Under the pieces are notes generated by a model that had not been told where the DNA came from, did not search any database, and was given only the letters and a program-made list of their open reading frames with translations. The position numbers and the translations under genes are program-made. From positions 62,001 to 126,000 of the forward strand of contig NZ_CP100400.1 of the NCBI RefSeq assembly GCF_024218795.1: a stretch of DNA of 64,000 nt, in the 5' to 3' direction. Positions 1 through 64,000 of the stretch are shown here, one piece after another; the stretch's first letter is position 1, and each line of letters starts with the position of its first letter. Origin of the DNA: Halorussus aquaticus (GTDB taxonomy: Archaea > Halobacteriota > Halobacteria > Halobacteriales > Haladaptataceae).

Positions 1-126
1 CTCGTCGGCGTCGAACGCGACGGCGAGTTCCTGACCGCCGACGACGTGCGAATCGAAGACGGCGACAAACTCGTCGTGGCCGGAACCGACGCGACGATTC
101 GGGAGTTCGAACGCCAGTTCGCGTGA
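1..126 (+). CDS. C-terminal end of a TrkA-C (RCK_C) domain protein, partial
   Basis: The first 41 codons read as the tail of a larger protein that starts before the window. The pattern is a short beta-rich stretch with the phrase DGDKLVVAGTD followed by a small helix ending REFERQFA. This is the usual last strand and helix of an RCK_C/TrkA-C ligand-binding domain, found at the end of potassium uptake regulators and of some antiporters. Because only the tail is present, the exact transporter or regulator cannot be named. Confidence 0.7.
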   Translation, partial: LVGVERDGEFLTADDVRIEDGDKLVVAGTDATIREFERQFA

Positions 127-201
127 GTCGTCTCCGAGAGATAGCCCGCCTCGAAGAAACGGAACGAACGCGAAAGAGAATAACTGAGACGACTCGGAGG
201 G

Positions 202-303
202 CTACTCGCCGTCCTCGGATTCGCGGGCCTCTTTGCGTCCTCGCTTGGTGAAATACCGACTGAGCCATTTCGGCCCCTTGTAGACGCGTTCCGTTTTAGC
301 CAT
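202..303 (-). CDS. Small basic protein, 33 aa
   Basis: A 33-codon frame with ATG and TAG encodes a strongly basic N-terminal part (MAKTERVYKGPKWLSRYF, then TKRGRKEA) and a short acidic tail. The positive charge is unlike the acidic proteome around it, which would fit binding to nucleic acid or ribosome. An AT-rich TATA-like element lies about 35 bases before the ATG on the minus strand. I do not recognise a family. It could also be an accidental frame, but the clean composition and codon use favour a gene. Confidence 0.45.
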   Translation of the reverse strand: MAKTERVYKGPKWLSRYFTKRGRKEARESEDGE

Positions 304-362
304 CGTCGCTCTATCGGTAAGTAGCGCCCGCTACCATTTAGTAGTTTTCTTCGTTCAGTCCT

Positions 363-647
363 TCAGAGAACGATGAGAACACCGATACCTCCGAGGACGA
401 GGGCACCGACGAGCAAAATTTGGGTAACGAATAAATAGCGACCGCTGTCGTTCACTTGCCCCCTGTTATGAGCGATTGCCTCGTTGTGGCCTTCCAACAA
501 CTCGACGTAGATGTCGGTCCGACCATCACCGTCCTCGAAGTTAGCGTGGACGTACGTTGGTCCCGGACCGAAGTCCGGACTCGAGGTGCTGTAGGTGAAG
601 ACTCCCGCTACGATAGACCCGATGACGAGCGCACCACCCGTTTTCAT
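363..647 (-). CDS. Small membrane protein, unknown function
   Basis: The 94-residue product has a hydrophobic segment at about residues 4-18 and a second at about 72-94 that forms the C-terminus. Between them is a polar loop rich in Asp, Glu and Gly, probably outside the cell. It starts 33 bases after the stop of the upstream gene on the same strand (681-1118), so the two are likely one transcription unit. No catalytic motif is visible and I do not recognise a family. Confidence 0.6.
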   Translation of the reverse strand: MKTGGALVIGSIVAGVFTYSTSSPDFGPGPTYVHANFEDGDGRTDIYVELLEGHNEAIAHNRGQVNDSGRYLFVTQILLVGALVLGGIGVLIVL

Positions 648-680
648 CCAGATGTTGACCGGAATCGTCTGTTGGGTGAT

Positions 681-1118
681 TTAGGCCGCGGATGCTATTG
701 CACCGAGAAGGATAACTTCGGCCCGTACTGTCCGCACTGCCTTGTCGTCCGTATCCGAGAGGACGCGCAACTGTTCTGATAGCACCGACTCTGCTCTATC
801 GAGAGTCCGTTCTAGCGTCTCCGTCTTCGTTCTTGGATGCTCGGGGATGTCTAACTGCCCGAAGTGGACTTCTTCGTCTTCCAGAACGGGGTCCCCGAAG
901 CTAAACCGCCGACGAAGAAGGTAATCGAGGAACAAGACGGTGCCACAGAGTACAATCCATGTACCAACGAGTGGCCACCAAAACGAGACGATCGCATCGA
1001 CTGTCTCCCACCCCGACGTAACTGCTCTCCAGAAAAGTCCGATGAAGCCGGTGAGACGAAAAACGGCACTAACGACGAACGTAACGGCGAGAAGACGACC
1101 GAGACTCCGTTCGCTCAT
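681..1118 (-). CDS. Two-TM membrane protein, unknown function
   Basis: The 145-residue product has two membrane segments at about residues 8-33 and 44-68, followed by a basic RRRF stop-transfer signal. A cytoplasmic tail with a helical, charged stretch (about 95-125) can form a coiled coil. The C-terminus (VILLGAIASAA) is again hydrophobic. It heads a probable two-gene unit with the small membrane gene 33 bases downstream. A TATA-like box sits about 25 bases before the ATG, so the mRNA is probably leaderless. Function is unknown. Confidence 0.6.
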   Translation of the reverse strand: MSERSLGRLLAVTFVVSAVFRLTGFIGLFWRAVTSGWETVDAIVSFWWPLVGTWIVLCGTVLFLDYLLRRRFSFGDPVLEDEEVHFGQLDIPEHPRTKTETLERTLDRAESVLSEQLRVLSDTDDKAVRTVRAEVILLGAIASAA

Positions 1119-1138
1119 GCGACTACTTTCCCACGATA

Positions 1139-1147
1139 CATTTAATA
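1139..1147 (-). promoter_or_regulatory. TATA-like box of the membrane-protein pair
   Basis: On the minus strand the bases read tattaaatg, centred about 25 bases before the ATG at 1118. This spacing puts transcription start at or next to the start codon. Confidence 0.45.
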
Positions 1148-1236
1148 CGATTCTGGTTTGGGAGTAGAAAGGATAACCGCGTTCCGTCGGAGTCGCACCA
1201 ACGGCCTTTTCGCCGCGACACGTCTACGTCTCGCCG

Positions 1237-2265
1237 ATGACTGCCGCCATCGAAGTCGAAGACCTTCGGAAGCAGTACGAGGGGGTACGGGCGCTCGACG
1301 GAGTGTCGCTGTCGGTACCCGAAGGGAGTTTCTTCGGCCTGCTCGGGCCGAACGGCGCGGGCAAGACGACCTTCATCAACATCCTCGTGGGGTTGGTCCG
1401 GCGGAGCGGCGGCCGGGCCGAGGTGTTCGGCCACGACGTGGAGGACGACTACCGCGAGGCCCGCGACGCCATCGGTCTCGCGCCACAGGAGTTCAACGTG
1501 GACCACTTCTTCCCGGTGCGCGAAGTGCTGGAACACAAGGCGGGCTACCACGGGATTCCGGCCGACGAGGCCCGCGAGCGCGCCGACGAGGTGTTGAAAC
1601 AGGTCGGCATCTACGAGAAGCGCGACACCCGGTTCAACTGGCTGTCGGGCGGGATGAAGCGCCGGTTCATGCTGGCGCGGGCGCTCATCACCGACCCCGA
1701 CCTGCTGATTCTGGACGAACCGACCGCCGGGGTTGACGTGCAGTTGCGCCACGACCTCTGGGACCTCATCACCGAACTCAACGAGTCGGGCACCACGATT
1801 CTGCTCACGACCCACTACATCGAGGAGGCCGAGCGCCTCTGCGACGAGGTGGCGATTCTCGACTCGGGCAACCTGCTCACCGTGGCGACCCCCGAGGAAC
1901 TGATGGACCGCGGCCCGGACAAGATTCGGGTCACGCTCCGGAACGCGCCCGCGAGCGTGCCCGACCTGCCGATGCTCTCGGGGACCCGCGGGGCGTCCGA
2001 CGAGGGCCGCGTCGAGAGCGTCGAACTCGACGGCGACCAACTGGTCGTCACCGCGACGCAGGGCGGACTCGTCGCGCCCGACCTCGTGCGGGCGCTCGAC
2101 CGTGCCGGTCTCGAAATCGTGGACTTCGACATCTCCCGGACCTCGCTCGAAGAGGTGTTCGTGGACATGACTCGCGAGGGCGGCAGCGACCAGTCGGCCG
2201 AGGCGGTCGCGGCGGACGGCGGCCGCGACGCGACCGTCGGCGACGACGGAGGTGTCTCCGAATGA
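1237..2265 (+). CDS. ABC-2 type exporter, ATP-binding subunit
   Basis: This is the ATPase of a DrrA/CcmA-like ABC-2 exporter that powers efflux of a drug, lipid or polysaccharide. The Walker A motif GPNGAGKTT is at residues 37-45, the signature LSGGM at 136-140 and Walker B with its Glu (LLILDEP) at 156-162, followed by the switch His in TTHYIEEAE. After the nucleotide-binding domain there is an extra C-terminal domain of about 100 residues and an acidic tail, as is common for this group. The stop overlaps the ATG of the permease gene (ATGA), so the pair is translationally coupled. The substrate cannot be told. Confidence 0.92.
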   Translation: MTAAIEVEDLRKQYEGVRALDGVSLSVPEGSFFGLLGPNGAGKTTFINILVGLVRRSGGRAEVFGHDVEDDYREARDAIGLAPQEFNVDHFFPVREVLEHKAGYHGIPADEARERADEVLKQVGIYEKRDTRFNWLSGGMKRRFMLARALITDPDLLILDEPTAGVDVQLRHDLWDLITELNESGTTILLTTHYIEEAERLCDEVAILDSGNLLTVATPEELMDRGPDKIRVTLRNAPASVPDLPMLSGTRGASDEGRVESVELDGDQLVVTATQGGLVAPDLVRALDRAGLEIVDFDISRTSLEEVFVDMTREGGSDQSAEAVAADGGRDATVGDDGGVSE

Positions 2266-3047
2266 ACCTCCGCGGTCTCACTGGCTTCAAGACCCTCGCG
2301 CGTCGCGAAATCCTGCGGTTCCTCCGGCGGCCCCGCAACACCTTCGTCCCGCCGTTCGTGACGAACGTCCTCTACTTCTCGGTGTTCGGTGTCATCCTCG
2401 GGGACCGCGTCGGTCAAATCAGCATCGACGGCGGCGACCCCATCGACTACATCCTGTTCATCCTGCCCGGACTCGTCGTACTGGGGGCCATCTCGAACGC
2501 CTTCGAGAACGCCTCGTTCTCCATCTTCCACGGGCGCTGGAACGACTACATCGAGGAGACGCTCACCTCGCCGATGTCCTACTCGCGGATGGTCGTGGCC
2601 TACATCGTTGCGGGGGCGACCCGCGGCCTGCTGGTCGGGTCGCTCATCGCGGTCATCGGCGCGTTCTTCACCACGGTCGGCGTCGCGAAACCGCTCTATC
2701 TGGTCGCGTTCGGTCTGGTCGTCAGCCTGCTGTTCGCCAGTTTCGGCGTCGTGGTCGGTCTCTGGGCCGACGACTGGGACAACCTCACCATGATGAACCA
2801 GTTCATCGTCCGCCCCCTCGTCTTCTTCGGGGGCGTGTTCTACGCCATCCGGGAACTCCCCTCGCCGTATCAGGAACTCTCGATGCTGAACCCGATGGTC
2901 TACATGGTCAACGGCGTCCGGTACGGCTTTCTGGGCGTCTCGGAGGTGGACCCGAACTGGTCGCTGGCGGTCCTCTCGGGCCTCACCGCGGCCATCTTCG
3001 CGCTCGACGTCGTGCTGTTCAAGCGCGGGTACGGTCTGACGGACTGA
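2262..3047 (+). CDS. ABC-2 type exporter, permease subunit
   Basis: The 261-residue product has an N-terminal cytoplasmic amphipathic stretch and about six membrane segments, with the ABC-2 family signature region NQFIVRPLVFFGGVFYAI followed by LSMLNPMVYMVNGVRYGF. It pairs with the ATPase immediately upstream, whose stop codon its start overlaps by four bases. Together they would make a homodimeric exporter in the cytoplasmic membrane. Length and layout are normal for the family. Confidence 0.9.
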   Translation: MNLRGLTGFKTLARREILRFLRRPRNTFVPPFVTNVLYFSVFGVILGDRVGQISIDGGDPIDYILFILPGLVVLGAISNAFENASFSIFHGRWNDYIEETLTSPMSYSRMVVAYIVAGATRGLLVGSLIAVIGAFFTTVGVAKPLYLVAFGLVVSLLFASFGVVVGLWADDWDNLTMMNQFIVRPLVFFGGVFYAIRELPSPYQELSMLNPMVYMVNGVRYGFLGVSEVDPNWSLAVLSGLTAAIFALDVVLFKRGYGLTD

Positions 3048-3128
3048 GGCGATTGCGGAGGCGCGAGATGACCGCGAGCGCAGAAGAGTTTCCACCACAG
3101 TAATGTTTCCTACGAGTAACGTTCACCC

Positions 3129-3380
3129 GTGCCCTCCGAAACAATTGTCCTCCTCAGGTCGATTCGACGGTGGCTTCTAGTCGGTGTGTTCCTGCTGGGA
3201 GTCGGAGTCCTCACGCTGGCTCACACCGGCTATATCCTGACCAACACCGAGATACTGTACTGGCAGCGCCTCGTGTTCAGCATCGCGGGTGTCCTCGGAG
3301 GAGTCGTCGCGGGCGTTGCCGGAGTGAAGCTACTCGGCAAGCGTCCGACTTCTGCGCCCGACGAACAAGCGACCGAATGA
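3129..3380 (+). CDS. Small two-TM membrane protein
   Basis: The 83-residue product starts at GTG and has two membrane segments (about residues 13-35 and 48-70) joined by a short loop containing a Tyr-Trp-Gln-Arg stretch, then a polar tail. It follows the exporter permease by 81 bases on the same strand and might be co-transcribed, but the spacing does not require it. Related small haloarchaeal membrane proteins have no known function. Confidence 0.6.
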   Translation: MPSETIVLLRSIRRWLLVGVFLLGVGVLTLAHTGYILTNTEILYWQRLVFSIAGVLGGVVAGVAGVKLLGKRPTSAPDEQATE

Positions 3381-3424
3381 CTCTCTCAGGGAAACGACGA
3401 AGTTGGGTCAGTTCCTACTGGCCC

Positions 3425-4231
3425 TTACTCCACCCGAAACTGCCGCTCTCGGCCCTCGCCGTACATGTTCTTCGTCTCGCCGCCCTCGCCGCGGGCCTCC
3501 GCGTAGCAGGTGTAGGACCCCGTCGGCAGGTCCGAAAGCGTGACCGAGAACTCGCCCGACCCGCCGCCACCGTCGAGTTCCACGTAGTCGGTCCACTGCT
3601 TCTCGCCGTCCTCGCGCTGGTAGAAGAAGTGGCCCGTCACATCGTCGTAGGCGTCCATCCCTTCCGCGGACCCGCGGAGCGTCACCTCGCTCCCGGCGTC
3701 GTTCGTCTCCGGGGCCAGCGTCTCCACCCGGAGGCAGTTGGTCGAGGGACCCGAACAGGGATTGCCCGCCGTGACCGCGAGCGTCTCGCTGACGCGCCGC
3801 GACTGGCCCTCGTAGTCGGTCAGGGTCGCCTCGGCGCGGTACTCGTAGGTCCGGCCGGGTTCGAGACCCGACGCGGTGGCTTCGAGGTAGATATCGTCGG
3901 CGAGCGGGCCGGTCTCGGTGGCGAGTTGCCGCCACTTTGCTCTCGCTGCGGCGCTCGAGTCGCTCTTCGGTCTCGGCCGGTAGAACAAGTTCACCTCGAC
4001 CTCGTAATCGGTGTCGTACGCCGATTCGACCGCGGCGCGGAACGTGACGGCGGTGTCGCCGATTTCGGCGGGCCGGGCGTAGACGCCGCCCAACTGCCAG
4101 TTCCGTCCCACGCCGGACTCCGACCCGTCGGACGCGTCGCCCCCGTCCGAGCGCCGAGCCGCCGCGGTGATTCCCGTGCCTGTCGTGCCAGCGACCGCGT
4201 AGCCGAGGAGTTCGCGTCTGCTGAGTGCCAT
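3425..4231 (-). CDS. Tat-exported protein with fibronectin-like domain
   Basis: The start is taken at the ATG giving MALSRRELLGYAVAGTTGTG, a twin-arginine signal (SRRELLG), because an upstream in-frame ATG would put 14 extra residues before the signal. The mature part of about 240 residues is beta-rich. It holds a stretch of fibronectin type III character (GRTYEYRAEATLTDYEG, then a Val/Thr-rich strand) and a second beta domain ending FRVE. No enzyme motif is seen. It is likely a folded secreted protein on the cell surface. There is no lipobox Cys after the signal, so it is probably released or weakly bound. Confidence 0.7.
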   Translation of the reverse strand: MALSRRELLGYAVAGTTGTGITAAARRSDGGDASDGSESGVGRNWQLGGVYARPAEIGDTAVTFRAAVESAYDTDYEVEVNLFYRPRPKSDSSAAARAKWRQLATETGPLADDIYLEATASGLEPGRTYEYRAEATLTDYEGQSRRVSETLAVTAGNPCSGPSTNCLRVETLAPETNDAGSEVTLRGSAEGMDAYDDVTGHFFYQREDGEKQWTDYVELDGGGGSGEFSVTLSDLPTGSYTCYAEARGEGGETKNMYGEGRERQFRVE

Positions 4232-4409
4232 CCGTTCCGCGCACTCGCCGGAACCGTCATGAATCCGCGTCACCGTTCCGCCGGAAATCGGCCGTTTCCG
4301 ACTTCACGTCCCCGGTAAGCTCCGCTTTCCCCGACGTTTCGAGTGTCTTCACGTCTGCCGAGTGCTTCGACGGGTACCGGGCGTCTTCACCACCCGTGGA
4401 GTCGCCGGG

Positions 4410-5372
4410 TTACTCCTCCCACGGTTCGCCGCCCTGCTGGTCGCCGAACAGTTCGCGCATCAGCGTCACGATGCTCTCGGGCGGGAACTGGCCGCGCTCG
4501 GTCACGATGGCGTCCACGTACCGCGGCGGCGTCACGTCGAAGGCCGGGTTCTCGACGGTCACGTCGCCGATCTCCTCCTCCTCGTCGAGGGTGAGGACCT
4601 CGCGCTCGTCCCGCATCTCGATTTCGACGGTGTGGCCCGTCATCGTGTCGGGGTGGAGCTTCAGCGTCTGGGCCGCGACCATGACGGGGACGCCGCGCTC
4701 GCGGGCGTTGACAGCCAGCCCCGAGGTACCGACCTTGTTGATGACCGACCCGTCGGCCGCGATGGAGTCCGCGCCGACCAGCACGTGGTCGGTCTGGTCG
4801 AGGTATCGGCGGGCGGCGTTGTCCACGATGAGCGTGACCGGCACGCCCATGTCCCGCAGCCATCGAGCGGTGATGTGACCCTGCTTTCTCGGGCGGGTCT
4901 CCTTGACGATGGCGTGAATCTCCTTCCCTTGGTCCAGCGCCTTCTCGACGCACGAGAGCGCGTCCGTGGAGTGACAGTGGGTCATCACGGTGTCGCCGTC
5001 CCGGAGGCGGTTCGCACCGATGCGTCCGAGGTTGTCTTGGGCCTGCCCGAGTTCGCGCTGGAACTCGTCGGCGCTCTCGACCACGCTCTCGCGGAGGTCC
5101 GGGACCGAACGACCCTCCATCCCGCGGAGGACGTACCGCAATGCGTTGGGGAGGCTGACCGCGGTCGGCCGCGTCTCGCGGAGGCGACGGCCCGCGGCGC
5201 GCATCTCCGCCCGGAAGCTCTCGGGCGATTCGGCGTCGCTGTCCTCGGCCTGCGTGGCGAGCGCCCCCGCCGCGGCGTCGGCGATGGTCGCCGCGCCGCG
5301 AATCTCCATGTCGGCGATGTCGTCTGCGGCCTCCTCGACGGTCGGATGGATGTCTGCGTCGGAGTGACTCAT
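4410..5372 (-). CDS. Ribose-1,5-bisphosphate isomerase
   Basis: The enzyme turns ribose 1,5-bisphosphate into ribulose 1,5-bisphosphate in the archaeal AMP/nucleoside degradation pathway. It belongs to the eIF2B-alpha/MTNA superfamily. The sequence has the isomerase hallmarks: Cys133 in VMTHCHS and Asp202 in LVGADSI, the same two positions reported as catalytic in the characterised Thermococcus enzyme. The conserved ETRPRKQGHITA and NKVGTSGLAVNA blocks are present too. The 320-residue length is normal. The alternative, a translation factor eIF2B subunit, is less likely with this Cys/Asp pair. It appears to be a single-gene unit. Confidence 0.88.
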   Translation of the reverse strand: MSHSDADIHPTVEEAADDIADMEIRGAATIADAAAGALATQAEDSDAESPESFRAEMRAAGRRLRETRPTAVSLPNALRYVLRGMEGRSVPDLRESVVESADEFQRELGQAQDNLGRIGANRLRDGDTVMTHCHSTDALSCVEKALDQGKEIHAIVKETRPRKQGHITARWLRDMGVPVTLIVDNAARRYLDQTDHVLVGADSIAADGSVINKVGTSGLAVNARERGVPVMVAAQTLKLHPDTMTGHTVEIEMRDEREVLTLDEEEEIGDVTVENPAFDVTPPRYVDAIVTERGQFPPESIVTLMRELFGDQQGGEPWEE

Positions 5373-5450
5373 GACTGGCAGGTACGGGCCAAGGGGGGAA
5401 AAACGAACGGGTCGCCTACCGGTGAGAGCTCACCCAGCCTCACACGGAGG

Positions 5451-5774
5451 TCAGCGCGTCTGTTCGGGCAGGTCCACTTCCTCGGGCGACGGCATCCAGA
5501 AGACGTCCAGCGACACCGCCAGCGTGAAGGGCACGACCCAGACCAGAATCAGGGCGGTGCCCCGGTCCCGGACGCCGCTCCCGCCGAAGCCGATGAACCC
5601 CGAGAGCAGGATGGTGGTGACGACGTACAGCAGCGGGACGAGTAGCGCGGTGTACACCACCGTCCCCCACGTGGTCGAGAGCCGGAGGCGGAAGAAGCGG
5701 ATAGCGACCGCTGCCACGACCGTATTGACGACCATGATGAGCAGGAACCCGAAGACTGTGGCGACAGAGGCCAT
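5451..5774 (-). CDS. Three-TM membrane protein, unknown function
   Basis: The 107-residue product has three hydrophobic segments at about residues 4-26, 39-62 and 75-95 and a short acidic C-terminal tail ending DLPEQTR. Small proteins of this shape are common in haloarchaea and have no assigned role. It lies between hmgA and the ribose-1,5-bisphosphate isomerase gene on the same strand, 91 bases after hmgA. Confidence 0.6.
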   Translation of the reverse strand: MASVATVFGFLLIMVVNTVVAAVAIRFFRLRLSTTWGTVVYTALLVPLLYVVTTILLSGFIGFGGSGVRDRGTALILVWVVPFTLAVSLDVFWMPSPEEVDLPEQTR

Positions 5775-5865
5775 TGCTACCGGTCACTTGGAACTCGGCG
5801 CTCTTGTGGCTACCGGATGCGCGACGAACGACTGCGGTCGGTCTCGCCGAGCGTCCCCCGAACGC

Positions 5866-7137
5866 TTACCGCCCGAGGTCCTCGTGGGCGCTCGACAGGT
5901 GCCGGGAGGCTAGCGCCGCGAGCAGGGAGAGTTCCCCGGCGAGCGCGCCCACGGCGATGATTTCGGCGAGCGCGTCGGCGTTGCTTCCCGCGGGGTCGCC
6001 GCCGCCGCGGAGACCCAGTACGTCCAGCGCCTCGGACTGGGTGGGGAGTTTCGTCCCGCCGCCGACCGTGCCGACCTCCAGACTGGCGAGGCTCACGCTG
6101 GCGTAGAGGCCACCGTCGGACTCGTCCGACGAGCCTCCGCTCGCATCGCTCGCGGAGACCCCGTCGCGGGCCTCGACGGTCGTGATGGCGTTGCTCCCCT
6201 CCACGACCTGCGCGGCGTCCTGTCCGGTCGCGAGGAACGCCGCGGCGACCACGTTCGCGGCGTGGGCGTTGAAGCCGAGGCTCCCCGCCTTGGCGGACCC
6301 CACGAGGTTCTTGCGGGTGTTGGCCTCCTCGATGGCCTCGGGCGTGGTGTGCAGTCGCTCCTCGACCGTCTCGCGGGGAATCTTCACGTCCGCGGTGACG
6401 CTCCGACCCCGGCCCTCGACGGCGTTGATAGCGGCGGGCTTCTTGTCCGAGCAGAGGTTACCCGAGAGCGCGACGAGCGACGCGGCGGTCTCGTCCTCGA
6501 CTACTTGGGCGGCCTCTCGCGTGGCGATGGTCGCCATGTTCATCCCCATCGCGTCCTTGGTGTCGTAGACGAACCGCAGGAAGACGGAGTCGCCGACGAC
6601 GTAGGTGTCCACGTCGAGGAGTTCGCCGTGACTGGTCGTGGACTCGGCGGCCTCGCGCAGGCGTTCGGTGTTCTCGCCGACCCACGAGACGACCGCCTCG
6701 GCCTCGGCGATGCCGCCGACCCGGAACACCGGCGCGCGGGTCATCCCCGACTTGGTGACGCGAGCGTCCGCACCGCCCGCCCCGGCGATGACGGAGCATC
6801 CCCGATTCACGCTCGCGACCAGCGCGCCCTCGGTGGTCGCCAGCGGGAGGTAGTACTCGCCGTCGGCCGCGCCGCCCGCGACCTGCACGGGACCGACGAC
6901 GCCCATCGGAATCTGTGCCGCCCCGACCATGTTCTCGACGTTCGCGTCGGTGGCTTGCTCGGCGTCGAGCGCGAAGTCGCCGATAGTCTCCAGTTCGGCG
7001 TCGGTCTCGGCTTCGAGGAGTTGTCTCCGGGCCGCCGCCGCGGTCTCGGAGTCGGTGTGGTCCTCCAGTTCGTGCAGTCGAAGTTCGCCCTCGCGCACCT
7101 TCTCGGCCAGACGTGAAGGCTCGGAACCGTCGCTCAT
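5866..7137 (-). CDS. hmgA: Hydroxymethylglutaryl-CoA reductase (NADPH)
   Basis: This enzyme reduces HMG-CoA to mevalonate, the committed step towards archaeal isoprenoid lipids. The start is placed at the ATG giving MSDGSEPSRLAEKV. The class-I motifs are all visible: ENMVGAAQIPMGVVGPV (substrate loop), DAMGMNMA (cofactor and catalytic loop), GTVGGGTKLPTQ, and the catalytic His in HLSSAHEDLGR at the very C-terminus. A low-complexity loop (ASDASGGSSDESDGG) interrupts the region before the GTVGGGT motif, and its DNA (around 6135-6157) can fold into a hairpin. The 423-residue length is normal for soluble archaeal forms. Confidence 0.95.
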   Translation of the reverse strand: MSDGSEPSRLAEKVREGELRLHELEDHTDSETAAAARRQLLEAETDAELETIGDFALDAEQATDANVENMVGAAQIPMGVVGPVQVAGGAADGEYYLPLATTEGALVASVNRGCSVIAGAGGADARVTKSGMTRAPVFRVGGIAEAEAVVSWVGENTERLREAAESTTSHGELLDVDTYVVGDSVFLRFVYDTKDAMGMNMATIATREAAQVVEDETAASLVALSGNLCSDKKPAAINAVEGRGRSVTADVKIPRETVEERLHTTPEAIEEANTRKNLVGSAKAGSLGFNAHAANVVAAAFLATGQDAAQVVEGSNAITTVEARDGVSASDASGGSSDESDGGLYASVSLASLEVGTVGGGTKLPTQSEALDVLGLRGGGDPAGSNADALAEIIAVGALAGELSLLAALASRHLSSAHEDLGR

Positions 7138-7556
7138 GTCCGAACGGTTAGCCGGACGCCCCCTAACAGTTCCCATTCGGGTCGGGGGACCGCCGACTCG
7201 GCGCGGACAGGCGTTACCGCTGGCCCTTTCAGGGCACGCGACTACTTTTACTTTCACCGCGCTCATCCGTGATGTTTATGTCGGTCTCGTTCGTAGCTGA
7301 AATTGGTCCCCGAGTGGCCCCGGACGAGAGGGTGGATAGTTCCTGCACGCGACACTCGCCGCTCCGGTTCGGCGCGGAGCGAGTTCGATTCGGTCTCCAT
7401 CCGGCGAACTCCCGTACTCTGTCATCCCTACCGTACTCCGCGCTCGCGCTGCTCCGGGGACCGTTCTCCGCGACAGTCTCCAAGAGAGACTCTCCTCAGT
7501 TCGCGTACGGAACGCGAGTTCTCGGTCGGTGCCCCGCCGGGCGTCATCGCGACCGC
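7138..7556. other. Intergenic region with no supported gene
   Basis: These 419 bases lie between the starts or ends of two minus-strand genes. The frames that cross it have poor, Arg/Ser/Pro-rich composition and no recognisable start context. The part next to hmgA should hold its promoter, but no convincing TATA box is evident at the usual distance. Nothing else stands out. Confidence 0.5.
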
Positions 7557-8087
7557 TCAGAGCAACCGATACCGGCCGCGGCTCTCGCTGACCTCGCCCC
7601 GGCGGGCGAGTTTCCCGAGGGCGTCGCGAACGTACTCGGCCGGGACGCCGCGTTCGCTCGCGTACGCGACCACCTCGTCCTCGGTCGGTCGGTCGAGTTC
7701 GCGCAGCGCCGCCAGCACGGTGTCCTTCCGGGAACTGCCGCGGGTGCTGGCCGACCGATTCTCGACGCGTTCGGCGGCCTCGGCGACCGCCTCGGAGTCG
7801 ATGCCGGAGGCCTCCAGATACTCCTCGTCGGAGACGCCCGCGTCCTCGACCTGCTCGTCCATCTCGGCGAAGGAGTCGAGTTCCGCGTACGCCTCGCCCT
7901 CGTCTTGGCGGTTGGCGAGCATCGACGACCGGACCTCCCGGGCGTGGTCCTCGTCGTCGGTCTCCACGAACTTCCGGAGTTTCTCGAACTTCCGGCGCTT
8001 CCCGCACCGCGGACACTGGGTGGTCTCGGGCCGCCCTTCCACGATTTTGAGCGCCTGACAGTCGCTACACCCCACGACGGCGTACAT
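7557..8087 (-). CDS. Zinc-ribbon / winged-helix protein (DUF5817-like)
   Basis: The 176-residue product begins with a zinc ribbon using Cys7, Cys10, Cys25 and Cys28 (GCSDC and QCPRCGK), continues through a very acidic, Ala-rich middle section, and ends in a winged-helix-like domain (about 115-176: VLAALRELDRPTEDEVVAYA and further). This architecture matches a conserved haloarchaeal family of unknown function, and the ribbon plus winged helix suggests binding to DNA or RNA. It is transcribed alone. Confidence 0.75.
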   Translation of the reverse strand: MYAVVGCSDCQALKIVEGRPETTQCPRCGKRRKFEKLRKFVETDDEDHAREVRSSMLANRQDEGEAYAELDSFAEMDEQVEDAGVSDEEYLEASGIDSEAVAEAAERVENRSASTRGSSRKDTVLAALRELDRPTEDEVVAYASERGVPAEYVRDALGKLARRGEVSESRGRYRLL

Positions 8088-8212
8088 ACTCGCAGGTCGG
8101 GCTTTTTCGTACGTGAATCTTCGGTCTCGGCTGCAGAATCTGACTCGACTCTCCGACTCGATTACCCGTAGTCGAACTTTTAGGTAGCCAGCCCTCTTCG
8201 GTACAGTTAGAC

Positions 8213-8551
8213 ATGGAAATCGTACCCAAAGACGCCGAAGAGTCCACGGAAGCGGTCGAGGGCGTCCACCTCTCGCTGCTCGCCGGGGCCGAGGAGATGA
8301 ACGTCCAGCACTTCTCCATCGAACCCGGCGCGGAGGTGCCCGAACACAGCCACGACAACGAGCAGACCGGCTACATCACCAATGGCACGCTGACCTTCCT
8401 CGTGGACGGCGAGGAACTCGACGTGAGCGAGGGCGACTCCTACGCCATCCCGGCCGACGAACCCCACGCTGCCGAGAACCGGGGCGACGTGCCCGTGGAG
8501 GGCGTGGACATCTTCAGTCCGCCGCGCGAGAACCCGGACTGGAAGGACTGA
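8213..8551 (+). CDS. Cupin-domain protein
   Basis: The 112-residue product is a single small cupin barrel. Motif 1 is seen as PEHSHDNEQTGYITNG with metal ligands His45, His47 and probably Glu50 or Gln51. Motif 2 is seen as YAIPADEPHAAENRG with His85. Proteins of this size bind a divalent metal and act as small-molecule enzymes or sensors, but the substrate cannot be told. A TATA-like sequence (acttttaggt, around 8176) lies about 35 bases before the ATG. A T-run shortly after the stop (8556-8562) could end the transcript. Confidence 0.85.
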   Translation: MEIVPKDAEESTEAVEGVHLSLLAGAEEMNVQHFSIEPGAEVPEHSHDNEQTGYITNGTLTFLVDGEELDVSEGDSYAIPADEPHAAENRGDVPVEGVDIFSPPRENPDWKD

Positions 8552-8869
8552 GAACTGCTTTTTCTCTGGTAGTCGGGCGGAGTTGGTCGCGGTCGTAATC
8601 GAGTCGAAGGCAGTGACTGGTGTGGAAATCGAGTCGGGGCTAGCTGCTGCCGACACCGAGGAGTCACCGCGCCGCACCGCGTCAACCTCGCGCCTCCCCA
8701 ACCGCTTGCGGTCCTCACTCCGTTGTCTCCGAAAATCGGGGATTTTCGGGATGACGAGAGAGCTTTGCTCTCTCGAACCACGGTCCTCAGCCCTCACGCG
8801 CTTGGCGCGACCACTGCCGGGTCGCGCCGCACGCGCCGGGGTCGAAACTCCGCAATCGCGCTCGCCGAC
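8552..8869. repeat. Noncoding repeat-like region with two perfect hairpins
   Basis: No gene is supported in this 318-base gap between convergent genes. It carries a stretch starting ctagctgctgccgac (8640-8654) and then caacctcgcgcctccccaac (8683-8702), which recur in the same order in the palindromic element near 43.8 kb. Two perfect hairpins follow: ccgaaaatc/gattttcgg (8729-8749) and cgagagagc/gctctctcg (8755-8775), each with a three-base loop. It looks like one copy of a dispersed noncoding repeat. Confidence 0.6.
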
Positions 8870-9775
8870 TCACCCCAATCGTTCGAGCAACCGCCCGAAC
8901 GCCTCGGCCTCCACGTCCCGGAGTTCCGCCTCGTCGTCCGGGCCGACCCCGGTCTTCAGGTCCGCAGGCTCCGCGTCTGTCTCGCCATCACGGAGACGTT
9001 CGAAGAGCGCGGCGGCCGACACCGAGAGTCGCCCGCGGTGGTCGGCGACGAAGTCGAGGGTCTCCTCGCGGTCCACGTCCCGGCCGGTACACTCGGCGTG
9101 GGCGACCCGGCCGACGCCCGCCGCGAGGACGACGCGGAACTGACCCACCTGCTCGCGAACCACGTCGCGGCGCTCCCACGTCGCGTCGAGCAGTTCCGCG
9201 CCGAGTTCGTCTTCGTCCGCGAGCAAGCGCCTGAGCGCGAACCCGTAGAGCCGTCCGGCGCTCTCCTCGGTGCGAATTCGGTCTGCGTACCGGCGAATCA
9301 GGTCGTCCCGGCGCTCGGCCGAGAGTTCGCCCGGTTCGGCCTTCCCCAGAATCATCAGGGCGTGACCCCACCACCGGGCGAGTTCGTCGTCCTCGCCCTC
9401 GGCGTCGAGAACGTCGAGCATGGGTTCGAGCGCGTCGAGCGCGCCCCGGGCGTTCTCCCGCCGGGCGTGGAGTTCGACCACGCGTTCGTAGTGTTCGCGC
9501 GCGGTGGCGGCGTCGCCGTGTTCGCGGGCGAGGTCGGCCAGTCGCAGTCCGAGGGTAATCGTCGCCTCCCGGTCGCCGAGGCGACCCCGCGTGCCGACCG
9601 CGCGGTCGTAGTACTCCCGCGCCGCCTCGTAGTCGCCGCGGTTCTCGGCGCGCTTCGCGCGTCTCCCGCAGTAGAACGCCTCCGCGCGTCGCTTCCACGG
9701 GAGGAGTCGGTCGAAGTGTTCCCCGAGCCACCTGTCGAACCGACTCGCACCCCCAGAGACCTCCGTCGTGTTCAT
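8870..9775 (-). CDS. TPR-containing protein
   Basis: The 301-residue product is all-helical by appearance. It has tetratricopeptide-like repeats at about residues 36-110 (RAENRGDYEAAREYYDRAV, then LADLAREHGDAATAREHYERVV, and HARRENARGALDALEPML). The rest is charged and helical with no catalytic motif. Such proteins serve as scaffolds for other proteins. It is not membrane-bound and stands alone, convergent with the cupin gene. No family name can be given. Confidence 0.7.
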   Translation of the reverse strand: MNTTEVSGGASRFDRWLGEHFDRLLPWKRRAEAFYCGRRAKRAENRGDYEAAREYYDRAVGTRGRLGDREATITLGLRLADLAREHGDAATAREHYERVVELHARRENARGALDALEPMLDVLDAEGEDDELARWWGHALMILGKAEPGELSAERRDDLIRRYADRIRTEESAGRLYGFALRRLLADEDELGAELLDATWERRDVVREQVGQFRVVLAAGVGRVAHAECTGRDVDREETLDFVADHRGRLSVSAAALFERLRDGETDAEPADLKTGVGPDDEAELRDVEAEAFGRLLERLG

Positions 9776-9990
9776 GTGCTACCCACTGGCGCGATATTTT
9801 ATAAATCTCTCGGGCGAAATAATTTACTAATCACGTCTCGGAACGAGCGGTCAGTGAATCGACTATCGTCGGGCGGCGGTAGCCCGGCGCATCGCACAGT
9901 CTACGATTCGCGTGAATCGACCGCGTCCGAAAGAGCGGCGATGACGCAGAAAGAACGAGGAGAGGATAGAAGAACGGAAGCCGAAGCGCT

Positions 9991-11253
9991 CTACGCGAGG
10001 TCTTCGATGTTCTTGCAGATCTCGTCGGCGTACTCACTCGTTGCGAGTTTCTCGCCGCCTTCGATTTGGCGCTCGATGTCGTAGGTGACCTTCTTCGAGG
10101 AGATCGTCGCTTCGACGGCGTCACGAACGAGTTGGGAGGCGTCTTCCCAGCCGATGTACTCCAGCATTAGTCGGCCGGAGAGAATCATCGCGGAGGGGTT
10201 GACCTTGTCCTGTCCGGCGTACTTGGGAGCAGAGCCGTGGACCGGTTCGGCGAGGACGCGGCCGTCACCGAAGTTCGCGCCGGGCGCGATGCCGAGACCA
10301 CCAATCTGAGCGCCTGCGGCGTCCGAGAGGTAGTCACCGTTGAGGTTCGGCATGGCGAGAACGTCGTAGTTCTCGGTACGGGTCAGCAACTGCTGGAGCA
10401 TGTTGTCGGCGATACGGTCGTTGACCACGACGGCGTCGTCGGGCTGTTCGCCGTCCTGCTCCTCCCAGAGGGTGTCCTCGGTGATGACCTCGTCACCGTA
10501 CTCCTCTTCGGCGACCTCGTAGCCCCAGTCGCGGAACTGGCCCTCGGTGAACTTCATAATGTTGCCCTTGTGGACCAGTGTCACGGAGTCGCGGTCGTTT
10601 TCGAGGGCGTAGTCGATGGCCTTGCGGACGAGACGCTTGGTGCCGAATTCCGTGATGGGCTTGACGCCGATGCCGACCGCGCCCTGATGGATGGTCTCGT
10701 CGAAGCCCATGTCGTCCTCCACGAACTCTCGGACCTTCTCGACCTCGTCGGTACCCTCTTCCCACTCGATTCCGGCGTACACGTCCTCGGTGTTCTCCCG
10801 GAAGTTGACCATGTCCATCTTCTCCGGTTCCTTGACGGGCGAGGGGACGCCGTCGAGGTGGTAGGTCGGTCGGACGTTCGCGTAGAGGTCGAGTTTCTTT
10901 CGAAGCGCGACGTTCAGAGAACGGAAGCCCGCGCCGACGGGAGTCGTGAGCGGCCCCTTGATGGCGACTCGGTGTTCGCGGATGGCCTCGACGGTCTCCT
11001 CGGGCAGGTTCTCGTCGTACTTCTCGCGGGCACTTTCGCCAGCGTAGACGCGCATCCAGTGAATCTCACGGCCGGTCGCCTCTGCGGCCTTCTGCAGCAC
11101 TTTCTGGGCGGCCGGACCGACGTCCTGTCCGATTCCGTCCCCGTGGATGATGGGGATAATCGGGTTCTCGGGTACGTCGAGTTCGTCGTTCTCGGCGTCC
11201 ACGGCGGTAATCTTTTCCCCGTCCTCGGGAACTTCCACCTTGTCGTAGCTCAT
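9991..11253 (-). CDS. icd: Isocitrate dehydrogenase
   Basis: The enzyme oxidises isocitrate to 2-oxoglutarate and CO2 in the citric acid cycle, most likely with NADP as in other haloarchaea. The start is set at the ATG giving MSYDKVEVPEDGEK. Family hallmarks include IIPIIHGDGIGQDV near the N-terminus, the substrate block around FRENTEDVYAGIEW, the metal-binding MPNLNGDYLSDAAGAQIGG and the cofactor-binding EPVHGSAPKYAGQDKVNPSAMIL. The 420-residue length is typical. It is a single-gene unit with a TATA box close to the ATG. Confidence 0.95.
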   Translation of the reverse strand: MSYDKVEVPEDGEKITAVDAENDELDVPENPIIPIIHGDGIGQDVGPAAQKVLQKAAEATGREIHWMRVYAGESAREKYDENLPEETVEAIREHRVAIKGPLTTPVGAGFRSLNVALRKKLDLYANVRPTYHLDGVPSPVKEPEKMDMVNFRENTEDVYAGIEWEEGTDEVEKVREFVEDDMGFDETIHQGAVGIGVKPITEFGTKRLVRKAIDYALENDRDSVTLVHKGNIMKFTEGQFRDWGYEVAEEEYGDEVITEDTLWEEQDGEQPDDAVVVNDRIADNMLQQLLTRTENYDVLAMPNLNGDYLSDAAGAQIGGLGIAPGANFGDGRVLAEPVHGSAPKYAGQDKVNPSAMILSGRLMLEYIGWEDASQLVRDAVEATISSKKVTYDIERQIEGGEKLATSEYADEICKNIEDLA

Positions 11254-11277
11254 AACAGCTAAACCTGCGTGAGAGAG

Positions 11278-11287
11278 GGATAAAAGG
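11278..11287 (-). promoter_or_regulatory. TATA box of icd
   Basis: The minus strand reads ccttttatcc centred about 29 bases before the icd ATG, which predicts a leaderless or nearly leaderless transcript. A second AT-rich block lies further upstream (11322-11340). Confidence 0.5.
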
Positions 11288-11349
11288 CCTGCCGTTTGGC
11301 CGCGGACGGCTATAACCAACCTTAAATTCCTAATAATATATCCGGGGGG

Positions 11350-12057
11350 TTACTCCCGAACGACCCCGACGAGCGCGCGGAGTTGACTCGCCCCGTTCTC
11401 GAGGAGCGCTCTCGGGAACCCCGGTCGCGAACGGTCGAGCGCCCCCGAGAGCGCGCTCGCGGCGTCCTCGAACACGCCCTCACCGTGACCGACGAGGATT
11501 CGCTCGGGGGCGAGACCGCCCAGCAGGTCGCGGGGCGGCATCGGCCGCCGGAACGTGTAGACGCCGAGGCGCTCGTCGGTCACCCGGTACAGCGGCGCGG
11601 TCCCGAGCAAATCGGGCACGTAGAGGGTCCCGTCTGCGGGGCGAAAGGCGACGGACTCGCGCCACCCCGGCAACGGAGCGCGGGTGCGGACCCGGAATCC
11701 GGAGTCGCCGAGTCGCGCGCCGTAGCGCACCGTCGGCGCGGCGATGCGGTCCTCGACGCGGGTCATCGACTCGGGGAGCCAGACCGGAACGTCGTGACGC
11801 GCCGCGAGGACCCCGGCGTCGCGGGCGTGGTAGTTCGAGAGGACGGCGATCCCCGCCACGTCTCCGAGTTCGGCCACGATATCGTCGATGCCGGGCGCGT
11901 CGAGCGGGTCGAACAGCCAGACCCCGCCGTCCTCGCCTCGAACCGCGTGGCTGGCCCGGCGTCCGTCCTCGTCCGGGTGCGCTATCCAACCGAGACCGTC
12001 GCTCCACCGGTCGATTACTCGAACGCCGGCGGGGTCGTCTCTGACGAAGGTCGTCAT
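11350..12057 (-). CDS. Metallo-beta-lactamase-like fold protein
   Basis: The 235-residue product has the layout of a degenerate metallo-beta-lactamase domain: strands at the N-terminus with DPLDAPGIDD, then VLSNYHARDAGVLAARH in the place of the HxHxDH motif, and near the end RILVGHGEGVFED, which resembles the last His motif. The canonical metal motif is reduced to a single H-x-R-D, so hydrolase activity is uncertain. Conserved haloarchaeal proteins of this kind have no known substrate. It is divergent from the peptidase gene at 12200. Confidence 0.6.
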   Translation of the reverse strand: MTTFVRDDPAGVRVIDRWSDGLGWIAHPDEDGRRASHAVRGEDGGVWLFDPLDAPGIDDIVAELGDVAGIAVLSNYHARDAGVLAARHDVPVWLPESMTRVEDRIAAPTVRYGARLGDSGFRVRTRAPLPGWRESVAFRPADGTLYVPDLLGTAPLYRVTDERLGVYTFRRPMPPRDLLGGLAPERILVGHGEGVFEDAASALSGALDRSRPGFPRALLENGASQLRALVGVVRE

Positions 12058-12199
12058 GGTAGCGATTTGATATTCGCTCCCACGTAGCTATTGCGGTCGC
12101 AGGGTTCGCTCGGTCGCCTGTTCTCGGACCGCGAGCGCGCCTCCGTCCCGGATTTCCGATTGACCGGAAGTTAAGAACCCCCGCGAACCACCCCATCGT

Positions 12200-13066
12200 A
12201 TGAAGGTCATCGTTCACGGCGGGGCCGGAAGCGACCCCGACGAACCCGAACCGAGACAGGCAGTGTTGGACGACGCGGCCGAGACCGGCGCGGCCGAATC
12301 CGGCGTCCTCGACGCGGTGGAGTCGGCGGTTCACGTCCTCGAATCCTCGCCGCGGTTCAACGCGGGCGTCGGCGGCGCGGTCCAGAGCGACGGCGAAATC
12401 CGGACCGACGCGGGCGTGATGACGAGCGACCGCGAGGCGGGCGCGGCCTGCTCGATGCCGGGCGTCGAACACGCCGTAAGCGCCGCGCGCGTCGTCGCGG
12501 AGGAGACGCCTCACGTCCTCGTCTCGGGCGACCACGCCGTGGACCTCGCGGCCGACTTCGGGGTCGAGACGGGCGCGGACCTCTGGTCGGAGAAGCAGCG
12601 AGAGAAGTGGGCCGACCTCGACGACACTCCGGACGGGACGCCGAGCGAACACCTCGACTGGCTCCGCGAGAAGTTCGGCGGGGCCGACACGGTGGGCGCG
12701 GTCGCGTACGACGGCGACGAGTTCGCCGCCGCGACCTCGACGGGCGGCCGGTGGCTGGCGCTGGCGGGTCGAGTCGGCGACGTGCCCCAAATCGGGAGCG
12801 GATTCTTCGCTGCCCCCGCGGGCGCGGCCAGCGCGACGGGCGCGGGAGAAGACATCGCCAAGGCCACGCTGACCCGGCGGGCGGTCCGACACCTCGAATC
12901 CGGTCACGGTGCTCAGGAGGCCGCCGACCGGGCCGTCGAGGAGTTCGCCGAACTCACTGGGTCGTCGGCGGGCGTCATCGTCCTCGACCGCGACGGGAAC
13001 GCCGGGAGCGCCTTCAACAGCGACGCGATGCAGACGTCGGTGAGCAGTCGGACCGCGAACAGGTAG
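12200..13066 (+). CDS. Isoaspartyl peptidase / plant-type L-asparaginase
   Basis: This is an N-terminal nucleophile (Ntn) hydrolase that is made as one chain and cuts itself before a threonine. The N-terminal motif VIVHGGAG and the FNAGVGGAVQSDGEIRTDAGVM block are typical. The self-cleavage site is seen as AD-TVGAVAYDG with Thr164 as the new N-terminal nucleophile, followed by AAATSTGG. The enzyme removes isoaspartyl residues from peptides or hydrolyses asparagine. Length (288) is close to the family norm. A TATA-like aagttaagaa lies about 30 bases before the ATG. Confidence 0.9.
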   Translation: MKVIVHGGAGSDPDEPEPRQAVLDDAAETGAAESGVLDAVESAVHVLESSPRFNAGVGGAVQSDGEIRTDAGVMTSDREAGAACSMPGVEHAVSAARVVAEETPHVLVSGDHAVDLAADFGVETGADLWSEKQREKWADLDDTPDGTPSEHLDWLREKFGGADTVGAVAYDGDEFAAATSTGGRWLALAGRVGDVPQIGSGFFAAPAGAASATGAGEDIAKATLTRRAVRHLESGHGAQEAADRAVEEFAELTGSSAGVIVLDRDGNAGSAFNSDAMQTSVSSRTANR

Positions 13067-13193
13067 TCAGACCGAGTAGCGAGACGAACTGCGAGTCGGA
13101 CGCTGAACGACGAGGACACGATTGCTACTGGCGGACGACGCCGCGGCTACCCGTCGTCGCGCTCGAAAAAAGAAATCGGCGTCGGAGCGCCGT

Positions 13194-14822
13194 TCACATC
13201 TCCGCAGTGGTCGTCTGTTCGCCTTCGGCCGCTTCCTCCGTGGTGGTCGTCTCCTCGGCACCTGCGCCTTCGTCGGTCGTCGTCTCTTCTTCGGTCGTCG
13301 TGGTCTGCTGACCGGCCTCGGTCGTCTCCTGAGCGCCGACGTTCATCTCGCCCGTGTCGGTCTGGTTACTCTCCGCAATAGATAGCTGCCCGGTCAGTCG
13401 CGCGCCGTCCGTGTAGACCCCGTGACTGTAGTTTCCTGCGGGGAACTGTCCGACGCTGACGTTGAACGTCACGGTCGCGGCACCCCTCGCGGGCACCTCG
13501 ACGAGTTGGGCCTCGATGACGTTCCCGGCGATGCGGTAGGACACTTGCTTGGTGGTTCGGTCGGTACCGATGTTGACGATGGTCGCGCTCACGGTGTACT
13601 GCTCGCCCTGCTGGACCTCCGAGGGGGCCTGCAGGTTCCGGAACGAGACGACGGAGAGTTCGCCGCCCTGCACCTGCACGGCGTCGGCGGAGGCCGTACC
13701 GATGGTGGCCTGCTGGACGCTCACGCTCTCGACGGAGACGCTACTCACGGTGGTTCCGTCACCGGCCTGTGCGCCCGCGGCCTCGGTCGTGGTGGTTTCT
13801 TCGGTCGTGGTGGTTTCCTCGGTGGTCGTGGTCTCTTGGGCACCGACCTCACCTTCCGCGGTGGTGGTCTCCTGCGCACCGACGCCCTCTTCGGTCGTCG
13901 TCTCTTCCTGTAGCGCGGCCTCTTCGGTCGTGGTCTCCTCCGCACCGACGCCGCCTTCTGCGGCGGTAGTCTCTTCGACGCCCACTTCACCTTCTTCGGT
14001 AGTCGTCTCCTCGGCACCCACGCCTTCCTCGGTCGTCGTGGTCTCCTCGGTGGTTGTCGTGGTCTCTTCGGCCGCGACCGTCGTCTCTTCGGCGGTGGTC
14101 GTCGGCGTCTGGATACCGCCGGTATCGACGTTCAGCAGGACGAGCGACTGGATGCTCATCTCCTGAACGTCGACGGACTGGATGGTCGCGCTATCGACAC
14201 TGACCTCGCCGAGTTGGGTCTGACCGTCGGCGGCGGTCGTGGTCTGCTGACCCGCGGCGGTGGTCTCCTGTCCGTCTGCTTCGGTGGTGGTGGTCTCCTG
14301 TGCACCCATACCTTCCTCGGTCGTCGTAGTCTCCTCCTGTAGTGCGGCCTCCTCGGTGGTCGTCTGGGCACCCGCCTGCTGGCCCGCGCTACTCTGGACG
14401 CGGATGTCCTGAACGACCAGACGCGAGACGTTCATCTGCTGAATCGTCAGGTCCTGTACGACGACCGACTGGACCGACGCGTTCCCGCTCAGCGCCTGCG
14501 AGAGCGTCTGGTCGTCGGTCTGGAGGTTCTCCATCGAGACGTTCTCGAACGTCAGGTTCTCGAGTCTGACGTTCCGCAGCGTCGCGTTGTCGAGGGTCTC
14601 GTTCTGCCCGACGACTTCGACCGTATCGACCTGCATCACCTGAATCGTCGCGTTCTGAACCGTGGCGTTGGCTAACTCCAGTTGTTCGACCGTGACGTTC
14701 TGTAACTCCACTCCGTTCGTTTCGTCGGATGCGGACGGTGACGTGCCGCCGAGTGCCGCCAGCGGGACGCTGGCGAGCATCAGGGCTGTCACCATCAGCA
14801 CTGCACCGGTTTCTCGTTGCAT
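13194..14822 (-). CDS. Secreted Thr/Glu-rich surface protein with beta-repeats
   Basis: The start is set at the ATG giving MQRETGAVLMVTALMLASVPLAAL, a Sec signal peptide with a Ser/Ala cleavage region. The mature protein alternates folded and unfolded blocks. Residues of about 33-145 repeat short strands with Asn-Val/Ala-Thr sequons, such as VTVEQLELANATVQNATIQV, which look like beta-helix coils and N-glycosylation sites. Three long linkers and the C-terminus are built of ETTTTEE-like repeats. A CARDB-like domain (SEVQQGEQYTVSATIVNIGT onwards) sits before the last linker. There is no C-terminal anchor or PGF-CTERM. It is probably a glycosylated cell-surface or matrix protein. Confidence 0.7.
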   Translation of the reverse strand: MQRETGAVLMVTALMLASVPLAALGGTSPSASDETNGVELQNVTVEQLELANATVQNATIQVMQVDTVEVVGQNETLDNATLRNVRLENLTFENVSMENLQTDDQTLSQALSGNASVQSVVVQDLTIQQMNVSRLVVQDIRVQSSAGQQAGAQTTTEEAALQEETTTTEEGMGAQETTTTEADGQETTAAGQQTTTAADGQTQLGEVSVDSATIQSVDVQEMSIQSLVLLNVDTGGIQTPTTTAEETTVAAEETTTTTEETTTTEEGVGAEETTTEEGEVGVEETTAAEGGVGAEETTTEEAALQEETTTEEGVGAQETTTAEGEVGAQETTTTEETTTTEETTTTEAAGAQAGDGTTVSSVSVESVSVQQATIGTASADAVQVQGGELSVVSFRNLQAPSEVQQGEQYTVSATIVNIGTDRTTKQVSYRIAGNVIEAQLVEVPARGAATVTFNVSVGQFPAGNYSHGVYTDGARLTGQLSIAESNQTDTGEMNVGAQETTEAGQQTTTTEEETTTDEGAGAEETTTTEEAAEGEQTTTAEM

Positions 14823-14850
14823 ATGCAGGCAGTCATATCGCCGGAGCCGC

Positions 14851-14859
14851 CAATAAACG
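14851..14859 (-). promoter_or_regulatory. TATA-like box of the Thr/Glu-rich protein gene
   Basis: The minus strand reads cgtttattg about 33 bases before the ATG at 14822, in a position compatible with a very short leader. Confidence 0.4.
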
Positions 14860-15059
14860 GGACCAACTGTTTCGTACCGTTTGGGGTTTTGACGGCCTAT
14901 TACTGCCGTTACCGCGGAGTTGTCCCGCTGGTACGACACCCCTAACCGCTCGGTGATATGTGGCCCGACGGGAACGTCTGTCCAACCGTAGACGGGCTGT
15001 CACGAACGCGCCCCTCGTGAGACGCAAACTCTTTCCGGCGTTCAGGCCAACGTAGGGGC

Positions 15060-15956
15060 ATGAGCAGCACCGAAATCGACCTCGACGCCGAAAAGTACGA
15101 GAAGCACCGCGAGGCGGGCGAAATTCTCGCACAGGTCCGCGAGGAGACCGCCGAGCGCGTCGAAGTCGGGACGACGCAGTTGGAAGTCGCCGAGTACGCC
15201 GAGGACCGAATCCGGGAACTCGGCGGGGAACCCGCCTTCCCGGTCAACATCAGCGTGGACGAGGAGGCCGCCCACGCCACTCCCTCCGCGGACGACGACA
15301 CCGAGTTCGGCGAGGAGATGGTCAACCTCGACATCGGCGTCCACGTCGACGGGTGGATAGCCGACACCGCGATTACGGTGGACCTATCGGGTAACCCCGA
15401 ACTACAGGAGGCCAGCGCCGAGGCGTTGGAGGCCGCCCTCGACGTGGTCGAACCCGGCGTCGAGACCGGGGAAATCGGCGCGGAAATCGAGTCGGTCATC
15501 GACGGCTACGGCTACAACCCCGTGGTCAACCTCACCGGCCACGGTCTCGACCAGTACCAGCAGCACGTCTCGCCGAACATCCCGAACCGCGCGGTGTCGC
15601 AGGGCGTCGAACTCGAAGTCGGCGACGTGGTCGCCATCGAACCGTTCGCCACCGACGGGTCCGGCAAGGTCAGCGAGGGCAACGACGAGGAGATCTTCGC
15701 GCTCGAACGCGAGGGGTCCGTCCGCGACCGACAGGCCCGACAGGCACTCGAACAGATATCTGAGGAGTTCAAGACCCTCCCGTTCGCCACCCGGTGGTTG
15801 GACGTCTCCCGCGCGGAGATGGCGCTCCGTCGCTTGAAGATGAACGATATCGTCCACGGCTACCCGGTACTCAAAGAGGACGACGGCAAACTCGTCAGCC
15901 AGAAGGAACACACGCTCATCGTGACCGAGGACGGCTGTGAAGTGACGACGAAGTAG
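15060..15956 (+). CDS. map: Methionine aminopeptidase, type II
   Basis: The enzyme removes the initiator methionine from new proteins in the cytoplasm. The pita-bread fold ligands are visible: two Asp in NLDIGVHVDGWIADTAITVDL, His in LTGHGLDQYQQH, Glu in VAIEPFATDG and the final Glu in EHTLIVTEDGCEV. The type-II insertion near FATRWLDVSRAEMALRRLK marks it as the archaeal/eukaryotic form. The 298-residue length is normal. It is divergent from the surface-protein gene with about 240 bases between the starts. Confidence 0.95.
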   Translation: MSSTEIDLDAEKYEKHREAGEILAQVREETAERVEVGTTQLEVAEYAEDRIRELGGEPAFPVNISVDEEAAHATPSADDDTEFGEEMVNLDIGVHVDGWIADTAITVDLSGNPELQEASAEALEAALDVVEPGVETGEIGAEIESVIDGYGYNPVVNLTGHGLDQYQQHVSPNIPNRAVSQGVELEVGDVVAIEPFATDGSGKVSEGNDEEIFALEREGSVRDRQARQALEQISEEFKTLPFATRWLDVSRAEMALRRLKMNDIVHGYPVLKEDDGKLVSQKEHTLIVTEDGCEVTTK

Positions 15957-16121
15957 CGCGACTCACTCGGTATCTCCGGTTTCTCCTTCTCCGAGCAGGT
16001 CGGACGTCGGATATCTCGAACGTTTGGCGTCCGCAAAAAGAGAGTACGACCGGTCGCTCGGAACGGACTTCTCGGAAACCTCCACCCACGCTTCGCTACG
16101 GCGGGGAGAGCGGTGGCGGCG

Positions 16122-16322
16122 TTACGCGTTGTTCATCCGCTGGATAGACTCCTCACCACAGATCTGACATTCGGTCACACGGTACGGTTCGCGCGAGAAC
16201 TCGGCGTTCTCGCGTTTCTGGCTCTCGGTCCGAATCTGGACGGAGACGTCGTGTGGCGTCTCGCGTCCGCATTCGTCGCACGATTCCGTGATCGCCTGGA
16301 AGCTTTGGTTTTGTGTTGCCAT
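16122..16322 (-). CDS. Small zinc-ribbon protein, 66 aa
   Basis: The start is placed at the ATG giving MATQNQSFQAITESC because a purine-rich ggaaggt Shine-Dalgarno sequence lies just before it, and longer in-frame extensions have poor composition. The protein has two CxxC pairs, Cys15/Cys18 (SCDECGRETPHDV) and Cys52/Cys55 (TECQICGEES), which make a single zinc beta-ribbon. This matches a small conserved haloarchaeal family (DUF7835-like, from memory) of unknown function. A striking palindrome lies at its promoter. Confidence 0.75.
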   Translation of the reverse strand: MATQNQSFQAITESCDECGRETPHDVSVQIRTESQKRENAEFSREPYRVTECQICGEESIQRMNNA

Positions 16323-16362
16323 CGTGACCTTCCTCTCACTGTCTTCTTGCGCTGATAGGAGC

Positions 16363-16385
16363 ATAAAAACCCCAATCCGTTGGGG
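16363..16385 (-). promoter_or_regulatory. TATA box with adjoining palindrome, zinc-ribbon gene
   Basis: On the minus strand a perfect inverted repeat ccccaa-cgga-ttgggg (16370-16385) is followed directly by tttttat (16363-16369), which looks like a TATA box. The ATG is about 45 bases downstream, leaving a leader that contains a Shine-Dalgarno sequence. The palindrome covers the position of the BRE, so a protein bound there could control TFB access. Confidence 0.5.
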
Positions 16386-17058
16386 GGCGTTCGAACCGTT
16401 CATTCGGCTCCCGTCTTGCGATTTAGACGCAAAATTGGACGAGAGTGGCCGAAACAGTTTATAGGCTCGTTTGCGGAAGTAATGAAACAAAAACCGCCTG
16501 CAACGGCCGGAATGTTTATATACTACTTTCGGCGGTGTTCGGCCGGTAGAACCGGGCGTTTCGTGACCGAAACCGAAGCCGTCCGCAGGGAGAACCGCGT
16601 CGGCGGTTGCAGGCGGTACCGCGTTCACGGTCGTAGGCGTCGTAGAACGACCTCCGAGAACTGTCGGAGGAGGTCGGAGCGAGACGGACGCGGTGGGCAC
16701 AGTCGGGGCATCGAGACTCCCGAACCGCTATCAAAACCGTGGTATCAACTGACGACGTACTGTAGCACTTCCAACACTACGTTCGAAACGAACCGCCGTC
16801 GCTCGATACCGGGACTACCCAAGGGAAAGCGGAGTCTCCGTTTCACCGTCGAACGATTGCACGGCGTTTCGCGCGAATCGGAACCGACCGGCTCGCGTTC
16901 TAAGTCGAGATTACCTGCGAGCGGACAGCAGTAACGGGGTAGTTCCGCTCCGTGCGTCGCCTCGAACTGCGGGAGGACTCGCTCCCCGGAGTTCGTCGCT
17001 CGTTCGAAACTCGCCCGGTCGCGTACGAGACGTGAATCGGGAGCGACCGACAGCAGAC

Positions 17059-17067
17059 GATATAAAT
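17059..17067 (+). promoter_or_regulatory. TATA box of the HIT-family gene
   Basis: The sequence gatataaat is centred about 28 bases before the ATG at 17091, which predicts a leaderless transcript. Confidence 0.55.
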
Positions 17068-17090
17068 CGTCGCGCCCGTAACGGCGACGC

Positions 17091-17636
17091 ATGGAACAGG
17101 TCTTCGCACCGTGGCGCATCGAGTGGGTCGAGCGAGACGACGAGGAGGACGAAATCGAAGGGTGCGTGTTCTGCGAACTTCCGGAGCGCGACGACGACCG
17201 CGACAATCTCGTTGTCGCCCGCAGCGACCACGCCTTCGTGATGTTCAACAACTACCCCTACAACCCGGGCCACGCGATGGTCGTCCCGCGCGAACACACG
17301 GGCGACTACCGCGACCTCTCCGAGGCGGTCCTGCTCGACCACGCCCGCCTCAAGCAACGGACCTTCGACGCGCTCGAAACCGCACTCTCTCCCAGCGGGT
17401 TCAACGCGGGTCTCAACCTCGGTGAGGGCGCGGGCGGGTCCATCGACGACCACCTCCACACGCACGTCGTCCCGCGGTGGGAGGGCGACACCAACTTCAT
17501 GCCGGTCGTCTCGGACACCAAGGTCATCGTGGAGGCCATCGACGAGACGTACGACCGGGTGCGCGAGGCGTTCGCCGAACAGGAAGGCGCGGAGATTCCC
17601 GACGACGAGAAGTCGGCGGTCCGCTTCCGGTTCTAG
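17091..17636 (+). CDS. HIT-family nucleotide hydrolase/transferase
   Basis: The 181-residue product has the HIT catalytic triad in DHLHTHVVPRW. Upstream are the nucleotide-binding block FNNYPYNPGHAMVVPREH and an N-terminal CVFCELPERDD with two Cys that may bind zinc. The arrangement with an N-terminal ...APWRIEWV is typical of the archaeal branch near diadenosine tetraphosphate hydrolase/phosphorylase. It would act on dinucleoside polyphosphates or AMP conjugates in the cytoplasm. The exact substrate is not determined by sequence. Confidence 0.88.
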   Translation: MEQVFAPWRIEWVERDDEEDEIEGCVFCELPERDDDRDNLVVARSDHAFVMFNNYPYNPGHAMVVPREHTGDYRDLSEAVLLDHARLKQRTFDALETALSPSGFNAGLNLGEGAGGSIDDHLHTHVVPRWEGDTNFMPVVSDTKVIVEAIDETYDRVREAFAEQEGAEIPDDEKSAVRFRF

Positions 17637-17717
17637 CGTCGGCGGGCGGGTGCTGTCTCGGACGGTGACTCCCACCGAACGACACGCCCTTGGTTCCGGG
17701 GTCCGAAGGTGGGCGCG

Positions 17718-18644
17718 ATGAGCAAGCACGCGGTCCGCCGCGTCGGCGCGGTCGTCTTGGCGGTCAACGTGCTGCTGGTGGTCGCCAAGGGGTTCGTCTG
17801 GTGGACGACCGGCAGTCTGGCGGTCGGGTCCGAGGCGGTCAACAGCCTCGCCGACTCGGGCTACAGCGTGGTCATCCTCGCGGGTCTCTACCTGACGACG
17901 CGACCGCCCGACTTCAGCCACCCCCACGGACACGAGCGAATCGAACCGTTCGTCTCGCTGTTCATCGCGCTCGGCGTGTTCGCGGCGGGCGGTGCGGTCC
18001 TCTGGCGGGCGACCACGTCGATTCTCTCGGGCGAGGTCGGGGCCGCCGTGACCTCCCCGGCCGCCGTCGCGGTGCTGGTCGCCACCGCCGCGGCGAAGTT
18101 CGGTCTCTATCGGTACTGCATGACTGCCGCCGAACGGACTCGCTCTCCGGCGCTGACCGCGACTGCGCTCGACAACCGCAACGACATCCTGACCGCGGGC
18201 GCGGCGCTGGCGGGCGTCCTCGGGGCGGGCGTGGGACTGCCGATTCTGGACCCCATCTCGGCGGGCGTCGTCTCGCTCGGCATCCTCTACACCGGCTACG
18301 AAATCGTCCAAGACAACGTCGATTACCTCGTCGGGAGCGCCCCGCCGGACGACCTCCGGGCCGAAATCGTCCGACGGGTGCTGGCCCACCCGGACGTCGA
18401 GGGCGCTCACGACGTCATCGCCCACTACGTCGGCCCGGAGATAGACGTGAGCCTCCACATCGAAGTCGAGGGCGACCGCACGCTGTTCGAGGCCCACGGC
18501 ATCGAGACCGACGTGGTGCAGTCCATCCGCGAACTGGAGGAAGTAGACGACGTGTTCGTCCACGTGGACCCGAAGGAACTCGGCGAGTGGAAGACCGACG
18601 AGACGATAGACGAGTTGGTCGATGACGAGAAAGTCGAGCAGTAA
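17718..18644 (+). CDS. Cation diffusion facilitator (CDF) transporter
   Basis: The start is taken at the ATG giving MSKHAVRRVG; a GTG nine bases upstream is possible. The 308-residue product has the six membrane segments of CDF exporters, with FVWWTTGSLAVGSEAVNSLADS in TM1-TM2 and LDNRNDILTAGAALAG in TM5, where the Asp residues bind Zn, Mn or Fe. A cytoplasmic C-terminal domain of about 90 residues (RRVLAHPDVEGAHDVIAHYVG...) follows. It would export a divalent metal against protons. The metal cannot be named. Confidence 0.9.
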   Translation: MSKHAVRRVGAVVLAVNVLLVVAKGFVWWTTGSLAVGSEAVNSLADSGYSVVILAGLYLTTRPPDFSHPHGHERIEPFVSLFIALGVFAAGGAVLWRATTSILSGEVGAAVTSPAAVAVLVATAAAKFGLYRYCMTAAERTRSPALTATALDNRNDILTAGAALAGVLGAGVGLPILDPISAGVVSLGILYTGYEIVQDNVDYLVGSAPPDDLRAEIVRRVLAHPDVEGAHDVIAHYVGPEIDVSLHIEVEGDRTLFEAHGIETDVVQSIRELEEVDDVFVHVDPKELGEWKTDETIDELVDDEKVEQ

Positions 18645-18676
18645 CCGAAGTTCTCCGGCCGGTTCGCCGAACGCCG

Positions 18677-19927
18677 TCAGACCGGCTCGCCGAACGCGTA
18701 CACCGTGCTGTGGCCCGTAATTTCCACGTCCACGAAGTCGCCGACCTCGACGCCGTGGTCGTCGGCGTTCTGGACGATGACCTGTCGATAGGCCTCGTCG
18801 TAGCACTTCACGGAGTCGCCGGTCCCCTCCTCGACGACCAGCACTTCGTGGGTCTCGCCGACCATCGCGTCGTAGGCCTCGGCCACCACGTCCATCTTGA
18901 GTTCGGACATCTCCTTCGAGCGCTCCTTCTTCTTGGTGCCCCCGAGACCTTTCATCTCGGCGGCGTCGGTGCCGGGGCGCTTCGAGAACCGAGTGACGTT
19001 AATCTTCTCGGGTCGGGTCTCGCGCAGGAGCGCCATGCTCTGGGCGTGGTCCTCGTCTTCCTCGGTCGGAAAGCCGACGATGAAGTCGGTCGAGAGCGTC
19101 CAGTAGTCCAGATACTCGTCGAACGTCTCGACGATTTCGACGTACTCCGAGACCTGGTGCTGGCGGCGCATGTCGCCCAGCACGTCGTCGCTCCCGGACT
19201 GGACCGGCGCGTGGATGAAGTTGTATAGCTTCTCGTTCTCCGCGAACACCTCCGCGAGTTCCTCGCGGATGCCGTGGACGCCCTTCGGGTTCGCCATCCC
19301 GACGCGGACCCGGAAGTCGCCCTCGATGTCGCAGATTCGGTCGAGCAGTTCGTGGAGTTTGCGCTCGCCCGTGTCCCACCCGTAGACGCCGGTGTCCTGC
19401 CCGGTGATTCGAATCTCCTTCGCCCCGGCGTGGACCAGCGCGCGGGCCTTCTCGACGTTCTCTGAGACCGGCGGCGAGTCGATTTTGCCGGTGGCCTGCT
19501 TGGTGATGCAGTACGAGCAGTCGGACATGCAACCGCGAGCGATGGGGAGGATGCCGATGACGCCGTCCAGCACGGGTTCGGCGTCGGGCGTGGTCGTCGG
19601 ACACTCGCCGTTCGTGACGGCTTCGGGTACCTCGTCCCAGTGGATGACGTCGGCGTCCACCTCGGCGTCGCGGAACTGCTCGCCCTGCGCGAGCGCCATG
19701 CAACCGGTCACGATGAGGTCGGCCGTCTCCTCGCCCAACTCCTCGGCCCGCCGCAGCATGTTGCGCTCGGTCTTCTCGACTACGGTGCAGGTGTTGAGGA
19801 TGGCCACGTCGGCCTCGCCGGGACCCTCGACGCGGTGGTGGCCCGCGTCGCGGAGTCGCCGCTCTATCTGGCGACTCTCGCCCCGGTTCGACGTGCAACC
19901 GTAGGTTTCGATGTGATACCGGGCCAT
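18677..19927 (-). CDS. tRNA (N6-threonylcarbamoyladenosine) methylthiotransferase, MiaB-like
   Basis: The start is set at the ATG giving MARYHIETYGCTSNRGE, which is where the UPF0004 domain with its first cluster Cys begins. The second domain is radical SAM with GCMSDCSYCITKQATGKI (CxxxCxxC). A C-terminal TRAM RNA-binding domain (about the last 70 residues, ending AFGEPV) follows. This is the archaeal e-MtaB/CDKAL1-type enzyme that adds a methylthio group to t6A37 in tRNA. Length (416) is normal. It is divergent from the membrane-protein gene at 20045. Confidence 0.9.
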   Translation of the reverse strand: MARYHIETYGCTSNRGESRQIERRLRDAGHHRVEGPGEADVAILNTCTVVEKTERNMLRRAEELGEETADLIVTGCMALAQGEQFRDAEVDADVIHWDEVPEAVTNGECPTTTPDAEPVLDGVIGILPIARGCMSDCSYCITKQATGKIDSPPVSENVEKARALVHAGAKEIRITGQDTGVYGWDTGERKLHELLDRICDIEGDFRVRVGMANPKGVHGIREELAEVFAENEKLYNFIHAPVQSGSDDVLGDMRRQHQVSEYVEIVETFDEYLDYWTLSTDFIVGFPTEEDEDHAQSMALLRETRPEKINVTRFSKRPGTDAAEMKGLGGTKKKERSKEMSELKMDVVAEAYDAMVGETHEVLVVEEGTGDSVKCYDEAYRQVIVQNADDHGVEVGDFVDVEITGHSTVYAFGEPV

Positions 19928-20002
19928 TCGCTGACGGGACGTTTCGGCTACGCGGGCAAAAGCGCGACGAATCAGGACGTGTTCGACCTGCCGCGGTAAG
20001 TT

Positions 20003-20020
20003 CAAAAGGCCAACCTTTTG
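20003..20020. promoter_or_regulatory. Perfect inverted repeat in a divergent promoter region
   Basis: The sequence caaaagg-ccaa-ccttttg is a perfect 7-bp inverted repeat, 25 bases before the ATG at 20045 and 76 bases from the divergent methylthiotransferase start. Its A/T core overlaps where a TATA box of the rightward gene would be expected, so it is a candidate operator. Confidence 0.4.
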
Positions 20021-20044
20021 ACGCCGAAATTCGACGGCCCACGT

Positions 20045-20833
20045 ATGGTCGTTCTCGATACGCTCGGCGACGCCGTTTCGCTGCTCCGCCGTCGCCCGAC
20101 GCTCTTCGGCTATCTCGTGGCTCTCGGTCTCGTCGCGAACCTCTTGGGGAGCGGGCACTACTTCGGTCTCTCGGAGTTCGGTCAGAAACTGCTGGCTCGC
20201 GCCTCGATAGTCGTCGGCCCGGCCATCACGGTCGGCGTCCTCGACCTCGTGAACCGCGCAGTCGTGGACGGCAGCGTGGAGCGAGACGCAGTCGTCCACG
20301 CGGGCGTCCGGAACTATCTGCGGGTCGTCGGGATGTCTCTCCTACTCGCTTTCGGCGGTGGCATCGCCGGAATACTCCTTCTCGCCGTCCTCCCCGTTCA
20401 GTTGGCGCTGGTCGTGTGCCTCGTAGCGATAGTCGCGGCGGCGCTCGTGTTCCAGTTCGCCGACCTCGCCATCGTTCTGGAGGGTGAGACTCCGAGAGAC
20501 GCCATCCGACGGAGCTACGACCTCGCCACCTCGAATCTCGGTCCCGTCCTCGGGTACACCGCTCTCGAAGTACCTCTCGGCCTGTTCCACGGCGCTACGC
20601 TCGTCGAGCGCTCCGAATTGGAGGGAATCCTCGCCACCGTCACGCCCGACTCGACACCGCTCACCTTCGGAATCCTCGCCGTCGGAACCGTCGGCTGGGC
20701 GGTCTTACAGACGTATCGCGTCGTCTTCTACCGGGCACTCGTGGCGTCCGACGGCGACGGACAGACAGGTCGGGACCTCGCTGGCGGACACGATGCGACA
20801 GCGGTGTGGACCGACGGTGGATCCGTTCCGTAG
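20045..20833 (+). CDS. Multi-TM membrane protein, unknown function (DUF7847-like)
   Basis: The ATG giving MVVLDTLGDAVSLLRRRPTLFGYLVALGL is preferred over an ATG 27 bases upstream that lies close after the inverted repeat. The 262-residue product has about six membrane segments separated by short loops, including DAIRRSYDLATSNLGPVLGYTALE, an amphipathic element common in haloarchaeal glycerophosphoryl-diester-like membrane families. No catalytic motif is apparent. It probably resides in the cytoplasmic membrane. Function is unknown. Confidence 0.65.
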   Translation: MVVLDTLGDAVSLLRRRPTLFGYLVALGLVANLLGSGHYFGLSEFGQKLLARASIVVGPAITVGVLDLVNRAVVDGSVERDAVVHAGVRNYLRVVGMSLLLAFGGGIAGILLLAVLPVQLALVVCLVAIVAAALVFQFADLAIVLEGETPRDAIRRSYDLATSNLGPVLGYTALEVPLGLFHGATLVERSELEGILATVTPDSTPLTFGILAVGTVGWAVLQTYRVVFYRALVASDGDGQTGRDLAGGHDATAVWTDGGSVP

Positions 20834-21356
20834 CCCGCCGAAACGTCCTTCTGGGTCCGTCTCGTGTTTTCCGACGTTGGAGACTGCGGGCGTGACAACC
20901 TATTGCAGTTCTTCACTGCGAGACCTTCTATCGCAGACGTGTCGGGGGTAGAAAACGTTCGTTTCAACTCCTTCGAGTCGGACACGTCCGCGGCCGATTC
21001 CGACCCTCCCGACCGCGCGGCGACGTGCCCTCGATAGCTCCCCGAATTCCGAGAGGTCGGGCGGAGTCGGTTGACCACGAGATTCACCGTCCCGTCGGTC
21101 GGTTCGGCGAGCGCCGAGAACGTCGCGTCGGCTTCGTTCCGTCGAAATTTCAAGCGTGTGTTCGTTTCGTCGTGTTTCACTGCGGTCTCGGTCCGCTCGT
21201 GGTGTTCGACAACTCCCCGAGATGTCCGCGACGCGCCCGTGATTCGTGTCTCGAAACACCGACGTTCGGGGCTGAAACCCTCGACTCGTTATGCGGCCAA
21301 GAACAAACTACGACTATCGCCTGTTCCTATCTGCCGGTCTCACCCGGCGAGAAATC
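20834..21356. other. Intergenic region with no supported gene
   Basis: The 523 bases have lower GC than their surroundings. The one longer frame on the minus strand has Ser/Thr/Arg-rich composition without the acidic bias of real genes here, and overlaps the upstream gene. No tRNA or strong repeat was found. A promoter for the MscS-like gene is expected at the right end. Confidence 0.4.
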
Positions 21357-22121
21357 ATGAACGGACCAAACGTACTACTTCAGGCAGACGGCGAAGTGTT
21401 AGGAAACCTCCCGGAGTGGCTCGGCAGCGCCCTCTCGGAGATAGTGGCGGCGCTCCCGCGACTCGTCGGCGCTATCGTCATCCTCCTCATCGGTTGGGCG
21501 GTCGGGAAGATACTCGGTGGCGTCGTACAGCGAGTGGCCGACCGGGCCGGAATCGACCGCAGCGCAAAGGACACGCCGATAGGACGGATGATGGGAGACT
21601 CACGCGACGCGCTGTCGAACTTCCTCGGGTCGGTCACGGCGTGGTTCGTCTACGCGTTGGCCATCCTCGCGGCGGCGAACACGCTCGCCATCCCGATACT
21701 CTCCGAGTGGATAGCGACGGCGGTGTCGTACCTCCCGGCGTTCGTCGCCGGACTCCTGGTCATCATCGGCGGGTTCATCGTCTCGGACTTCATCGGCGAC
21801 GCCATCGAACGGACGCGCGCGGCGACTCAGTCGCAGTACACCCACTACTTCGCCACCGGCGTCCGGATGTTCCTGTACTTCACCGCCGTCGTCATCGGTC
21901 TCGACACGATGGGAATCGACGTGCAGTTGCTGTACATCTTCGCGCAGGCCCTCGCGTGGGGTCTCGCCGCGGGTCTCGCGCTCGCCATCGGCGTCGGCTT
22001 CGGTTGGGGCAGCAAGGACTACATCGCCAACAACATGAACCGCTGGGCGGGCACCGCCAAGACCAGCGCGTCGAGCATGTCCCAAGAGCAGGGCCAAGGC
22101 TCGACCTCGGACGACGACTGA
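21357..22121 (+). CDS. MscS-type/TM-helix channel-like membrane protein
   Basis: The start is the ATG giving MNGPNVLLQADGEVLGNLPEW; an upstream in-frame ATG gives 22 extra residues of poor composition. The 254-residue product contains repeated conserved membrane helices such as LPRLVGAIVILLIGWAVGKILGGVVQRVADRAGID and YLPAFVAGLLVIIGGFIVSDFIGDAI. This is the pattern of the TM_helix (pfam05552) family related to small mechanosensitive channels. It lacks the large cytoplasmic MscS domain. It may respond to osmotic tension. It is 66 bases before a YihY-family gene. Confidence 0.8.
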   Translation: MNGPNVLLQADGEVLGNLPEWLGSALSEIVAALPRLVGAIVILLIGWAVGKILGGVVQRVADRAGIDRSAKDTPIGRMMGDSRDALSNFLGSVTAWFVYALAILAAANTLAIPILSEWIATAVSYLPAFVAGLLVIIGGFIVSDFIGDAIERTRAATQSQYTHYFATGVRMFLYFTAVVIGLDTMGIDVQLLYIFAQALAWGLAAGLALAIGVGFGWGSKDYIANNMNRWAGTAKTSASSMSQEQGQGSTSDDD

Positions 22122-22187
22122 CGACGCTCCCCGGCTTCTCGGTAACTGGCCGCGTGAGTTTTTTGACCGCCCGACGCAGTTCGGTGT

Positions 22188-23276
22188 ATGAGTGCTCTTT
22201 CGCGGGCACGGGGGTTCGGAAAGCGAGTGTACGCCGACTTCTCGGAGAAGAACGTGACCTTCATGGCCGCGGGTATCGCGTACAACGCGTTCGTGTCGCT
22301 CGCACCGATGCTGCTGTTGCTCCTGCTGGTCGTCTCCACGTTCGGCAGCGGTCTCGAAGCCCGAGTCGTCGCCGTCGCCGGGAACTGGCTCCCCGGCCCG
22401 ATAGCCAACGTCGTCGAGGAGATATTCCGAGGCAACTCCTCGACCGCCGGGGCGTCGGTCGTCGGTCTCGTCGTCCTCCTGTGGGGGACGCTCAAGATAT
22501 TCCGCGGTCTCGACACGGCCTTCTCCGAGATATACGAGACGAGGGGTCGCAACTCGTTCGCCGACCAGTTGAAAGACGGTATCGTCGTCCTCGTGGCCCT
22601 CGTCGTCGCCGTCGTCTCGACGATAGGCGTCACGGTCGCGTTCTCCCGGTTCTCCGACGCGATTCCGTTCGTCGGGTTGCTGACGCCGCTGGTCCTCGTC
22701 GCCGGACTCGTCGTCGCGTTCTACCCGATGTACTATCGGTTCCCAGACACGGACGTGGGACTAGACGACGTGCTGCCCGGCGTGGTGTTCGCCGCCGTCG
22801 GGTGGGCCGGGCTTCAGGGCGTCTTTCAGGTCTACCTCCTGTTCAAGGACCCCGGGTCGGGGAGCTTCTTCGGGAGCGTCATCCTCGTCGTCACGTACCT
22901 CTACTTCTCCGGACTGGTACTGCTCCTCGGTGCCGTCATCAACGCCGTCGTCGGCGGGCACTCCTCCGGCGAACCCGGCGGAGTGGGACGGGCCGCGACG
23001 AGTTACGACACCGAGTGCGAGGAGAGACTCGACCGCGAGGAACTCGCCGACTACCTCGCGGACCTCCGGAACGAACTCGCGGGGCGCTACGACGGGATGC
23101 GCCCGGCCGCCCACTCGGACGACGAGGACCGACGCCCCCGTCCGGCGGGCGACGTGCAACTGGTCGAACACCAGACGGTGGACGACGGCGAGCGCCGGTG
23201 GACGGTCACGCTCCAGTGGACCGTCGCCGAGGAGTCCGAAGCGGTCGGGGCGAGCGAGCGCCCCGCGGACGACTGA
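22188..23276 (+). CDS. YihY/BrkB-family membrane protein
   Basis: The 362-residue product has six membrane segments of the YihY/virulence factor BrkB family, with FMAAGIAYNAFVSLAPMLLLLLLVVS near the N-terminus and the family stretch LKIFRGLDTAFSEIYETRGRN. The old name ribonuclease BN for such proteins was shown to be wrong. The C-terminus has an extra hydrophilic region of about 90 residues with a charged, probably cytoplasmic domain. It follows the MscS-like gene at 66 bases and may be co-expressed. Function is unknown. Confidence 0.85.
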   Translation: MSALSRARGFGKRVYADFSEKNVTFMAAGIAYNAFVSLAPMLLLLLLVVSTFGSGLEARVVAVAGNWLPGPIANVVEEIFRGNSSTAGASVVGLVVLLWGTLKIFRGLDTAFSEIYETRGRNSFADQLKDGIVVLVALVVAVVSTIGVTVAFSRFSDAIPFVGLLTPLVLVAGLVVAFYPMYYRFPDTDVGLDDVLPGVVFAAVGWAGLQGVFQVYLLFKDPGSGSFFGSVILVVTYLYFSGLVLLLGAVINAVVGGHSSGEPGGVGRAATSYDTECEERLDREELADYLADLRNELAGRYDGMRPAAHSDDEDRRPRPAGDVQLVEHQTVDDGERRWTVTLQWTVAEESEAVGASERPADD

Positions 23277-23379
23277 ACGTTCGCTGACGGCTGAGGACTC
23301 GCCGAGCGACCGAGTAGTCGCCGACGTCTCGTAGCTGTAACCGGAAAAACATTTGTGGCGGCGGCCTGAACGCCGAGCC

Positions 23380-24588
23380 ATGCCCTCCAGACGACGCTAT
23401 CTCGCCGGTGTCGCGACGGTCGGAACCGCGGCGATAGCTGGCTGTACCGCCGACAGCGGTCACGACGCCGCCGCGGACGCCGCGAGCGACGCGACCGACT
23501 GGCCGACGCTCGCTCACGACGCCGCGAACACAGGGTACAACCCGAAGGGTCGCGGTCCCGAGTCGGGCGTCCGCGAGCGATGGAGCATCGAACTCACCGC
23601 GGCGACTACTCCGCCGGTCGTGGCGGACGACAGGGTGTACGTCCCTTCGGGCGACGACCTCCACTGCTTCGCCAAGGCGGACGGGAGCGAGGTCTGGACG
23701 CACTCGTTCGACGACGGCGACGCGATGGTCCTGTGGTCGGCCCCGACCGTGCGCGACGGTCGGGTGTACGTCTCCGGAGGGAACGCCGACAGCCTCCGGG
23801 TCCTCGACGCGGAGACGGGCGAGCGGGTCCGCGAGTTCGGCACTCGCGGTGAAGTCTCGGCCGCGCCGCGCTTCGGTCGGGACGGCGAGCGGGTGTTCGT
23901 GGTCACGCGAGACGGCTGGGTCCACTGCTTCGACCTCGAAGAGGGCGCGGAGAGCTGGCGCACCGAACTGTTCGGCCACGTCGTCGCGCCGGTCGCGGTT
24001 GCCCAGCACAGCTTTCACCTCTACGTGGCGACCGAGGGCGGCGAGGTGTACGCCCTCTCGAAGGACGACGGGGAGGGCGCGTGGCGACAGAAGGTCCCCG
24101 GCACGATTCAGGTCGCTCCGGCCGTCGTCGGCCGGGGGGTCTACGTCCTGCCGTCCGGCGGTAACGTCCACAGGCTTTCGACGGCGGACGCGGGCGCGGT
24201 CGAGTGGACCAGCGAGAGTCGGGCGTTCGGCGAACACCACCTCGCGGTCGCCGACGGCCGGGTCATCGCCACCGACGGCGATGGTCTGCTGGCTATCGAC
24301 GCCGAGTCCGGAACGACCGACTGGACGGTCTCGACCCCCGACAACGTCAACTGCGCCCCGGCGGTCGCTGGCGACACCGTCTACGTCGGCGACGAGTCGG
24401 GGCGCGTTCACGCGGTGAAGACGAGCGGCGGCACCGGTTTCGGTGGCGTCCGCGTCGGGGCGCGCCGCTGGAAGACCGACCTCGGCGGTCGCGTCCGCGA
24501 GGGCGTCACGGTCGCCGACGGGCGACTGTACGCCTACACCGCCCCGTCGGAGGAACCGACGCGACTCCACGCGCTCGAAGAACCGTAG
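23380..24588 (+). CDS. Tat lipoprotein with PQQ-like beta-propeller
   Basis: The start is the ATG giving MPSRRRYLAGVATVGTAAIAGC, a Tat signal with the lipobox Cys. The mature 380 residues hold about seven blades of the PQQ-repeat type, seen as repeats of VYVPSGDDLHCF, VYVSGGNADSLRVLDAETGE, VYALSKDDGEGAWRQ and VYVGDESGRVHAV. It would be anchored by lipid outside the cell as a binding or scaffold protein. No PQQ-dehydrogenase active-site Cys pair was seen, so enzyme function is doubtful. Confidence 0.85.
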   Translation: MPSRRRYLAGVATVGTAAIAGCTADSGHDAAADAASDATDWPTLAHDAANTGYNPKGRGPESGVRERWSIELTAATTPPVVADDRVYVPSGDDLHCFAKADGSEVWTHSFDDGDAMVLWSAPTVRDGRVYVSGGNADSLRVLDAETGERVREFGTRGEVSAAPRFGRDGERVFVVTRDGWVHCFDLEEGAESWRTELFGHVVAPVAVAQHSFHLYVATEGGEVYALSKDDGEGAWRQKVPGTIQVAPAVVGRGVYVLPSGGNVHRLSTADAGAVEWTSESRAFGEHHLAVADGRVIATDGDGLLAIDAESGTTDWTVSTPDNVNCAPAVAGDTVYVGDESGRVHAVKTSGGTGFGGVRVGARRWKTDLGGRVREGVTVADGRLYAYTAPSEEPTRLHALEEP

Positions 24589-24606
24589 GAGTCAGTCACC
24601 GCGCCG

Positions 24607-25248
24607 TCAGTAGTTCTCTCGGAAGTCCTCGACGATTTCGACGCCCGAACTCGCGCCGATGCGCTCGGCCCCGGCGTCTATCATCGCCTTCGCCTGCTCG
24701 TAGTTGCCGACGCCGCCGCTGGCCTTGACGGGCAGGTACTCGCTCATCAGTTCCACGTCCGCGACCGTCGCCCCGCCGTCGGCGAATCCGGTCGAGGTCT
24801 TGACGAACGCGGCGTCGGCCTCCGCGGCGGCCTCGCACGCCCGGTGCTTCTCCTCGTCCGAGAGCAGCGCCGTCTCGATGATGACCTTGACAGGGACGGG
24901 AACCGAAGCCACTACCTCCTCGATGTCCTCGCGGACGGCCTCGTCGTCCCCGGCCTTCAGGCGGCCGACGTTGAGGACCATATCCAACTCGTCCGCGCCG
25001 TCCTCGTACGCGACGACGGCCTCCTCGCGCTTGGCCGACGTGGCGTTCTGTCCGTGGGGGAACCCGACGACGGTCGCGAGGGTGACCTCCGGAGCGTGCT
25101 CGGCGGCTTCGGCCACGTAGCACGGCGGGATGCAGGCGTTCATGCCGTACTCGTCGGCCTCGTCGAGGACCGCCGTCACGTCGTCGAGGGTCGTCTCCGG
25201 TCCGAGGACCGTGTGGTCTATCTTCGCGGCGAGTTCTGCGTCGTTCAT
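24607..25248 (-). CDS. deoC: Deoxyribose-phosphate aldolase
   Basis: The enzyme splits 2-deoxyribose 5-phosphate into acetaldehyde and glyceraldehyde 3-phosphate in deoxynucleoside breakdown. The start is the ATG giving [20 protein letters not shown]. The barrel motifs are visible: [20 protein letters not shown] (catalytic Asp), [15 protein letters not shown], the Schiff-base Lys in FVKTSTGF and [13 protein letters not shown]. The 213-residue length is typical. It is convergent with the propeller lipoprotein gene, with 18 bases between stops. Confidence 0.93.
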
Positions 25249-25373
25249 ATTTGGACGTGAGACGGCCCGCAACTAAAAAGCCGACTGTCCCCCGGAGTCG
25301 CTCGGTCTCTCGATGGAGGAACTGCTCGGTCTCTCGGTGGCGGAGATGCTCGGTATCCCGGCCGAACGGCCGA

Positions 25374-25811
25374 CTACCGAGAGAGGACGATTCGCGCGAG
25401 GACTAGCGCGGTCAGCGTCGGCGCGAGCGACAGCGCGCCGAACCCGCCGAGAACCGCCAGCAGTTCCCACGCGTAGAGCAGTCCCGCGCCGCCGACCAGC
25501 ACCAACGAGAGCAGCAGTCCGACCGCGGCGCGCACCCACGGAAGCGTCCCCGGCCCGGCCCACACGACCGCGAACGCGTCCAGCGCGTCCGCGAGGACGA
25601 CCGCGAGGAGGACCCACGACACCCTGACGCGGGTCGGCCGTGAGACCTTCTCCGGGGGGTCCGGAACCGGGAAGACGAGTCGGATGCGCTCGGGCAAGCG
25701 CATCTCCGGGAGGGACATCGGCGGGAGCGAGAGGCTGAATTTCGTCTCCTCGTCGCGCTCGCGGGGTCCTCGTTCGCGAGGCCGGGTCCGCCCGGCGTCC
25801 TCGTCTGCCAT
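25374..25811 (-). CDS. Membrane protein with acidic N-terminus
   Basis: The start is set at the ATG giving MADEDAGRTRPRERG. The 145-residue product has a charged cytoplasmic N-terminal half followed by about three membrane segments (VSWVLLAVVLADALDAFAVVW; AAVGLLLSLVLVGGAGLLYAW; a last one ending at the C-terminus). No motif is recognised. It follows the thymidylate kinase gene by 31 bases on the same strand and may share its transcript. Confidence 0.6.
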   Translation of the reverse strand: MADEDAGRTRPRERGPRERDEETKFSLSLPPMSLPEMRLPERIRLVFPVPDPPEKVSRPTRVRVSWVLLAVVLADALDAFAVVWAGPGTLPWVRAAVGLLLSLVLVGGAGLLYAWELLAVLGGFGALSLAPTLTALVLARIVLSR

Positions 25812-25842
25812 GGCGCGTGCTACGCGGTCGGGATTCAAAGAC

Positions 25843-26463
25843 CTACTCGTCGGGGTCGTCTCGCCCGTCGCGCTCCTCGCCGTCGTCGAGGAGTCGCCCG
25901 ACCACGTCCACCGCCGAGTCGATGACCTCCTCGGGCGACCGAGTGGCGTCGATGCGGACGAACCGCTCGGGTTCGGCGTCGACGAGTCGCTCGTAGTTCC
26001 GCTGGACCTGACTCAGGAACGCGGCCTGCTCGAACTTGTTGGTCGCGCCGCTCCGGGCCGCGCCCGTCTCGGGGTCCACCTCGAAGTAGAGGGTCGCGTC
26101 GGGCGGTCGGGTCCACGGCTGGTGGACGCCGCGGATGTACTCCAGCGGGCGCTTGACGTGGTCCTCGATGCTGACCGCCTGATACGCGTACCGCGAGTCG
26201 GAGTAGCGGTCGGAGACGACGACTTTCCCGTCTTCGAGCGCGGGCCTGACCGTCTCCGAGAGGTGGGCGGCGTGGTCCGCGGTGTAGAGGAACAGTTCCG
26301 CCAGCGAGTCGGCGTCGTCGTCCGAGACCGAGCGGTTCACCGCCTCGCCGTACCACGTCTCGGTCGGTTCGCGGGTGAAGACGAACTCGGGGAACTCCTC
26401 GCGCAGCACTTCCCAGACCGTCGTCTTCCCGCTCCCGTCGAGACCCTCCAAGGTAATCAGCAT
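25843..26463 (-). CDS. tmk: Thymidylate kinase
   Basis: The enzyme phosphorylates dTMP to dTDP for DNA synthesis. The P-loop GLDGSGKTT is at residues 7-15. The dTMP-binding DR-x-Y motif is seen as [17 protein letters not shown], and the LID region follows with [16 protein letters not shown]. The 206-residue length is normal. The last part is very acidic. A TATA box lies about 26 bases before its ATG. Confidence 0.93.
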
Positions 26464-26484
26464 ACTCGGAGGTGGTTTCGGCTC

Positions 26485-26493
26485 GGTATAAAG
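26485..26493 (-). promoter_or_regulatory. TATA box of tmk
   Basis: On the minus strand the sequence ctttatacc is centred 26 bases before the tmk ATG, giving a leaderless transcript. Confidence 0.55.
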
Positions 26494-26533
26494 ACCTGCG
26501 GGTCGGCAGCGGAACGACCCGCCGTAGCAGGTA

Positions 26534-26542
26534 CTTTTAATT
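26534..26542 (+). promoter_or_regulatory. TATA box of the NAD(P)-binding epimerase gene
   Basis: The sequence cttttaatt is centred 27 bases before the ATG at 26565. It is divergent to the tmk promoter 50 bases away. Confidence 0.55.
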
Positions 26543-26564
26543 CCCGTCGATACGTATCCCGTAC

Positions 26565-27449
26565 ATGAACATTCTCGTCGCCGGAGGAACCGGATTCATC
26601 GGTACGCGCCTCGTGCGAGCGTTAGACGACGACGGCCACGACGTGACCGCTCTGGCGCGGGACCCGAGCGAGGCGGACTTCCCCGCGGGCGTCGAGCGCG
26701 TCCGCGGCGACGTGACCGCCTACGACTCCATCGAGGGGGCTTTCGAGGGACAAGACGTCGTAGTCAATCTCGTCGCGCTCTCGCCGCTGTTCCAACCGTC
26801 GCGCGGGCAGTCCCACAAGCGGGTCCACCTCGGCGGCACGGAGAACGTCGTGACGGCGGCCCAGAACCACGACGTGCGCAAAATCGTCCAGATGAGCGCC
26901 CTCGGGGCGGACCCGACCGGTTCGACGGAGTATCTCCGCACGAAGGGGCAGGCCGAACAGGTCGTCCGCGACTCGGGTCTGGCGTTCACCATCTTCCGGC
27001 CCTCCGTCGTCTTCGGCGAGGGCGGGGAGTTCGTCTCGTTCACGAAGAAACTGAGTACGCCCTACGTCACTCCGCTCCCCGGCGGCGGGGCCACTCGGTT
27101 CCAGCCGATTTGGGTGGGCGACCTCGCACCGATACTCGCCGCGGGCGTCGAGGAGGAACGCGACGGCGAAGTCTACGAAATCGGCGGTCCGCAGGTGCTC
27201 TCGCTGGGGGACGTGACGAAACTCGTCTACCGGGCAGAGGGGAAACCGGCGACCGTCGTGCCGATTCCGATGCCGCTGGTGAAGGTCGGCCTGAGCGCGG
27301 CCGAGTTCGTCCCGTTCGTCCCCTTCGGTGCCGACCAGTTCCGGTCGCTGCGACTCGACAACACCGTCTCTCGAAACGACATCGACGCGTTCGGTGTGGA
27401 CGAGGGTGACTTGACCACGCTGTCGTCGTATCTCGGTCTCTCGGAGTGA
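26565..27449 (+). CDS. NAD(P)-binding SDR protein, complex I NDUFA9-like
   Basis: The 294-residue product begins with the Rossmann motif [15 protein letters not shown] (GGTGFIG) and has the atypical SDR pattern of the NDUFA9/NAD(P)-dependent epimerase group: [11 protein letters not shown] region, [25 protein letters not shown] and [15 protein letters not shown]. The classical YxxxK is replaced by YLRTKGQAE, which is usual for the atypical type. Archaeal homologues are conserved but without a tested substrate. It is divergent from tmk and ends about 300 bases before cetZ1. Confidence 0.85.
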
Positions 27450-27745
27450 CAGTAGTCAGGTCTCCCCCCGCGGGACGGTCCGTCGAAGACCCTAAAAACC
27501 GCGGAAACGCCCGTCTGACGGACGTCTGACGGGGGCGCACTCCCTGCTGTTTTCGGACACGTCCCTCGGCGGACAAACTTAAAGAGACATGTTCGACATC
27601 TGGTGCTGATTCACCCATTTAGGAAACATCGCGTTACCGTCTTGCGATTTTGCGTAACGAGCCGTTTCTCCATTCTGTGGAACGGACCAAAAGGATTATC
27701 ACCCCTTCGTGGTTGTATTTCTCCCAACGGAGTACGGTCCGGAAA
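27450..27745. promoter_or_regulatory. Upstream region of cetZ1
   Basis: No gene is supported here. The stretch has an AT-rich element acttaaag at about 27577 and another ccatttagg near 27616, either of which may be the promoter. Both would give a leader of more than 120 bases, unlike the leaderless genes nearby. GC falls below that of the flanking genes. Confidence 0.4.
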
Positions 27746-28927
27746 ATGAAGCTTGCAATGATTGGTTTCGGGCAGGCCGGTGGGAAAATCGTGGACAAGT
27801 TCCTGGAGTACGACCAGCGAACTGGAAGCGAAATAGTGCGGTCGGCGGTCGCGGTCAACTCCGCGAAGGCCGACCTCATGGGACTCGACAAGGTCCCCCA
27901 GGACAATCGTGTCCTCATCGGTCAGTCCCGAGTAAAGGGTCACGGCGTCGGAGCGGACAACGAACTCGGCGCGGAAATCGCCGAGGAGGACATCGACGAG
28001 ATTCAGGGAGCCATCGACAACATCCCGGTTCACGAAGTCGATGCGTTTCTCATCGTCGCGGGGATGGGTGGTGGCACTGGTTCCGGTGGCGCTCCCGTTC
28101 TCGCGAAGCACCTCAAACGAATCTACACCGAACCGGTGTACGGTCTCGGCATCCTGCCCGGCGGCGACGAGGGCGGGATCTACACGCTGAACGCCGCGCG
28201 GTCGTTCCAGACGTTCGTCCGCGAGGTGGACAACCTGATGGTGTTCGACAACGACGCGTGGCGACAGTCGGGCGAGTCCATCGAGAGCGGGTACGCGGAG
28301 ATAAACGAGGAGATAGTCCGGCGGTTCGGCATCCTCTTCGGCGCCGGCGAAGTCGGCGGTAACGACGAAGTCGCAGAGAGCGTCGTGGACTCCAGCGAGA
28401 TCATCAACACGCTCGCCGGAGGCGGCGTCTCGACCATCGGCTACGCCGCCGAGGAAGTCGAGACCGAAGACTCCTCCAGCGGTCTGCTCTCGCGGTTCAC
28501 CGGCGGCGACGAGGACACCCAGACCGACACCGCGAACACCACGAACCGCATCACCAGCCTCGTCCGGAAGGCCGCGCTCGGCCGACTCACCCTCCCCTGC
28601 GAAATCGAGGGAACCGAGCGCGCGCTGCTGGTCCTGAGCGGTCCGCCTCGACACCTCAATCGGAAGGGAATAGAGCGCGGTCGGAAGTGGCTCGAGGAGC
28701 AGACCGGGTCGATGGAAGTCCGCGGTGGCGACTACCCCGTTAGCGACTCCCAGTACGTCGCCAGCGTGGTCCTCCTGTCGGGCGTCAACAACGTCCCGCG
28801 CATCAAGGAGCTACAGGAGATCGCCATCGAGGCCCAGGAGAACATCGACGAGATTCAGGAGGAGAGCGAGGAGAACTTGGAGGAACTTGTGGAGGACGAC
28901 GACGATGAACTCGAACCACTGTTCTAA
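27746..28927 (+). CDS. cetZ1: Tubulin/FtsZ-superfamily protein CetZ
   Basis: CetZ proteins are the tubulin-superfamily cytoskeleton of haloarchaea that control cell shape and motility. The start is the ATG giving MKLAMIGFGQAGGKIVDKF. The GTP-binding G-box GGGTGSG is at residues 108-114, preceded by the GQAGGK loop, and the ILPGGDEGGIYTLNAARSF and DNDAWRQSGESIESGYAEIN blocks fit CetZ rather than FtsZ. The length (393) and very acidic C-terminal tail fit CetZ1. The last 23 bases overlap the next gene. Confidence 0.92.
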   Translation: MKLAMIGFGQAGGKIVDKFLEYDQRTGSEIVRSAVAVNSAKADLMGLDKVPQDNRVLIGQSRVKGHGVGADNELGAEIAEEDIDEIQGAIDNIPVHEVDAFLIVAGMGGGTGSGGAPVLAKHLKRIYTEPVYGLGILPGGDEGGIYTLNAARSFQTFVREVDNLMVFDNDAWRQSGESIESGYAEINEEIVRRFGILFGAGEVGGNDEVAESVVDSSEIINTLAGGGVSTIGYAAEEVETEDSSSGLLSRFTGGDEDTQTDTANTTNRITSLVRKAALGRLTLPCEIEGTERALLVLSGPPRHLNRKGIERGRKWLEEQTGSMEVRGGDYPVSDSQYVASVVLLSGVNNVPRIKELQEIAIEAQENIDEIQEESEENLEELVEDDDDELEPLF

Positions 28928-29693
28928 ACTACTCGCGCTGTTGTTCGCCACGACGCTGGTCGTCTCGGCGGTCGGTCCCGCCGCGGCGATGTCGGCCTCG
29001 GCCAGCGGCGCGCCCGACGAGAAGAAGGTCGGCGAGGACGTGAAATCGACGTTCACGGTCACCAAGCCGTTCAGCGAGTACGACACGTGGACGTTGAACG
29101 CGACCACCGAACTGAAAGACGTGACGTGGACCGTCCAACTGTACGACCAAGGCGGGTCGAAAATCAACCAGAAGTCCTACGACGGCCAGTCGTTCGACCA
29201 CGCGCTGAAGAAGAGCGACGCCTACGAGGTGAAGGTCGTCGTGAAGGGGACCGTGCCCGAGGTCGGGAACTTCACCTACGACCCCGCGCAGAAACTGGTG
29301 CTGGCCGAACTGAATCAGGTTCGCGAGGGCGGAAGTAGCGAGTCCATCAAGACGTGGACGTTCCGACCGTACACCGAGAAGAGTCAGGAGGCGCGCGACG
29401 CCATCGACTCGGCTCAGAAGGCTATCGACGCCGCGGGAAGTTCCGGCGCGGACGTGTCGGGTGCCGAGGACACGCTCGAGAACGCCGTCTCGGCGTTCGA
29501 CGCCGAGAACTTCGGCAACGCGGTGGACCTCGCCGACGAGGCCACCAAGAAAGCCGAAAGCTCCAAGCAGTCGAGCCAGCAGACCCAGATGCTGTTGTAC
29601 GGCGCTGCCGGACTGCTCGCGCTGGTCGTCGTGGTCGGCGGTGCGCTCTGGTACCGTTCCAACCAGCAGGACGACTACGACAAACTGCGCTGA
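28905..29693 (+). CDS. Signal-peptide protein with C-terminal TM, overlapping cetZ1
   Basis: The ATG at 28905 lies inside the end of cetZ1 in another frame and gives MNSNHCSKLLALLFATTLVVSAVGPAAAMS, a clear signal peptide. The mature part is a beta-type extracellular domain of about 110 residues, then an Ala/Asp/Ser-rich helical stretch with EDTLENAVSAFDAENFGNAVDLADEA-like repeats (about 165-210), then one membrane segment (MLLYGAAGLLALVVVVGGALWY) and a short cytoplasmic tail. The arrangement is that of a type-I membrane protein. Overlap with cetZ1 implies translational coupling and a linked role. Confidence 0.8.
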   Translation: MNSNHCSKLLALLFATTLVVSAVGPAAAMSASASGAPDEKKVGEDVKSTFTVTKPFSEYDTWTLNATTELKDVTWTVQLYDQGGSKINQKSYDGQSFDHALKKSDAYEVKVVVKGTVPEVGNFTYDPAQKLVLAELNQVREGGSSESIKTWTFRPYTEKSQEARDAIDSAQKAIDAAGSSGADVSGAEDTLENAVSAFDAENFGNAVDLADEATKKAESSKQSSQQTQMLLYGAAGLLALVVVVGGALWYRSNQQDDYDKLR

Positions 29694-29811
29694 CGCGGCC
29701 GCATTTTCCGGACCGGGATTTCGGGGGTTCACGCTTCGCGTCCGCGACGTTTTCCGCACCGAACGCTATTCCGTAGTCTCTTAAGCGAGGACGAGCGAGT
29801 TCCTACTCAGG

Positions 29812-30477
29812 ATGCGAGTCGTTGTCCCGTACGCCGCGACCGACCCGAAGACGCGACTAGCCGACGCGCTGTCGGCCGACGAGCGGACGGCGTTCGCCGA
29901 GGCGATGCTGGCGGACGTGCTGGCCGCGGTTCGGGCGACCGGCCGCGAACCCGAACTCCTCGCCACCGCGCCGGTCGCTGCGGACGCGCCGGTGACGGTG
30001 GACGACCGACCGCTGACCGAGGCGGTCAACGCCGTACTGGCCGAGACCGACGAGGCGGTCGCTATCGTGATGGCCGACCTCGCGCTGGCGACGCCCGACG
30101 CGTTCGGGCAGTTGTTCGAGCGCGACGGCGGGGTCGTAATCGCGCCGGGCCGGGGCGGCGGGACGAACGCGCTGGTCGCGCGCCATCCGGAGTTCCGAGT
30201 GGACTACCACGGCACCTCGTTTCTCGACCACCTCGCGGCCGCCCAGGAGGTCGGTGCGGCGGTCGAAGTGGTCGATTCGCACCGACTGGCGACCGACGTG
30301 GACGAGCGCGCGGACTTGGCGGAGGTGCTGATTCACGGGGGAAGCGAGGCGCGACGCGCCTCGGCCACGCGAGCGGCGGAGCCGCGAGCGACGAGGAAGT
30401 CGTTGGAGTGGTTGCAATCGGCGGGGTTCTCGCTGGCGAGCGACGAGAGTCGCGTGGGCGTGGTTCGGGACGAGTAG
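29812..30477 (+). CDS. cofC: 2-phospho-L-lactate guanylyltransferase, F420 biosynthesis
   Basis: The enzyme joins GTP and 2-phospho-L-lactate to make the activated side chain for cofactor F420. The N-terminal MRVVVPYAATDPKTRLADALSADER is the nucleotidyltransferase signature, with VAIVMADLALATPDAF and VVIAPGRGGGTNALVARHPEF as sugar-nucleotide and metal sites. Near the end an in-frame stretch (about residues 176-202, SEARRASATRAAEPRATRKS) breaks the usual DLAEVLIHG...SLEWLQSAGF join and is made of hairpin DNA. The cofG gene follows at 64 bases, so these two belong to one pathway. Confidence 0.9.
   Translation: MRVVVPYAATDPKTRLADALSADERTAFAEAMLADVLAAVRATGREPELLATAPVAADAPVTVDDRPLTEAVNAVLAETDEAVAIVMADLALATPDAFGQLFERDGGVVIAPGRGGGTNALVARHPEFRVDYHGTSFLDHLAAAQEVGAAVEVVDSHRLATDVDERADLAEVLIHGGSEARRASATRAAEPRATRKSLEWLQSAGFSLASDESRVGVVRDE
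30346..30385 (+). repeat. Hairpin-forming in-frame insertion in cofC
   Basis: Two perfect hairpins lie inside the coding sequence: gaggcgcg-a-cgcgcctc (30346-30362) and gcggc-gga-gccgc (30373-30385). They encode an Arg/Ala/Ser-rich stretch absent from the family core. The same general DNA pattern occurs in purC and in the acetyltransferase gene near 48.2 kb. Confidence 0.55.
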
Positions 30478-30541
30478 TTCGGGAGCGGCGGTCTTTCCGG
30501 AGTAGCAACCGTTTTCAGCGCCGCGCGGGAACAACGGGACG

Positions 30542-31618
30542 ATGATTCCGGGGGCCGACGAGTACGACGTTGCTATCACCTTCGACGAGACCGAGGTCCG
30601 GCGACTGCTCTCGGTCGAACCCGCGGACGTGGACGCCGCCGACGAACTCACCTTCGCGAAGAACGTCTTCGTCCCGCTGACGACCGCCTGCCGGTACACC
30701 TGCACCTACTGCACCTACTTCGACGCGCCCGGCGAGGCGTCGCTGCTCTCGCCCGAGGAGGTCCGGGACATCGTCCGGACGGGCGCGGACGCCGGGTGTA
30801 CGGAGGCGCTGTTCACCTTCGGCGACGACCCCGACGACCGCTACGACCGGATTCACCACCAACTCGCGGAGTGGGGCCACGACTCGATTCACACGTATCT
30901 ACGCGAGGTCTGCGAAATCGCGCTGGAGGAGGGCCTCCTGCCCCACAGCAACCCCGGCGACCAGACTCGCGAGCAGATGGAACTCGTCGCGGACGTGAAC
31001 GCCTCGATGGGCGTGATGCTCGAAACCACCGCCGACGTGGACGCCCACGCCGGTCCCCGCGTCAAGAACCCCGGCCAGCGCCTCCACACCATCCGGACCG
31101 CGGGCGAACTCGGCGTCCCGTTCACCACCGGCATCCTCGTGGGCATCGGCGAGGACTGGCGCGACCGGGCCGAGAGCCTGCTGGCCATCCGCGAGATGCA
31201 CGAGCGCTACGGCCACGTGCAGGAGGTCATCGTCCAGAACGTGGTGCCCAACGAGCGGTCGTCCTACGAGCGACCTTCTGTCGAGACCATGCGCCGGGTC
31301 GTGGCGATGGCCCGCGCCTGCCTCCCCGAGGAGGTGTCGGTGCAGGTCCCGCCCAACCTCTCGCCGACCCGCGACCTGCTCGACTGCGGCGTGGACGATT
31401 TAGGGGGGGTCTCGCCAATCACGGACGACCACATCAATCCGGAGTACAAGTGGCCCGCCCTGCAAGAGTTGGAGGACATCGCCGACGAGGCCGGGGTGCC
31501 CCTGCGCGAGCGCCTGCCGGTGTACCGGCGGTTTCTCGACGACGAATCGTGGGTCTCCGAGCGAGTCCGACGGACCATCGAGACCGACGGGCGGTACCGC
31601 GCCGTGGTCGACGACTGA
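30542..31618 (+). CDS. cofG: 7,8-didemethyl-8-hydroxy-5-deazariboflavin synthase, CofG subunit
   Basis: CofG is a radical SAM enzyme that, with CofH, makes the deazaflavin Fo of cofactor F420. The cluster motif is Cys50, Cys54 and Cys57 in TTACRYTCTYCTYF. Following blocks (LFTFGDDPDDRYDRI, LPHSNPGDQTREQME, GILVGIGEDWRDRAESLLAIREMHERYGHVQEVIVQN) match CofG. It follows cofC by 64 bases, with cofH about 5 kb away. Length (358) is normal. Confidence 0.95.
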   Translation: MIPGADEYDVAITFDETEVRRLLSVEPADVDAADELTFAKNVFVPLTTACRYTCTYCTYFDAPGEASLLSPEEVRDIVRTGADAGCTEALFTFGDDPDDRYDRIHHQLAEWGHDSIHTYLREVCEIALEEGLLPHSNPGDQTREQMELVADVNASMGVMLETTADVDAHAGPRVKNPGQRLHTIRTAGELGVPFTTGILVGIGEDWRDRAESLLAIREMHERYGHVQEVIVQNVVPNERSSYERPSVETMRRVVAMARACLPEEVSVQVPPNLSPTRDLLDCGVDDLGGVSPITDDHINPEYKWPALQELEDIADEAGVPLRERLPVYRRFLDDESWVSERVRRTIETDGRYRAVVDD

Positions 31619-31665
31619 TTCGGTCGGGGCCGAACCGGACCGCACCCGAAGCGCCACGGGACCCG

Positions 31666-32313
31666 CTATCGCTCTTCGAACTCCAGCGCGAGCGGTCGGG
31701 CCAGTCGGCTAGCCCCGTCGCCGATTCTCTTCCGGATGGATTCCAGCGTTCCTCTCTCCGACGACGAGACGCAAAGCTCGCTCCCCTCACGGTCGACGAC
31801 GCCGCGCTCCCGGAGCGCGTCGAGTGCACGGTCCACGGCCTCGTCGTCGGCGTCGAGCGCCTCGGACAACTCTCGCCGCGTTCGGGACTGCTCGGCGAGC
31901 GTCTCGTGGACACGCCGTGCGACGTACGTCCGGTACACCGTCTCGCCGTCGCGGGCGTCGTCGTCCGTGAGTCCGTCATAGCGTAGTCTTTGGACCGAAT
32001 CGAGGAGAATCCACGCGCCGACGACGAGGAAGGCTCCGGGGAGCCAGTGGCTTCCGCCGTCAAACGCCAGAAGCGCGGCCCCCGAGACGAGCAGTACGAC
32101 GGAGAATCCCAGCGCCCGAACGCCAGACTGGAGGCCGTAGGCGTCCTCCACGACCTCAGACAGGCCGACGATGGCCGCAGTGACGGCCGTAGTCACGAGC
32201 TGTGCGACCGACGCGTCGAACAGTACGTGTAGCGCCGCGAGCACCCCGCTGCTGAGCAGGAACGACCGAACCCGGACTCGCTCGCGGAGTCCGTCGAGGA
32301 GCGTCTCCGACAT
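31666..32313 (-). CDS. Membrane protein with C-terminal winged helix
   Basis: The start is set at the ATG giving MSETLLDGLRERVRVRS. The N-terminal 115 residues have four membrane segments (for example SFLLSSGVLAALHVLFDASVAQLV). The C-terminal half is cytoplasmic and looks like a winged helix (RTRRELSEALDADDEAVDRALDALRERGVVDREGSELCV). A membrane-bound DNA-binding regulator would fit. It is convergent with cofG, 47 bases between stops. No known family name is certain. Confidence 0.65.
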   Translation of the reverse strand: MSETLLDGLRERVRVRSFLLSSGVLAALHVLFDASVAQLVTTAVTAAIVGLSEVVEDAYGLQSGVRALGFSVVLLVSGAALLAFDGGSHWLPGAFLVVGAWILLDSVQRLRYDGLTDDDARDGETVYRTYVARRVHETLAEQSRTRRELSEALDADDEAVDRALDALRERGVVDREGSELCVSSSERGTLESIRKRIGDGASRLARPLALEFEER

Positions 32314-32486
32314 CGGTTCCACGTATTCGACCGACCCAGTTAACGTCTGTTGGTGTTCCAACAGGATTTCGGCGTCGGTCAGTCGACAACAGGTAGTCGG
32401 TCGGCTGACCGGACGACACCACTGGCGACTCCTCGACGTACGAACGCTCGCACGGAGAAGTCGGAACGAAGAGTCCGTATTCTCGT

Positions 32487-33584
32487 CTACAGTCTCACCA
32501 GTTCGACCACGAACGCCGCGTCTCGGGGGTCCTCGCCCTCGACGCGAACGTCGCCGCCGTACTGCTCTACGAGCGTGTCCACGAGGTAGAGACCGATGCC
32601 GGTGCCCGTGCTGTCGATGCCCTGTTCGCCCCGGCCGAAGATTGCCTCGCGCCGGTCGCTCGGAATCCCCGACCCGTTGTCGGCGATGCGAACCGTCACG
32701 GCGTCGTCGTCGGTCTCGACGCCGACTTCCACCCTCGGGTCGTCCGCGTCGTTGTGCTGGGCCGCGTTGTTGAGCAGGTTGCTGAACACCGACGAGAGCA
32801 TGTTGTTCGCCCGAACCCGGACCTCGGGTATCTCGCCGTCCACGACGAAGGTGGCGTCGTCGTACGAGGTCCGGACCTTCCGGAGTTCGCTCTCGAGGAC
32901 GCTGTCAGCGTCCACGGGTTCGAGGTCGGGGTCCTCCTCGCCCGTGATGGTCTCCAGCAGCGTCGAGACCGTCTCGGTGAGTTCGACCACGTGGCCGGTG
33001 TTCTCCAGCATCCGGTCGAGGTACTCCTCGTGGTCGTCGTCCTCGATTTCCTCTCGGAGGAGTTGGGCCATGCCCCGGACGACGTTCATGTCGTTGCGGA
33101 TGTCGTGTTCGAGAATCTGGTTCAGGATGGCGAGTTGTTCGGTCCGGCGGGCGAGTTCCCGTTCGTTCTTCTTGCGCTCGATGGCGTACCGCATGGTGCG
33201 AACGAGGAGTTCGCCGTCGATTTCGCCCTTGATGAGGTAGTCCTGCGCGCCGCGCTGGACCGCGTCCACGCCGAACTGGCGGTCGTTCAGTCCGGTCAGC
33301 AGGACGATGGGGACCTCGCGGGTCTGGTCGAGGACCGAATCGAGGGTCGCCTCGCCGCCGCTGTCGGGCAACATCAGGTCGAGCAGGACGATGTCCACCG
33401 GTTCGGTTTCGAGTTGTTCGAGACCGTCTTCGAGGCGCTCCTCGTGGACGAGCGAGAGGTTCGGCGAGAGGTTGTCGCTGTCGTCCAGTATGTTGCCCTT
33501 CATCTGGAGCATCTCCTCGAAGAGGCGAGCGTCGCCCGGATTGTCCTCTATCAGCAGGACCGTCGTCTTGTCCTGTTCACTCAT
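32487..33584 (-). CDS. Response regulator-histidine kinase hybrid
   Basis: The 365-residue product has an N-terminal receiver domain with phospho-acceptor Asp69 ([14 protein letters not shown]), then a DHp helix with His160 in [12 protein letters not shown], then a HATPase domain with N-box [10 protein letters not shown]1 box [11 protein letters not shown] and G2 box [15 protein letters not shown] kinase that has its own receiver but no sensor is typical of haloarchaeal phosphorelays. It overlaps the end of the single-receiver gene (ATGA-like overlap) and is the third gene of a coupled set. Confidence 0.9.
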
Positions 33585-34029
33585 CGTTCGGGGGGAGTTT
33601 GACTATCGAGAGCCAGAACTGTTCTAGGTTCTGTGCGACTTCGATGAACTGGTCGATGTCCACCGGCTTGGTGATGTAGGCGTTGGCGTGTAACTCGTAG
33701 CTCTTCGCGATGTCCTCCTCGGCCTCCGAACTGGTCAGCACGACCACGGGGATGCGCCGGAGTTCGCGGTCCTCGTCTATCTCCTCGAGGACCTCCGTCC
33801 CGTCCTTGCGGGGGAGGTTCAGGTCGAGCAGGATGAGGTCCGGTTGGGGCGTGCCCTCGTACTCGCCCTCGCGGCGCAGGAACGCCATCGCCTCGACGCC
33901 GTCCTTGACCACGTGGAGGTTGTTCAGCACGTCGCCCTGTTTGAGCGCCTCCTTGGTCAGGCGCACGTCGCCGGGATTGTCCTCCACTAACAGAATCTCT
34001 ATCGCCTCTCCGGGCGGGTCGCTATTCAT
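33577..34029 (-). CDS. Single-domain response regulator
   Basis: The 150-residue product is a lone receiver domain with phospho-Asp69 in [15 protein letters not shown], the acidic pair in LVEDNPGD, and the conserved Thr/Lys ([21 protein letters not shown]). This type is found next to phytochrome or sensor kinases as a diffusible relay partner (Rcp1-like). The ATG chosen at 34029 overlaps the stop of the upstream kinase, and its own stop overlaps the start of the next kinase, so all three are translated in line. Confidence 0.92.
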
Positions 34030-35473
34030 CGCCGACACCTCCCGCCGCGAGGGTGAAGTAGAACGTGGAACCCTCGCCCACCTCGGATTCGAGCCAGATG
34101 TCGCCCTCGTGGCGGTCGAGTATCTTCTGACACATGGCGAGACCGATGCCGGTGCCGGAGTACTCGTCGTTGCCGTGAAGCCGCGAGAAGATGCGGAACA
34201 CCTCGTCGGACTCGTCCTCGGGGATGCCGATGCCGTTGTCGCTCACCGAGAACACGTGGGTCTCGCCGTCGCGCTCGGCCGACACGTGAACTCGGGGCGT
34301 CTCCTCGTCGCAGTACTTGATGGCGTTGCTCACGAGGTTCTGGAGCAACACGACCATCTGGCTCTCGTCGCACACCGCGGCCGGGAGCGGGTCGTGGGTC
34401 ACCTCGGCACCGCTCTCGTGAATCGCGACCTGCAGGTTGTCGGTCGCCTGATCGACGACCGACTCGAAGTCGGTCCGCTCGAACTCGCCGCCTCTGGAGT
34501 CCACCCGGGAGTACTTCAGGAGGTCGTTTATCATCTCCTTCATCCGGTTGGCTCCGTCCACCGCGTAGTCGATGAACTCCTGAGCGTCCTCGTCGAGGTC
34601 CTCCTTGTACCCGCGTTCGAGCAACTGCATGTAACTTGACACCATTCGGAGCGGTTCTTGGAGGTCGTGGGAGGTCACGTAGGCGAACTGCTCTAACTGG
34701 GCGTTCGACTCCTCCAGTTTCTCGACGGTCTCCTTCAGTTCTATCTCGGCCTCCTTGCGGTCGGTGATGTCGCGCGTGATGACCTGAAACGTCTCGCGCT
34801 CGCCCGGCAGGTCCACCGACGCGAAGACGTTGTGGAAGTACTTCCCATCGTACCCGTCCTCGAACCGTCTGGTCGTCCCGGTCTCGATGACCTCCCGACC
34901 GATTTCGAGTCGCCGCTCGGCCACGTCGTCCGGAACCACGTCGAACAGCGACTGGCCCGTCAGCGCCGTCGGCGTGGAGTCGAGCGTCTCCGCCATCGCG
35001 GCGTTCGCCATCACGAACTCTCCGTCTGCCTTTATCTGCGCGATGAGGTCCGGGGAGTTGTTCACCAGCAGTTCGTACTTCTGCTCGGTGCGGCGCTGTT
35101 CGACCGCGTTGTCTATCTGGTTCGCCAGTTTCTCGAACTGCTGTTCGCCTTCGTCCTTCTGGAAGTAGTGGGTAACGCCGGCGGCGACCGCTTCGCTCGC
35201 CACCGCCTCGCTTCCGGTGCCTGTCAACAGGATGAACGGCTGTTCGAAACCGCGCTCGCGCGCCGCTTCGAGGAACTCGATTCCGTTCGTCTCCGGCATC
35301 TGATAGTCAGTGACGACGCAGTCGACGTCCGCGGCGTCGAGGCGTTCCAACCCCTCGCGGGCGTCGTTCGCCTTCATCGTCGTCATGTCGTAGTCGGTCG
35401 CGAGCGTGTCGGCGACGACCTGCGCGTAGAAACTGCTGTCGTCGACGACTAACACCCTTATAGAGGTGTCCAT
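34022..35473 (-). CDS. Receiver-PAS-histidine kinase
   Basis: The 483-residue product has a receiver domain with phospho-Asp56 ([14 protein letters not shown]), a PAS domain (about 130-235: [28 protein letters not shown]), a short coiled coil with [21 protein letters not shown], the DHp with His269 in [21 protein letters not shown], and a HATPase with [18 protein letters not shown] and GTGIGLAMC. It is the first gene of the three-gene phosphorelay and the likely sensor. The signal is unknown; the HDLQEPLR helix is shared with phytochrome-class kinases. Confidence 0.92.
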
Positions 35474-35617
35474 GTGTCTGGCAGGTTCGTATCTACTTTC
35501 ATAAGTGTACTGAACTCGCTCACAATCTTGTTTATCTTTGAACTGACGCGCCTGAATGGGCGAACACGGACTACTCGACGGTCTGACGGAACGTCGAGCG
35601 ACCGAGGCGGGACGACT

Positions 35618-36175
35618 CTACCGCAGGTACCGCGTCTCTAGCTCCGGCAGTCGCTTCCGGACCGCGACGTAGACAACCGAGAGCGCCAGTCCGACTACCG
35701 TGAGCTGTCGCACCACCCCGTCGAACAGGAGCAGGCCCGGCAGCGAGAACAGGCCCACCAGCAGGAGGTCCTCGGGCGCGCCGTCGTAGCGAATCCAGCG
35801 CCGCGGCCGCACCCACCGCTTCGCGGGATGGACGTAGACGCCGCGGTCGTCGGTGGCCTCCCACGGTCGGAGTTCGAGACCGCCGCCCGCGGCGTCGGTG
35901 ACGCAGTGGAGCGCGGCCGACAGCAGGAAGAACGCCGCGGCGAGCGCCGCGGAACCGCCGACGACGAGCGCCAGTGCGCTCGCGCCGAGAGCGGCGACCG
36001 AGTAGTAGACCGGGAAGTGGAGCGTCCGGCGGTGCTGGCCCGACAGCAGGTCGAGGTCCGGGAAGACCCCGCCAGCGAGTCCGGGCAGTGCGGCCACGGG
36101 CGCGAGTTCGGGCGCGACGACCGCGAGCGGGGCCGCCAGCGCGACCCCCATCGCGGCGTGGGTGGTGTTCATCAT
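35618..36175 (-). CDS. Membrane-bound metal-dependent hydrolase-like protein (YdjM/DUF457)
   Basis: The 185-residue product has four to five membrane segments and the DUF457 signature: His in NTTHAAMGVALAAPLAV, then PGLAGGVFPDLDLLSGQHRRTLHFPVYYS and later HCVTDAAGGG, with His and Asp that can hold a metal. Some members are called LexA-regulated YdjM. The substrate is unknown. It starts 26 bases after the stop of cofH on the same strand and may be co-transcribed. Confidence 0.8.
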   Translation of the reverse strand: MMNTTHAAMGVALAAPLAVVAPELAPVAALPGLAGGVFPDLDLLSGQHRRTLHFPVYYSVAALGASALALVVGGSAALAAAFFLLSAALHCVTDAAGGGLELRPWEATDDRGVYVHPAKRWVRPRRWIRYDGAPEDLLLVGLFSLPGLLLFDGVVRQLTVVGLALSVVYVAVRKRLPELETRYLR

Positions 36176-36200
36176 GCGTCGTCTCTCTCGGGGGTCGAGT

Positions 36201-37601
36201 TCAGTCGTCGGCGGGCGAGGTGTCCTCGGCGGCGGCCGCCGTCCCGTTCGCGTTCACCAGCGGCGTCCCGTCGGCGGCCGGACCCAGTTCGGGACCGAAC
36301 GGCGGGTCCGAGGGGTCGACAACTCGCGTCTGTCGGTAGTCGGTCGAGCGCTCGACCGGTGTCCGGCCCACCGCGGTTATCATCTCGACGTACTCCGCGA
36401 ACGAGCGGGCCTCGCCGAACTCGCCGCCCGCGCGCTTTGTTATCTCCTCGCTGAGGATGGTGCCCATGAAGTCGTTCGCGCCGCACGAGAGCATCTTGAG
36501 ACCTTGCTCGTCGCCGTACTTCACCCACGACGACTGGACGTTCTCGACGTTGTCGAGGAACAGGCGGGAGACGGCTATCATCAGTTCGTCCTCGTGGGTC
36601 GTCGCGCCCGCGTCTATCATCCCGCGCTCGGCGAGGGGCGTGTTCGGGTGGACGAACGAGAGGGGGACGAACTCCGTGATGTTGTCGGTGCGGTCCTGCA
36701 GGTCCCGGATTCGTTTCAGGTGCCGGACGCGGTGGGCTTCGTTCTCCACGTGGCCGTACATGATAGTCGCGGTCGTGTCGAGTCCGACCGAGGCGGCGGC
36801 CTCCAAGGCCTCGACCCACTCGTCGGAGCCGATTTTGCCGGGGCAGATGACCGACCGGACTTCGTCCACCAGAATCTCGGCCGCGGTACCGGGCACGCTG
36901 TCGAGTCCGGCGTCCGCGAGGCGGCCGTACACCTCCTCGTAGGACCAGTCGGTGCCCCGGCGGGCGTGGTAGGCCTCCTCGGGCGTCATCGAGTGGAGGT
37001 GAATCCCCTCGACGTCCATCGCCTCCATCTGATCGACGTAGGTGCCGGGGTCGGTCTCGTAGGCCGCCGCGGGTTTGTAGTTCAGGTCGCCGCGCTCGCT
37101 CGATTCGAGGATTTCGACGTGGTCGTCGTCCAGCGCGAGCGCGGGGTGGAGACCGCTGACGGACGTGACCTCGTAGATGCCCGTCTCGCGGGCCGATTCG
37201 ACGATTCTTCGCGACTCCTCGGGCGTCTTGGTGAACCCGGCGTGGTCGTCGTCGGACTCTTCTTCGAAGTGTTGTGCGGTGTCTTTGAAGTTACAGAACA
37301 GGCATCCGGTGTTGCACGCGGTCGTGACGTTGTTGTTGAGGTTGGCGACGAAGGTCACGTCGTCGCCGACCACCTCGGCCCGCCTCCGGTCGGCGGCCTC
37401 CAGCACGCGCTCCTTGCGGGCGAGGTCGATGCCCTCGCGGTCGGTGCCGGTGGTCAGCAACTCGATGCCGTCCGCGACCGTGAGGCGGTCGCCGTCGCTG
37501 GCCTTCGCCAGCGCGTTCTCGAACGACTGGTCGGTCTCCGGCACGCAGTCGAAGTCGAACTGCTCTCGCGGGACGTTCGTCCGGGCCGCGTCTTCCATCA
37601 C
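36201..37601 (-). CDS. cofH: 7,8-didemethyl-8-hydroxy-5-deazariboflavin synthase, CofH subunit
   Basis: CofH is the radical SAM partner of CofG in making Fo for cofactor F420; it joins the 5-amino-uracil precursor to tyrosine. The cluster motif is Cys96, Cys100 and Cys103 in TTACNTGCLFCNFK. Downstream are VTSVSGLHPALALDDDHVEI, YGHVENEAHRVRHLKRIRDLQ and the long C-terminal region of the family. The product has 466 residues, with an extra acidic and Ala-rich tail. A start one codon later (37598) is equally possible. A TATA box is present. Confidence 0.95.
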   Translation of the reverse strand: MMEDAARTNVPREQFDFDCVPETDQSFENALAKASDGDRLTVADGIELLTTGTDREGIDLARKERVLEAADRRRAEVVGDDVTFVANLNNNVTTACNTGCLFCNFKDTAQHFEEESDDDHAGFTKTPEESRRIVESARETGIYEVTSVSGLHPALALDDDHVEILESSERGDLNYKPAAAYETDPGTYVDQMEAMDVEGIHLHSMTPEEAYHARRGTDWSYEEVYGRLADAGLDSVPGTAAEILVDEVRSVICPGKIGSDEWVEALEAAASVGLDTTATIMYGHVENEAHRVRHLKRIRDLQDRTDNITEFVPLSFVHPNTPLAERGMIDAGATTHEDELMIAVSRLFLDNVENVQSSWVKYGDEQGLKMLSCGANDFMGTILSEEITKRAGGEFGEARSFAEYVEMITAVGRTPVERSTDYRQTRVVDPSDPPFGPELGPAADGTPLVNANGTAAAAEDTSPADD

Positions 37602-37621
37602 TCCAGACGACGACCGGGAGC

Positions 37622-37629
37622 GATAAAAA
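37622..37629 (-). promoter_or_regulatory. TATA box of cofH
   Basis: The minus strand reads tttttatc about 25 bases before the cofH ATG, giving a leaderless transcript. Confidence 0.5.
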
Positions 37630-37792
37630 CCGACGGGTTACGGCAGAGCGTCGGTCTACGACGCCGCTTCGTCGGAAGCGACTCGCGGTGCCGCGGGTCG
37701 ATGCGTGAAGATGCATACTTTCGCGGGTGACAGGTTCGAAAGTGCGCACGTGAATGGAAACGCCTTAGTCCGACCGAAGCAACCCCTCGCAC

Positions 37793-37852
37793 ATGACCGA
37801 CAGCGACGGGGCACGCGTAAGTGGCGGCGCGACGCCGAGGTGGTTGCGGTGA
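37793..37852 (+). CDS. Possible 19-residue upstream ORF overlapping purC start
   Basis: An ATG-started frame of 19 codons ([19 protein letters not shown]) ends with a TGA that overlaps the GTG start codon of purC in the pattern gGTGAc. This is the arrangement needed for translational coupling. A Shine-Dalgarno-like gaggtgg for purC lies inside the ORF. Its frame has no known family, and it may be a chance frame or the leftover of a frame-shifted longer N-terminus of PurC. Confidence 0.3.
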
Positions 37853-38922
37853 CGAGCGTCAAGGAGTTCCGCGTCGAGCGCGAACCGACCGCGAACACCC
37901 TCGGCCGGGGCGCGTTCGTCTTCACCGACGACTACTCGGTGTTCGACTGGGGGAAGATGCCCGACGAGATCCCCGACAAGGGCGCGAGTCTCTGTTCGAT
38001 GGGCGCGTTCAACTTCGAACTGCTGGAGGACGAGGGCGTGCCGACCCACTACCGGGGAGTGGTCAGCGAGGCGCAGAGCGCCTCGGACGGTCGAGCGGGA
38101 GAACCGCGAGACGACCCCGACAGCGGTGACGTCGTCTCGCTCTCGGAGGCGGACGAACCGCCGACTGAGATGGCCATCGAACTGACGCAGGTTCCGGATT
38201 TACCACACGAGGGTCGGGACTACGACTACGACGCGTTCCACGCCGCGGCGGGCGACAACTACCTGATTCCGCTCGAAGTCGTCTTCCGCAACAGCGTCCC
38301 CGTGGGGTCGAGCCTCCGGAAGCGCACCACTCCGGCCGACCACGCTCTCGACTTCGAGGAGTGGCCCGAGGGCGTCGTCCAACTGGAGGAACCCATCGTG
38401 GAGTTCTCCACCAAGTACGAGGAGAGCGACCGCTACCTCTCGCGGGCCGAGGCCGACCGCATCGCCGGACTGGCCGACGTGACGGAACTGGAGGACGTCG
38501 CCCGCGAGGTGAACCGCGTCGTGACCGAACGGGCCGCGGAAGCCGAGTTAGTCCACGAAGACGGTAAAATCGAGTGCTGCTACTTCGACGGCGAGATTCG
38601 CGTCGCCGACGTGGTGGGGACCTTCGACGAGAACCGCTTCACCTTCCACGGCCAGCAGGTCAGCAAGGAGTTCGTGCGCCAGTACCACAAGCGCACCCAA
38701 CCCGAGTGGGTCGAGGCAGTCGATGCGGCGAAGCGTGAGGCCGAGGAGCGCGACGTCGCCGACTGGAAGTCGCTGTGCGAGGAGTCGCCCGAACCGCTGG
38801 ACGACGAGGTCGTCGCGGCCGCCCGCGACCTCTACGCCGCGGGGACCAACGCCTACGTCGGCCGCGAACTGTTCGACGCGCCCTCGCTGGAGGACGCGGT
38901 GGCCGAGGTCCGGGACCTCTGA
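37849..38922 (+). CDS. purC: Phosphoribosylaminoimidazole-succinocarboxamide synthase
   Basis: The enzyme (SAICAR synthase) joins aspartate to CAIR with ATP in purine synthesis. The start is placed at the GTG giving [35 protein letters not shown], as other haloarchaeal forms begin; an upstream extension of the frame has poor composition. An in-frame, hairpin-rich insertion (about residues 73-94, [20 protein letters not shown]) sits in the beta domain. Core motifs [37 protein letters not shown] and [19 protein letters not shown] are present. The 357 residues exceed bacterial lengths, as in haloarchaea. Confidence 0.9.
38068..38107 (+). repeat. Hairpin-forming in-frame insertion in purC
   Basis: Two hairpins lie in the coding sequence: gaggcgc-aga-gcgcctc (38068-38084) and gcgg-gagaa-ccgc (38095-38107). 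They encode [16 protein letters not shown], which interrupts the family core, and echo the hairpins in cofC and in the acetyltransferase near 48.2 kb. Confidence 0.5.
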
Positions 38923-39049
38923 ACCGGTCGGGCGCACGCGATTTTCACGGTATAGAACGCCAACGGCAGCGATAGCTCTCGGCGGTTCGATGGTTTTCGG
39001 CGTCGAAGAGCAGGCGGTTCGGAACGTCAGTCGATACCGGGTCCGAACC

Positions 39050-40027
39050 TCAGTCGTCGGCGTTGGGCGGCGTGACGACGCTCTCGTCGGTGGGTTCGTC
39101 CGGCGTCAGTCGGTCGAGTTCCGGCCCCATCCCGAGCCTGTAGCCGTCCTCGTCCTCGCGCTCCTCGGCGGCGTTCTCGCGGAGTTCCGTCCGGCCGCGG
39201 TGGATGGTCAGGTCGTCGGCGAGGTGGAGTCGAACCGCCTCCAGCAGCACCTCGGCTTCGAGCGGTTGACCGCGCTCCTTGATGGTCTCGACGCTCGCGC
39301 CGTCCGGCACGTCGAACGCGCGTTGGGCGACGATGGGGCCTTGGTCGAGGTCTGTCGTCACGTAGTGGGCGGTCACCCCGGCGATGCGGACGCCCGCCTC
39401 CTTCGCCTGCCGGTAGGCCTTCGCGCCGGGGAACGCGGGCAGGAGGCTCGGGTGGACGTTGATGATGCGGCCCTCGTATCGGAAGACGACGTTCGGGCCG
39501 AGGATGCGCATGTAGCGCGCCAGCGCGACGAGGTCGGCGTCGTACTCCGCCAGCAGGTCGAGCAGTTCGTCCTCGTCGGGGTTGCCCTCGGCGTCGCCGA
39601 CGTCGTGGAACGGAATCCCGTACTCCGTGGCGACCGGTTGGAGGTCCGGATGGTTGCCGATGACGACCGCGATTTCCGCGTCGAGGTCGCCGTCGGCCTC
39701 GGCCTCGCAGAGTCGCCGGAGGCAGTGGCTCTCCTTGGTCACGAGCACCGCGATGCGTCGGGTCTCGCGGTCGGCGGGGAACCGGACGTTCACGTCCACG
39801 CCGAGGTCCGCGCCGAGTTCGTCGAGGTCGGCCCGGAGGTCGGCCTTCGACCCGTCCATCCCCCGAGCGTCGACGCGCATCGTCATCCGGAAGAGGTCGT
39901 CGCGGACCGCTTGGTCGAGGTCCTCGATGTTGATTCCGCGTTCGAACAGCAGGGTGGTGACGCGCGCGACGAGTCCGGTGTCGTCGTCGCCGACGACGGT
40001 GATTTCGGTCAGTTCACGCTGGCTCAT
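39050..40027 (-). CDS. purU: Formyltetrahydrofolate deformylase / formyl-transferase
   Basis: The enzyme hydrolyses 10-formyl-tetrahydrofolate and supplies formate for purine synthesis, or acts in place of PurN. An N-terminal ACT domain (EITVVGDDDTGLVARVTTLLFERGINIEDLDQ) is followed by a formyltransferase domain with NHPDLQPVATEYGIPFH, LARYMRILGPNVV and the catalytic INVHPSLLPAFPGAKAYRQA plus GVTAHYVTTDLDQGPI. A C-terminal acidic tail of about 40 residues is extra. The gene runs opposite to purC and purS between them. Confidence 0.9.
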   Translation of the reverse strand: MSQRELTEITVVGDDDTGLVARVTTLLFERGINIEDLDQAVRDDLFRMTMRVDARGMDGSKADLRADLDELGADLGVDVNVRFPADRETRRIAVLVTKESHCLRRLCEAEADGDLDAEIAVVIGNHPDLQPVATEYGIPFHDVGDAEGNPDEDELLDLLAEYDADLVALARYMRILGPNVVFRYEGRIINVHPSLLPAFPGAKAYRQAKEAGVRIAGVTAHYVTTDLDQGPIVAQRAFDVPDGASVETIKERGQPLEAEVLLEAVRLHLADDLTIHRGRTELRENAAEEREDEDGYRLGMGPELDRLTPDEPTDESVVTPPNADD

Positions 40028-40182
40028 CGTACCACCTGCGCGGGGGACATTGTTGGCGGTTCTGAGGGGGTCTGGCGTAAAAAGGGACCGTTTCGGTGCA
40101 ACATCCCCGGACAGTATGCACGTTCGTGGATTGACGGCGGAATCCGAAAGTGCTTTTGAGCATGGACGACCACCCTCACACG

Positions 40183-40437
40183 ATGACCGCCTACACCGCC
40201 ACGGTCACGGTTCGCCTGAAGGAGGGCGTCTTGGACCCCGAGGCAGAGACGACCAAAAAGGCGCTTCAGCGACTCGGCTTCGAGTTGGAGAGTCTCCGGT
40301 CGGCCGACCGGTTCGAACTCGACGTGGACGCCGAATCCACGGACGCCGCGGCCCAGCGCGCGGACGAGATGGCCGAGCGCCTGCTGGCGAATCCGACCAT
40401 CCACGACTACGACGTCGAGGTCGAACCCCGAGAATGA
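40183..40437 (+). CDS. purS: Phosphoribosylformylglycinamidine synthase, PurS subunit
   Basis: PurS is the small structural subunit of FGAM synthase, with PurL and PurQ, in the purine pathway. The start is the ATG giving MTAYTATVTVRLKEGVLDPEAETTKKALQRLGF; upstream ATGs in the same frame lie too early. The 84-residue length and the KEGVLDPE motif are diagnostic. Its stop overlaps an ATG (ATGA) that opens a short frame leading to purQ. Confidence 0.93.
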   Translation: MTAYTATVTVRLKEGVLDPEAETTKKALQRLGFELESLRSADRFELDVDAESTDAAAQRADEMAERLLANPTIHDYDVEVEPRE

Positions 40438-40496
40438 CGGGCGCAATCTCGACGACACCGACCGTCTGCCGACGCCACGGGAGGCGGTCGGCGTGA
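40434..40496 (+). CDS. 20-residue mini-ORF 1 between purS and purQ
   Basis: The frame starts with an ATG that overlaps the stop of purS and reads MTGAISTTPTVCRRHGRRSA, ending in a TGA that overlaps the next GTG. Its first codons resemble the true start of purQ. It belongs to a tandem duplication of the purQ start region and is probably a by-product of it. Confidence 0.35.
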   Translation: MTGAISTTPTVCRRHGRRSA

Positions 40497-40563
40497 CGGT
40501 CGCTATCTCGACGACACCGACTGTCTGCCGACGCCACAGGAGGCGGTCGGCGTGACGGTCGCT
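40446..40563 (+). repeat. Tandem 59-bp duplication at the purQ start
   Basis: Two adjacent copies of a 59-bp unit (40446-40504 and 40505-40563) begin atctcgacgacaccgac and end ggtcggcgtgacggtcgct. They differ at two bases. Each contains a GGAGG Shine-Dalgarno sequence and a GTG start context. The unit is not a multiple of three, so it puts the frames in turn rather than in line. Confidence 0.9.
40493..40555 (+). CDS. 20-residue mini-ORF 2 between purS and purQ
   Basis: A GTG-started frame reads MTVAISTTPTVCRRHRRRSA and stops with a TGA overlapping the purQ GTG. It is the second copy of the duplicated start region, identical to mini-ORF 1 except at residues 3 and 16. Confidence 0.35.
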   Translation: MTVAISTTPTVCRRHRRRSA

Positions 40564-41229
40564 ATCGTCCAATTCGGCGGTAGTAACTGCGACCGAGACG
40601 CCGAGCAAGCGCTCTCGCACCTCGGCATCGACGCCGAACTCGTCTGGCACGAGGACGGTCTCCCCGAGGACGTGTCCGGAATCATGCTGCCGGGCGGGTT
40701 CTCCTACGGCGACTACCTCCGGGCCGGAGCCATCGCCGCGAACAGTCCCGTCATGGCCGAAGTCCGAGACGCCGCCGAGTCCGGCACGCCCGTCCTCGGC
40801 GTCTGTAACGGCGCGCAAATCGGTTCGGAGTCGCGCCTGACCCCCGGCGCGTTCACGACGAACGCATCCGCGCGGTTCCAGTGCGAACGCGTCCACGTCC
40901 GGGTCGAGAACGCCGACACGCCGTGGACCGCCGACTACGACGAGGGCGAAGTCGTGGAGTTGCCCATCGCCCACGGCGAAGGCCGGTTCGAGGTCACCGA
41001 CGACCACCTCGCCGACCTGAACGCCGACGACCGGATTCTCTTCCGGTACTGCGACGAGGCTGGCAACGTCACCGACGAGGCCAACCCCAACGGGTCGAAG
41101 GAGAACGTCGCGGGCGTCGCGGGCGAGACCGAGAACGTGGCGGTGCTGATGCCCCATCCCGAGCGGATCTCGCTCCCGGACATCGGCGGGACCGACGGTC
41201 AGGGCATTCTGCGCGGATTCGAGACCTGA
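40552..41229 (+). CDS. purQ: Phosphoribosylformylglycinamidine synthase, PurQ glutaminase subunit
   Basis: PurQ supplies ammonia from glutamine to FGAM synthase. The start is the GTG giving MTVAIVQFGGSNCDRDA, chosen because it follows aggagg eight bases upstream and the family begins there. The class-I glutaminase nucleophile is Cys85 in GVCNGAQIG, with the His/Glu partners in LMPHPERIS. The 225-residue length is normal. It is preceded by two overlapping mini-ORFs that link it to purS. Confidence 0.93.
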   Translation: MTVAIVQFGGSNCDRDAEQALSHLGIDAELVWHEDGLPEDVSGIMLPGGFSYGDYLRAGAIAANSPVMAEVRDAAESGTPVLGVCNGAQIGSESRLTPGAFTTNASARFQCERVHVRVENADTPWTADYDEGEVVELPIAHGEGRFEVTDDHLADLNADDRILFRYCDEAGNVTDEANPNGSKENVAGVAGETENVAVLMPHPERISLPDIGGTDGQGILRGFET

Positions 41230-41297
41230 AGCGTCGAGTACCGACTCGCTCCGGACGCGCGGGTCGAATCCTCTCTATCCTGACCTCTGCGTCGAAC

Positions 41298-41429
41298 TCA
41301 GAACCTCGACCGTCGCTTCCGGTCCCTGCCGTAGGCGAACAGCAGCGCCCAGACGAGCACCACGACGACGACCCACCCGATTACGACCACGAGCGACCAC
41401 GCCGAGAGCGGCCCTGCGGCGACCGTCAT
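41298..41429 (-). CDS. Small single-TM protein, 43 aa
   Basis: The frame starts at an ATG that overlaps the stop of the upstream small gene (ATGA). The 43 residues hold one long hydrophobic helix (SLVVVIGWVVVVVLVWALLFAY) followed by a basic tail GRDRKRRSRF, a normal positive-inside membrane anchor. Coupling to the upstream gene indicates a shared role. I do not recognise a family. Confidence 0.55.
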   Translation of the reverse strand: MTVAAGPLSAWSLVVVIGWVVVVVLVWALLFAYGRDRKRRSRF

Positions 41430-41551
41430 CGTTCTATCGAGACGGGCGTGTCGCTCGCGATCCACTGGTCGTCGGTCTCGTCGCTGTTCCGAATCTCGAT
41501 CCAGCCGTTCGAACAGAAGATAGTTTCGTAGTCGCCCCATCCCTCGGACAT
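41426..41551 (-). CDS. Small conserved haloarchaeal protein (DUF7331-like)
   Basis: The start used is the ATG giving MSEGWGDYETIFCSNGW; a GTG twelve bases upstream is possible. The 41-residue product ends QWIASDTPVSIER. This matches a small family of haloarchaea whose members end with a W-I-A-S-D-T-P motif (DUF7331, from memory), of unknown function. It is coupled to the single-TM gene downstream. Confidence 0.65.
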   Translation of the reverse strand: MSEGWGDYETIFCSNGWIEIRNSDETDDQWIASDTPVSIER

Positions 41552-41833
41552 TGTGTCCGACACACCGAGTCGGCGGCGTCCGGCGAACTCCCCGGGTCGC
41601 CGCGCGCCGCCCTCGATGTGCCACCCCCGGGCCAATCAGATGGCGACTGCGGACTTTGTTATCCGGTGAGTATCGCGGCGGTACGAGCGCCTTAGCCGCG
41701 CGAACGCCACGTTGAATCGAGTCCGCGCCCGCTTACCCTCGCGACAGGGACGATACGTCACCGTCTCGCGCGCTCTGCCGACCGTCCCCGCTCCGACAGA
41801 AGACACTTGTCGGACGACGACAATCTCCCCGCC

Positions 41834-42352
41834 GTGCCCTCCAGACGCGCGTTCCTCGCGGTCGGCGGGGCGGGTCTCGCCGCTTCGCTCTCCGGGTGTC
41901 TCTCGTCGGTTCCGCTCGCGGGCGGACCGCCCGAAGTCCGCGAGGAGTCCGACCCCCCCGACAGAGGCGTGCCCTCGGCCATCCACGACCTCTCCGCGAA
42001 CGCGACGCGCGCGACGCTCGCGGTCGGCCGCGGGAGCCAACACCATCAGGTCTGGATCTGGAACGCGACCGGACGGAGTCGCGAGGTCACACTGGGAATC
42101 GGCGGCGCGCCCGACGAGGAGCCGTGGTTTCGGGAGCGCTACGCGCTCGACGCCGACGCGAACCTCGCTATCGACCTGCGCGAGAGCCGCAAATACGCGA
42201 TTGCGGTCGAGGTCGGTGACCGCCAGAAAATCGTCGAAGTTCGGAAGTCCCAGTTCGACTGCAACGATTCGGCGACCGACGTGGCGATTCGGGACGACGA
42301 GATGGAGAGCCAGACGATTTCGACGGCGATGGGTTGTGGCGGTGGTTTCTAG
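41834..42352 (+). CDS. Tat lipoprotein, unknown function
   Basis: The start chosen is the GTG giving MPSRRAFLAVGGAGLAASLSGC, which matches the Tat-lipobox start of the propeller protein at 23380 (MPSRRRYLAGVATVG...). A TTG 27 bases upstream would add residues before the signal. The mature 150 residues include a beta-sandwich-like stretch (TLAVGRGSQHHQVWIWNATGRSREVTLGIGG) and two late Cys. It is exported folded and lipid-anchored. No family is recognised. Confidence 0.7.
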   Translation: MPSRRAFLAVGGAGLAASLSGCLSSVPLAGGPPEVREESDPPDRGVPSAIHDLSANATRATLAVGRGSQHHQVWIWNATGRSREVTLGIGGAPDEEPWFRERYALDADANLAIDLRESRKYAIAVEVGDRQKIVEVRKSQFDCNDSATDVAIRDDEMESQTISTAMGCGGGF

Positions 42353-42376
42353 ACGTTCCCTCGGGAACCGATAACG

Positions 42377-42426
42377 GAACTCGAATCACGGACCGACAGT
42401 AGAACCCGAGTCACGGACCGGCCGCA
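42377..42426 (+). repeat. Imperfect 25-bp tandem repeat
   Basis: The stretches gaactcgaatcacggaccga (from 42377) and gaacccgagtcacggaccgg (from 42402) are close copies placed 25 bases apart in the gap between convergent genes. They may be replication slippage. Confidence 0.5.
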
Positions 42427-42443
42427 GCACCGAACTCGCCGAA

Positions 42444-43529
42444 CTACCGCGCCAGCGGGAGGCTGAAGCTCTTCTCGCGTTCCACGACTGCGTCCCACGT
42501 CGCCTCGCACTCGCAGGACACTTCCGCGAAGACGCTCGGGTCCTGGCGGATGTCGAAGTCCTTGATGGCCTTCTGAACCCGGTCGTCGCACTCGCCGCAG
42601 TTGTGGGGGCCGCGGTCCGACCCGTGACCCACGGGGTCCGAGACCACGATGGCGTCGGCGTCCGCGGTGTCTTCGAGGACTTCGGCGACCGACCAGAGCC
42701 ACGGCGGGCGGTAGCCGTCCCGGAAGTAGAGTTCGTCCACCATGGTGTAGCGCTGGACGTTCGTCGGGTTCATCGAGACGGTGTGGGCGTACTCGGCGCA
42801 CCGCCGGACCGAGGACTTCATGTCCTCGATGGCCTCGGATTCGGAGAGGAACGGCGGCTTCATCAGGAGGTAGGCCTTCACGCCCGCTCCGGCGGCCTCG
42901 GCGTGTTCGCTCGCCTCGATAAAGTCCTCGAAGTCGAAGTACTTGTTCACGCAGTCGTGGCGCACGCGGTCGGTCGCGGTTTCGAGACCGATGGCCACGT
43001 CGGTGTCGAGGCCCTGCTCGGTGAAGTCGGCCAGTTTCTCGCGGTCCACGAAGTCCGGGAGGCTCTCGACCACGATGCGCTCGCGGTCGGCGAACGTCTC
43101 GGCGATGGCCCGCCGGGTCTCCGCGCCGACCTCTCGCTCGTCGAGGAACGACCCGGAGGTGTAGATCTTGATGAGACCGGACTTCCCGTCGGCCTCGCCC
43201 GCCTCGATCTGCTCCTGTTCGTGGTCGAGACAGACGTCTATCTGGTCCATCAGCGCGTCGTGGGCGACGGACCCGCCCTCGACGGACTCGGCGACGTAGC
43301 CGCACATGGTACACCCGCCGGCGCGCGCCCACCGACACCCGCCGGTGTTGAGGATGATGGTGAGGCTCTGGTAGACGCCGCCGGGCGTGCGGTCCTCGTC
43401 TATCCAGACCCGCGTGGGTTCGTGGGGGTCGTACGTCTTATCTTTCTGGGCGCGGATGTCGCGCATCACCTTGTTGTGCGCGTCCATCCCCCGGCCCTGC
43501 TCGTAGACGTCCGGACTCGGCTTGCTCAT
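42444..43529 (-). CDS. raSEA: Archaeosine biosynthesis radical SAM protein RaSEA
   Basis: RaSEA works with ArcS: it turns preQ0-lysine on tRNA G15 into archaeosine by radical cleavage. The start is the ATG giving MSKPSPDVYEQGRGM. The Fe-S motif is unusual for radical SAM, Cys-x7-Cys-x2-Cys in GGCRWARAGGCTMCGY. Following blocks (LIKIYTSGSFLDEREVG, VAIGLETATDRVRHDCVNK, VSMNPTNVQRYTMVDELYF) match this TIGR01210 group. Late Cys residues in HNCGECDDR and VSCECEATW may bind a second metal. The arcS and tgtA genes lie 11-18 kb away. Confidence 0.88.
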   Translation of the reverse strand: MSKPSPDVYEQGRGMDAHNKVMRDIRAQKDKTYDPHEPTRVWIDEDRTPGGVYQSLTIILNTGGCRWARAGGCTMCGYVAESVEGGSVAHDALMDQIDVCLDHEQEQIEAGEADGKSGLIKIYTSGSFLDEREVGAETRRAIAETFADRERIVVESLPDFVDREKLADFTEQGLDTDVAIGLETATDRVRHDCVNKYFDFEDFIEASEHAEAAGAGVKAYLLMKPPFLSESEAIEDMKSSVRRCAEYAHTVSMNPTNVQRYTMVDELYFRDGYRPPWLWSVAEVLEDTADADAIVVSDPVGHGSDRGPHNCGECDDRVQKAIKDFDIRQDPSVFAEVSCECEATWDAVVEREKSFSLPLAR

Positions 43530-43554
43530 TACCGGACGAGTAGCGGTCCGGCGC

Positions 43555-43561
43555 GTAAATC
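43555..43561 (-). promoter_or_regulatory. TATA-like box of RaSEA
   Basis: On the minus strand the sequence gatttac is centred about 29 bases before the RaSEA ATG. Confidence 0.4.
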
Positions 43562-43628
43562 GGCTTCGGGTCCGACCGGGGGCATTTCGGGATAGCTCGG
43601 AATCTGACTGTCGTCCTCGACAATCTCG

Positions 43629-43925
43629 TCCGGCACGCGCTGGCGCGACACGGGGTCGCGCCCATGCGCGTGAGGGACGAGTAGCGCAGTGAAACGAGCA
43701 ACGCAGGAGGCTGGGGAGGCCCGAGGCTGTCGCGGTGCTGTGCGGTTGCAGTGCGGTTACTCCTTTGCGTCGGCAGTAGCTAGCTTCTTTGTGTTTCGTC
43801 AAAACGAGCTAGCTACTGCCGACTCCTATGAGACCGCAACCTCGGTCCTCCCCAACCTCCTGCGCTTCTCGGTCGCTTCGCTCCCTCCGATGCTCGTCCT
43901 TCGCGCGTTACTCGCGCGCCAGAAA
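43629..43925. repeat. Large palindromic noncoding repeat
   Basis: The region is built as two repeat units head to head. The inner arms agctagctactgccgac (43807-43823) and its exact complement (43769-43785) are 17 bp with a 21-base loop. Outside them a 28-base pair of arms (43702-43729 and 43837-43864) matches at 25 positions. Further out are agggacgag/ctcgtcct. One half occurs again at 8640-8703. A frame of 80 codons on the plus strand lies wholly within it and is not supported as a gene. Confidence 0.75.
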
Positions 43926-43973
43926 AGATAGTCAAAAGAAATCGTGAACCGACTCCGTGACTCGAACCAGCAG

Positions 43974-44405
43974 TCACACCTCTCGTTCTACCGTGCTCCC
44001 CGAAGAGGACCGACCCACGAACTCGACGCCGAGTCGCCAGACGAGAACCGCGACGAACGCCCCGACCCCGTCGGCGACCATGTCCGCGACCGAGAAGTGT
44101 CGCCGCGCGAGCGGGGCCTGCACGAACTCGATGCCGACGCCGTAGCCGACTGCCAGCAGGGCGGCGAGCGCGGCCACGACTGCGGGAGCGCGACCGGGGG
44201 CGAGCGCGCTCGCGAGCGCCCCGGCCAGCGCCGCGTAGGCGAGCGCGTGGAGCCACTTGTCGATGCCGAACACGCCGAGCGGCCCGAGCGACGGGAGACC
44301 CGACGACGGCGAGTCGAGGACCGAGGCGTAGAAGATTCCGGCGGCGACGAACGCGACGGCGAACCAGCGGAGCCAGTGGGGCGGCCGAACGTCGGCGAGG
44401 TTCAT
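43974..44405 (-). CDS. VanZ-family membrane protein
   Basis: The 143-residue product has four membrane segments with the VanZ pattern: DKWLHALAYAALAGALA, then GYGVGIEFVQAPLARRHFSVADMVADGVGAFV. VanZ members are named for teicoplanin resistance in bacteria, but the role in archaea is unknown. It lies at the edge of the palindromic repeat and is divergent from the oxidoreductase gene at 44568. Confidence 0.85.
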   Translation of the reverse strand: MNLADVRPPHWLRWFAVAFVAAGIFYASVLDSPSSGLPSLGPLGVFGIDKWLHALAYAALAGALASALAPGRAPAVVAALAALLAVGYGVGIEFVQAPLARRHFSVADMVADGVGAFVAVLVWRLGVEFVGRSSSGSTVEREV

Positions 44406-44492
44406 CGCGTGGGGATTGCCACGGCCGCGAGTAAAATGCGGCGGTCGGCGACGCCGTGACTGGCGTGTCGTTCACTGGCCGTAACTGGACGG

Positions 44493-44512
44493 CGTAACCG
44501 ATACCGGTTACG
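44493..44512 (+). promoter_or_regulatory. Inverted repeat upstream of the oxidoreductase gene
   Basis: The sequence cgtaacc-gatacc-ggttacg is a perfect 7-bp inverted repeat 33 bases before the TATA box of the aldehyde oxidoreductase, suited to a dimeric regulator. Confidence 0.45.
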
Positions 44513-44544
44513 GATACGAGGCAATGACTAACACGCTTGCGGCC

Positions 44545-44554
44545 CAATATAAGG
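44545..44554 (+). promoter_or_regulatory. TATA box of the oxidoreductase gene
   Basis: The bases caatataagg lie centred about 18-20 bases before the ATG at 44568, consistent with a leaderless transcript. Confidence 0.5.
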
Positions 44555-44567
44555 ATAGACCGTTACT

Positions 44568-46499
44568 ATGACTGACCTCGGCGGATACCAAGACCACGTC
44601 GCCCGAATCGACCTGAGCGACGGCGCGGTAGATTACGAAGGCATCGACGACGAGGATGCCGAGAAGTATATCGGCGCGCGCGGACTCGGCGCGAAGTACG
44701 TCTTCGACCAAGGACCGGACGTCGACCCGCTCGGTCCGGACAACCTGCTCGCGTTCATGAACGGCCCGCTCACGGGAACTCAGACCGTGATGAGCGGGCG
44801 AATCGCGGTGTGTACCAAGTCGCCGCTCACGAACACCGTCACCGACTCCCACCACGGCGGGTGGTCCGGGGCGCGACTCAAGTGGGCCGGGTTCGACGGC
44901 CTGCTGTTCGAGGGCGAGGCAGAAGACCCCGTCTACGCCTTCGTCGAGGACGGCGAAGTCGAACTCCGCGACGCCTCCCACGTCTGGGGTTGGGGCGTCC
45001 ACGACACCATCGACGAACTCGAAGACGAGTGCGAGGGGTCGTACGGCAAGAACCTCTCGGCGATGGCCATCGGACCCGGCGGCGAGAATCAGGTCCGGTA
45101 CGCCTGCATCATGAACGAGGACGACCGCGCCTCGGGTCGGGGCGGCACCGGCGCTGTGATGGGGTCGAAGAACCTCAAGGCGGTCGTCGTCAAGTCCTCC
45201 ACGAAGATGCCAAAGCCCGCCGACCAAGAGACGTTCCGAGAGGGCCACCAGCAGGCGATGCAGGTGATTCAGGAGTCGGACGTGACCGCGCCGAACGAGG
45301 GCGGCCTGTCGATGTACGGCACCAACGTCCTCATGAACCTGACCGAGGAGATGGACGGCCTGCCGACGCGCAACGCCCAGCACACGAGTACGAGCAGCGA
45401 GGCGGCGGCCGACCCCTCCGAACCCAACATCGACGCCGAGAACGTCTCGGGCGAGAACGTCCGGGAGAACATCCTCGTGGACGAACCCACCTGTCACTCC
45501 TGCCCCGTCGCGTGTAAGAAGGAGGTCGAGGTGCAGGTCCACCACAAGGGCGAGGACCACAACGTCCGGATGGAGTCCTACGAGTACGAGTCGGCGTGGG
45601 CGCTCGGCCCGAACTCGATGAACGACGACCGAGACAAGGTCGCCATGATGATAGACCGGTGCAACGACATGGGCGTGGACACCATCGACATGGGCAACAC
45701 GATGGCCATGGCGATGGAGGCCTCCGAAGAGGGTTACCTCGACGAGGGCCTCGACTGGGGCGACGCCGACACCATGATAGAGATGATAGAGCGCGTCGCC
45801 AACCGCGAGGACGACCTCGCGGACCTGCTCGCGGAGGGGTCGATGCGCGCGTCCGAGGAACTCGGCGACGGCGACATGTCCCTCGACGTGAAGGGCCAGA
45901 GCATGGCGGCCTACGACCCGCGCGCCATGAAGGGGATGGCTATCGGCTACGCCACCTCGAACCGCGGGGCCTGCCACCTCCGGGGGTACACGCCCTCGGC
46001 CGAGATTCTGGGCATCCCGAACAAGGTGGACCCGAGCGAACCCGAGGGGAAGGGCGAACTCTGCGCCACGTTCCAAGACCTCCACGCCATCAGCGACTCG
46101 TTCGACATCTGCAAGTTCAACGCCTTCGCGGAGGGTATCGAGGAGTACGTCATGCAGTACAACGGCATGACGGGACTGGACGTGAGCGAGGAGGAACTCA
46201 TGGAGGCGGGCGAGCGCATCTACAACCTCGAACGCTACTACAACAACCTCGTCGGGTTCGACGGGAGCGACGACGACCTTCCGGCCCGGTTCGTGGAGGG
46301 CAACGAGAAGGCCATCCCCGGAGAGGGCGGTTCCGAGGGTCAACTCGTGGAACTCGACCAACTCAAGGACGAGTACTACGAGGTCCGCGACTGGGAGGAC
46401 GGCGTGGTCCCCGACGAGAAACTCGACGAACTCGGCATCGACGTCGGCCCCGGTACCGGCGTGAGTTCCGGCGGCGCGGCGGCCTCCGGCGACGACTGA
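44568..46499 (+). CDS. Aldehyde ferredoxin oxidoreductase, tungsten-pterin type
   Basis: The enzyme oxidises aldehydes to acids with ferredoxin as acceptor, using a bis-pterin tungsten cofactor and one 4Fe-4S cluster. The 643 residues show the N-terminal domain (IGARGLGAKYVFDQ, GPLTGTQTVMSGRIAVCTKSPLT, YACIMNEDDRASGRGGTGAVMGSKNLKAVVV) and the cluster Cys in CHSCPVACKKE plus a later Cys in DICKFNAF. The length is slightly above the archaeal norm, with a low-complexity C-terminus. Its aldehyde is not defined. A candidate operator and TATA box precede it. Confidence 0.92.
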   Translation: MTDLGGYQDHVARIDLSDGAVDYEGIDDEDAEKYIGARGLGAKYVFDQGPDVDPLGPDNLLAFMNGPLTGTQTVMSGRIAVCTKSPLTNTVTDSHHGGWSGARLKWAGFDGLLFEGEAEDPVYAFVEDGEVELRDASHVWGWGVHDTIDELEDECEGSYGKNLSAMAIGPGGENQVRYACIMNEDDRASGRGGTGAVMGSKNLKAVVVKSSTKMPKPADQETFREGHQQAMQVIQESDVTAPNEGGLSMYGTNVLMNLTEEMDGLPTRNAQHTSTSSEAAADPSEPNIDAENVSGENVRENILVDEPTCHSCPVACKKEVEVQVHHKGEDHNVRMESYEYESAWALGPNSMNDDRDKVAMMIDRCNDMGVDTIDMGNTMAMAMEASEEGYLDEGLDWGDADTMIEMIERVANREDDLADLLAEGSMRASEELGDGDMSLDVKGQSMAAYDPRAMKGMAIGYATSNRGACHLRGYTPSAEILGIPNKVDPSEPEGKGELCATFQDLHAISDSFDICKFNAFAEGIEEYVMQYNGMTGLDVSEEELMEAGERIYNLERYYNNLVGFDGSDDDLPARFVEGNEKAIPGEGGSEGQLVELDQLKDEYYEVRDWEDGVVPDEKLDELGIDVGPGTGVSSGGAAASGDD

Positions 46500-46572
46500 A
46501 CGCCGCTATCGCTTTTCTCGGGTAGCTTCGCGCCTTCATCAGTCTAAATAAGAGGATAGACACAGAATCGGA

Positions 46573-47817
46573 TTAGGTTACACCGGTCGATTCGAGCACG
46601 CTCGTTATCGACAGTCCCTGGATGATCATGCTTGCGACGACAACACCAAACACCGCCGTTCTGAGCTGCCCTCCGAAGGGGATGGCCGGTCCGAGACTGA
46701 GCGCGCGAGCGATCGGTATCACGCCGTGCATTCCGCCCCAGATCATAACGTGCTGGTAGCTCACGGGAACGGGGTCCTCGATCACTTGGTTCAGGAGATT
46801 CATGATTCCGTAGATTACGCCGGCACGGACACCGATCAGGAGGACAAACGTAGTTAGCACGATTGGAAGAGTGCTGAGCACTTGCCTCGACGATACCTCG
46901 ATGCCGATGGCGACGAACAGCATCGTTTCGAGTAGAAAGACGATGCTCTCCCAAATCCCCACCAGAAACTCCAGATTCTCCTCGGTCAGTGCGTACTCTT
47001 TGGAGAACGTCCCCAAGATGAGGCCCGTAACTACCGTGGCGAGAATTCCACTCACGTGGAGCACGTGTTCCGCGACGTAAAAACCCCCGTAGACCGCGAT
47101 GAACGATATCATGAAGAGATTCGCTTGGTCGTTCGTCGCCCGTTGCATTCGGTACGTGGCGTATCCGATACCGATTCCGACGAGAGTTCCGCCGAGACTC
47201 ACGGTGAGGAAATCGATCACGAACCCCCCAAACCGGTTTAACGAGAAGAGTCCGGTTCCGGTAAGTTCCGCTGGAGTAGCATCTCGTACGAGTGCTAACA
47301 ACGCCGAGAACACGACGATCGACAGACCGTCATCGAGAAGGCTCTCTCCCTCGACGAGAACCGCCAGTCGTGGTGAAACTCCGGCGTCCTCGAACAGTGA
47401 GAGGACGGCAACGGGATCGATCGGATAGGCCATCGATCCGAACAGGAGCATGATCAACAGCGGCATTCCGAAGAGCTTCGCCCCGAGCCAGCCGATGGCT
47501 GTGATGGCGAGGGGGAGGCCCACGAGAACCGTTATTACAGTAATCAGCAAGTTTTGTCGGAATCTCTTGTGGTCGATCTCCGCGGCGCCGAGGAACACGA
47601 TTGCAGGCAGAAATATGAAGAGAATCGCGTCGTGCGTAAAGAGGGGGTCGAGGCTGAACCCGAGGTACGTCTGAAGAGGAAAAACCGACAACGTGAACCC
47701 GACTGTGACGAGTAAAACGGTGTACGGGAGCAAGATTCGGTTTGCCAGAATTCGAACGCCGATAGCAATGGTGAAGGAGACAAGCACTCCCAAGACGACA
47801 GCGGTTGTTTCGACCAT
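46573..47817 (-). CDS. Na+/H+ antiporter, CPA1 (NhaP-like) family
   Basis: The 414-residue product has about 12 membrane segments. CPA1 motifs are altered: GSMAYPIDPVAVLSLF has Ile for the usual Thr before DPVAV, and GESLLDDGLSIVVF carries Asp-Asp for the usual Asn-Asp; the GLRG motif near TM10 is replaced by GMHGVIPIARAL. It lacks the long cytoplasmic C-terminal domain. Base composition is close to even AT/GC, well below the neighbours, and codon use differs, which points to recent transfer. It would export Na+ and regulate pH. Confidence 0.85.
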   Translation of the reverse strand: MVETTAVVLGVLVSFTIAIGVRILANRILLPYTVLLVTVGFTLSVFPLQTYLGFSLDPLFTHDAILFIFLPAIVFLGAAEIDHKRFRQNLLITVITVLVGLPLAITAIGWLGAKLFGMPLLIMLLFGSMAYPIDPVAVLSLFEDAGVSPRLAVLVEGESLLDDGLSIVVFSALLALVRDATPAELTGTGLFSLNRFGGFVIDFLTVSLGGTLVGIGIGYATYRMQRATNDQANLFMISFIAVYGGFYVAEHVLHVSGILATVVTGLILGTFSKEYALTEENLEFLVGIWESIVFLLETMLFVAIGIEVSSRQVLSTLPIVLTTFVLLIGVRAGVIYGIMNLLNQVIEDPVPVSYQHVMIWGGMHGVIPIARALSLGPAIPFGGQLRTAVFGVVVASMIIQGLSITSVLESTGVT

Positions 47818-48039
47818 GGAAGTGTCTGAGCTCTACTGTATCACTGGAGTCTCGATTTGCATGAATGGCATGGCCAAGAAGGAACGGTAGAGACGCATCC
47901 GTAGTGGCCGACTGTTCTACGGGAATAGCTGTCCCAAAAAAGAGGAGGGGAGTCGATGCGGTCGACCTGCTATCGTTCGTTCATACCGCGCCACGAAATC
48001 GACCGCTACTGCTAACCGAGTTCCGCGCTAACACCGACC

Positions 48040-48579
48040 ATGGAAATCCGAGAAGCCACCGACGACGACATCCCGACCATCCGGTCGGTCGCTCGCGACG
48101 CGTGGACGGAAGCCTACGCCGACACGGTTCCCGAATCGGTCGTCGAGAGCGCCGTCTCCGAGTGGTACGCCGAGGAGACGATGTCCCGAATCATCGCCGA
48201 CGACGAGCAGGTGTGTCTGGTCGCCATCGACGACGGCGAGGCGTCCCGCGACTCGGAAGACGCGAGCGAGGAGCGGAGCGAACCGCGAGGCGACATCGTC
48301 GGGTTCTCGCACGGAGCGACCGATAACGGTGCGGGCGACGTACTCCGGCTGTACGTCCACCCCGACAGGTGGAACGAGGGCATCGGGACTGCCATGCTAG
48401 AGGCGATGGAGGAGCGACTCACCGCGATGGGCGCGGAGACGATTCAGGCGATGGTGTTGGCCGACAACGAGATGGGGAACGCCTTCTACGAGGACCACGG
48501 GTTCGAGAAGACCGACGAGGCGGAGACTCAACTCGACGGAGCGACCCGGACGGAGAACGTCTACGCCAAGGCGCACTGA
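48040..48579 (+). CDS. GNAT-family N-acetyltransferase
   Basis: The 179-residue product is a GNAT domain: strands at the N-terminus with IREATDDDIPTIRSVARDAW, the acetyl-CoA loop in LRLYVHPDRWNEGIGTAMLEAMEERL, and the C-terminal MVLADNEMGNAFYEDHGFEKTDE. An insertion at about residues 66-87 (EASRDSEDASEERSEPRGD) disturbs the fold before FSHGATD and is encoded by hairpin-type DNA. The substrate is unknown. Its stop lies in a 20-bp tandem repeat. Confidence 0.85.
   Translation: MEIREATDDDIPTIRSVARDAWTEAYADTVPESVVESAVSEWYAEETMSRIIADDEQVCLVAIDDGEASRDSEDASEERSEPRGDIVGFSHGATDNGAGDVLRLYVHPDRWNEGIGTAMLEAMEERLTAMGAETIQAMVLADNEMGNAFYEDHGFEKTDEAETQLDGATRTENVYAKAH
48237..48291 (+). repeat. Hairpin-forming in-frame insertion in the GNAT gene
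   Basis: The coding stretch includes gcgg-agcgaa-ccgc (48273-48286) and a cgaggcg...ctcgg segment (48237-48256) that looks like those in cofC and purC. It encodes the insertion DEASRDSEDASEERSEPRG. Confidence 0.45.
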
Positions 48580-48621
48580 CCCGCGCCGAGGCGCACTCAC
48601 CCGCGCCGAGGCGCACTCACC
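48571..48621 (+). repeat. 20-bp tandem repeat at the GNAT stop codon
   Basis: The unit gcgcactcacccgcgccgag occurs twice (48571-48590 with one change that makes the stop codon, and 48591-48610), and its first eleven bases occur a third time (48611-48621). It covers the end of the coding sequence and the first bases of the 3' region. Confidence 0.75.
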
Positions 48622-48801
48622 GGTCTCCGAGCGACCGCGCGCGATTCGATTCGGTCTTGTCGAATTATGAAATTTCGCGCGAGTCCGTGGCAAAAACTGC
48701 CTGTATTTTCGGCGGTAATATTTGCGAGACACAGATTCTTTCGGTGCATTACTCGGTCGAAGCAATGATGTGTCTCTGCGTCGGAGGTCCGATGGTTGTG
48801 T

Positions 48802-50088
48802 ATGTCCTCCGAAAAATCGACTGCGGCCGACGACAGACGCTTCGAGACGCTCTCGGTGACCTACGGCGAAGAGCCGGACCTCTCGAACGGCGTGGGTGAC
48901 GTGACCTCGCCGATTCACCTCGCCTCGACCTACACGGTCGAGGGCATCGACATGGACACCGCGCTCGAAGACCTCGACCCCGAGGCCGACGAGTTCCTCT
49001 ACACTCGCCTCTCGAACCCGACCCGCCACGCCGTCGAGAAACGCATCGCCGCGCTCGAAGGCGGCGACCACGCGATGGCGTTCGCCTCCGGCACGAGCGC
49101 CGTCGTCTCGACCGTGATGGCCGCGGTCGAACCCGGCGACCACGTCGTCGCCTTCGAGGACCTCTACGGCGGGACGAACACGATGCTCAAGGAGTTGTTC
49201 CGCGACAGACTGAACGTCGCGGTGGACTTCGTGGACGCGACCGACCCCGAGAACGTTCGGGCCGCGACGACCGAGGAGACCGCCCTGCTGTGGATGGAGA
49301 CCCCGACGAATCCCCTGCTCCGACTCTGTGACATCGAGGCGATGGCCGCCGTCGCCGACGAGTGCGACGCCCTGCTCGGGGTGGACAACACCTTCATGGG
49401 ACCGTACTTCCAGCGGCCCCTCGAACTCGGCGCGGACGTGGTGGTCCACAGCACCACGAAGTACATCAACGGCCACAGCGACTCGCTGGGCGGTGTGGCC
49501 GTCCTCTCGGACGACGAGTACGCGCGGGAAATCGGGTTCCTCCAGCAGGTCGGGATGGGGAACGTGATGGCTCCGTTCGACGCCTACATGGTCCTGCGCG
49601 GGATGAAGACCCTGCCCCTGCGAATGGCCCAGCACGAGACGAACGCCGCGGAGGTCGCGGCCTACCTCGAATCCCACGACCGCGTCTCGGCGGTCCACTA
49701 CCCCGGTCTCGACTCGCATCCCCAACACGACCTCGCCGACGACCAGATGGACGGCCACGGCGGCGTCCTCTCCTTCGAACTCGACGGCGGCCTCGACGCG
49801 GTCGAACGTTTCGTCGCCGCGCTGGAGGAGTTCACGCTCGCGGTCAGTCTCGGCGGAGTCGAGAGCCTCATCGAACATCCCGCGAGCATGACCCACTCAC
49901 CACTCCCGGCCGAGGAGCGTGCGGAACTCGGAATCACCGACAGTCTGCTCCGGGTCTCCGTAGGTGTCGAACACCCCAAGGACCTCGTCGCCGACCTCGA
50001 ACGCGGGTTCGAGGCGATGGTTGCGGGCGAGGGGTCGGCGACGGACGCCGAGGCCGACGCACCCGAGGCGAGTCCCGGCGACGACTAG
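48802..50088 (+). CDS. Cys/Met-metabolism PLP enzyme (cystathionine gamma-synthase-like)
   Basis: The enzyme belongs to the gamma-family of PLP-dependent Cys/Met enzymes (cystathionine gamma-synthase, gamma-lyase, or O-acetylhomoserine sulfhydrylase). The start is the ATG giving MSSEKSTAADDRRFETLSVTYG. Motifs are RLSNPTRHAVEKRIAALEGG, AFASGTSAVV, ETPTNPLLRLCDIEAMA, VDNTFMGPYFQRPLELGADVVVHSTTKYINGHSD (PLP Lys) and the C-terminal LGGVESLIEHPASMTH. The Asp- and Ala-rich tail of about 25 residues is extra. Which of the three reactions it does cannot be decided. Confidence 0.9.
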   Translation: MSSEKSTAADDRRFETLSVTYGEEPDLSNGVGDVTSPIHLASTYTVEGIDMDTALEDLDPEADEFLYTRLSNPTRHAVEKRIAALEGGDHAMAFASGTSAVVSTVMAAVEPGDHVVAFEDLYGGTNTMLKELFRDRLNVAVDFVDATDPENVRAATTEETALLWMETPTNPLLRLCDIEAMAAVADECDALLGVDNTFMGPYFQRPLELGADVVVHSTTKYINGHSDSLGGVAVLSDDEYAREIGFLQQVGMGNVMAPFDAYMVLRGMKTLPLRMAQHETNAAEVAAYLESHDRVSAVHYPGLDSHPQHDLADDQMDGHGGVLSFELDGGLDAVERFVAALEEFTLAVSLGGVESLIEHPASMTHSPLPAEERAELGITDSLLRVSVGVEHPKDLVADLERGFEAMVAGEGSATDAEADAPEASPGDD

Positions 50089-50105
50089 CCCGCACGACGA
50101 AGGCG

Positions 50106-50465
50106 TCAGGCCGCGATAACGACCGCTTCGCGCACTTCCAGCGCGGTCTCGAACTCCTCGCGCCGGTCCTCGCGCTTGCCGACCCGGAGCAGTTGCTCGG
50201 CGTTCGCCCGGGCCACGGTCTCGTGTTCGCGCTCGGACCACCCGAGGTCCTCGCCGACCTCGGCCCAGAACCCCTCGGGGACGAGGAAGACCGTCCGCAC
50301 GTCGTCCTCGTGGACTCGCTCGTACCGCCTGCGGAGGTCGTCGGCCCGCACTTCGACCTCCCGGCGGCCCTCGGCCACGAGGTCGGGGACGCGCTGGCCG
50401 CCGACGCTGGCCTTCGCCGCGGTCAGGACCAGTACCTGCCCCTCGATGGGATTCTCGGCCGTCAT
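50106..50465 (-). CDS. Conserved haloarchaeal protein (DUF5796-like)
   Basis: The 119-residue product has a well-packed alpha/beta layout with VLVLTAAKASVGGQRVPDLVAEGRREVEVRADDLRRRYERVH, then VRTVFLVPEGFWAEVGEDLGWSEREHETVARANAEQLLRVG. It matches from memory a small haloarchaeal family of unknown function (DUF5796). It follows the MoaD cluster on the same strand with a 28-base gap and may belong to that unit. Confidence 0.65.
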   Translation of the reverse strand: MTAENPIEGQVLVLTAAKASVGGQRVPDLVAEGRREVEVRADDLRRRYERVHEDDVRTVFLVPEGFWAEVGEDLGWSEREHETVARANAEQLLRVGKREDRREEFETALEVREAVVIAA

Positions 50466-50493
50466 CGTCGCCAGTCGTTCGGTGGGAGCGCGC

Positions 50494-50766
50494 TCATCCG
50501 CCCGCCCGCATCGCCTTCTGGGAGAACTTCTCTATCAGTGGGTCCAGCGCGCTCTCCTCGCCCTCGAAGACGACCGTGACCTCGGTCAGCGTCACGGAGC
50601 GACCGATTTTCACCTTCTCCGAGGAGACGCTGGCCCGCCAGTCGTCGCCGACCACGTCGCCGTCGCCTTCCGGGTCGCCGCCTTCGATGGTCCCGCCGAG
50701 GTTCGAGAGGTACCGCCGGGCGAGTCGCTCGGAGATGCCCCGGAAGGACTTCTCGACCCGCATCAT
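50494..50766 (-). CDS. Small conserved protein coupled to moaD-like gene
   Basis: The start is the first of two ATGs (50766), which overlaps the stop of the MoaD-like gene by four bases; the second ATG three bases later is possible. The 90 residues are beta-rich and charged: KSFRGISERLARRYLSNLGGTIE and VKIGRSVTLTEVTVVFEGEE. No metal or catalytic motif is seen. The tight overlap with the MoaD-like gene suggests a partner role in cofactor or protein-modifier chemistry. No family name is certain. Confidence 0.6.
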   Translation of the reverse strand: MMRVEKSFRGISERLARRYLSNLGGTIEGGDPEGDGDVVGDDWRASVSSEKVKIGRSVTLTEVTVVFEGEESALDPLIEKFSQKAMRAGG

Positions 50767-51056
50767 CCCTCCGCCGTCACGGCGTCGCTTCCGCCCGCGA
50801 CCGGGGGGAAGACGCTCAGGGTGTCGCCGTCCGCGAGGCGGGTGTCCACGCCGTCGATGTGGACCACGTCCGTGCCGTTCTTCATCACGGACAACTGTGA
50901 CCGGAGGTCGCCGTCCTCGAAGAGGTCGAGACCGTACTCGTCGGCGAGGTCCGTCAGCACGTCGCCGACGGTGGTCCCGTCGGGGTAGTCGCGTTCGAGG
51001 GTCTTCTGGCCGACCGTCTCGCGGAAGTTGGCGAAGAAGCGGAGTTCCAGCGTCAT
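50763..51056 (-). CDS. MoaD/SAMP-type ubiquitin-like protein with extended tail
   Basis: The 97-residue product has the beta-grasp fold of MoaD and the archaeal SAMP modifiers: LELRFFANFRETVGQKTLERDYPDGTTVGDVL and VVHIDGVDTRLADGDTLSVFPPVAGG. The Gly-Gly is the site that E1-like UbaA must activate, and in known SAMPs it is the very end. Here eight residues (SDAVTAEG) follow Gly-Gly, so the protein either needs trimming by a JAMM-type protease or is not a sulfur carrier or modifier. It overlaps its downstream gene by four bases. Confidence 0.85.
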   Translation of the reverse strand: MTLELRFFANFRETVGQKTLERDYPDGTTVGDVLTDLADEYGLDLFEDGDLRSQLSVMKNGTDVVHIDGVDTRLADGDTLSVFPPVAGGSDAVTAEG

Positions 51057-51057
51057 C

Positions 51058-51441
51058 TCATCGCCCCGGTCGGATGCCGTCGCTGACGATTCGGGCGTGA
51101 CGCTCGCGGTCGATGCGCTCGCCGAGGTTCTCGTGGTCGTACAGTTGCTGCATCAGCGCCCCCATCAGGTCGCGCCACGCCATCGCGTAGATGGGCGACT
51201 GGCCCCACGCGCGCAACTCGGCCACGAAGTCGTCGTACTGCTCCCACCGGTTCTCGAACCGTTCGAGCGCGTCCACCACCGCGCCCGCGGCGTCGTCGTC
51301 GCCGTCGGCCTCCGCGATGGCGCTGTTGAGTCGGCGCTCCCACCCTTCGACCGCGCGTTCCATGTCTCGGGCGGCGTCCTCGCCGTCGGCCGGGAGCGAT
51401 TCGACGATGGGGTCCGGCACGGAGAGCGTCAGTTCGTCCAT
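51058..51441 (-). CDS. Helical acidic protein upstream of moaD-like gene
   Basis: The start is the ATG giving MDELTLSVPDPIVESLPADG. The 127 residues are mostly helical and acidic (EDAARDMERAVEGWERRLNSAIAEAD; ALERFENRWEQYDDFVAELRAWGQ; YAMAWRDLMGALMQQLYDHENL). No family is recognised. It ends two bases before the start of the MoaD-like gene and is the first gene of a four-gene unit on the minus strand. It may bind the MoaD-like product. Confidence 0.55.
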   Translation of the reverse strand: MDELTLSVPDPIVESLPADGEDAARDMERAVEGWERRLNSAIAEADGDDDAAGAVVDALERFENRWEQYDDFVAELRAWGQSPIYAMAWRDLMGALMQQLYDHENLGERIDRERHARIVSDGIRPGR

Positions 51442-51630
51442 GTCCGGCCCTTGGCCTTCGTGGCTCAAATAGCTACGGCCGCCGGAAGGGTTCTCCGTGG
51501 GCGCTCGGCGTCGTCGGTCTCCGCGGTCGCCCGCGACTCGACGGACAGGGGCCACCGACAGCCTCAGCCAGCACGTGGATCGAACGTGTTCGGACTGGAC
51601 TATTCCGCGGTGGAGCGCGTCGCTCCGACT

Positions 51631-52035
51631 ATGAACACCGACGCCAGAAGCGCCGAGGTGCCCGCTCGCGACTCCGAGACGACCGTCGAGGTCCGATGCA
51701 CCGGCCACGTCCGGACCGAAGTCGGAGCGCCGAAACTGGAGTTCACCTTCGAGGGCGAGACGCTCCGGGAGTTCCTCGACGCGTTCTTCGCCGAGTACGA
51801 CGTGAAGGACCTGCTGCTGGCCGAGACCGAGGCGGAGGCGTCCACGAGCGGGTGGGCCGAACCGCCCGAGGACCTCCCCGACACGTGGCGGAAGAACCCC
51901 GAGGGCGAGCAGACCCGGACCTACGCCCGCGTCACGGTCGGCGGCGAGTTCAACGAACACCTCTCGGGGCTGGACACCCGCCTCGCGGACGGCGACCGCG
52001 TCGGACTCATGTACCCGTTCATCTACTGCTGCTGA
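51631..52035 (+). CDS. MoaD-fold ubiquitin-like protein ending in Cys-Cys
   Basis: The start is the ATG giving MNTDARSAEVPARDSET. The core has the beta-grasp features of MoaD: VEVRCTGHVRTEVGAPKLEFTFEGETLREFLDAFF, and the strand GLDTRLADGDRVGLMYPFIYCC, parallel to the DTRLADGDTLSVFPPVAGG of the neighbouring MoaD-like gene. Instead of Gly-Gly it ends with Cys-Cys, so it cannot be a normal thiocarboxylate carrier; metal or disulphide chemistry is possible. An insertion of about 30 residues lies in the middle. The next gene starts one base after its stop. Confidence 0.75.
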   Translation: MNTDARSAEVPARDSETTVEVRCTGHVRTEVGAPKLEFTFEGETLREFLDAFFAEYDVKDLLLAETEAEASTSGWAEPPEDLPDTWRKNPEGEQTRTYARVTVGGEFNEHLSGLDTRLADGDRVGLMYPFIYCC

Positions 52036-52036
52036 T

Positions 52037-53275
52037 ATGGGTGCCCGAGCGGTGACGCGGTGGGCGCGACGGTTCGTCGCCGCGAGCGCGCTCTTCCTCG
52101 TCGCGTGGCAGGCCGCCGCGCTCGTCGGCGTCGACAGACGCGTTCGAGTGGCGCTCGCGGTCTACGGCTTCGTCCTCCACGCTGTCTTCGGGAAGGCCTA
52201 CTCGCTGGTCCCCTCCTACTTCGACCGGTCGCTCGCGCTCACCCGCGCGCCCGCCGTCCACTTCCCGCTCACCGCGCTCGGGGCAGTCGGACTCGCCGCC
52301 GCGCCGCTCTCGGGCGTCCCAGAAGGAGTCGGTGCGGTCGGTGCGCTCTGCTGGACCGCCGGAGTCGCCGTCTTCGTCGCGGCGCTCGCGTGGACCCTCC
52401 GGGACAACCCGACCGGCCGCGAGACCGGCACGAGCGACGCCAACGCCGACCGCAGGCCGGTGGACCGCTTCGCCAACGCCTTCGTTCCCGTCGTCCTCGC
52501 GTACCTGCTCGTCGGGTCCTACGCCACCGTCGCCGGACGCGTCGCCCTCGTTCCCTCGCTCCCCGGTCTCTCGTCGCTCGGGGTCGCGCGCACGGCCCAC
52601 CTGCTGGCGGCGGGCACCGCCGCGCTCCTCGTCTTCGCGGTCGGATTCCGACTGTTCCCGCGGTTTCTGGTCGCCTCGCCGCCGCAAGCGCTCGTCGCCG
52701 TCGTCCTACCCGCGGGAGCGGTCGGCCCGGCCGTCCTCGCGTGGGGTCTCTACCGCAGGCCGTGGTTCCCGACCGGAGCGACCCTCGAAGCACTCGCCGT
52801 GGTCGGATTCGCGCTGGCGTACGCCGTCCTCTTCGTCCGCTCGGAGCGCCGCCGCGTCGGGTTCTACGCGGTCCTCGTCGGCGTCGCGTCGGGCGTCCTC
52901 GGCGTGCTGGTCGGTCTCTCGTTCGCGCAGGGCGACGTCCCGGCCTCGTCGGCGCTCGTCGAGACCCACTTCCGACTCAACGTCCTCGGGTTCCTCGGCA
53001 TGACTATCGCGGGTGCGACCTACCAGTTCTACCCGCCAACCGTCGGCACGTTCCCCGGCGCGTCCGACCGAACCGCGTTGGCCTCAGTCGCGCTGGTCGG
53101 CGTCGGTCTACTCGCAGAACTCGGCGGTGTGCTGACCTCGGCGACGACCGGTGTGCGGGCGGCGACGTGGACCGGGTCGCAGACGGCGACGTGGGTCCTC
53201 GTCGGCCGCGCGAGCGCGCTCGGCGGCGCGCTCCTGTTCGCGGGTCTCGTCCTCGGCGTGTTCGCCGAGCGGTGA
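52037..53275 (+). CDS. Polytopic membrane protein, NnrS-/heme-copper-like
   Basis: The 412-residue product has 11-12 membrane segments. Conserved His residues occur in the membrane: VYGFVLHAVFGKAYSLVPSYFDR, RTAHLLAAGTAALLVFAVGFRLFPRF and ETHFRLNVLGFLGMTIAGATYQFYPPTVGTF. The pattern recalls NnrS and the heme-binding subunit of oxidases and NO reductases, but this is an inference. It starts directly after the Cys-Cys MoaD-like gene (TGATATG) and both are probably made together. Confidence 0.6.
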   Translation: MGARAVTRWARRFVAASALFLVAWQAAALVGVDRRVRVALAVYGFVLHAVFGKAYSLVPSYFDRSLALTRAPAVHFPLTALGAVGLAAAPLSGVPEGVGAVGALCWTAGVAVFVAALAWTLRDNPTGRETGTSDANADRRPVDRFANAFVPVVLAYLLVGSYATVAGRVALVPSLPGLSSLGVARTAHLLAAGTAALLVFAVGFRLFPRFLVASPPQALVAVVLPAGAVGPAVLAWGLYRRPWFPTGATLEALAVVGFALAYAVLFVRSERRRVGFYAVLVGVASGVLGVLVGLSFAQGDVPASSALVETHFRLNVLGFLGMTIAGATYQFYPPTVGTFPGASDRTALASVALVGVGLLAELGGVLTSATTGVRAATWTGSQTATWVLVGRASALGGALLFAGLVLGVFAER

Positions 53276-53284
53276 GACCGTCCG

Positions 53285-54139
53285 CTACTCGTCGCCGTCC
53301 AGTCGCTTCGCCATCTGGACCTCGTCCACGAGGTCCCCTTCGACCCGGTAGTGGTCGGCCCGAGTCGCCTCGCGCTCCCACCCGTACTCGTCGAGCAGTT
53401 CCAGCGCGTCTTCGTTGGTCGCCGGGAGATTCTGGTAGACCTTCAGGTAGTCGCCGTCGGCGGCCCACGACATGCCGCGTTCGAGCAGGGTCCCGCCGAC
53501 GCCCGCTTCGCGGTACTCCCGCGCGACGCCCACGGTCAGTTCGGCGGTGTGGCTCCGGGCGGGGAGTTCGAAGCCCTGCAGGTGTACCCACCCGATTATT
53601 CCGTCTTCGGCGTCCTCACTGCCTTCGCCTCCTGCACCTTCGCTCTTCTCCTCGGCGACCCCGCGCCGTAGTTCGGCCACGAAGAACATCCGAGACTCGC
53701 GCTCGTTGAGTCGGACCAGCGCGCCGTCCCGCTCTATTGCATCGGCCACTCGCTCGTCCACGACGATGGCCCCCTCCGCGGCCACGTCGCGGATGAGTTC
53801 GGCCACCGCCTCGCGGTCGTCCTCGTCGGCGGGTCGTATCGCGTACTCGAACTCGTCGGTCTCGTGGGTCTCGGTGTCCGCGTCGGGCGAGACGTAGAGC
53901 CGACCGTCGCGCTCGGTCAGCGCCCCGGCGTCCAGCAGTTCGTCGAGGTGGTCGTTGAACTCCGCGACCGAGAGCCGAGTCGCCGACTCGGTGCCCGACC
54001 GCGGCGGTTTCGCCCCCGCGGTCTCCTCGACTCGAACCTCGTCGCGGACCTCCTCGCGGGCGGCGGACCCGCGTCGCTCGACGCACCGGTAGATGCGGGT
54101 CGCCACGTCGCTCTCGAAGTCCAGTTGGGGTGTCGCCAT
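53285..54139 (-). CDS. Winged-helix plus GNAT acetyltransferase
   Basis: The start is the ATG giving MATPQLDFESDVATRIYRCV. An N-terminal winged-helix-like part (YRCVERRGSAAREEVRDEV; LDELLDAGALTERDGRLYV; about residues 10-95) is followed by a GNAT domain with AIRPADEDDREAVAELIRDV, LTVGVAREYREAGVGGTLLERGM and KVYQNLPATNEDALELLDEYGWE. The acetyl-CoA loop is at about residues 210-225. The substrate is unknown; the joined winged helix hints at regulated or DNA-linked action. It is convergent with the membrane protein gene. Confidence 0.82.
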   Translation of the reverse strand: MATPQLDFESDVATRIYRCVERRGSAAREEVRDEVRVEETAGAKPPRSGTESATRLSVAEFNDHLDELLDAGALTERDGRLYVSPDADTETHETDEFEYAIRPADEDDREAVAELIRDVAAEGAIVVDERVADAIERDGALVRLNERESRMFFVAELRRGVAEEKSEGAGGEGSEDAEDGIIGWVHLQGFELPARSHTAELTVGVAREYREAGVGGTLLERGMSWAADGDYLKVYQNLPATNEDALELLDEYGWEREATRADHYRVEGDLVDEVQMAKRLDGDE

Positions 54140-54285
54140 GTCGCGTCCGAGTACGGCCCGGGCTACCATGGTTATTGAGTCGATACGCGGCGGTACGCGC
54201 CGAATACGGTCGAGAATTTACCTGCGTCCGAGTGAAAACTGCCGAACGGTCGTCGGGAGACGCCCGCGTTCGTGGCGTGACTCGC

Positions 54286-56037
54286 CTACTTCTCTTCGAC
54301 GTGCCGAACCGTGGTCGAGATGCCGCGCGTGCTCTCGGCCATCTCCGGCCCGGTCATCTCGGCCCGGCCGACGGCGAAGGCCTTCGGCCCCTCGATTACG
54401 ACCTCGTCGCCGACCCGGATGTCGTCGTCGGCGTCCACGACGCCCGGCGCGAGGACGCTCCCGTGGGGCGCGAAGTTGTCGATTTCGACGCGCTTGGTCG
54501 GGGCGTCGGACTCGACCCAGTGGCGAGCGCCGGCGAGCGTGAACGAGAGGACGCCGTACTGGGGCACCATCGCGGCGAGTTGCTCGCCGTCGGGGTCCTG
54601 CACGCGGAGTTTGGGGTAGCGGGCCTCGGTCTGCACGTCGTCGAAGAGCGCGTCGCCCGCGCCCTCGCCGAACTGGTAGTCGGCGATGGCTTTGAGCGTG
54701 TTGTGCTGGCGCTCGCGCTTGCCGTACTTGAGTTCGCCGTCGAGGGTCCGCATCAGGTTGCCCAGCGACTCGGTCGTGGTGGGGTGGTCCTCGACGGTGT
54801 ACTCGAACTCCATGCCGAGCGCCTCCTCGACGCGTTCGCACACGTCGCGGTAGCCCTCGTTCGGGACGTGGGCGACGACGCGCGGGTAGTCGTTGTGTTC
54901 GAGGTAGCGCCGCAGGACCTCGGCGACGAACTGCTTCTCGTCCTCGGACCAGCGACCCGTGACCACCGAGTCGTAGTGCTGTGCCGGATACGTCAGTTCG
55001 AGTTCCTGCGGGACGACGCCGATGGGCGAGGTCATCGAGACGGTGTGCGCCCGGAACTGGATGGCGTCGTGGAACTGGCCGTGGCTCTGGGACTCGCTGT
55101 AGGGCTTGGCCGCCGAACAGGGCACCAGCACGAGGGGGTTGTCGAACCGATTCCGGTACCGCGAGGTCACGCGGTCGGCGAACCGCTGTATCTCGACGCG
55201 CTGGAGGGTGTCCTCGGTCGCGGCCGAGAGTTCGGCGTCGCGGATGAGCGGGGTGCGCTCTTCGAGGTACGACCACTGCTGGTCGAACTCCCGGAAGGCG
55301 GCGGTCAGCCACTGGTCGTGGCGGGCCTGTCCCTCGATGTAGTCCCGGAGGCGACCCGACCGGATGCGCTCGCGGACGATTCCCAACTCCGCGCGGAGGG
55401 CGTTGACGTTGTGGTCGGCGCAGTCCTCGCGGGTGAACTCCGAGACCGGTTTCCGGCAGGCCGGGCACGCACAGGGGAGTTCCGAGAGGTCGTCGAGATA
55501 GTGGGTGCCCTCCGAGGTCAGGTACTTCCCCTGCGTGCCCGCCACCACCGCACGGTCGGCGTCCACGAGGTCCACTCCGGCGTAGACCAGCGTGGCGACG
55601 TTCGCGGGCGTGGCGACCCCCGGCAGGTAGAGCGCGCTGTCGGCCGGGACTGCGTCGCGGGTCTCCACGACGGCGTCCTTGAACCCCGCGCCGTGGCCGA
55701 CGAACCCCTGCGCGCCCGAGAGGACGTAGGCGTCCGACCCGTAGTCGTCTGCGGTCTCGGGCGCGACGACCGCGGCGCTCGGGTAGTCCACGTCGGGGTA
55801 CTCCGCGGCGAACGACTCCATCACCTCGTCGTCGGTCCCGCTGGGGAACCCGCGGTGGGGGAGAATCGTGAGAACGTCGTCGCTCCCCTCGGGGACCTCC
55901 CGGTCGGCGGTCCAGAGGCTTCCGGCGTCGGCGAGGAAGTCGTCCGCGATGGCGGGCGTCGTCACGGCGTCCGCGAGGCGCAACTCGGCGATTCGCGCCG
56001 GGCCGTCGCGCTCGTGGACCTCGAAGTAGTCGGTCAT
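54286..56037 (-). CDS. arcS: Archaeosine synthase ArcS
   Basis: ArcS couples lysine to preQ0 at position 15 of tRNA, the step that RaSEA completes to archaeosine. The start is the ATG giving MTDYFEVHERDGPARIAE. The N-terminal half is TGT-like, with a Cys set in CACPACRKPVSEFTREDC. The middle carries the diagnostic PCSAAKPYSESQSHGQFHDAI motif. The C-terminal PUA domain ends DDDIRVGDEVVIEGPKAFAVGRAEMTG. Length 583 is normal. No other gene is in the same transcription unit. Confidence 0.93.
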   Translation of the reverse strand: MTDYFEVHERDGPARIAELRLADAVTTPAIADDFLADAGSLWTADREVPEGSDDVLTILPHRGFPSGTDDEVMESFAAEYPDVDYPSAAVVAPETADDYGSDAYVLSGAQGFVGHGAGFKDAVVETRDAVPADSALYLPGVATPANVATLVYAGVDLVDADRAVVAGTQGKYLTSEGTHYLDDLSELPCACPACRKPVSEFTREDCADHNVNALRAELGIVRERIRSGRLRDYIEGQARHDQWLTAAFREFDQQWSYLEERTPLIRDAELSAATEDTLQRVEIQRFADRVTSRYRNRFDNPLVLVPCSAAKPYSESQSHGQFHDAIQFRAHTVSMTSPIGVVPQELELTYPAQHYDSVVTGRWSEDEKQFVAEVLRRYLEHNDYPRVVAHVPNEGYRDVCERVEEALGMEFEYTVEDHPTTTESLGNLMRTLDGELKYGKRERQHNTLKAIADYQFGEGAGDALFDDVQTEARYPKLRVQDPDGEQLAAMVPQYGVLSFTLAGARHWVESDAPTKRVEIDNFAPHGSVLAPGVVDADDDIRVGDEVVIEGPKAFAVGRAEMTGPEMAESTRGISTTVRHVEEK

Positions 56038-56182
56038 ACCTCCCGGTCGGGGGGCGAGAGGCAACTATCTTGCGAGACGCGACTCCCGTCCCGGACGCTC
56101 GCGGGCGTCGAAACAGCGGCGTCTGGTCCGGTGTGGCCGACGTGGCGCGACCGCCTCGTCGAGAAGCCGACCCGGAGCGTCG

Positions 56183-56566
56183 TCACGCCGTGGGCGCGGT
56201 CGTCTCCTCGGTCGCTTTGGTCCCGGCGTAGGCGTTGTATCCGCCGAACGCGGCGACCAGCACGCCCACGACGACGGCGTTCCAGAACGCGACGCCCGCG
56301 AGCGTCCAGACGAACGCCGCGGCTATCGTCCAGAGTCCGAGCAGCGCGTTCAGGCCGCTACTCCACCGCGGGACGACGCCCTCGTCGGTGGCCGCGTAGA
56401 AGCCGTACGCTCCGAGAATCGCTATCGCCGCACCGATCAGCAGGTCGTTCCAGTAGTTCGCACCGCTCACACCCCACACGAACGTCGGCACGAGGAACAA
56501 CCACAAGCCGAGCAGCGCGTTCGCGCCGGAGAGCCACTTCGAAGCCGTGGTCTCTCTCGAACTCAT
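56183..56566 (-). CDS. SPW-repeat membrane protein
   Basis: The 127-residue product has two copies of a two-helix SPW repeat: WLSGANALLGLWLFLVPTFVWG and SSGLNALLGLWTIAAAFVWTL, each followed by a second helix (NDLLIGAAIAILGAYGFYAA; NAVVVGVLVAAFGGYNAYAG). The SPW family (pfam03779) is membrane-bound and has no known function. The polar tail is short. Confidence 0.85.
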   Translation of the reverse strand: MSSRETTASKWLSGANALLGLWLFLVPTFVWGVSGANYWNDLLIGAAIAILGAYGFYAATDEGVVPRWSSGLNALLGLWTIAAAFVWTLAGVAFWNAVVVGVLVAAFGGYNAYAGTKATEETTAPTA

Positions 56567-56733
56567 GGTCTGTCACCTCGTTCTGCCGGGGTGTTCGTCC
56601 CTCGGCGTCCGTCCCTACGCGATTCTCGGAGAAAAATGGTTGCGACGATTTCACCCGGAAGCGGCGGCTTGACGCCCCGTAATCCGATTTTGAACGCCGA
56701 GTCACGGTCCCGAGCGGTCGCCGCTCGCGGAGA

Positions 56734-57426
56734 CTACTCGACGGTCTGCTCGCGCGTTCGGTCGCGGTCGTCCTCCACCGCCTTCACCGTCAGGACGTTC
56801 GCGACGAGGTTCCCGTGGCCGCGTCGGAGTCGTTCGGAGAGGGCCTGATGAGAGATGGCGAGTTCGTCGGCGAGGTCCCGCGCCGAGGTGTCGCGGGGGA
56901 CCTCGTAGTAGCCGGTTTCGAGCGCGGTCGTCACGGCCTCGTACTGCTGGGCGGTCAGTCCGTACTGGCCCTGTTCGTCGCGGTTCTCCAGTTCGTGTAT
57001 CTGCTCGACGTCGACGTCGAGGTCCCGGTCCCGGCAGAAGTCGTGGGTCTGGGAGACGGCCTCCCGGTCGGGAAACAGGATGCGGAGGTGCCACCGCCGG
57101 TCGCGGCCCCGCGCCTTCAGGACGGCGGCCCCGTGTTCGGTCATCGAGTGGAGCAGCACTTCGACCGACTCGACCCACTCCATCTGGTAGAATCGCCCGT
57201 CGGTCAGGTCGGTGAGTCGCCGCTCGTTCTCGACCGAGGGGTCCGCCGCGAGCGCGTCCTCGAAGGCGTCGAGGTCCTCGCCCGCGGCCCAGACGAACGG
57301 CATGACGCGCCCCTCGTCGTGGGCCACGACGCGCTCGGCTTCGACCGCTACGTCGGGGACCCGCGGGAGCGTCTCCCGGAGCGCGAACGCGTCCGTGGGG
57401 ACGCCGAGTTGCGCAATGGTACTCAT
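56734..57426 (-). CDS. Bat-type HTH transcription regulator
   Basis: The start is the ATG giving MSTIAQLGVPTDAFALRETL. The 230-residue product has an N-terminal sensing part (about 1-155) that is a typical bacterio-opsin activator-like domain, and the C-terminal HTH_10 domain: YGLTAQQYEAVTTALETGYYEVPRDTSARDLADELAISHQALSERLRRGHGNLV. Such regulators control bioenergetic or stress genes in haloarchaea. Its target is unknown; nothing near it indicates one. Confidence 0.9.
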   Translation of the reverse strand: MSTIAQLGVPTDAFALRETLPRVPDVAVEAERVVAHDEGRVMPFVWAAGEDLDAFEDALAADPSVENERRLTDLTDGRFYQMEWVESVEVLLHSMTEHGAAVLKARGRDRRWHLRILFPDREAVSQTHDFCRDRDLDVDVEQIHELENRDEQGQYGLTAQQYEAVTTALETGYYEVPRDTSARDLADELAISHQALSERLRRGHGNLVANVLTVKAVEDDRDRTREQTVE

Positions 57427-57549
57427 AGCCGCTCGTACCACGAACTGACTGATATGGCTTGTAGCCGATTGCTTGCCGACGTCGAGACGGAAAGCGACGT
57501 CCGCACCGCCTCGAAAACATTATCAGTCTGAGACGAAACGCTCCGAAAG

Positions 57550-57978
57550 ATGGCGTCCCCGCGAACAGACGGTGACGACACCGACCGGGACGATACCCCC
57601 GACCGAGACTCAGCGCCTGACCGAGAACGCTGGCGGCCGAAGCTCTCGTTGCTCCTCGCCGGACTCCTCGCAGTGGACGTCGGCATCGACCTCTACGACG
57701 ACGGAACCGTCACGTGGTTCTGGCTCGCGGTCGGCGCGGTCGCGTGGGCCGCGGCGGCGGGACCGGTCGCGTCGAGCGCGGTCGGTCGGCGGGTCGGTGC
57801 GTGGTTCCGGTCCATCGGCAGATTCGGTCTAGGCGTCGTCATCGTCGGGTTCGCGGGCGCGACGTGGTGGCTGATGAGTACGTTCGACCCGCCGATGCTC
57901 CCCATCGACAGCCTCGTTTTCGGCGGGATGGTCGGACTGATACTCCAAGTTCTCCGGGAGATGCACGAGTCGAACTGA
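57550..57978 (+). CDS. Small membrane protein, unknown function
   Basis: The 142-residue product has a charged acidic N-terminal part followed by four membrane segments (for example LSLLLAGLLAVDVGIDLYDDGTVTWFWLAVGAVAWAAAAG). No motif is recognised. Its stop lies eight bases before the decayed tgtA 3' copy, which suggests that it once bordered tgtA directly in a tail-to-tail arrangement. Confidence 0.6.
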   Translation: MASPRTDGDDTDRDDTPDRDSAPDRERWRPKLSLLLAGLLAVDVGIDLYDDGTVTWFWLAVGAVAWAAAAGPVASSAVGRRVGAWFRSIGRFGLGVVIVGFAGATWWLMSTFDPPMLPIDSLVFGGMVGLILQVLREMHESN

Positions 57979-57988
57979 CCGACCCTGC

Positions 57989-58067
57989 TCACGCGGGGTC
58001 GGCGCTCAGGTCCACGGTGTCCACATCTTCGGACACCCGCGCCAGCGCGCCCTCGGGCTAGTCGTGG
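57989..58067 (-). pseudogene. Decayed second copy of the tgtA 3' end
   Basis: These 79 bases match the 3' end of tgtA (58853-58931) at all but about ten positions by my count, including the stop codon. Read in the tgtA frame it gives D-stop-PEGALARVSEDVDTVDLSADPA, against [24 protein letters not shown] in the intact gene. The Trp codon has become TAG. Similarity stops at the upstream end. It lies on the far side of the AbrB-PIN pair, as expected for a displaced gene end after an element inserted at tgtA. Confidence 0.85.
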
Positions 58068-58113
58068 CGGTTCTCTGGACACGGTTTCGGAACCCGCGGA
58101 CTACCGTATCGGC

Positions 58114-58134
58114 GTAATACTTTTTTTGTAATAC
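58114..58134 (+). promoter_or_regulatory. Paired gtaatac repeats upstream of the toxin-antitoxin pair
   Basis: The motif gtaatac occurs at 58114-58120 and again at 58128-58134, separated by seven T bases, just before the AbrB-type gene. Antitoxins of this kind bind their own promoter, so this is a good operator candidate. The AT-rich run also contains the likely TATA box. Confidence 0.5.
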
Positions 58135-58148
58135 GTCAAAATCATACT

Positions 58149-58370
58149 ATGAGCCGCGTCACGAGCAAAGGGCAGGTCACGATTCCGAAGGAAGTCCGCG
58201 AACGACTAGGTATCCGACCGGGTGACGAAATCGAGTTCGAAGAGACCGACGAAGGGTACGTCCTCAAGAAGGAAGTCGAAGAGGATCGCTTCGAGAAGTG
58301 GCGAGGCGCGGCAGAGACCGACGAAACAGTCGAAGAGCGGATGCGCGACCTCCGCGGAGAGCGTGAATGA
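58149..58370 (+). CDS. AbrB/MazE-type antitoxin
   Basis: The 73-residue product has an N-terminal swapped-hairpin AbrB DNA-binding domain (SRVTSKGQVTIPKEVRERLGIRPGDEIEFEETDEGYVLKKE), then a charged tail that would wrap the toxin. It is the first gene of a two-gene module; its stop overlaps the ATG of the PIN gene by four bases. It should repress its own promoter and neutralise the PIN nuclease. Confidence 0.92.
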   Translation: MSRVTSKGQVTIPKEVRERLGIRPGDEIEFEETDEGYVLKKEVEEDRFEKWRGAAETDETVEERMRDLRGERE

Positions 58371-58849
58371 CTCGGACCGTCGTAGACACGAGCGCGCTCA
58401 TCGCACTGCTGTATCCCGAAGACCGACACAACCGACGTGCAGTGTCGCTGCTCCAAGCGGCCGCCGCTGACGGGGCGATTTCGATAAACTCCGTCGTCTA
58501 CGCGGAGTTGGCCGCCGACCCGTACTTCGAGTCCCACGAGCAGTTAGACGCCTTCCTCGACGACACGGGTATCGGCATCGAGGAACTCCCGCACGACGCC
58601 CTGTTCCACGCTGGGGAGGCGTTCCAGACGTATCTCGACAGGCGCGGCGATGGTCTCCAGTGCGGCGAGTGCGGTCATCAGACGACCTACGAATGCGGGG
58701 GGTGCGGGGCACCCGTGACCGCGCGCCAACACGTCCCCGCCGATTTTCTCATCGGCGCACACGCCGAAACGGCCGACGAACTGGTCACGTTCGACCGAGG
58801 GTTCTACCGGGACTACTTCGACGTGGAGTGTCGAACCGTTCGGGAGTGA
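58367..58849 (+). CDS. PIN-domain nuclease (VapC-like) with inserted zinc ribbon
   Basis: The 160-residue product has the PIN acidic residues Asp7 (VVDTSALIALLY), Glu47 (VYAELAAD), Asp126 (ADFLIGAHA) and Asp143 (VTFDRGFY). Between the usual helix (AFQTYLDRRG) and the ADFLIG segment a zinc ribbon is inserted with Cys99, Cys102, Cys110 and Cys113 (QCGECGHQTTYECGGCG). It is likely an RNA-cutting toxin. It overlaps the antitoxin gene and ends three bases before the stop of tgtA in a convergent layout. Confidence 0.85.
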   Translation: MTRTVVDTSALIALLYPEDRHNRRAVSLLQAAAADGAISINSVVYAELAADPYFESHEQLDAFLDDTGIGIEELPHDALFHAGEAFQTYLDRRGDGLQCGECGHQTTYECGGCGAPVTARQHVPADFLIGAHAETADELVTFDRGFYRDYFDVECRTVRE

Positions 58850-58852
58850 CGC

Positions 58853-60331
58853 TCACTCGGGGTCGGCGCTCAGGTCCACCACGTCCACGTCCTCGGGCAC
58901 CAGCGCCAGCGCGCTCTCGGGCCAGTCGTGGTGGGCCAGCGTGAACTCGGTCTCGGGGTTCGACTCGGCGAGTCGGGCGACTCCCTTCGCGGCCGACCGG
59001 TACCCCTCCGGGTCCATGCGCTCGGGAACCTCGGCGGTAAGCGGGTAGGTCTCCGAGAGGTGGCGCGGGAAGGGACCGAACGGGGCGACGACGCGCCACG
59101 ACTCGTCGTAGCGGTCGCTCGGGCCGCCTTCGGTCAGCAGCACTCGGCCTTCGGGGTTCAGGCGGTCGAGACGCTCGCGGTGGCGGACGACCTCCGGTCG
59201 CCGCGCGCTCTCGCCCGAGAGGTAGAAGAACGCGCCCTTCGAGACCGAGTCCTCGCGCTCCAACTGGTCGGCGTGTGCCGTCAGCGCGCGGTAGCCGTCG
59301 AGCATCGCGGGGTGGGCGCGGGCGCGGGTCTCGACCAGTTCGAGCAGGTTGCCCGACCGCAGGGCCTGCTTGACGGTGCGCATCTCCCGGAAGGTGACGT
59401 GGAGGTTGTGTTCGGCCAGCAGTTCCTCGCGCTCGCGGTCGTCGAGTCGCCGCAGTTCCGCCGGGGTGTGCTCCGCGCAGACCGGACACGAGCAGGGGAA
59501 GTAGTCGAGGTCGTCCATCTGCTCGGTTCCGCGAACGGTGAGGTACCGGTCGTCGCGGGCGTAGAGCGCGTAGGCCGCCGAGTCGAAGAGGTCGCATCCC
59601 ATCGCCACCGCCAGCGCGAACATCATGGGGTGGCCCGCGCCGAAGAGGTGGACCGGCGCGTCCGCGCCGAGGCCGCGCTTGGCCGCCGCCACCACGTCCA
59701 CCATCTCGGCGTAGCGGTAGTCGTTCATCAGGGGGACGACCGCGCCGACCGGGAACACGTCGAGGTCGGTGGCCTCGGCGTGACGGCCCGCCTCCTCGCG
59801 CAGGTCGGTGTAGGTCGAACCCTGCACGGGCGCGTTCACCAGCATGTCGCCCACGTCCACGCCCTCCGCGACTTCGAGTCGCTCCTGCGTCGTCGCGAGT
59901 TCCTCCTCGGCCTGCTCGCGGGGCACGTCCGGCGGCGTCGGGATGTCCACCGGGGTCCCGATGTCGCTCCCGACGTCGTGCTGGAACTGGAGGATTTCGG
60001 GGGTCGTCACGTCGATTTCGCCGTACTCCGCCAACTGAAACGACCCGGAGTCGGTCATGATGGCTCCGTCGAAGTCCAGCACGTCGTGCAGACCCCGGTC
60101 GAGCGCCTCGTCGCGGTAGTCGTCGCTCCCGTAGAAGATGTAGGAGTTCGTGATGAGAATCTCCGCGCCGAACTCGGACTCGAGTCGAGAGGGCTCGACG
60201 GTCCGGACGTGGGGGTTGATGACGGGAAGGAGCGCCGGCGTCTCGACGGTGACGCCCGCGCGGGGGACTTCCAGTTCCCCGATGCGACCCAGCGCGTCTT
60301 GGTCGCGTATCTCGAAGTTGTCTCTGGTCAT
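58853..60331 (-). CDS. tgtA: tRNA-guanine(15) transglycosylase (archaeosine)
   Basis: TgtA swaps guanine-15 of tRNA for preQ0, the first step to archaeosine. The start is the ATG giving [41 protein letters not shown]; longer in-frame starts are poor. The nucleophile region is [17 protein letters not shown], and the second Asp motif follows. The zinc site is [14 protein letters not shown] with a downstream His. The 492 residues include the C-terminal C1-type domain without a full PUA. The 3' end is duplicated beyond the toxin-antitoxin pair. Confidence 0.95.
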
Positions 60332-60404
60332 TGCGATTGGATAGCCGGATGAAGCGGGTAAGCGTTCCGTTACGTCGAAGGCGTTCGGTCCAGTAGACTC
60401 TCCT

Positions 60405-60929
60405 ATGACGGCCTCGGACTCGTCGGCGTTTCGGCGCGTCTCGGTCGCCAGTGTCTCCGAAATCCCCGACGACATTCCGGCCGAGCTATCGGTCGAGACG
60501 CGCCGAGCGACCGTCACCGCCGACGCGGCCGCGACTATCGAAATCTGTCTGCGTTGGACCGGGGAGACGGACGCGACGCTCTTGTTCGGCAGCACTGCAC
60601 CGATGGAACTCCCCGCGCTCGCAGAGGGGCCGCCGCCGTCGCTCCTGCTGGTGCCGACCGACCGGAACCCCGACCGCGACGACTCTCGGCCGGAGTGCTG
60701 GCGGCCCGACCGGGATTCGGACGACCACTTCGGCCACCCCCTCGGCCTCCGGAGACGAGCAGTCGCGCCCGGCGAGACAGTCGCGTGCGAGGCAGCGGTC
60801 TGGAGCGACTACCGGACCGACGACTGCCTCCCGCCGGGGCGGTACACCTTCACCGACACCGTTTCGGTGGCGGACCGCGACCCGGCGTATCGAGAGTGGT
60901 CGTTCTCGCTCCGAATCGAGCGACCGTAA
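60405..60929 (+). CDS. Conserved haloarchaeal protein, beta-rich
   Basis: The 174-residue product has a beta-sandwich character with [70 protein letters not shown] and a C-terminal strand. It has no signal peptide and no catalytic motif. Proteins like it are scattered in haloarchaea without assigned role. It is divergent from tgtA with 73 bases between starts. Confidence 0.6.
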
Positions 60930-61040
60930 TCGTTCCCGGAACCGTTGTTTCCCTCGCTGTTCGGCATCAGCTCGATAAACTCGAACCACCTAGCTGACCA
61001 GTCGAAGAACCTATACGAACACCGTTTGTCACGTGGCGGT

Positions 61041-61958
61041 ATGTCGCGACGGACACTCACCTTCCGCGGGGGAACCCGGACGGCCGTCGGCTTCGTCGTC
61101 GCGTTCGCGCTGCTCCTGACGGGAGCGATGCCGGTCAAGCGGGCCGTGTCCGACGCGTCGGGTCCGGTCACGCTGGCGTTCCGAATCTCCGTGTTCGTCT
61201 TACTGGCCGGAATCGCTCTCGCCGCGCTCCGGCGGGAGGGCATCGGAATCGCCGACCTCGGACTGTCGTCACGCCACCTCCTTCCCGCAGTCGCCACCTT
61301 CGGCGGCGTGTGGGTGACGCTGAACCTCCTCGGCGTCGGCGTGGCCGCGACGACCGGCAACCCGTGGGGTCTCGGGTTCCTCCGAGAGACCACGCCCGTT
61401 CTCGTCGCGGGTCTTCCCGCACCGCGAGTGACGACACTACTCTTTTACTTCCTCGTCGTCGGGATGGTCGAGGAGTTCACGATGCGGGGGTACCTCCAGA
61501 CGAAGGTCGTCGCGCTGCTCGGCGACGACACCCGTCCCCGCGTCGCGCTCGGAATCCTGACCGCGAGCCTCGTGTTCGGTCTCGGACACGTTCCGAGCGC
61601 GCTGGTCGCTGGCGCGTCCGTGCGAGGTGCCTTCTCGGCCGTGGCGGTGAGCGCGGCGTCGGGGGTCGCGTTCGGGGTGCTCTACGAGACGACGCGGAAC
61701 CTCTACTTCGTGGGACTCCTGCACGGACTCGGCGATACGTGGCCGCTCGTCGTCGATTGGATGAACTGGTCGGGGAGCGCGCTCGGCGCGTTTCTACTCG
61801 GTATCGCGGGTATCTACCTCGGGGCGGCGTTGGCCTATCGGTACTGGGCGCTCGACACCGACCTGACGCCGGTGATTCGGCGATGGGAGTCGAGTCGTTC
61901 CGCCTCTGCCGCTGAGGGTGCCGTTCCGACAGAGGCTCCGGGGTCAGGTTCCGAGTGA
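61041..61958 (+). CDS. CPBP-family intramembrane protease
   Basis: The start is the ATG giving MSRRTLTFRGGTRTAVGFVVAF; earlier in-frame ATGs are poor. The 305-residue product has about eight membrane segments and the Abi/CPBP catalytic motifs VEEFTMRGYLQTKVV (EExxxR), FGLGHVPSALVAG and LLHGLGDTWP. It would cleave a membrane substrate; no partner is seen. The C-terminus has a hydrophilic tail. Confidence 0.88.
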   Translation: MSRRTLTFRGGTRTAVGFVVAFALLLTGAMPVKRAVSDASGPVTLAFRISVFVLLAGIALAALRREGIGIADLGLSSRHLLPAVATFGGVWVTLNLLGVGVAATTGNPWGLGFLRETTPVLVAGLPAPRVTTLLFYFLVVGMVEEFTMRGYLQTKVVALLGDDTRPRVALGILTASLVFGLGHVPSALVAGASVRGAFSAVAVSAASGVAFGVLYETTRNLYFVGLLHGLGDTWPLVVDWMNWSGSALGAFLLGIAGIYLGAALAYRYWALDTDLTPVIRRWESSRSASAAEGAVPTEAPGSGSE

Positions 61959-61974
61959 CATTCCGGAACAGTCG

Positions 61975-62607
61975 CTACTCCGCCGCGGTCCCGAACGCCT
62001 CGTAGTACAGCAGTCCGAGCGTCGTCCGGCCGTCTCGAATCTCGCGCTCGGCGACGTGTTCGCGCAACTCGTCCAGCGTCGTCGTCTCGACGCGAATCGA
62101 CTCGTTGTGGTCCAGTTCCTGCTCGGCGGTCGGCGTACACCCGCGGGCGACGAAGAAGTGCAGGACCGAGTTGGCGATGCCGTTCGCGGGTTCGACGCTG
62201 GTCAGGAACTCGACGCCGTCGGCCTCGTGGCCGGTCTCCTCCCGGAGTTCGCGGCGGGCCGCCGCGTCGCGGTTCTCGTCCTCGGGTTCCATCCCGCCGA
62301 CCGGGAGACTCCGATTCACTCGCCGCACGGCCTGCCGCCACTCCTCGATGACGACCACGTCGCCCTCGGGTGTGAACGGGAGGACCACGACGCTCTCGGA
62401 TTCCGCGACGTAGTCGAAGTCGGTCTCGGTGCCGTCGGGCAGTCTCACGTCCTCGTGTCGCACGTCGAATCCCGGACAGGAGTACGCGACCGCCGAGTCG
62501 AGCGTCGCCCACGCGAGGGGGTCGTCTGTCGGGACGTCCTCGGTCGGAACGTTCCGGGAAGCGGGGTCGTCGGACGGAGCATCGCCGGTGGCGGGGTCGT
62601 CAGACAT
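61975..62607 (-). CDS. NUDIX hydrolase
   Basis: The 210-residue product has the NUDIX box GMEPEDENRDAAARRELREETG inside a longer beta/alpha domain (LPFTPEGDVVVIEEWRQAVRRVNRSLPVG before it and FHFVARGC-like VLHFFVARGCTPTAEQELD after it), which resembles the ADP-ribose pyrophosphatase group. An N-terminal acidic region of about 35 residues precedes it. It would hydrolyse a nucleoside diphosphate linked to X. It is convergent with the CPBP gene, 16 bases between stops. Confidence 0.88.
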   Translation of the reverse strand: MSDDPATGDAPSDDPASRNVPTEDVPTDDPLAWATLDSAVAYSCPGFDVRHEDVRLPDGTETDFDYVAESESVVVLPFTPEGDVVVIEEWRQAVRRVNRSLPVGGMEPEDENRDAAARRELREETGHEADGVEFLTSVEPANGIANSVLHFFVARGCTPTAEQELDHNESIRVETTTLDELREHVAEREIRDGRTTLGLLYYEAFGTAAE

Positions 62608-62906
62608 GCGTGGGTGTTCGCTGGCGAGCGACCAAAAACCCGACCGATCGGGCGCGGCCCTCCGCGGTCAGTTCCGACGTGGTTCGGGGCGACCAGTCGG
62701 TCCCACGTCCGGGCGGAGGCCGTACACTCCCCCTCACGCCCGATGTTCGTTTCTGAACGAAACTCTCACATGCCGCGTGAAAACGAGAGACTGCAAAATA
62801 GCAGGCATATCCAGTCGGATTCGACTGTATATCTGATTGAAACTGATTGGAAGTGCTTGGTTTTGCCCAACCTTTAAGTCCCACCTTCGTAATGTATCGA
62901 ACGTCC
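62608..62906. promoter_or_regulatory. Intergenic region before the solute-binding gene
   Basis: The 299-base gap separates the divergent NUDIX and binding-protein genes. No gene is seen. Composition falls in AT content around 62780-62880. The promoter of the binding-protein gene lies at the right end. Confidence 0.4.
62871..62879 (+). promoter_or_regulatory. TATA box of the solute-binding protein gene
   Basis: The sequence cctttaagt is centred about 32 bases before the ATG at 62907 and 17 before an earlier in-frame ATG at 62892. The distance supports the later ATG, as the earlier one would lie upstream of the transcript start. Confidence 0.45.
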
Positions 62907-64000
62907 ATGGCTGACAACCCTTCACGGACGAGGCGACGATTCATCGCAGGTGCCGGTGCGACCGGCGTCGCCGCGCTCGCAGGCTGTAGCGGCAACGATA
63001 GTTCGAACGGCACGACGACCGACAGTTCCGGCGGTACGACCGTCGGGACGACGATGTCGGGCGGCGAGATGGCCGACAAAATCGTGTTCTACAACTCCGG
63101 CGGACTCGGTTCCGACCCCGGAACGGAGAAGAACATCCAGCGGTTCCAGGACGAGACCGGCATTCAGGTCGAGGTCAACGAGGTCCCGTGGAGCAACCTC
63201 AAGACCAGCCTCACGACGAACTGGCGCAACCAGAGCAGCGAGATAGACGCGTTCAACGGGCCGACGTGGTGGCTCGCCGACTTCGTGAACGCGGGCTGGC
63301 TCGAACCGCTCGGTCTCGGTGACGGCCACATGGGGAAGTTCCCCGACAGCCTCCGCAGTCTCGTCACCTTCGACGGGAAGACGTACATGGCTCCCCAACT
63401 CGGCAAGTGGGGTTCCTACCTCTACGACAAGAAGGTGCTGTCGGAGGCGGGCTACGACGCGCCGCCGGACACGTGGGACGACGTCCTGAACATGGGTTCG
63501 GACCTCGGCTCGGGCAATCGCTCGGCGTTCGGCTTCACGTGGGCGAACAAGGATGTGTTCATGTTCAAGCAGTTCCTCTATCAGGCGGGGAGCGAACTGT
63601 TCGACGACAGTAACAACCCGTCGTTCGTCGAGACCGGGACGAAGGTGTTCAACGACTTCCTGATTCCGCTCCGAGAGCAGGGTCTCATCCCCGACGGCAC
63701 TTCCAGTATGGGCGAGGGCGGCATCGGCGACACCTTCATCGCCGGGAACCTCGCTACGGTCGAATCGTGGACGCCGCTCGGGTCCCGCGTCCTCGGCTCC
63801 GAGGGCTGGGACGAGAGCCGCCTCGGCAGCGCCAAACCGCCGAAGGGACCGTCCTCGCGCGCCACGTTCCAAGACGCCAACGGCGTCGCGGTCTCGGCCT
63901 TCTCCAAGCGCAAGAAGGCCGCCAAGAAGTTCGCCCGGTTCATGTCCACGACCGAGTCGTCCAAGACGGACATGCTCGTCGAGGGCAACCCGTCGGTGGT
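62907..64000 (+). CDS. ABC transporter solute-binding lipoprotein, sugar type, partial
   Basis: The first 364 codons of a larger protein are in the window. The start gives MADNPSRTRRRFIAGAGATG, then VAALAGCSGND: a Tat signal with the lipobox Cys. The mature protein is a type-1 extracellular solute-binding protein of the sugar class: NIQRFQDETGIQVEVNEVPWSNLKTSL, YMAPQLGKWGSYLYDKKVLSEAGYDAPPDTWDDVL, GDTFIAGNLATVESWTPLGS, and an FSKRKKAAKKFARFM tail motif. The permease and ATPase genes are expected to follow beyond the window. The sugar is not known. Confidence 0.9.
   Translation, partial: MADNPSRTRRRFIAGAGATGVAALAGCSGNDSSNGTTTDSSGGTTVGTTMSGGEMADKIVFYNSGGLGSDPGTEKNIQRFQDETGIQVEVNEVPWSNLKTSLTTNWRNQSSEIDAFNGPTWWLADFVNAGWLEPLGLGDGHMGKFPDSLRSLVTFDGKTYMAPQLGKWGSYLYDKKVLSEAGYDAPPDTWDDVLNMGSDLGSGNRSAFGFTWANKDVFMFKQFLYQAGSELFDDSNNPSFVETGTKVFNDFLIPLREQGLIPDGTSSMGEGGIGDTFIAGNLATVESWTPLGSRVLGSEGWDESRLGSAKPPKGPSSRATFQDANGVAVSAFSKRKKAAKKFARFMSTTESSKTDMLVEGNPSV

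Follow-up and report, generated by a model that had tools for sequence, protein, structure and literature searches.

A haloarchaeal MoaD/SAMP relative with a conserved penultimate cysteine and recurrent linkage to denitrification-type genes

The gene at 51631..52035 (+) of the 64,000-nucleotide stretch of Halorussus aquaticus DNA analysed here (the window) encodes a protein of 134 aa that, according to the translated reading frame, ends in PFIYCC and is a distant relative of MoaD and the SAMPs, from a beta-grasp family restricted to haloarchaea. Our work identifies a single cysteine, the penultimate Cys133, rather than the Cys-Cys pair as the conserved unit of the tail of this family, and places the corresponding genes in a recurrent neighbourhood of denitrification and heme-type genes. 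It is the glycine tail that defines ubiquitin-fold carriers, and a widespread lineage that keeps the ubiquitin fold with a selected cysteine at the glycine position would show that the chemistry of the tail is exchangeable. Our preferred, still tentative reading is that the protein may be a MoaD/SAMP-derived thiol/persulfide or redox carrier that acts via Cys133 and serves membrane metalloproteins handling nitric oxide or nitrite as well as a heme-type radical-SAM/CGCGG module.

The relationship to MoaD and the SAMPs, already proposed in an earlier sequence-only reading, is borne out by profile and fold comparisons. The protein matches the curated moaD_arch profile with an E value of 1.4e-5 (25.5 bits, cut-off 49.5), the ThiS profile with 0.003 (18.5 bits, cut-off 22.5) and the SAMP1 profile with 0.005 (17.4 bits, cut-off 60), and all 33 scanned members of the family are matched by moaD_arch. 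In a profile-profile comparison, the family matches the Gly-Gly-type MoaD encoded nearby in the window with an E value of 7e-11. The AlphaFold model has the strand order of a beta-grasp protein at modest confidence (pLDDT 59; the tail is of low confidence), and its top fold matches in the PDB as found by Foldseek are SAMP1, HVO_2177 (SAMP3) and MoaD. Thus, the fold is that of the MoaD/ThiS/SAMP group, whereas the C-terminal Gly-Gly is absent and the scores stay below the family cut-offs; moreover, the protein has a conserved W..NPEGEQTR stretch within an insert of about 30 residues that is absent from MoaD. The family is a variant form within a fold family already known, with a putative carrier role. 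A member is encoded in 248 of the 394 Halobacteria genomes screened, and no relative was detected outside Halobacteria at E <= 1e-12 among 295 genomes from across the phylum (about 242 of them from other classes), nor was any found in viral contigs; a viral or wider archaeal origin was therefore rejected. Literature searches with the names HVO_2178 and HVO_0383 gave nothing.

Downstream of the gene lies mem2 (52037..53275, +), which encodes the 412-aa membrane protein MEM2. The stop codon TGA is followed by a single A and the ATG of mem2, exactly as first read from the sequence. Both reading frames are clearly genes since their orthologues are about 70-80% identical. The two genes adjoin each other in seven related records, and the gap is mostly one base in close Halorussus relatives; in locus L015 the two genes overlap as TGATG, and locus L013 has a longer gap of about 36 bases. 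In this genus, the translation of MEM2 is probably coupled to that of the Cys-tailed protein. The suggestion that the gene pair is conserved holds in part. Among the 394 Halobacteria genomes, 146 have a strong MEM2 match and 107 have both genes, which lie within 10 kb of each other in 47 of the 107, as compared to about half a percent expected from random placement (the linkage statistics ignore genome relatedness). About 14 of these 47 close pairs are direct neighbours, they come from more than one family, and the gene order varies; the link to the membrane protein family thus recurs outside Halorussus. However, an obligate operon or pair had to be rejected, as MEM2 is present in just 107 of the 248 genomes with the Cys-tailed protein. 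Since 141 of these genomes lack a strong MEM2 match and 39 genomes have MEM2 alone, MEM2 is not an obligate partner; even in the same genus, one genome (G387) has the Cys-tailed protein and lacks MEM2. Taken together, the association is real: it recurs loosely across the class and is tight in Halorussus.

MEM2 had been described as a 12-TM protein with membrane histidines of the NnrS/heme-copper type. The 12 predicted helices, the conserved histidines and the heme-copper oxidase/NO reductase subunit I fold stand: the best fold match of the MEM2 model in the PDB is NorB (3o0r_B, E 5.3e-6), and Foldseek also found several heme-copper oxidases. Membership in NnrS was rejected since none of 11 MEM2 members was matched by the NnrS profile at E <= 1, and the resemblance to NnrS is one of general character. 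No Pfam family, including COX1 and NnrS, matched MEM2. While MEM2 shares the 12 helices, the fold match and the membrane histidines with NorB and subunit I of the heme-copper oxidases, it has only four conserved histidines, at positions 48, 75, 188 and 311 (His188 and His311 in 35 of 35 sequences, His48 and His75 nearly invariant), instead of the six histidine ligands of the superfamily, two of which form the pair on helix VII. According to the predicted helix order, no conserved histidine is located on helix 7, and a complete catalytic metal site is unlikely as the two adjacent copper-ligand histidines of this helix are missing. A second, COX1-like membrane protein from these neighbourhoods, MEM3, is probably a homologue of MEM2. 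In many genomes, the gene directly upstream of the membrane gene (L074 2346-2909, +, and 27 relatives) codes for a 196-aa protein without annotation, in which six histidines and one cysteine are conserved; this protein is possibly a soluble metal-binding partner.

A stronger theme than the pairing with MEM2 is the whole neighbourhood of denitrification and heme-type genes. In 79 loci that were not chosen for linkage, the genes at a distance of up to 7 genes from the Cys-tailed gene encoded radical SAM proteins of TIGR04053/TIGR04347 in 23 cases, MEM3 in 18 (mostly next door and divergent), the CGCGG radical-SAM-associated protein in 18, the 196-aa six-histidine protein in 16, MEM2 in 12, the Htur_1727 protein in 11, NirK in 8 and DUF2249 proteins in 6; HTH regulators are found there as well. 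The counts for the radical SAM proteins, MEM3, CGCGG, MEM2 and NirK are far above random placement, with P values that ignore genome relatedness. In Haloferax mediterranei, denitrification induces DUF2249 genes of the same setting (PMC11218638). Two annotated records illustrate the arrangement. In Halorussus halophilus, the order is CGCGG, MEM2, nirK, a 764-aa cbb3-type subunit I of about the size of a quinol NO reductase, halocyanin, radical SAM, hemG, HTH and the Cys-tailed gene; in Halobaculum marinum, it is TIGR04053, halocyanin, Htur_1727, TIGR04347, the Cys-tailed gene, a cbb3-type subunit I and nirK. The organism of the window has a denitrification cluster of its own (G000 C1:3402000-3434000, loci L147 and L148) with nirK, MEM3, two DUF2249 genes, TIGR04053, a second copy of MEM2 and proteins of 765 and 840 aa, the size of NO reductases or oxidases; no Cys-tailed gene was found in this cluster.

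About 15 of 103 loci, including the window itself, belong to a second context that combines an aldehyde ferredoxin oxidoreductase (AOR), a SAMP3-type MoaD and small proteins ending in Gly-Gly. In the window, the AOR, a tungsten-pterin enzyme, is encoded at 44568..46499 (+; PF01314, E 6e-123, and PF02730). The Gly-Gly-type MoaD (50763..51056, -), which lies outside the gene pair, is closest to HVO_2177 (SAMP3; 2m19, E 4.8e-26) and reaches 89 bits with the SAMP1 profile. Such SAMP3-type MoaD proteins have 8-16 residues beyond the Gly-Gly in the window (..VAGGSDAVTAEG) and in two related loci (L013 3105-3395 and L018 3638-3955), and proteolytic processing would thus be needed for them to act as carriers; those of loci L014-L016 end in Gly-Gly. 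The gene for a small protein ending in RAGG (50494..50766, -) begins within the final bases of the MoaD gene, an arrangement like that listed for arCOG06308 in 2010 (PMC2948915, Table 1), and the protein is probably this TBP-like neighbour. Most loci of this context also have, upstream and in divergent orientation, the gene for a conserved 127-aa protein (cluster 10; 51058..51441, -, in the window). The AOR/SAMP3 context could point to pterin/tungsten chemistry instead. Neither context was seen in 39 of the 103 loci, and many genomes with the Cys-tailed protein lack NirK or MEM2; denitrification can therefore not be the sole setting. A strict association with NirK was likewise rejected since many carriers of the Cys-tailed gene have no NirK above the cut-off.

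Placed end to end without gaps, VFPPVAGG of the neighbouring SAMP3-type MoaD aligns with MYPFIYCC, and the profile alignment of the two proteins runs to a shared proline with no insertion or deletion there. This supports the original assumption that Cys-Cys stands in place of Gly-Gly, and by this alignment the two cysteines occupy the position of the SAMP glycines. Their codons are located at 52027..52032 (+). As to the conservation of the tail among homologues, the expectation was correct for one of the two residues: the penultimate Cys133 is present in 110 of 113 distinct sequences and none of the 113 ends in Gly-Gly, but the terminal Cys134 is found in only 87 and is mostly replaced by Leu, Val or Phe (22 of 113). 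On a family tree for which the two C-terminal residues and the locus L107 had been left out, the penultimate position changed once and the last position 14 times, the latter number being approximate because many forks of the tree are unresolved. The conservation of the penultimate residue and the roughly 14 exchanges of the last one indicate that evolution singles out one thiol, that of Cys133. The three exceptions are the protein of L107 with its altered end and two sequences of a diverged tandem paralogue that end in FAP and also lack His26. In L107 (7751-8188, +), the gene departs from the family immediately ahead of the PF-CC tail, where unrelated sequence takes the place of its 3' end, possibly through an insertion. 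The tandem paralogue (L069 7092-7487, -, with a second copy in L149) ends in PFLFAP, lacks His26 and both tail cysteines, and lies beside an intact CC copy.

A second conserved element is the motif Cys23-Thr-Gly-His26 (51697..51708, +) within RCTGHVR, which the ubiquitin/MoaD topology places at the end of strand 1. Cys23 is present in 92 and His26 in 103 of 109 sequences. Only the pair His26/Cys133 is nearly universal. In this fold, the end of strand 1 adjoins strand 5, and His26 should therefore be near the base of the tail.

These patterns bear directly on the alternatives. The first would be a metallochaperone in which the Cys-Cys tail, alone or with Cys23 and His26, passes Cu(I), iron or heme iron to MEM2 or to NirK/NO reductase. 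Copper and heme enzymes are indeed encoded nearby (NirK, NO reductase-type proteins, halocyanin), and there are conserved cysteines and histidines near both ends of the fold, with Cys23, His26, Cys133 and Cys134 occurring together in 74 of 113 sequences. However, there is no universal two-cysteine site: besides the replacements of Cys134, Cys23 is exchanged for Ala, Gly or Phe in 17 of 109 sequences, and the alignment shows no compensation between Cys23 and Cys134. We consider this possibility rather unlikely. The idea that the Cys-Cys tail itself chelates copper or heme iron has lost ground since the last cysteine is dispensable, with Leu, Val or Phe taking its place in about one fifth of the sequences; a two-cysteine site for a metal or a disulfide is weakened by the same exchanges. 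Next, the protein could be a non-catalytic subunit or regulator whose hydrophobic YPF[IM][FY]C tail docks onto MEM2 or an enzyme, with the cysteine packed or sensing NO or oxidation. It is the whole YPF-x-[FY]-C tail that is conserved, beyond the thiol alone, hydrophobic end residues are tolerated, and HTH regulators are near; yet mere packing should allow Ser, Ala or Val at position 133, and none of these occurs in the main lineage, which makes this alternative unlikely as well. Finally, it is quite improbable that the protein is a non-canonical modifier or carrier whose terminal carboxylate is activated by the E1 UbaA despite the lack of Gly-Gly (as a thiocarboxylate, or for conjugation via Cys or Leu ends): although the descent from SAMP/MoaD is clear and a Gly-Gly-type MoaD and a small Gly-Gly-ending protein are neighbours in one context, the glycines required by E1 enzymes are replaced throughout the family, the last residue is Cys, Leu, Val or Phe, which is to our knowledge unlike known E1 substrates, and no Gly-Gly upstream of the tail is available to be exposed by processing.

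For a thiol/persulfide or redox carrier, the reading that we prefer, it is tempting to speculate that a cysteine thiol has taken over from the E1-dependent thiocarboxylate at Gly-Gly. Cys133 on the flexible C-terminal tail would hold a persulfide or cycle between thiol and disulfide, probably assisted by His26 at the base of the tail. Sulfur or reducing equivalents would then be delivered to metalloproteins involved in handling nitric oxide or nitrite; the clients may be the divergent heme-copper-fold membrane proteins, with which the carrier might make direct contact in the case of MEM2, and the heme-type radical-SAM/CGCGG module encoded alongside. A more far-reaching version, which we regard as somewhat unlikely, is that a branch of the ubiquitin/MoaD lineage exchanged the thiocarboxylate made by E1 for cysteine-persulfide/thiol-redox chemistry at the same end of the chain, which serves to mature or protect the membrane metalloproteins that deal with NO in haloarchaeal denitrification. 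The Cys-tailed protein is a candidate accessory factor of denitrification, a pathway with poorly known accessory genes.

It had been assumed that no system of this form has been described. This has to be revised: the CC tail as such was already known. In 2010, Makarova and Koonin noticed a beta-grasp family of ubiquitin-like proteins with a CC end in Halobacteria, arCOG00539, and then looked for further families of this kind; the part of that text which deals with the family proposes neither a function nor a partner (PMC2948915). The Cys-tailed family almost certainly corresponds to arCOG00539, as judged from the shared restriction to Halobacteria, the beta-grasp fold and the double-cysteine end rather than from a direct arCOG assignment. 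Beyond the description of arCOG00539 given there, our work reveals the penultimate cysteine as the conserved one and gives counts for how often heme-copper-fold membrane proteins, radical-SAM modules and nirK are found linked to the family. No description of the single-cysteine pattern, the heme-copper-fold partner or the linkage to denitrification was found in the open-access literature searched. The link to denitrification suggests a concrete and testable phenotype, in culturable haloarchaea, for a family that was noticed in 2010 and has been unexplained since. With SAMP1, SAMP3 and MoaD, the Cys-tailed protein shares the fold, detectable sequence similarity and the position of the chain end, whereas the lack of Gly-Gly, the W..NPEGEQTR insert and the scores below the family cut-offs set it apart. 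The closest functional parallel comes from DsrC/TusE, which has an unrelated fold: no DsrC/TusE family was among the NCBIfam matches of the Cys-tailed members, and no sequence relation was found. Sulfur chemistry of the beta-grasp protein is proposed by analogy. In DsrC, the persulfide forms solely on the strictly conserved penultimate cysteine, and the second cysteine is optional (PMC3397948). Thus, both proteins present a conserved penultimate cysteine on a C-terminal arm, followed by a second cysteine that is optional.
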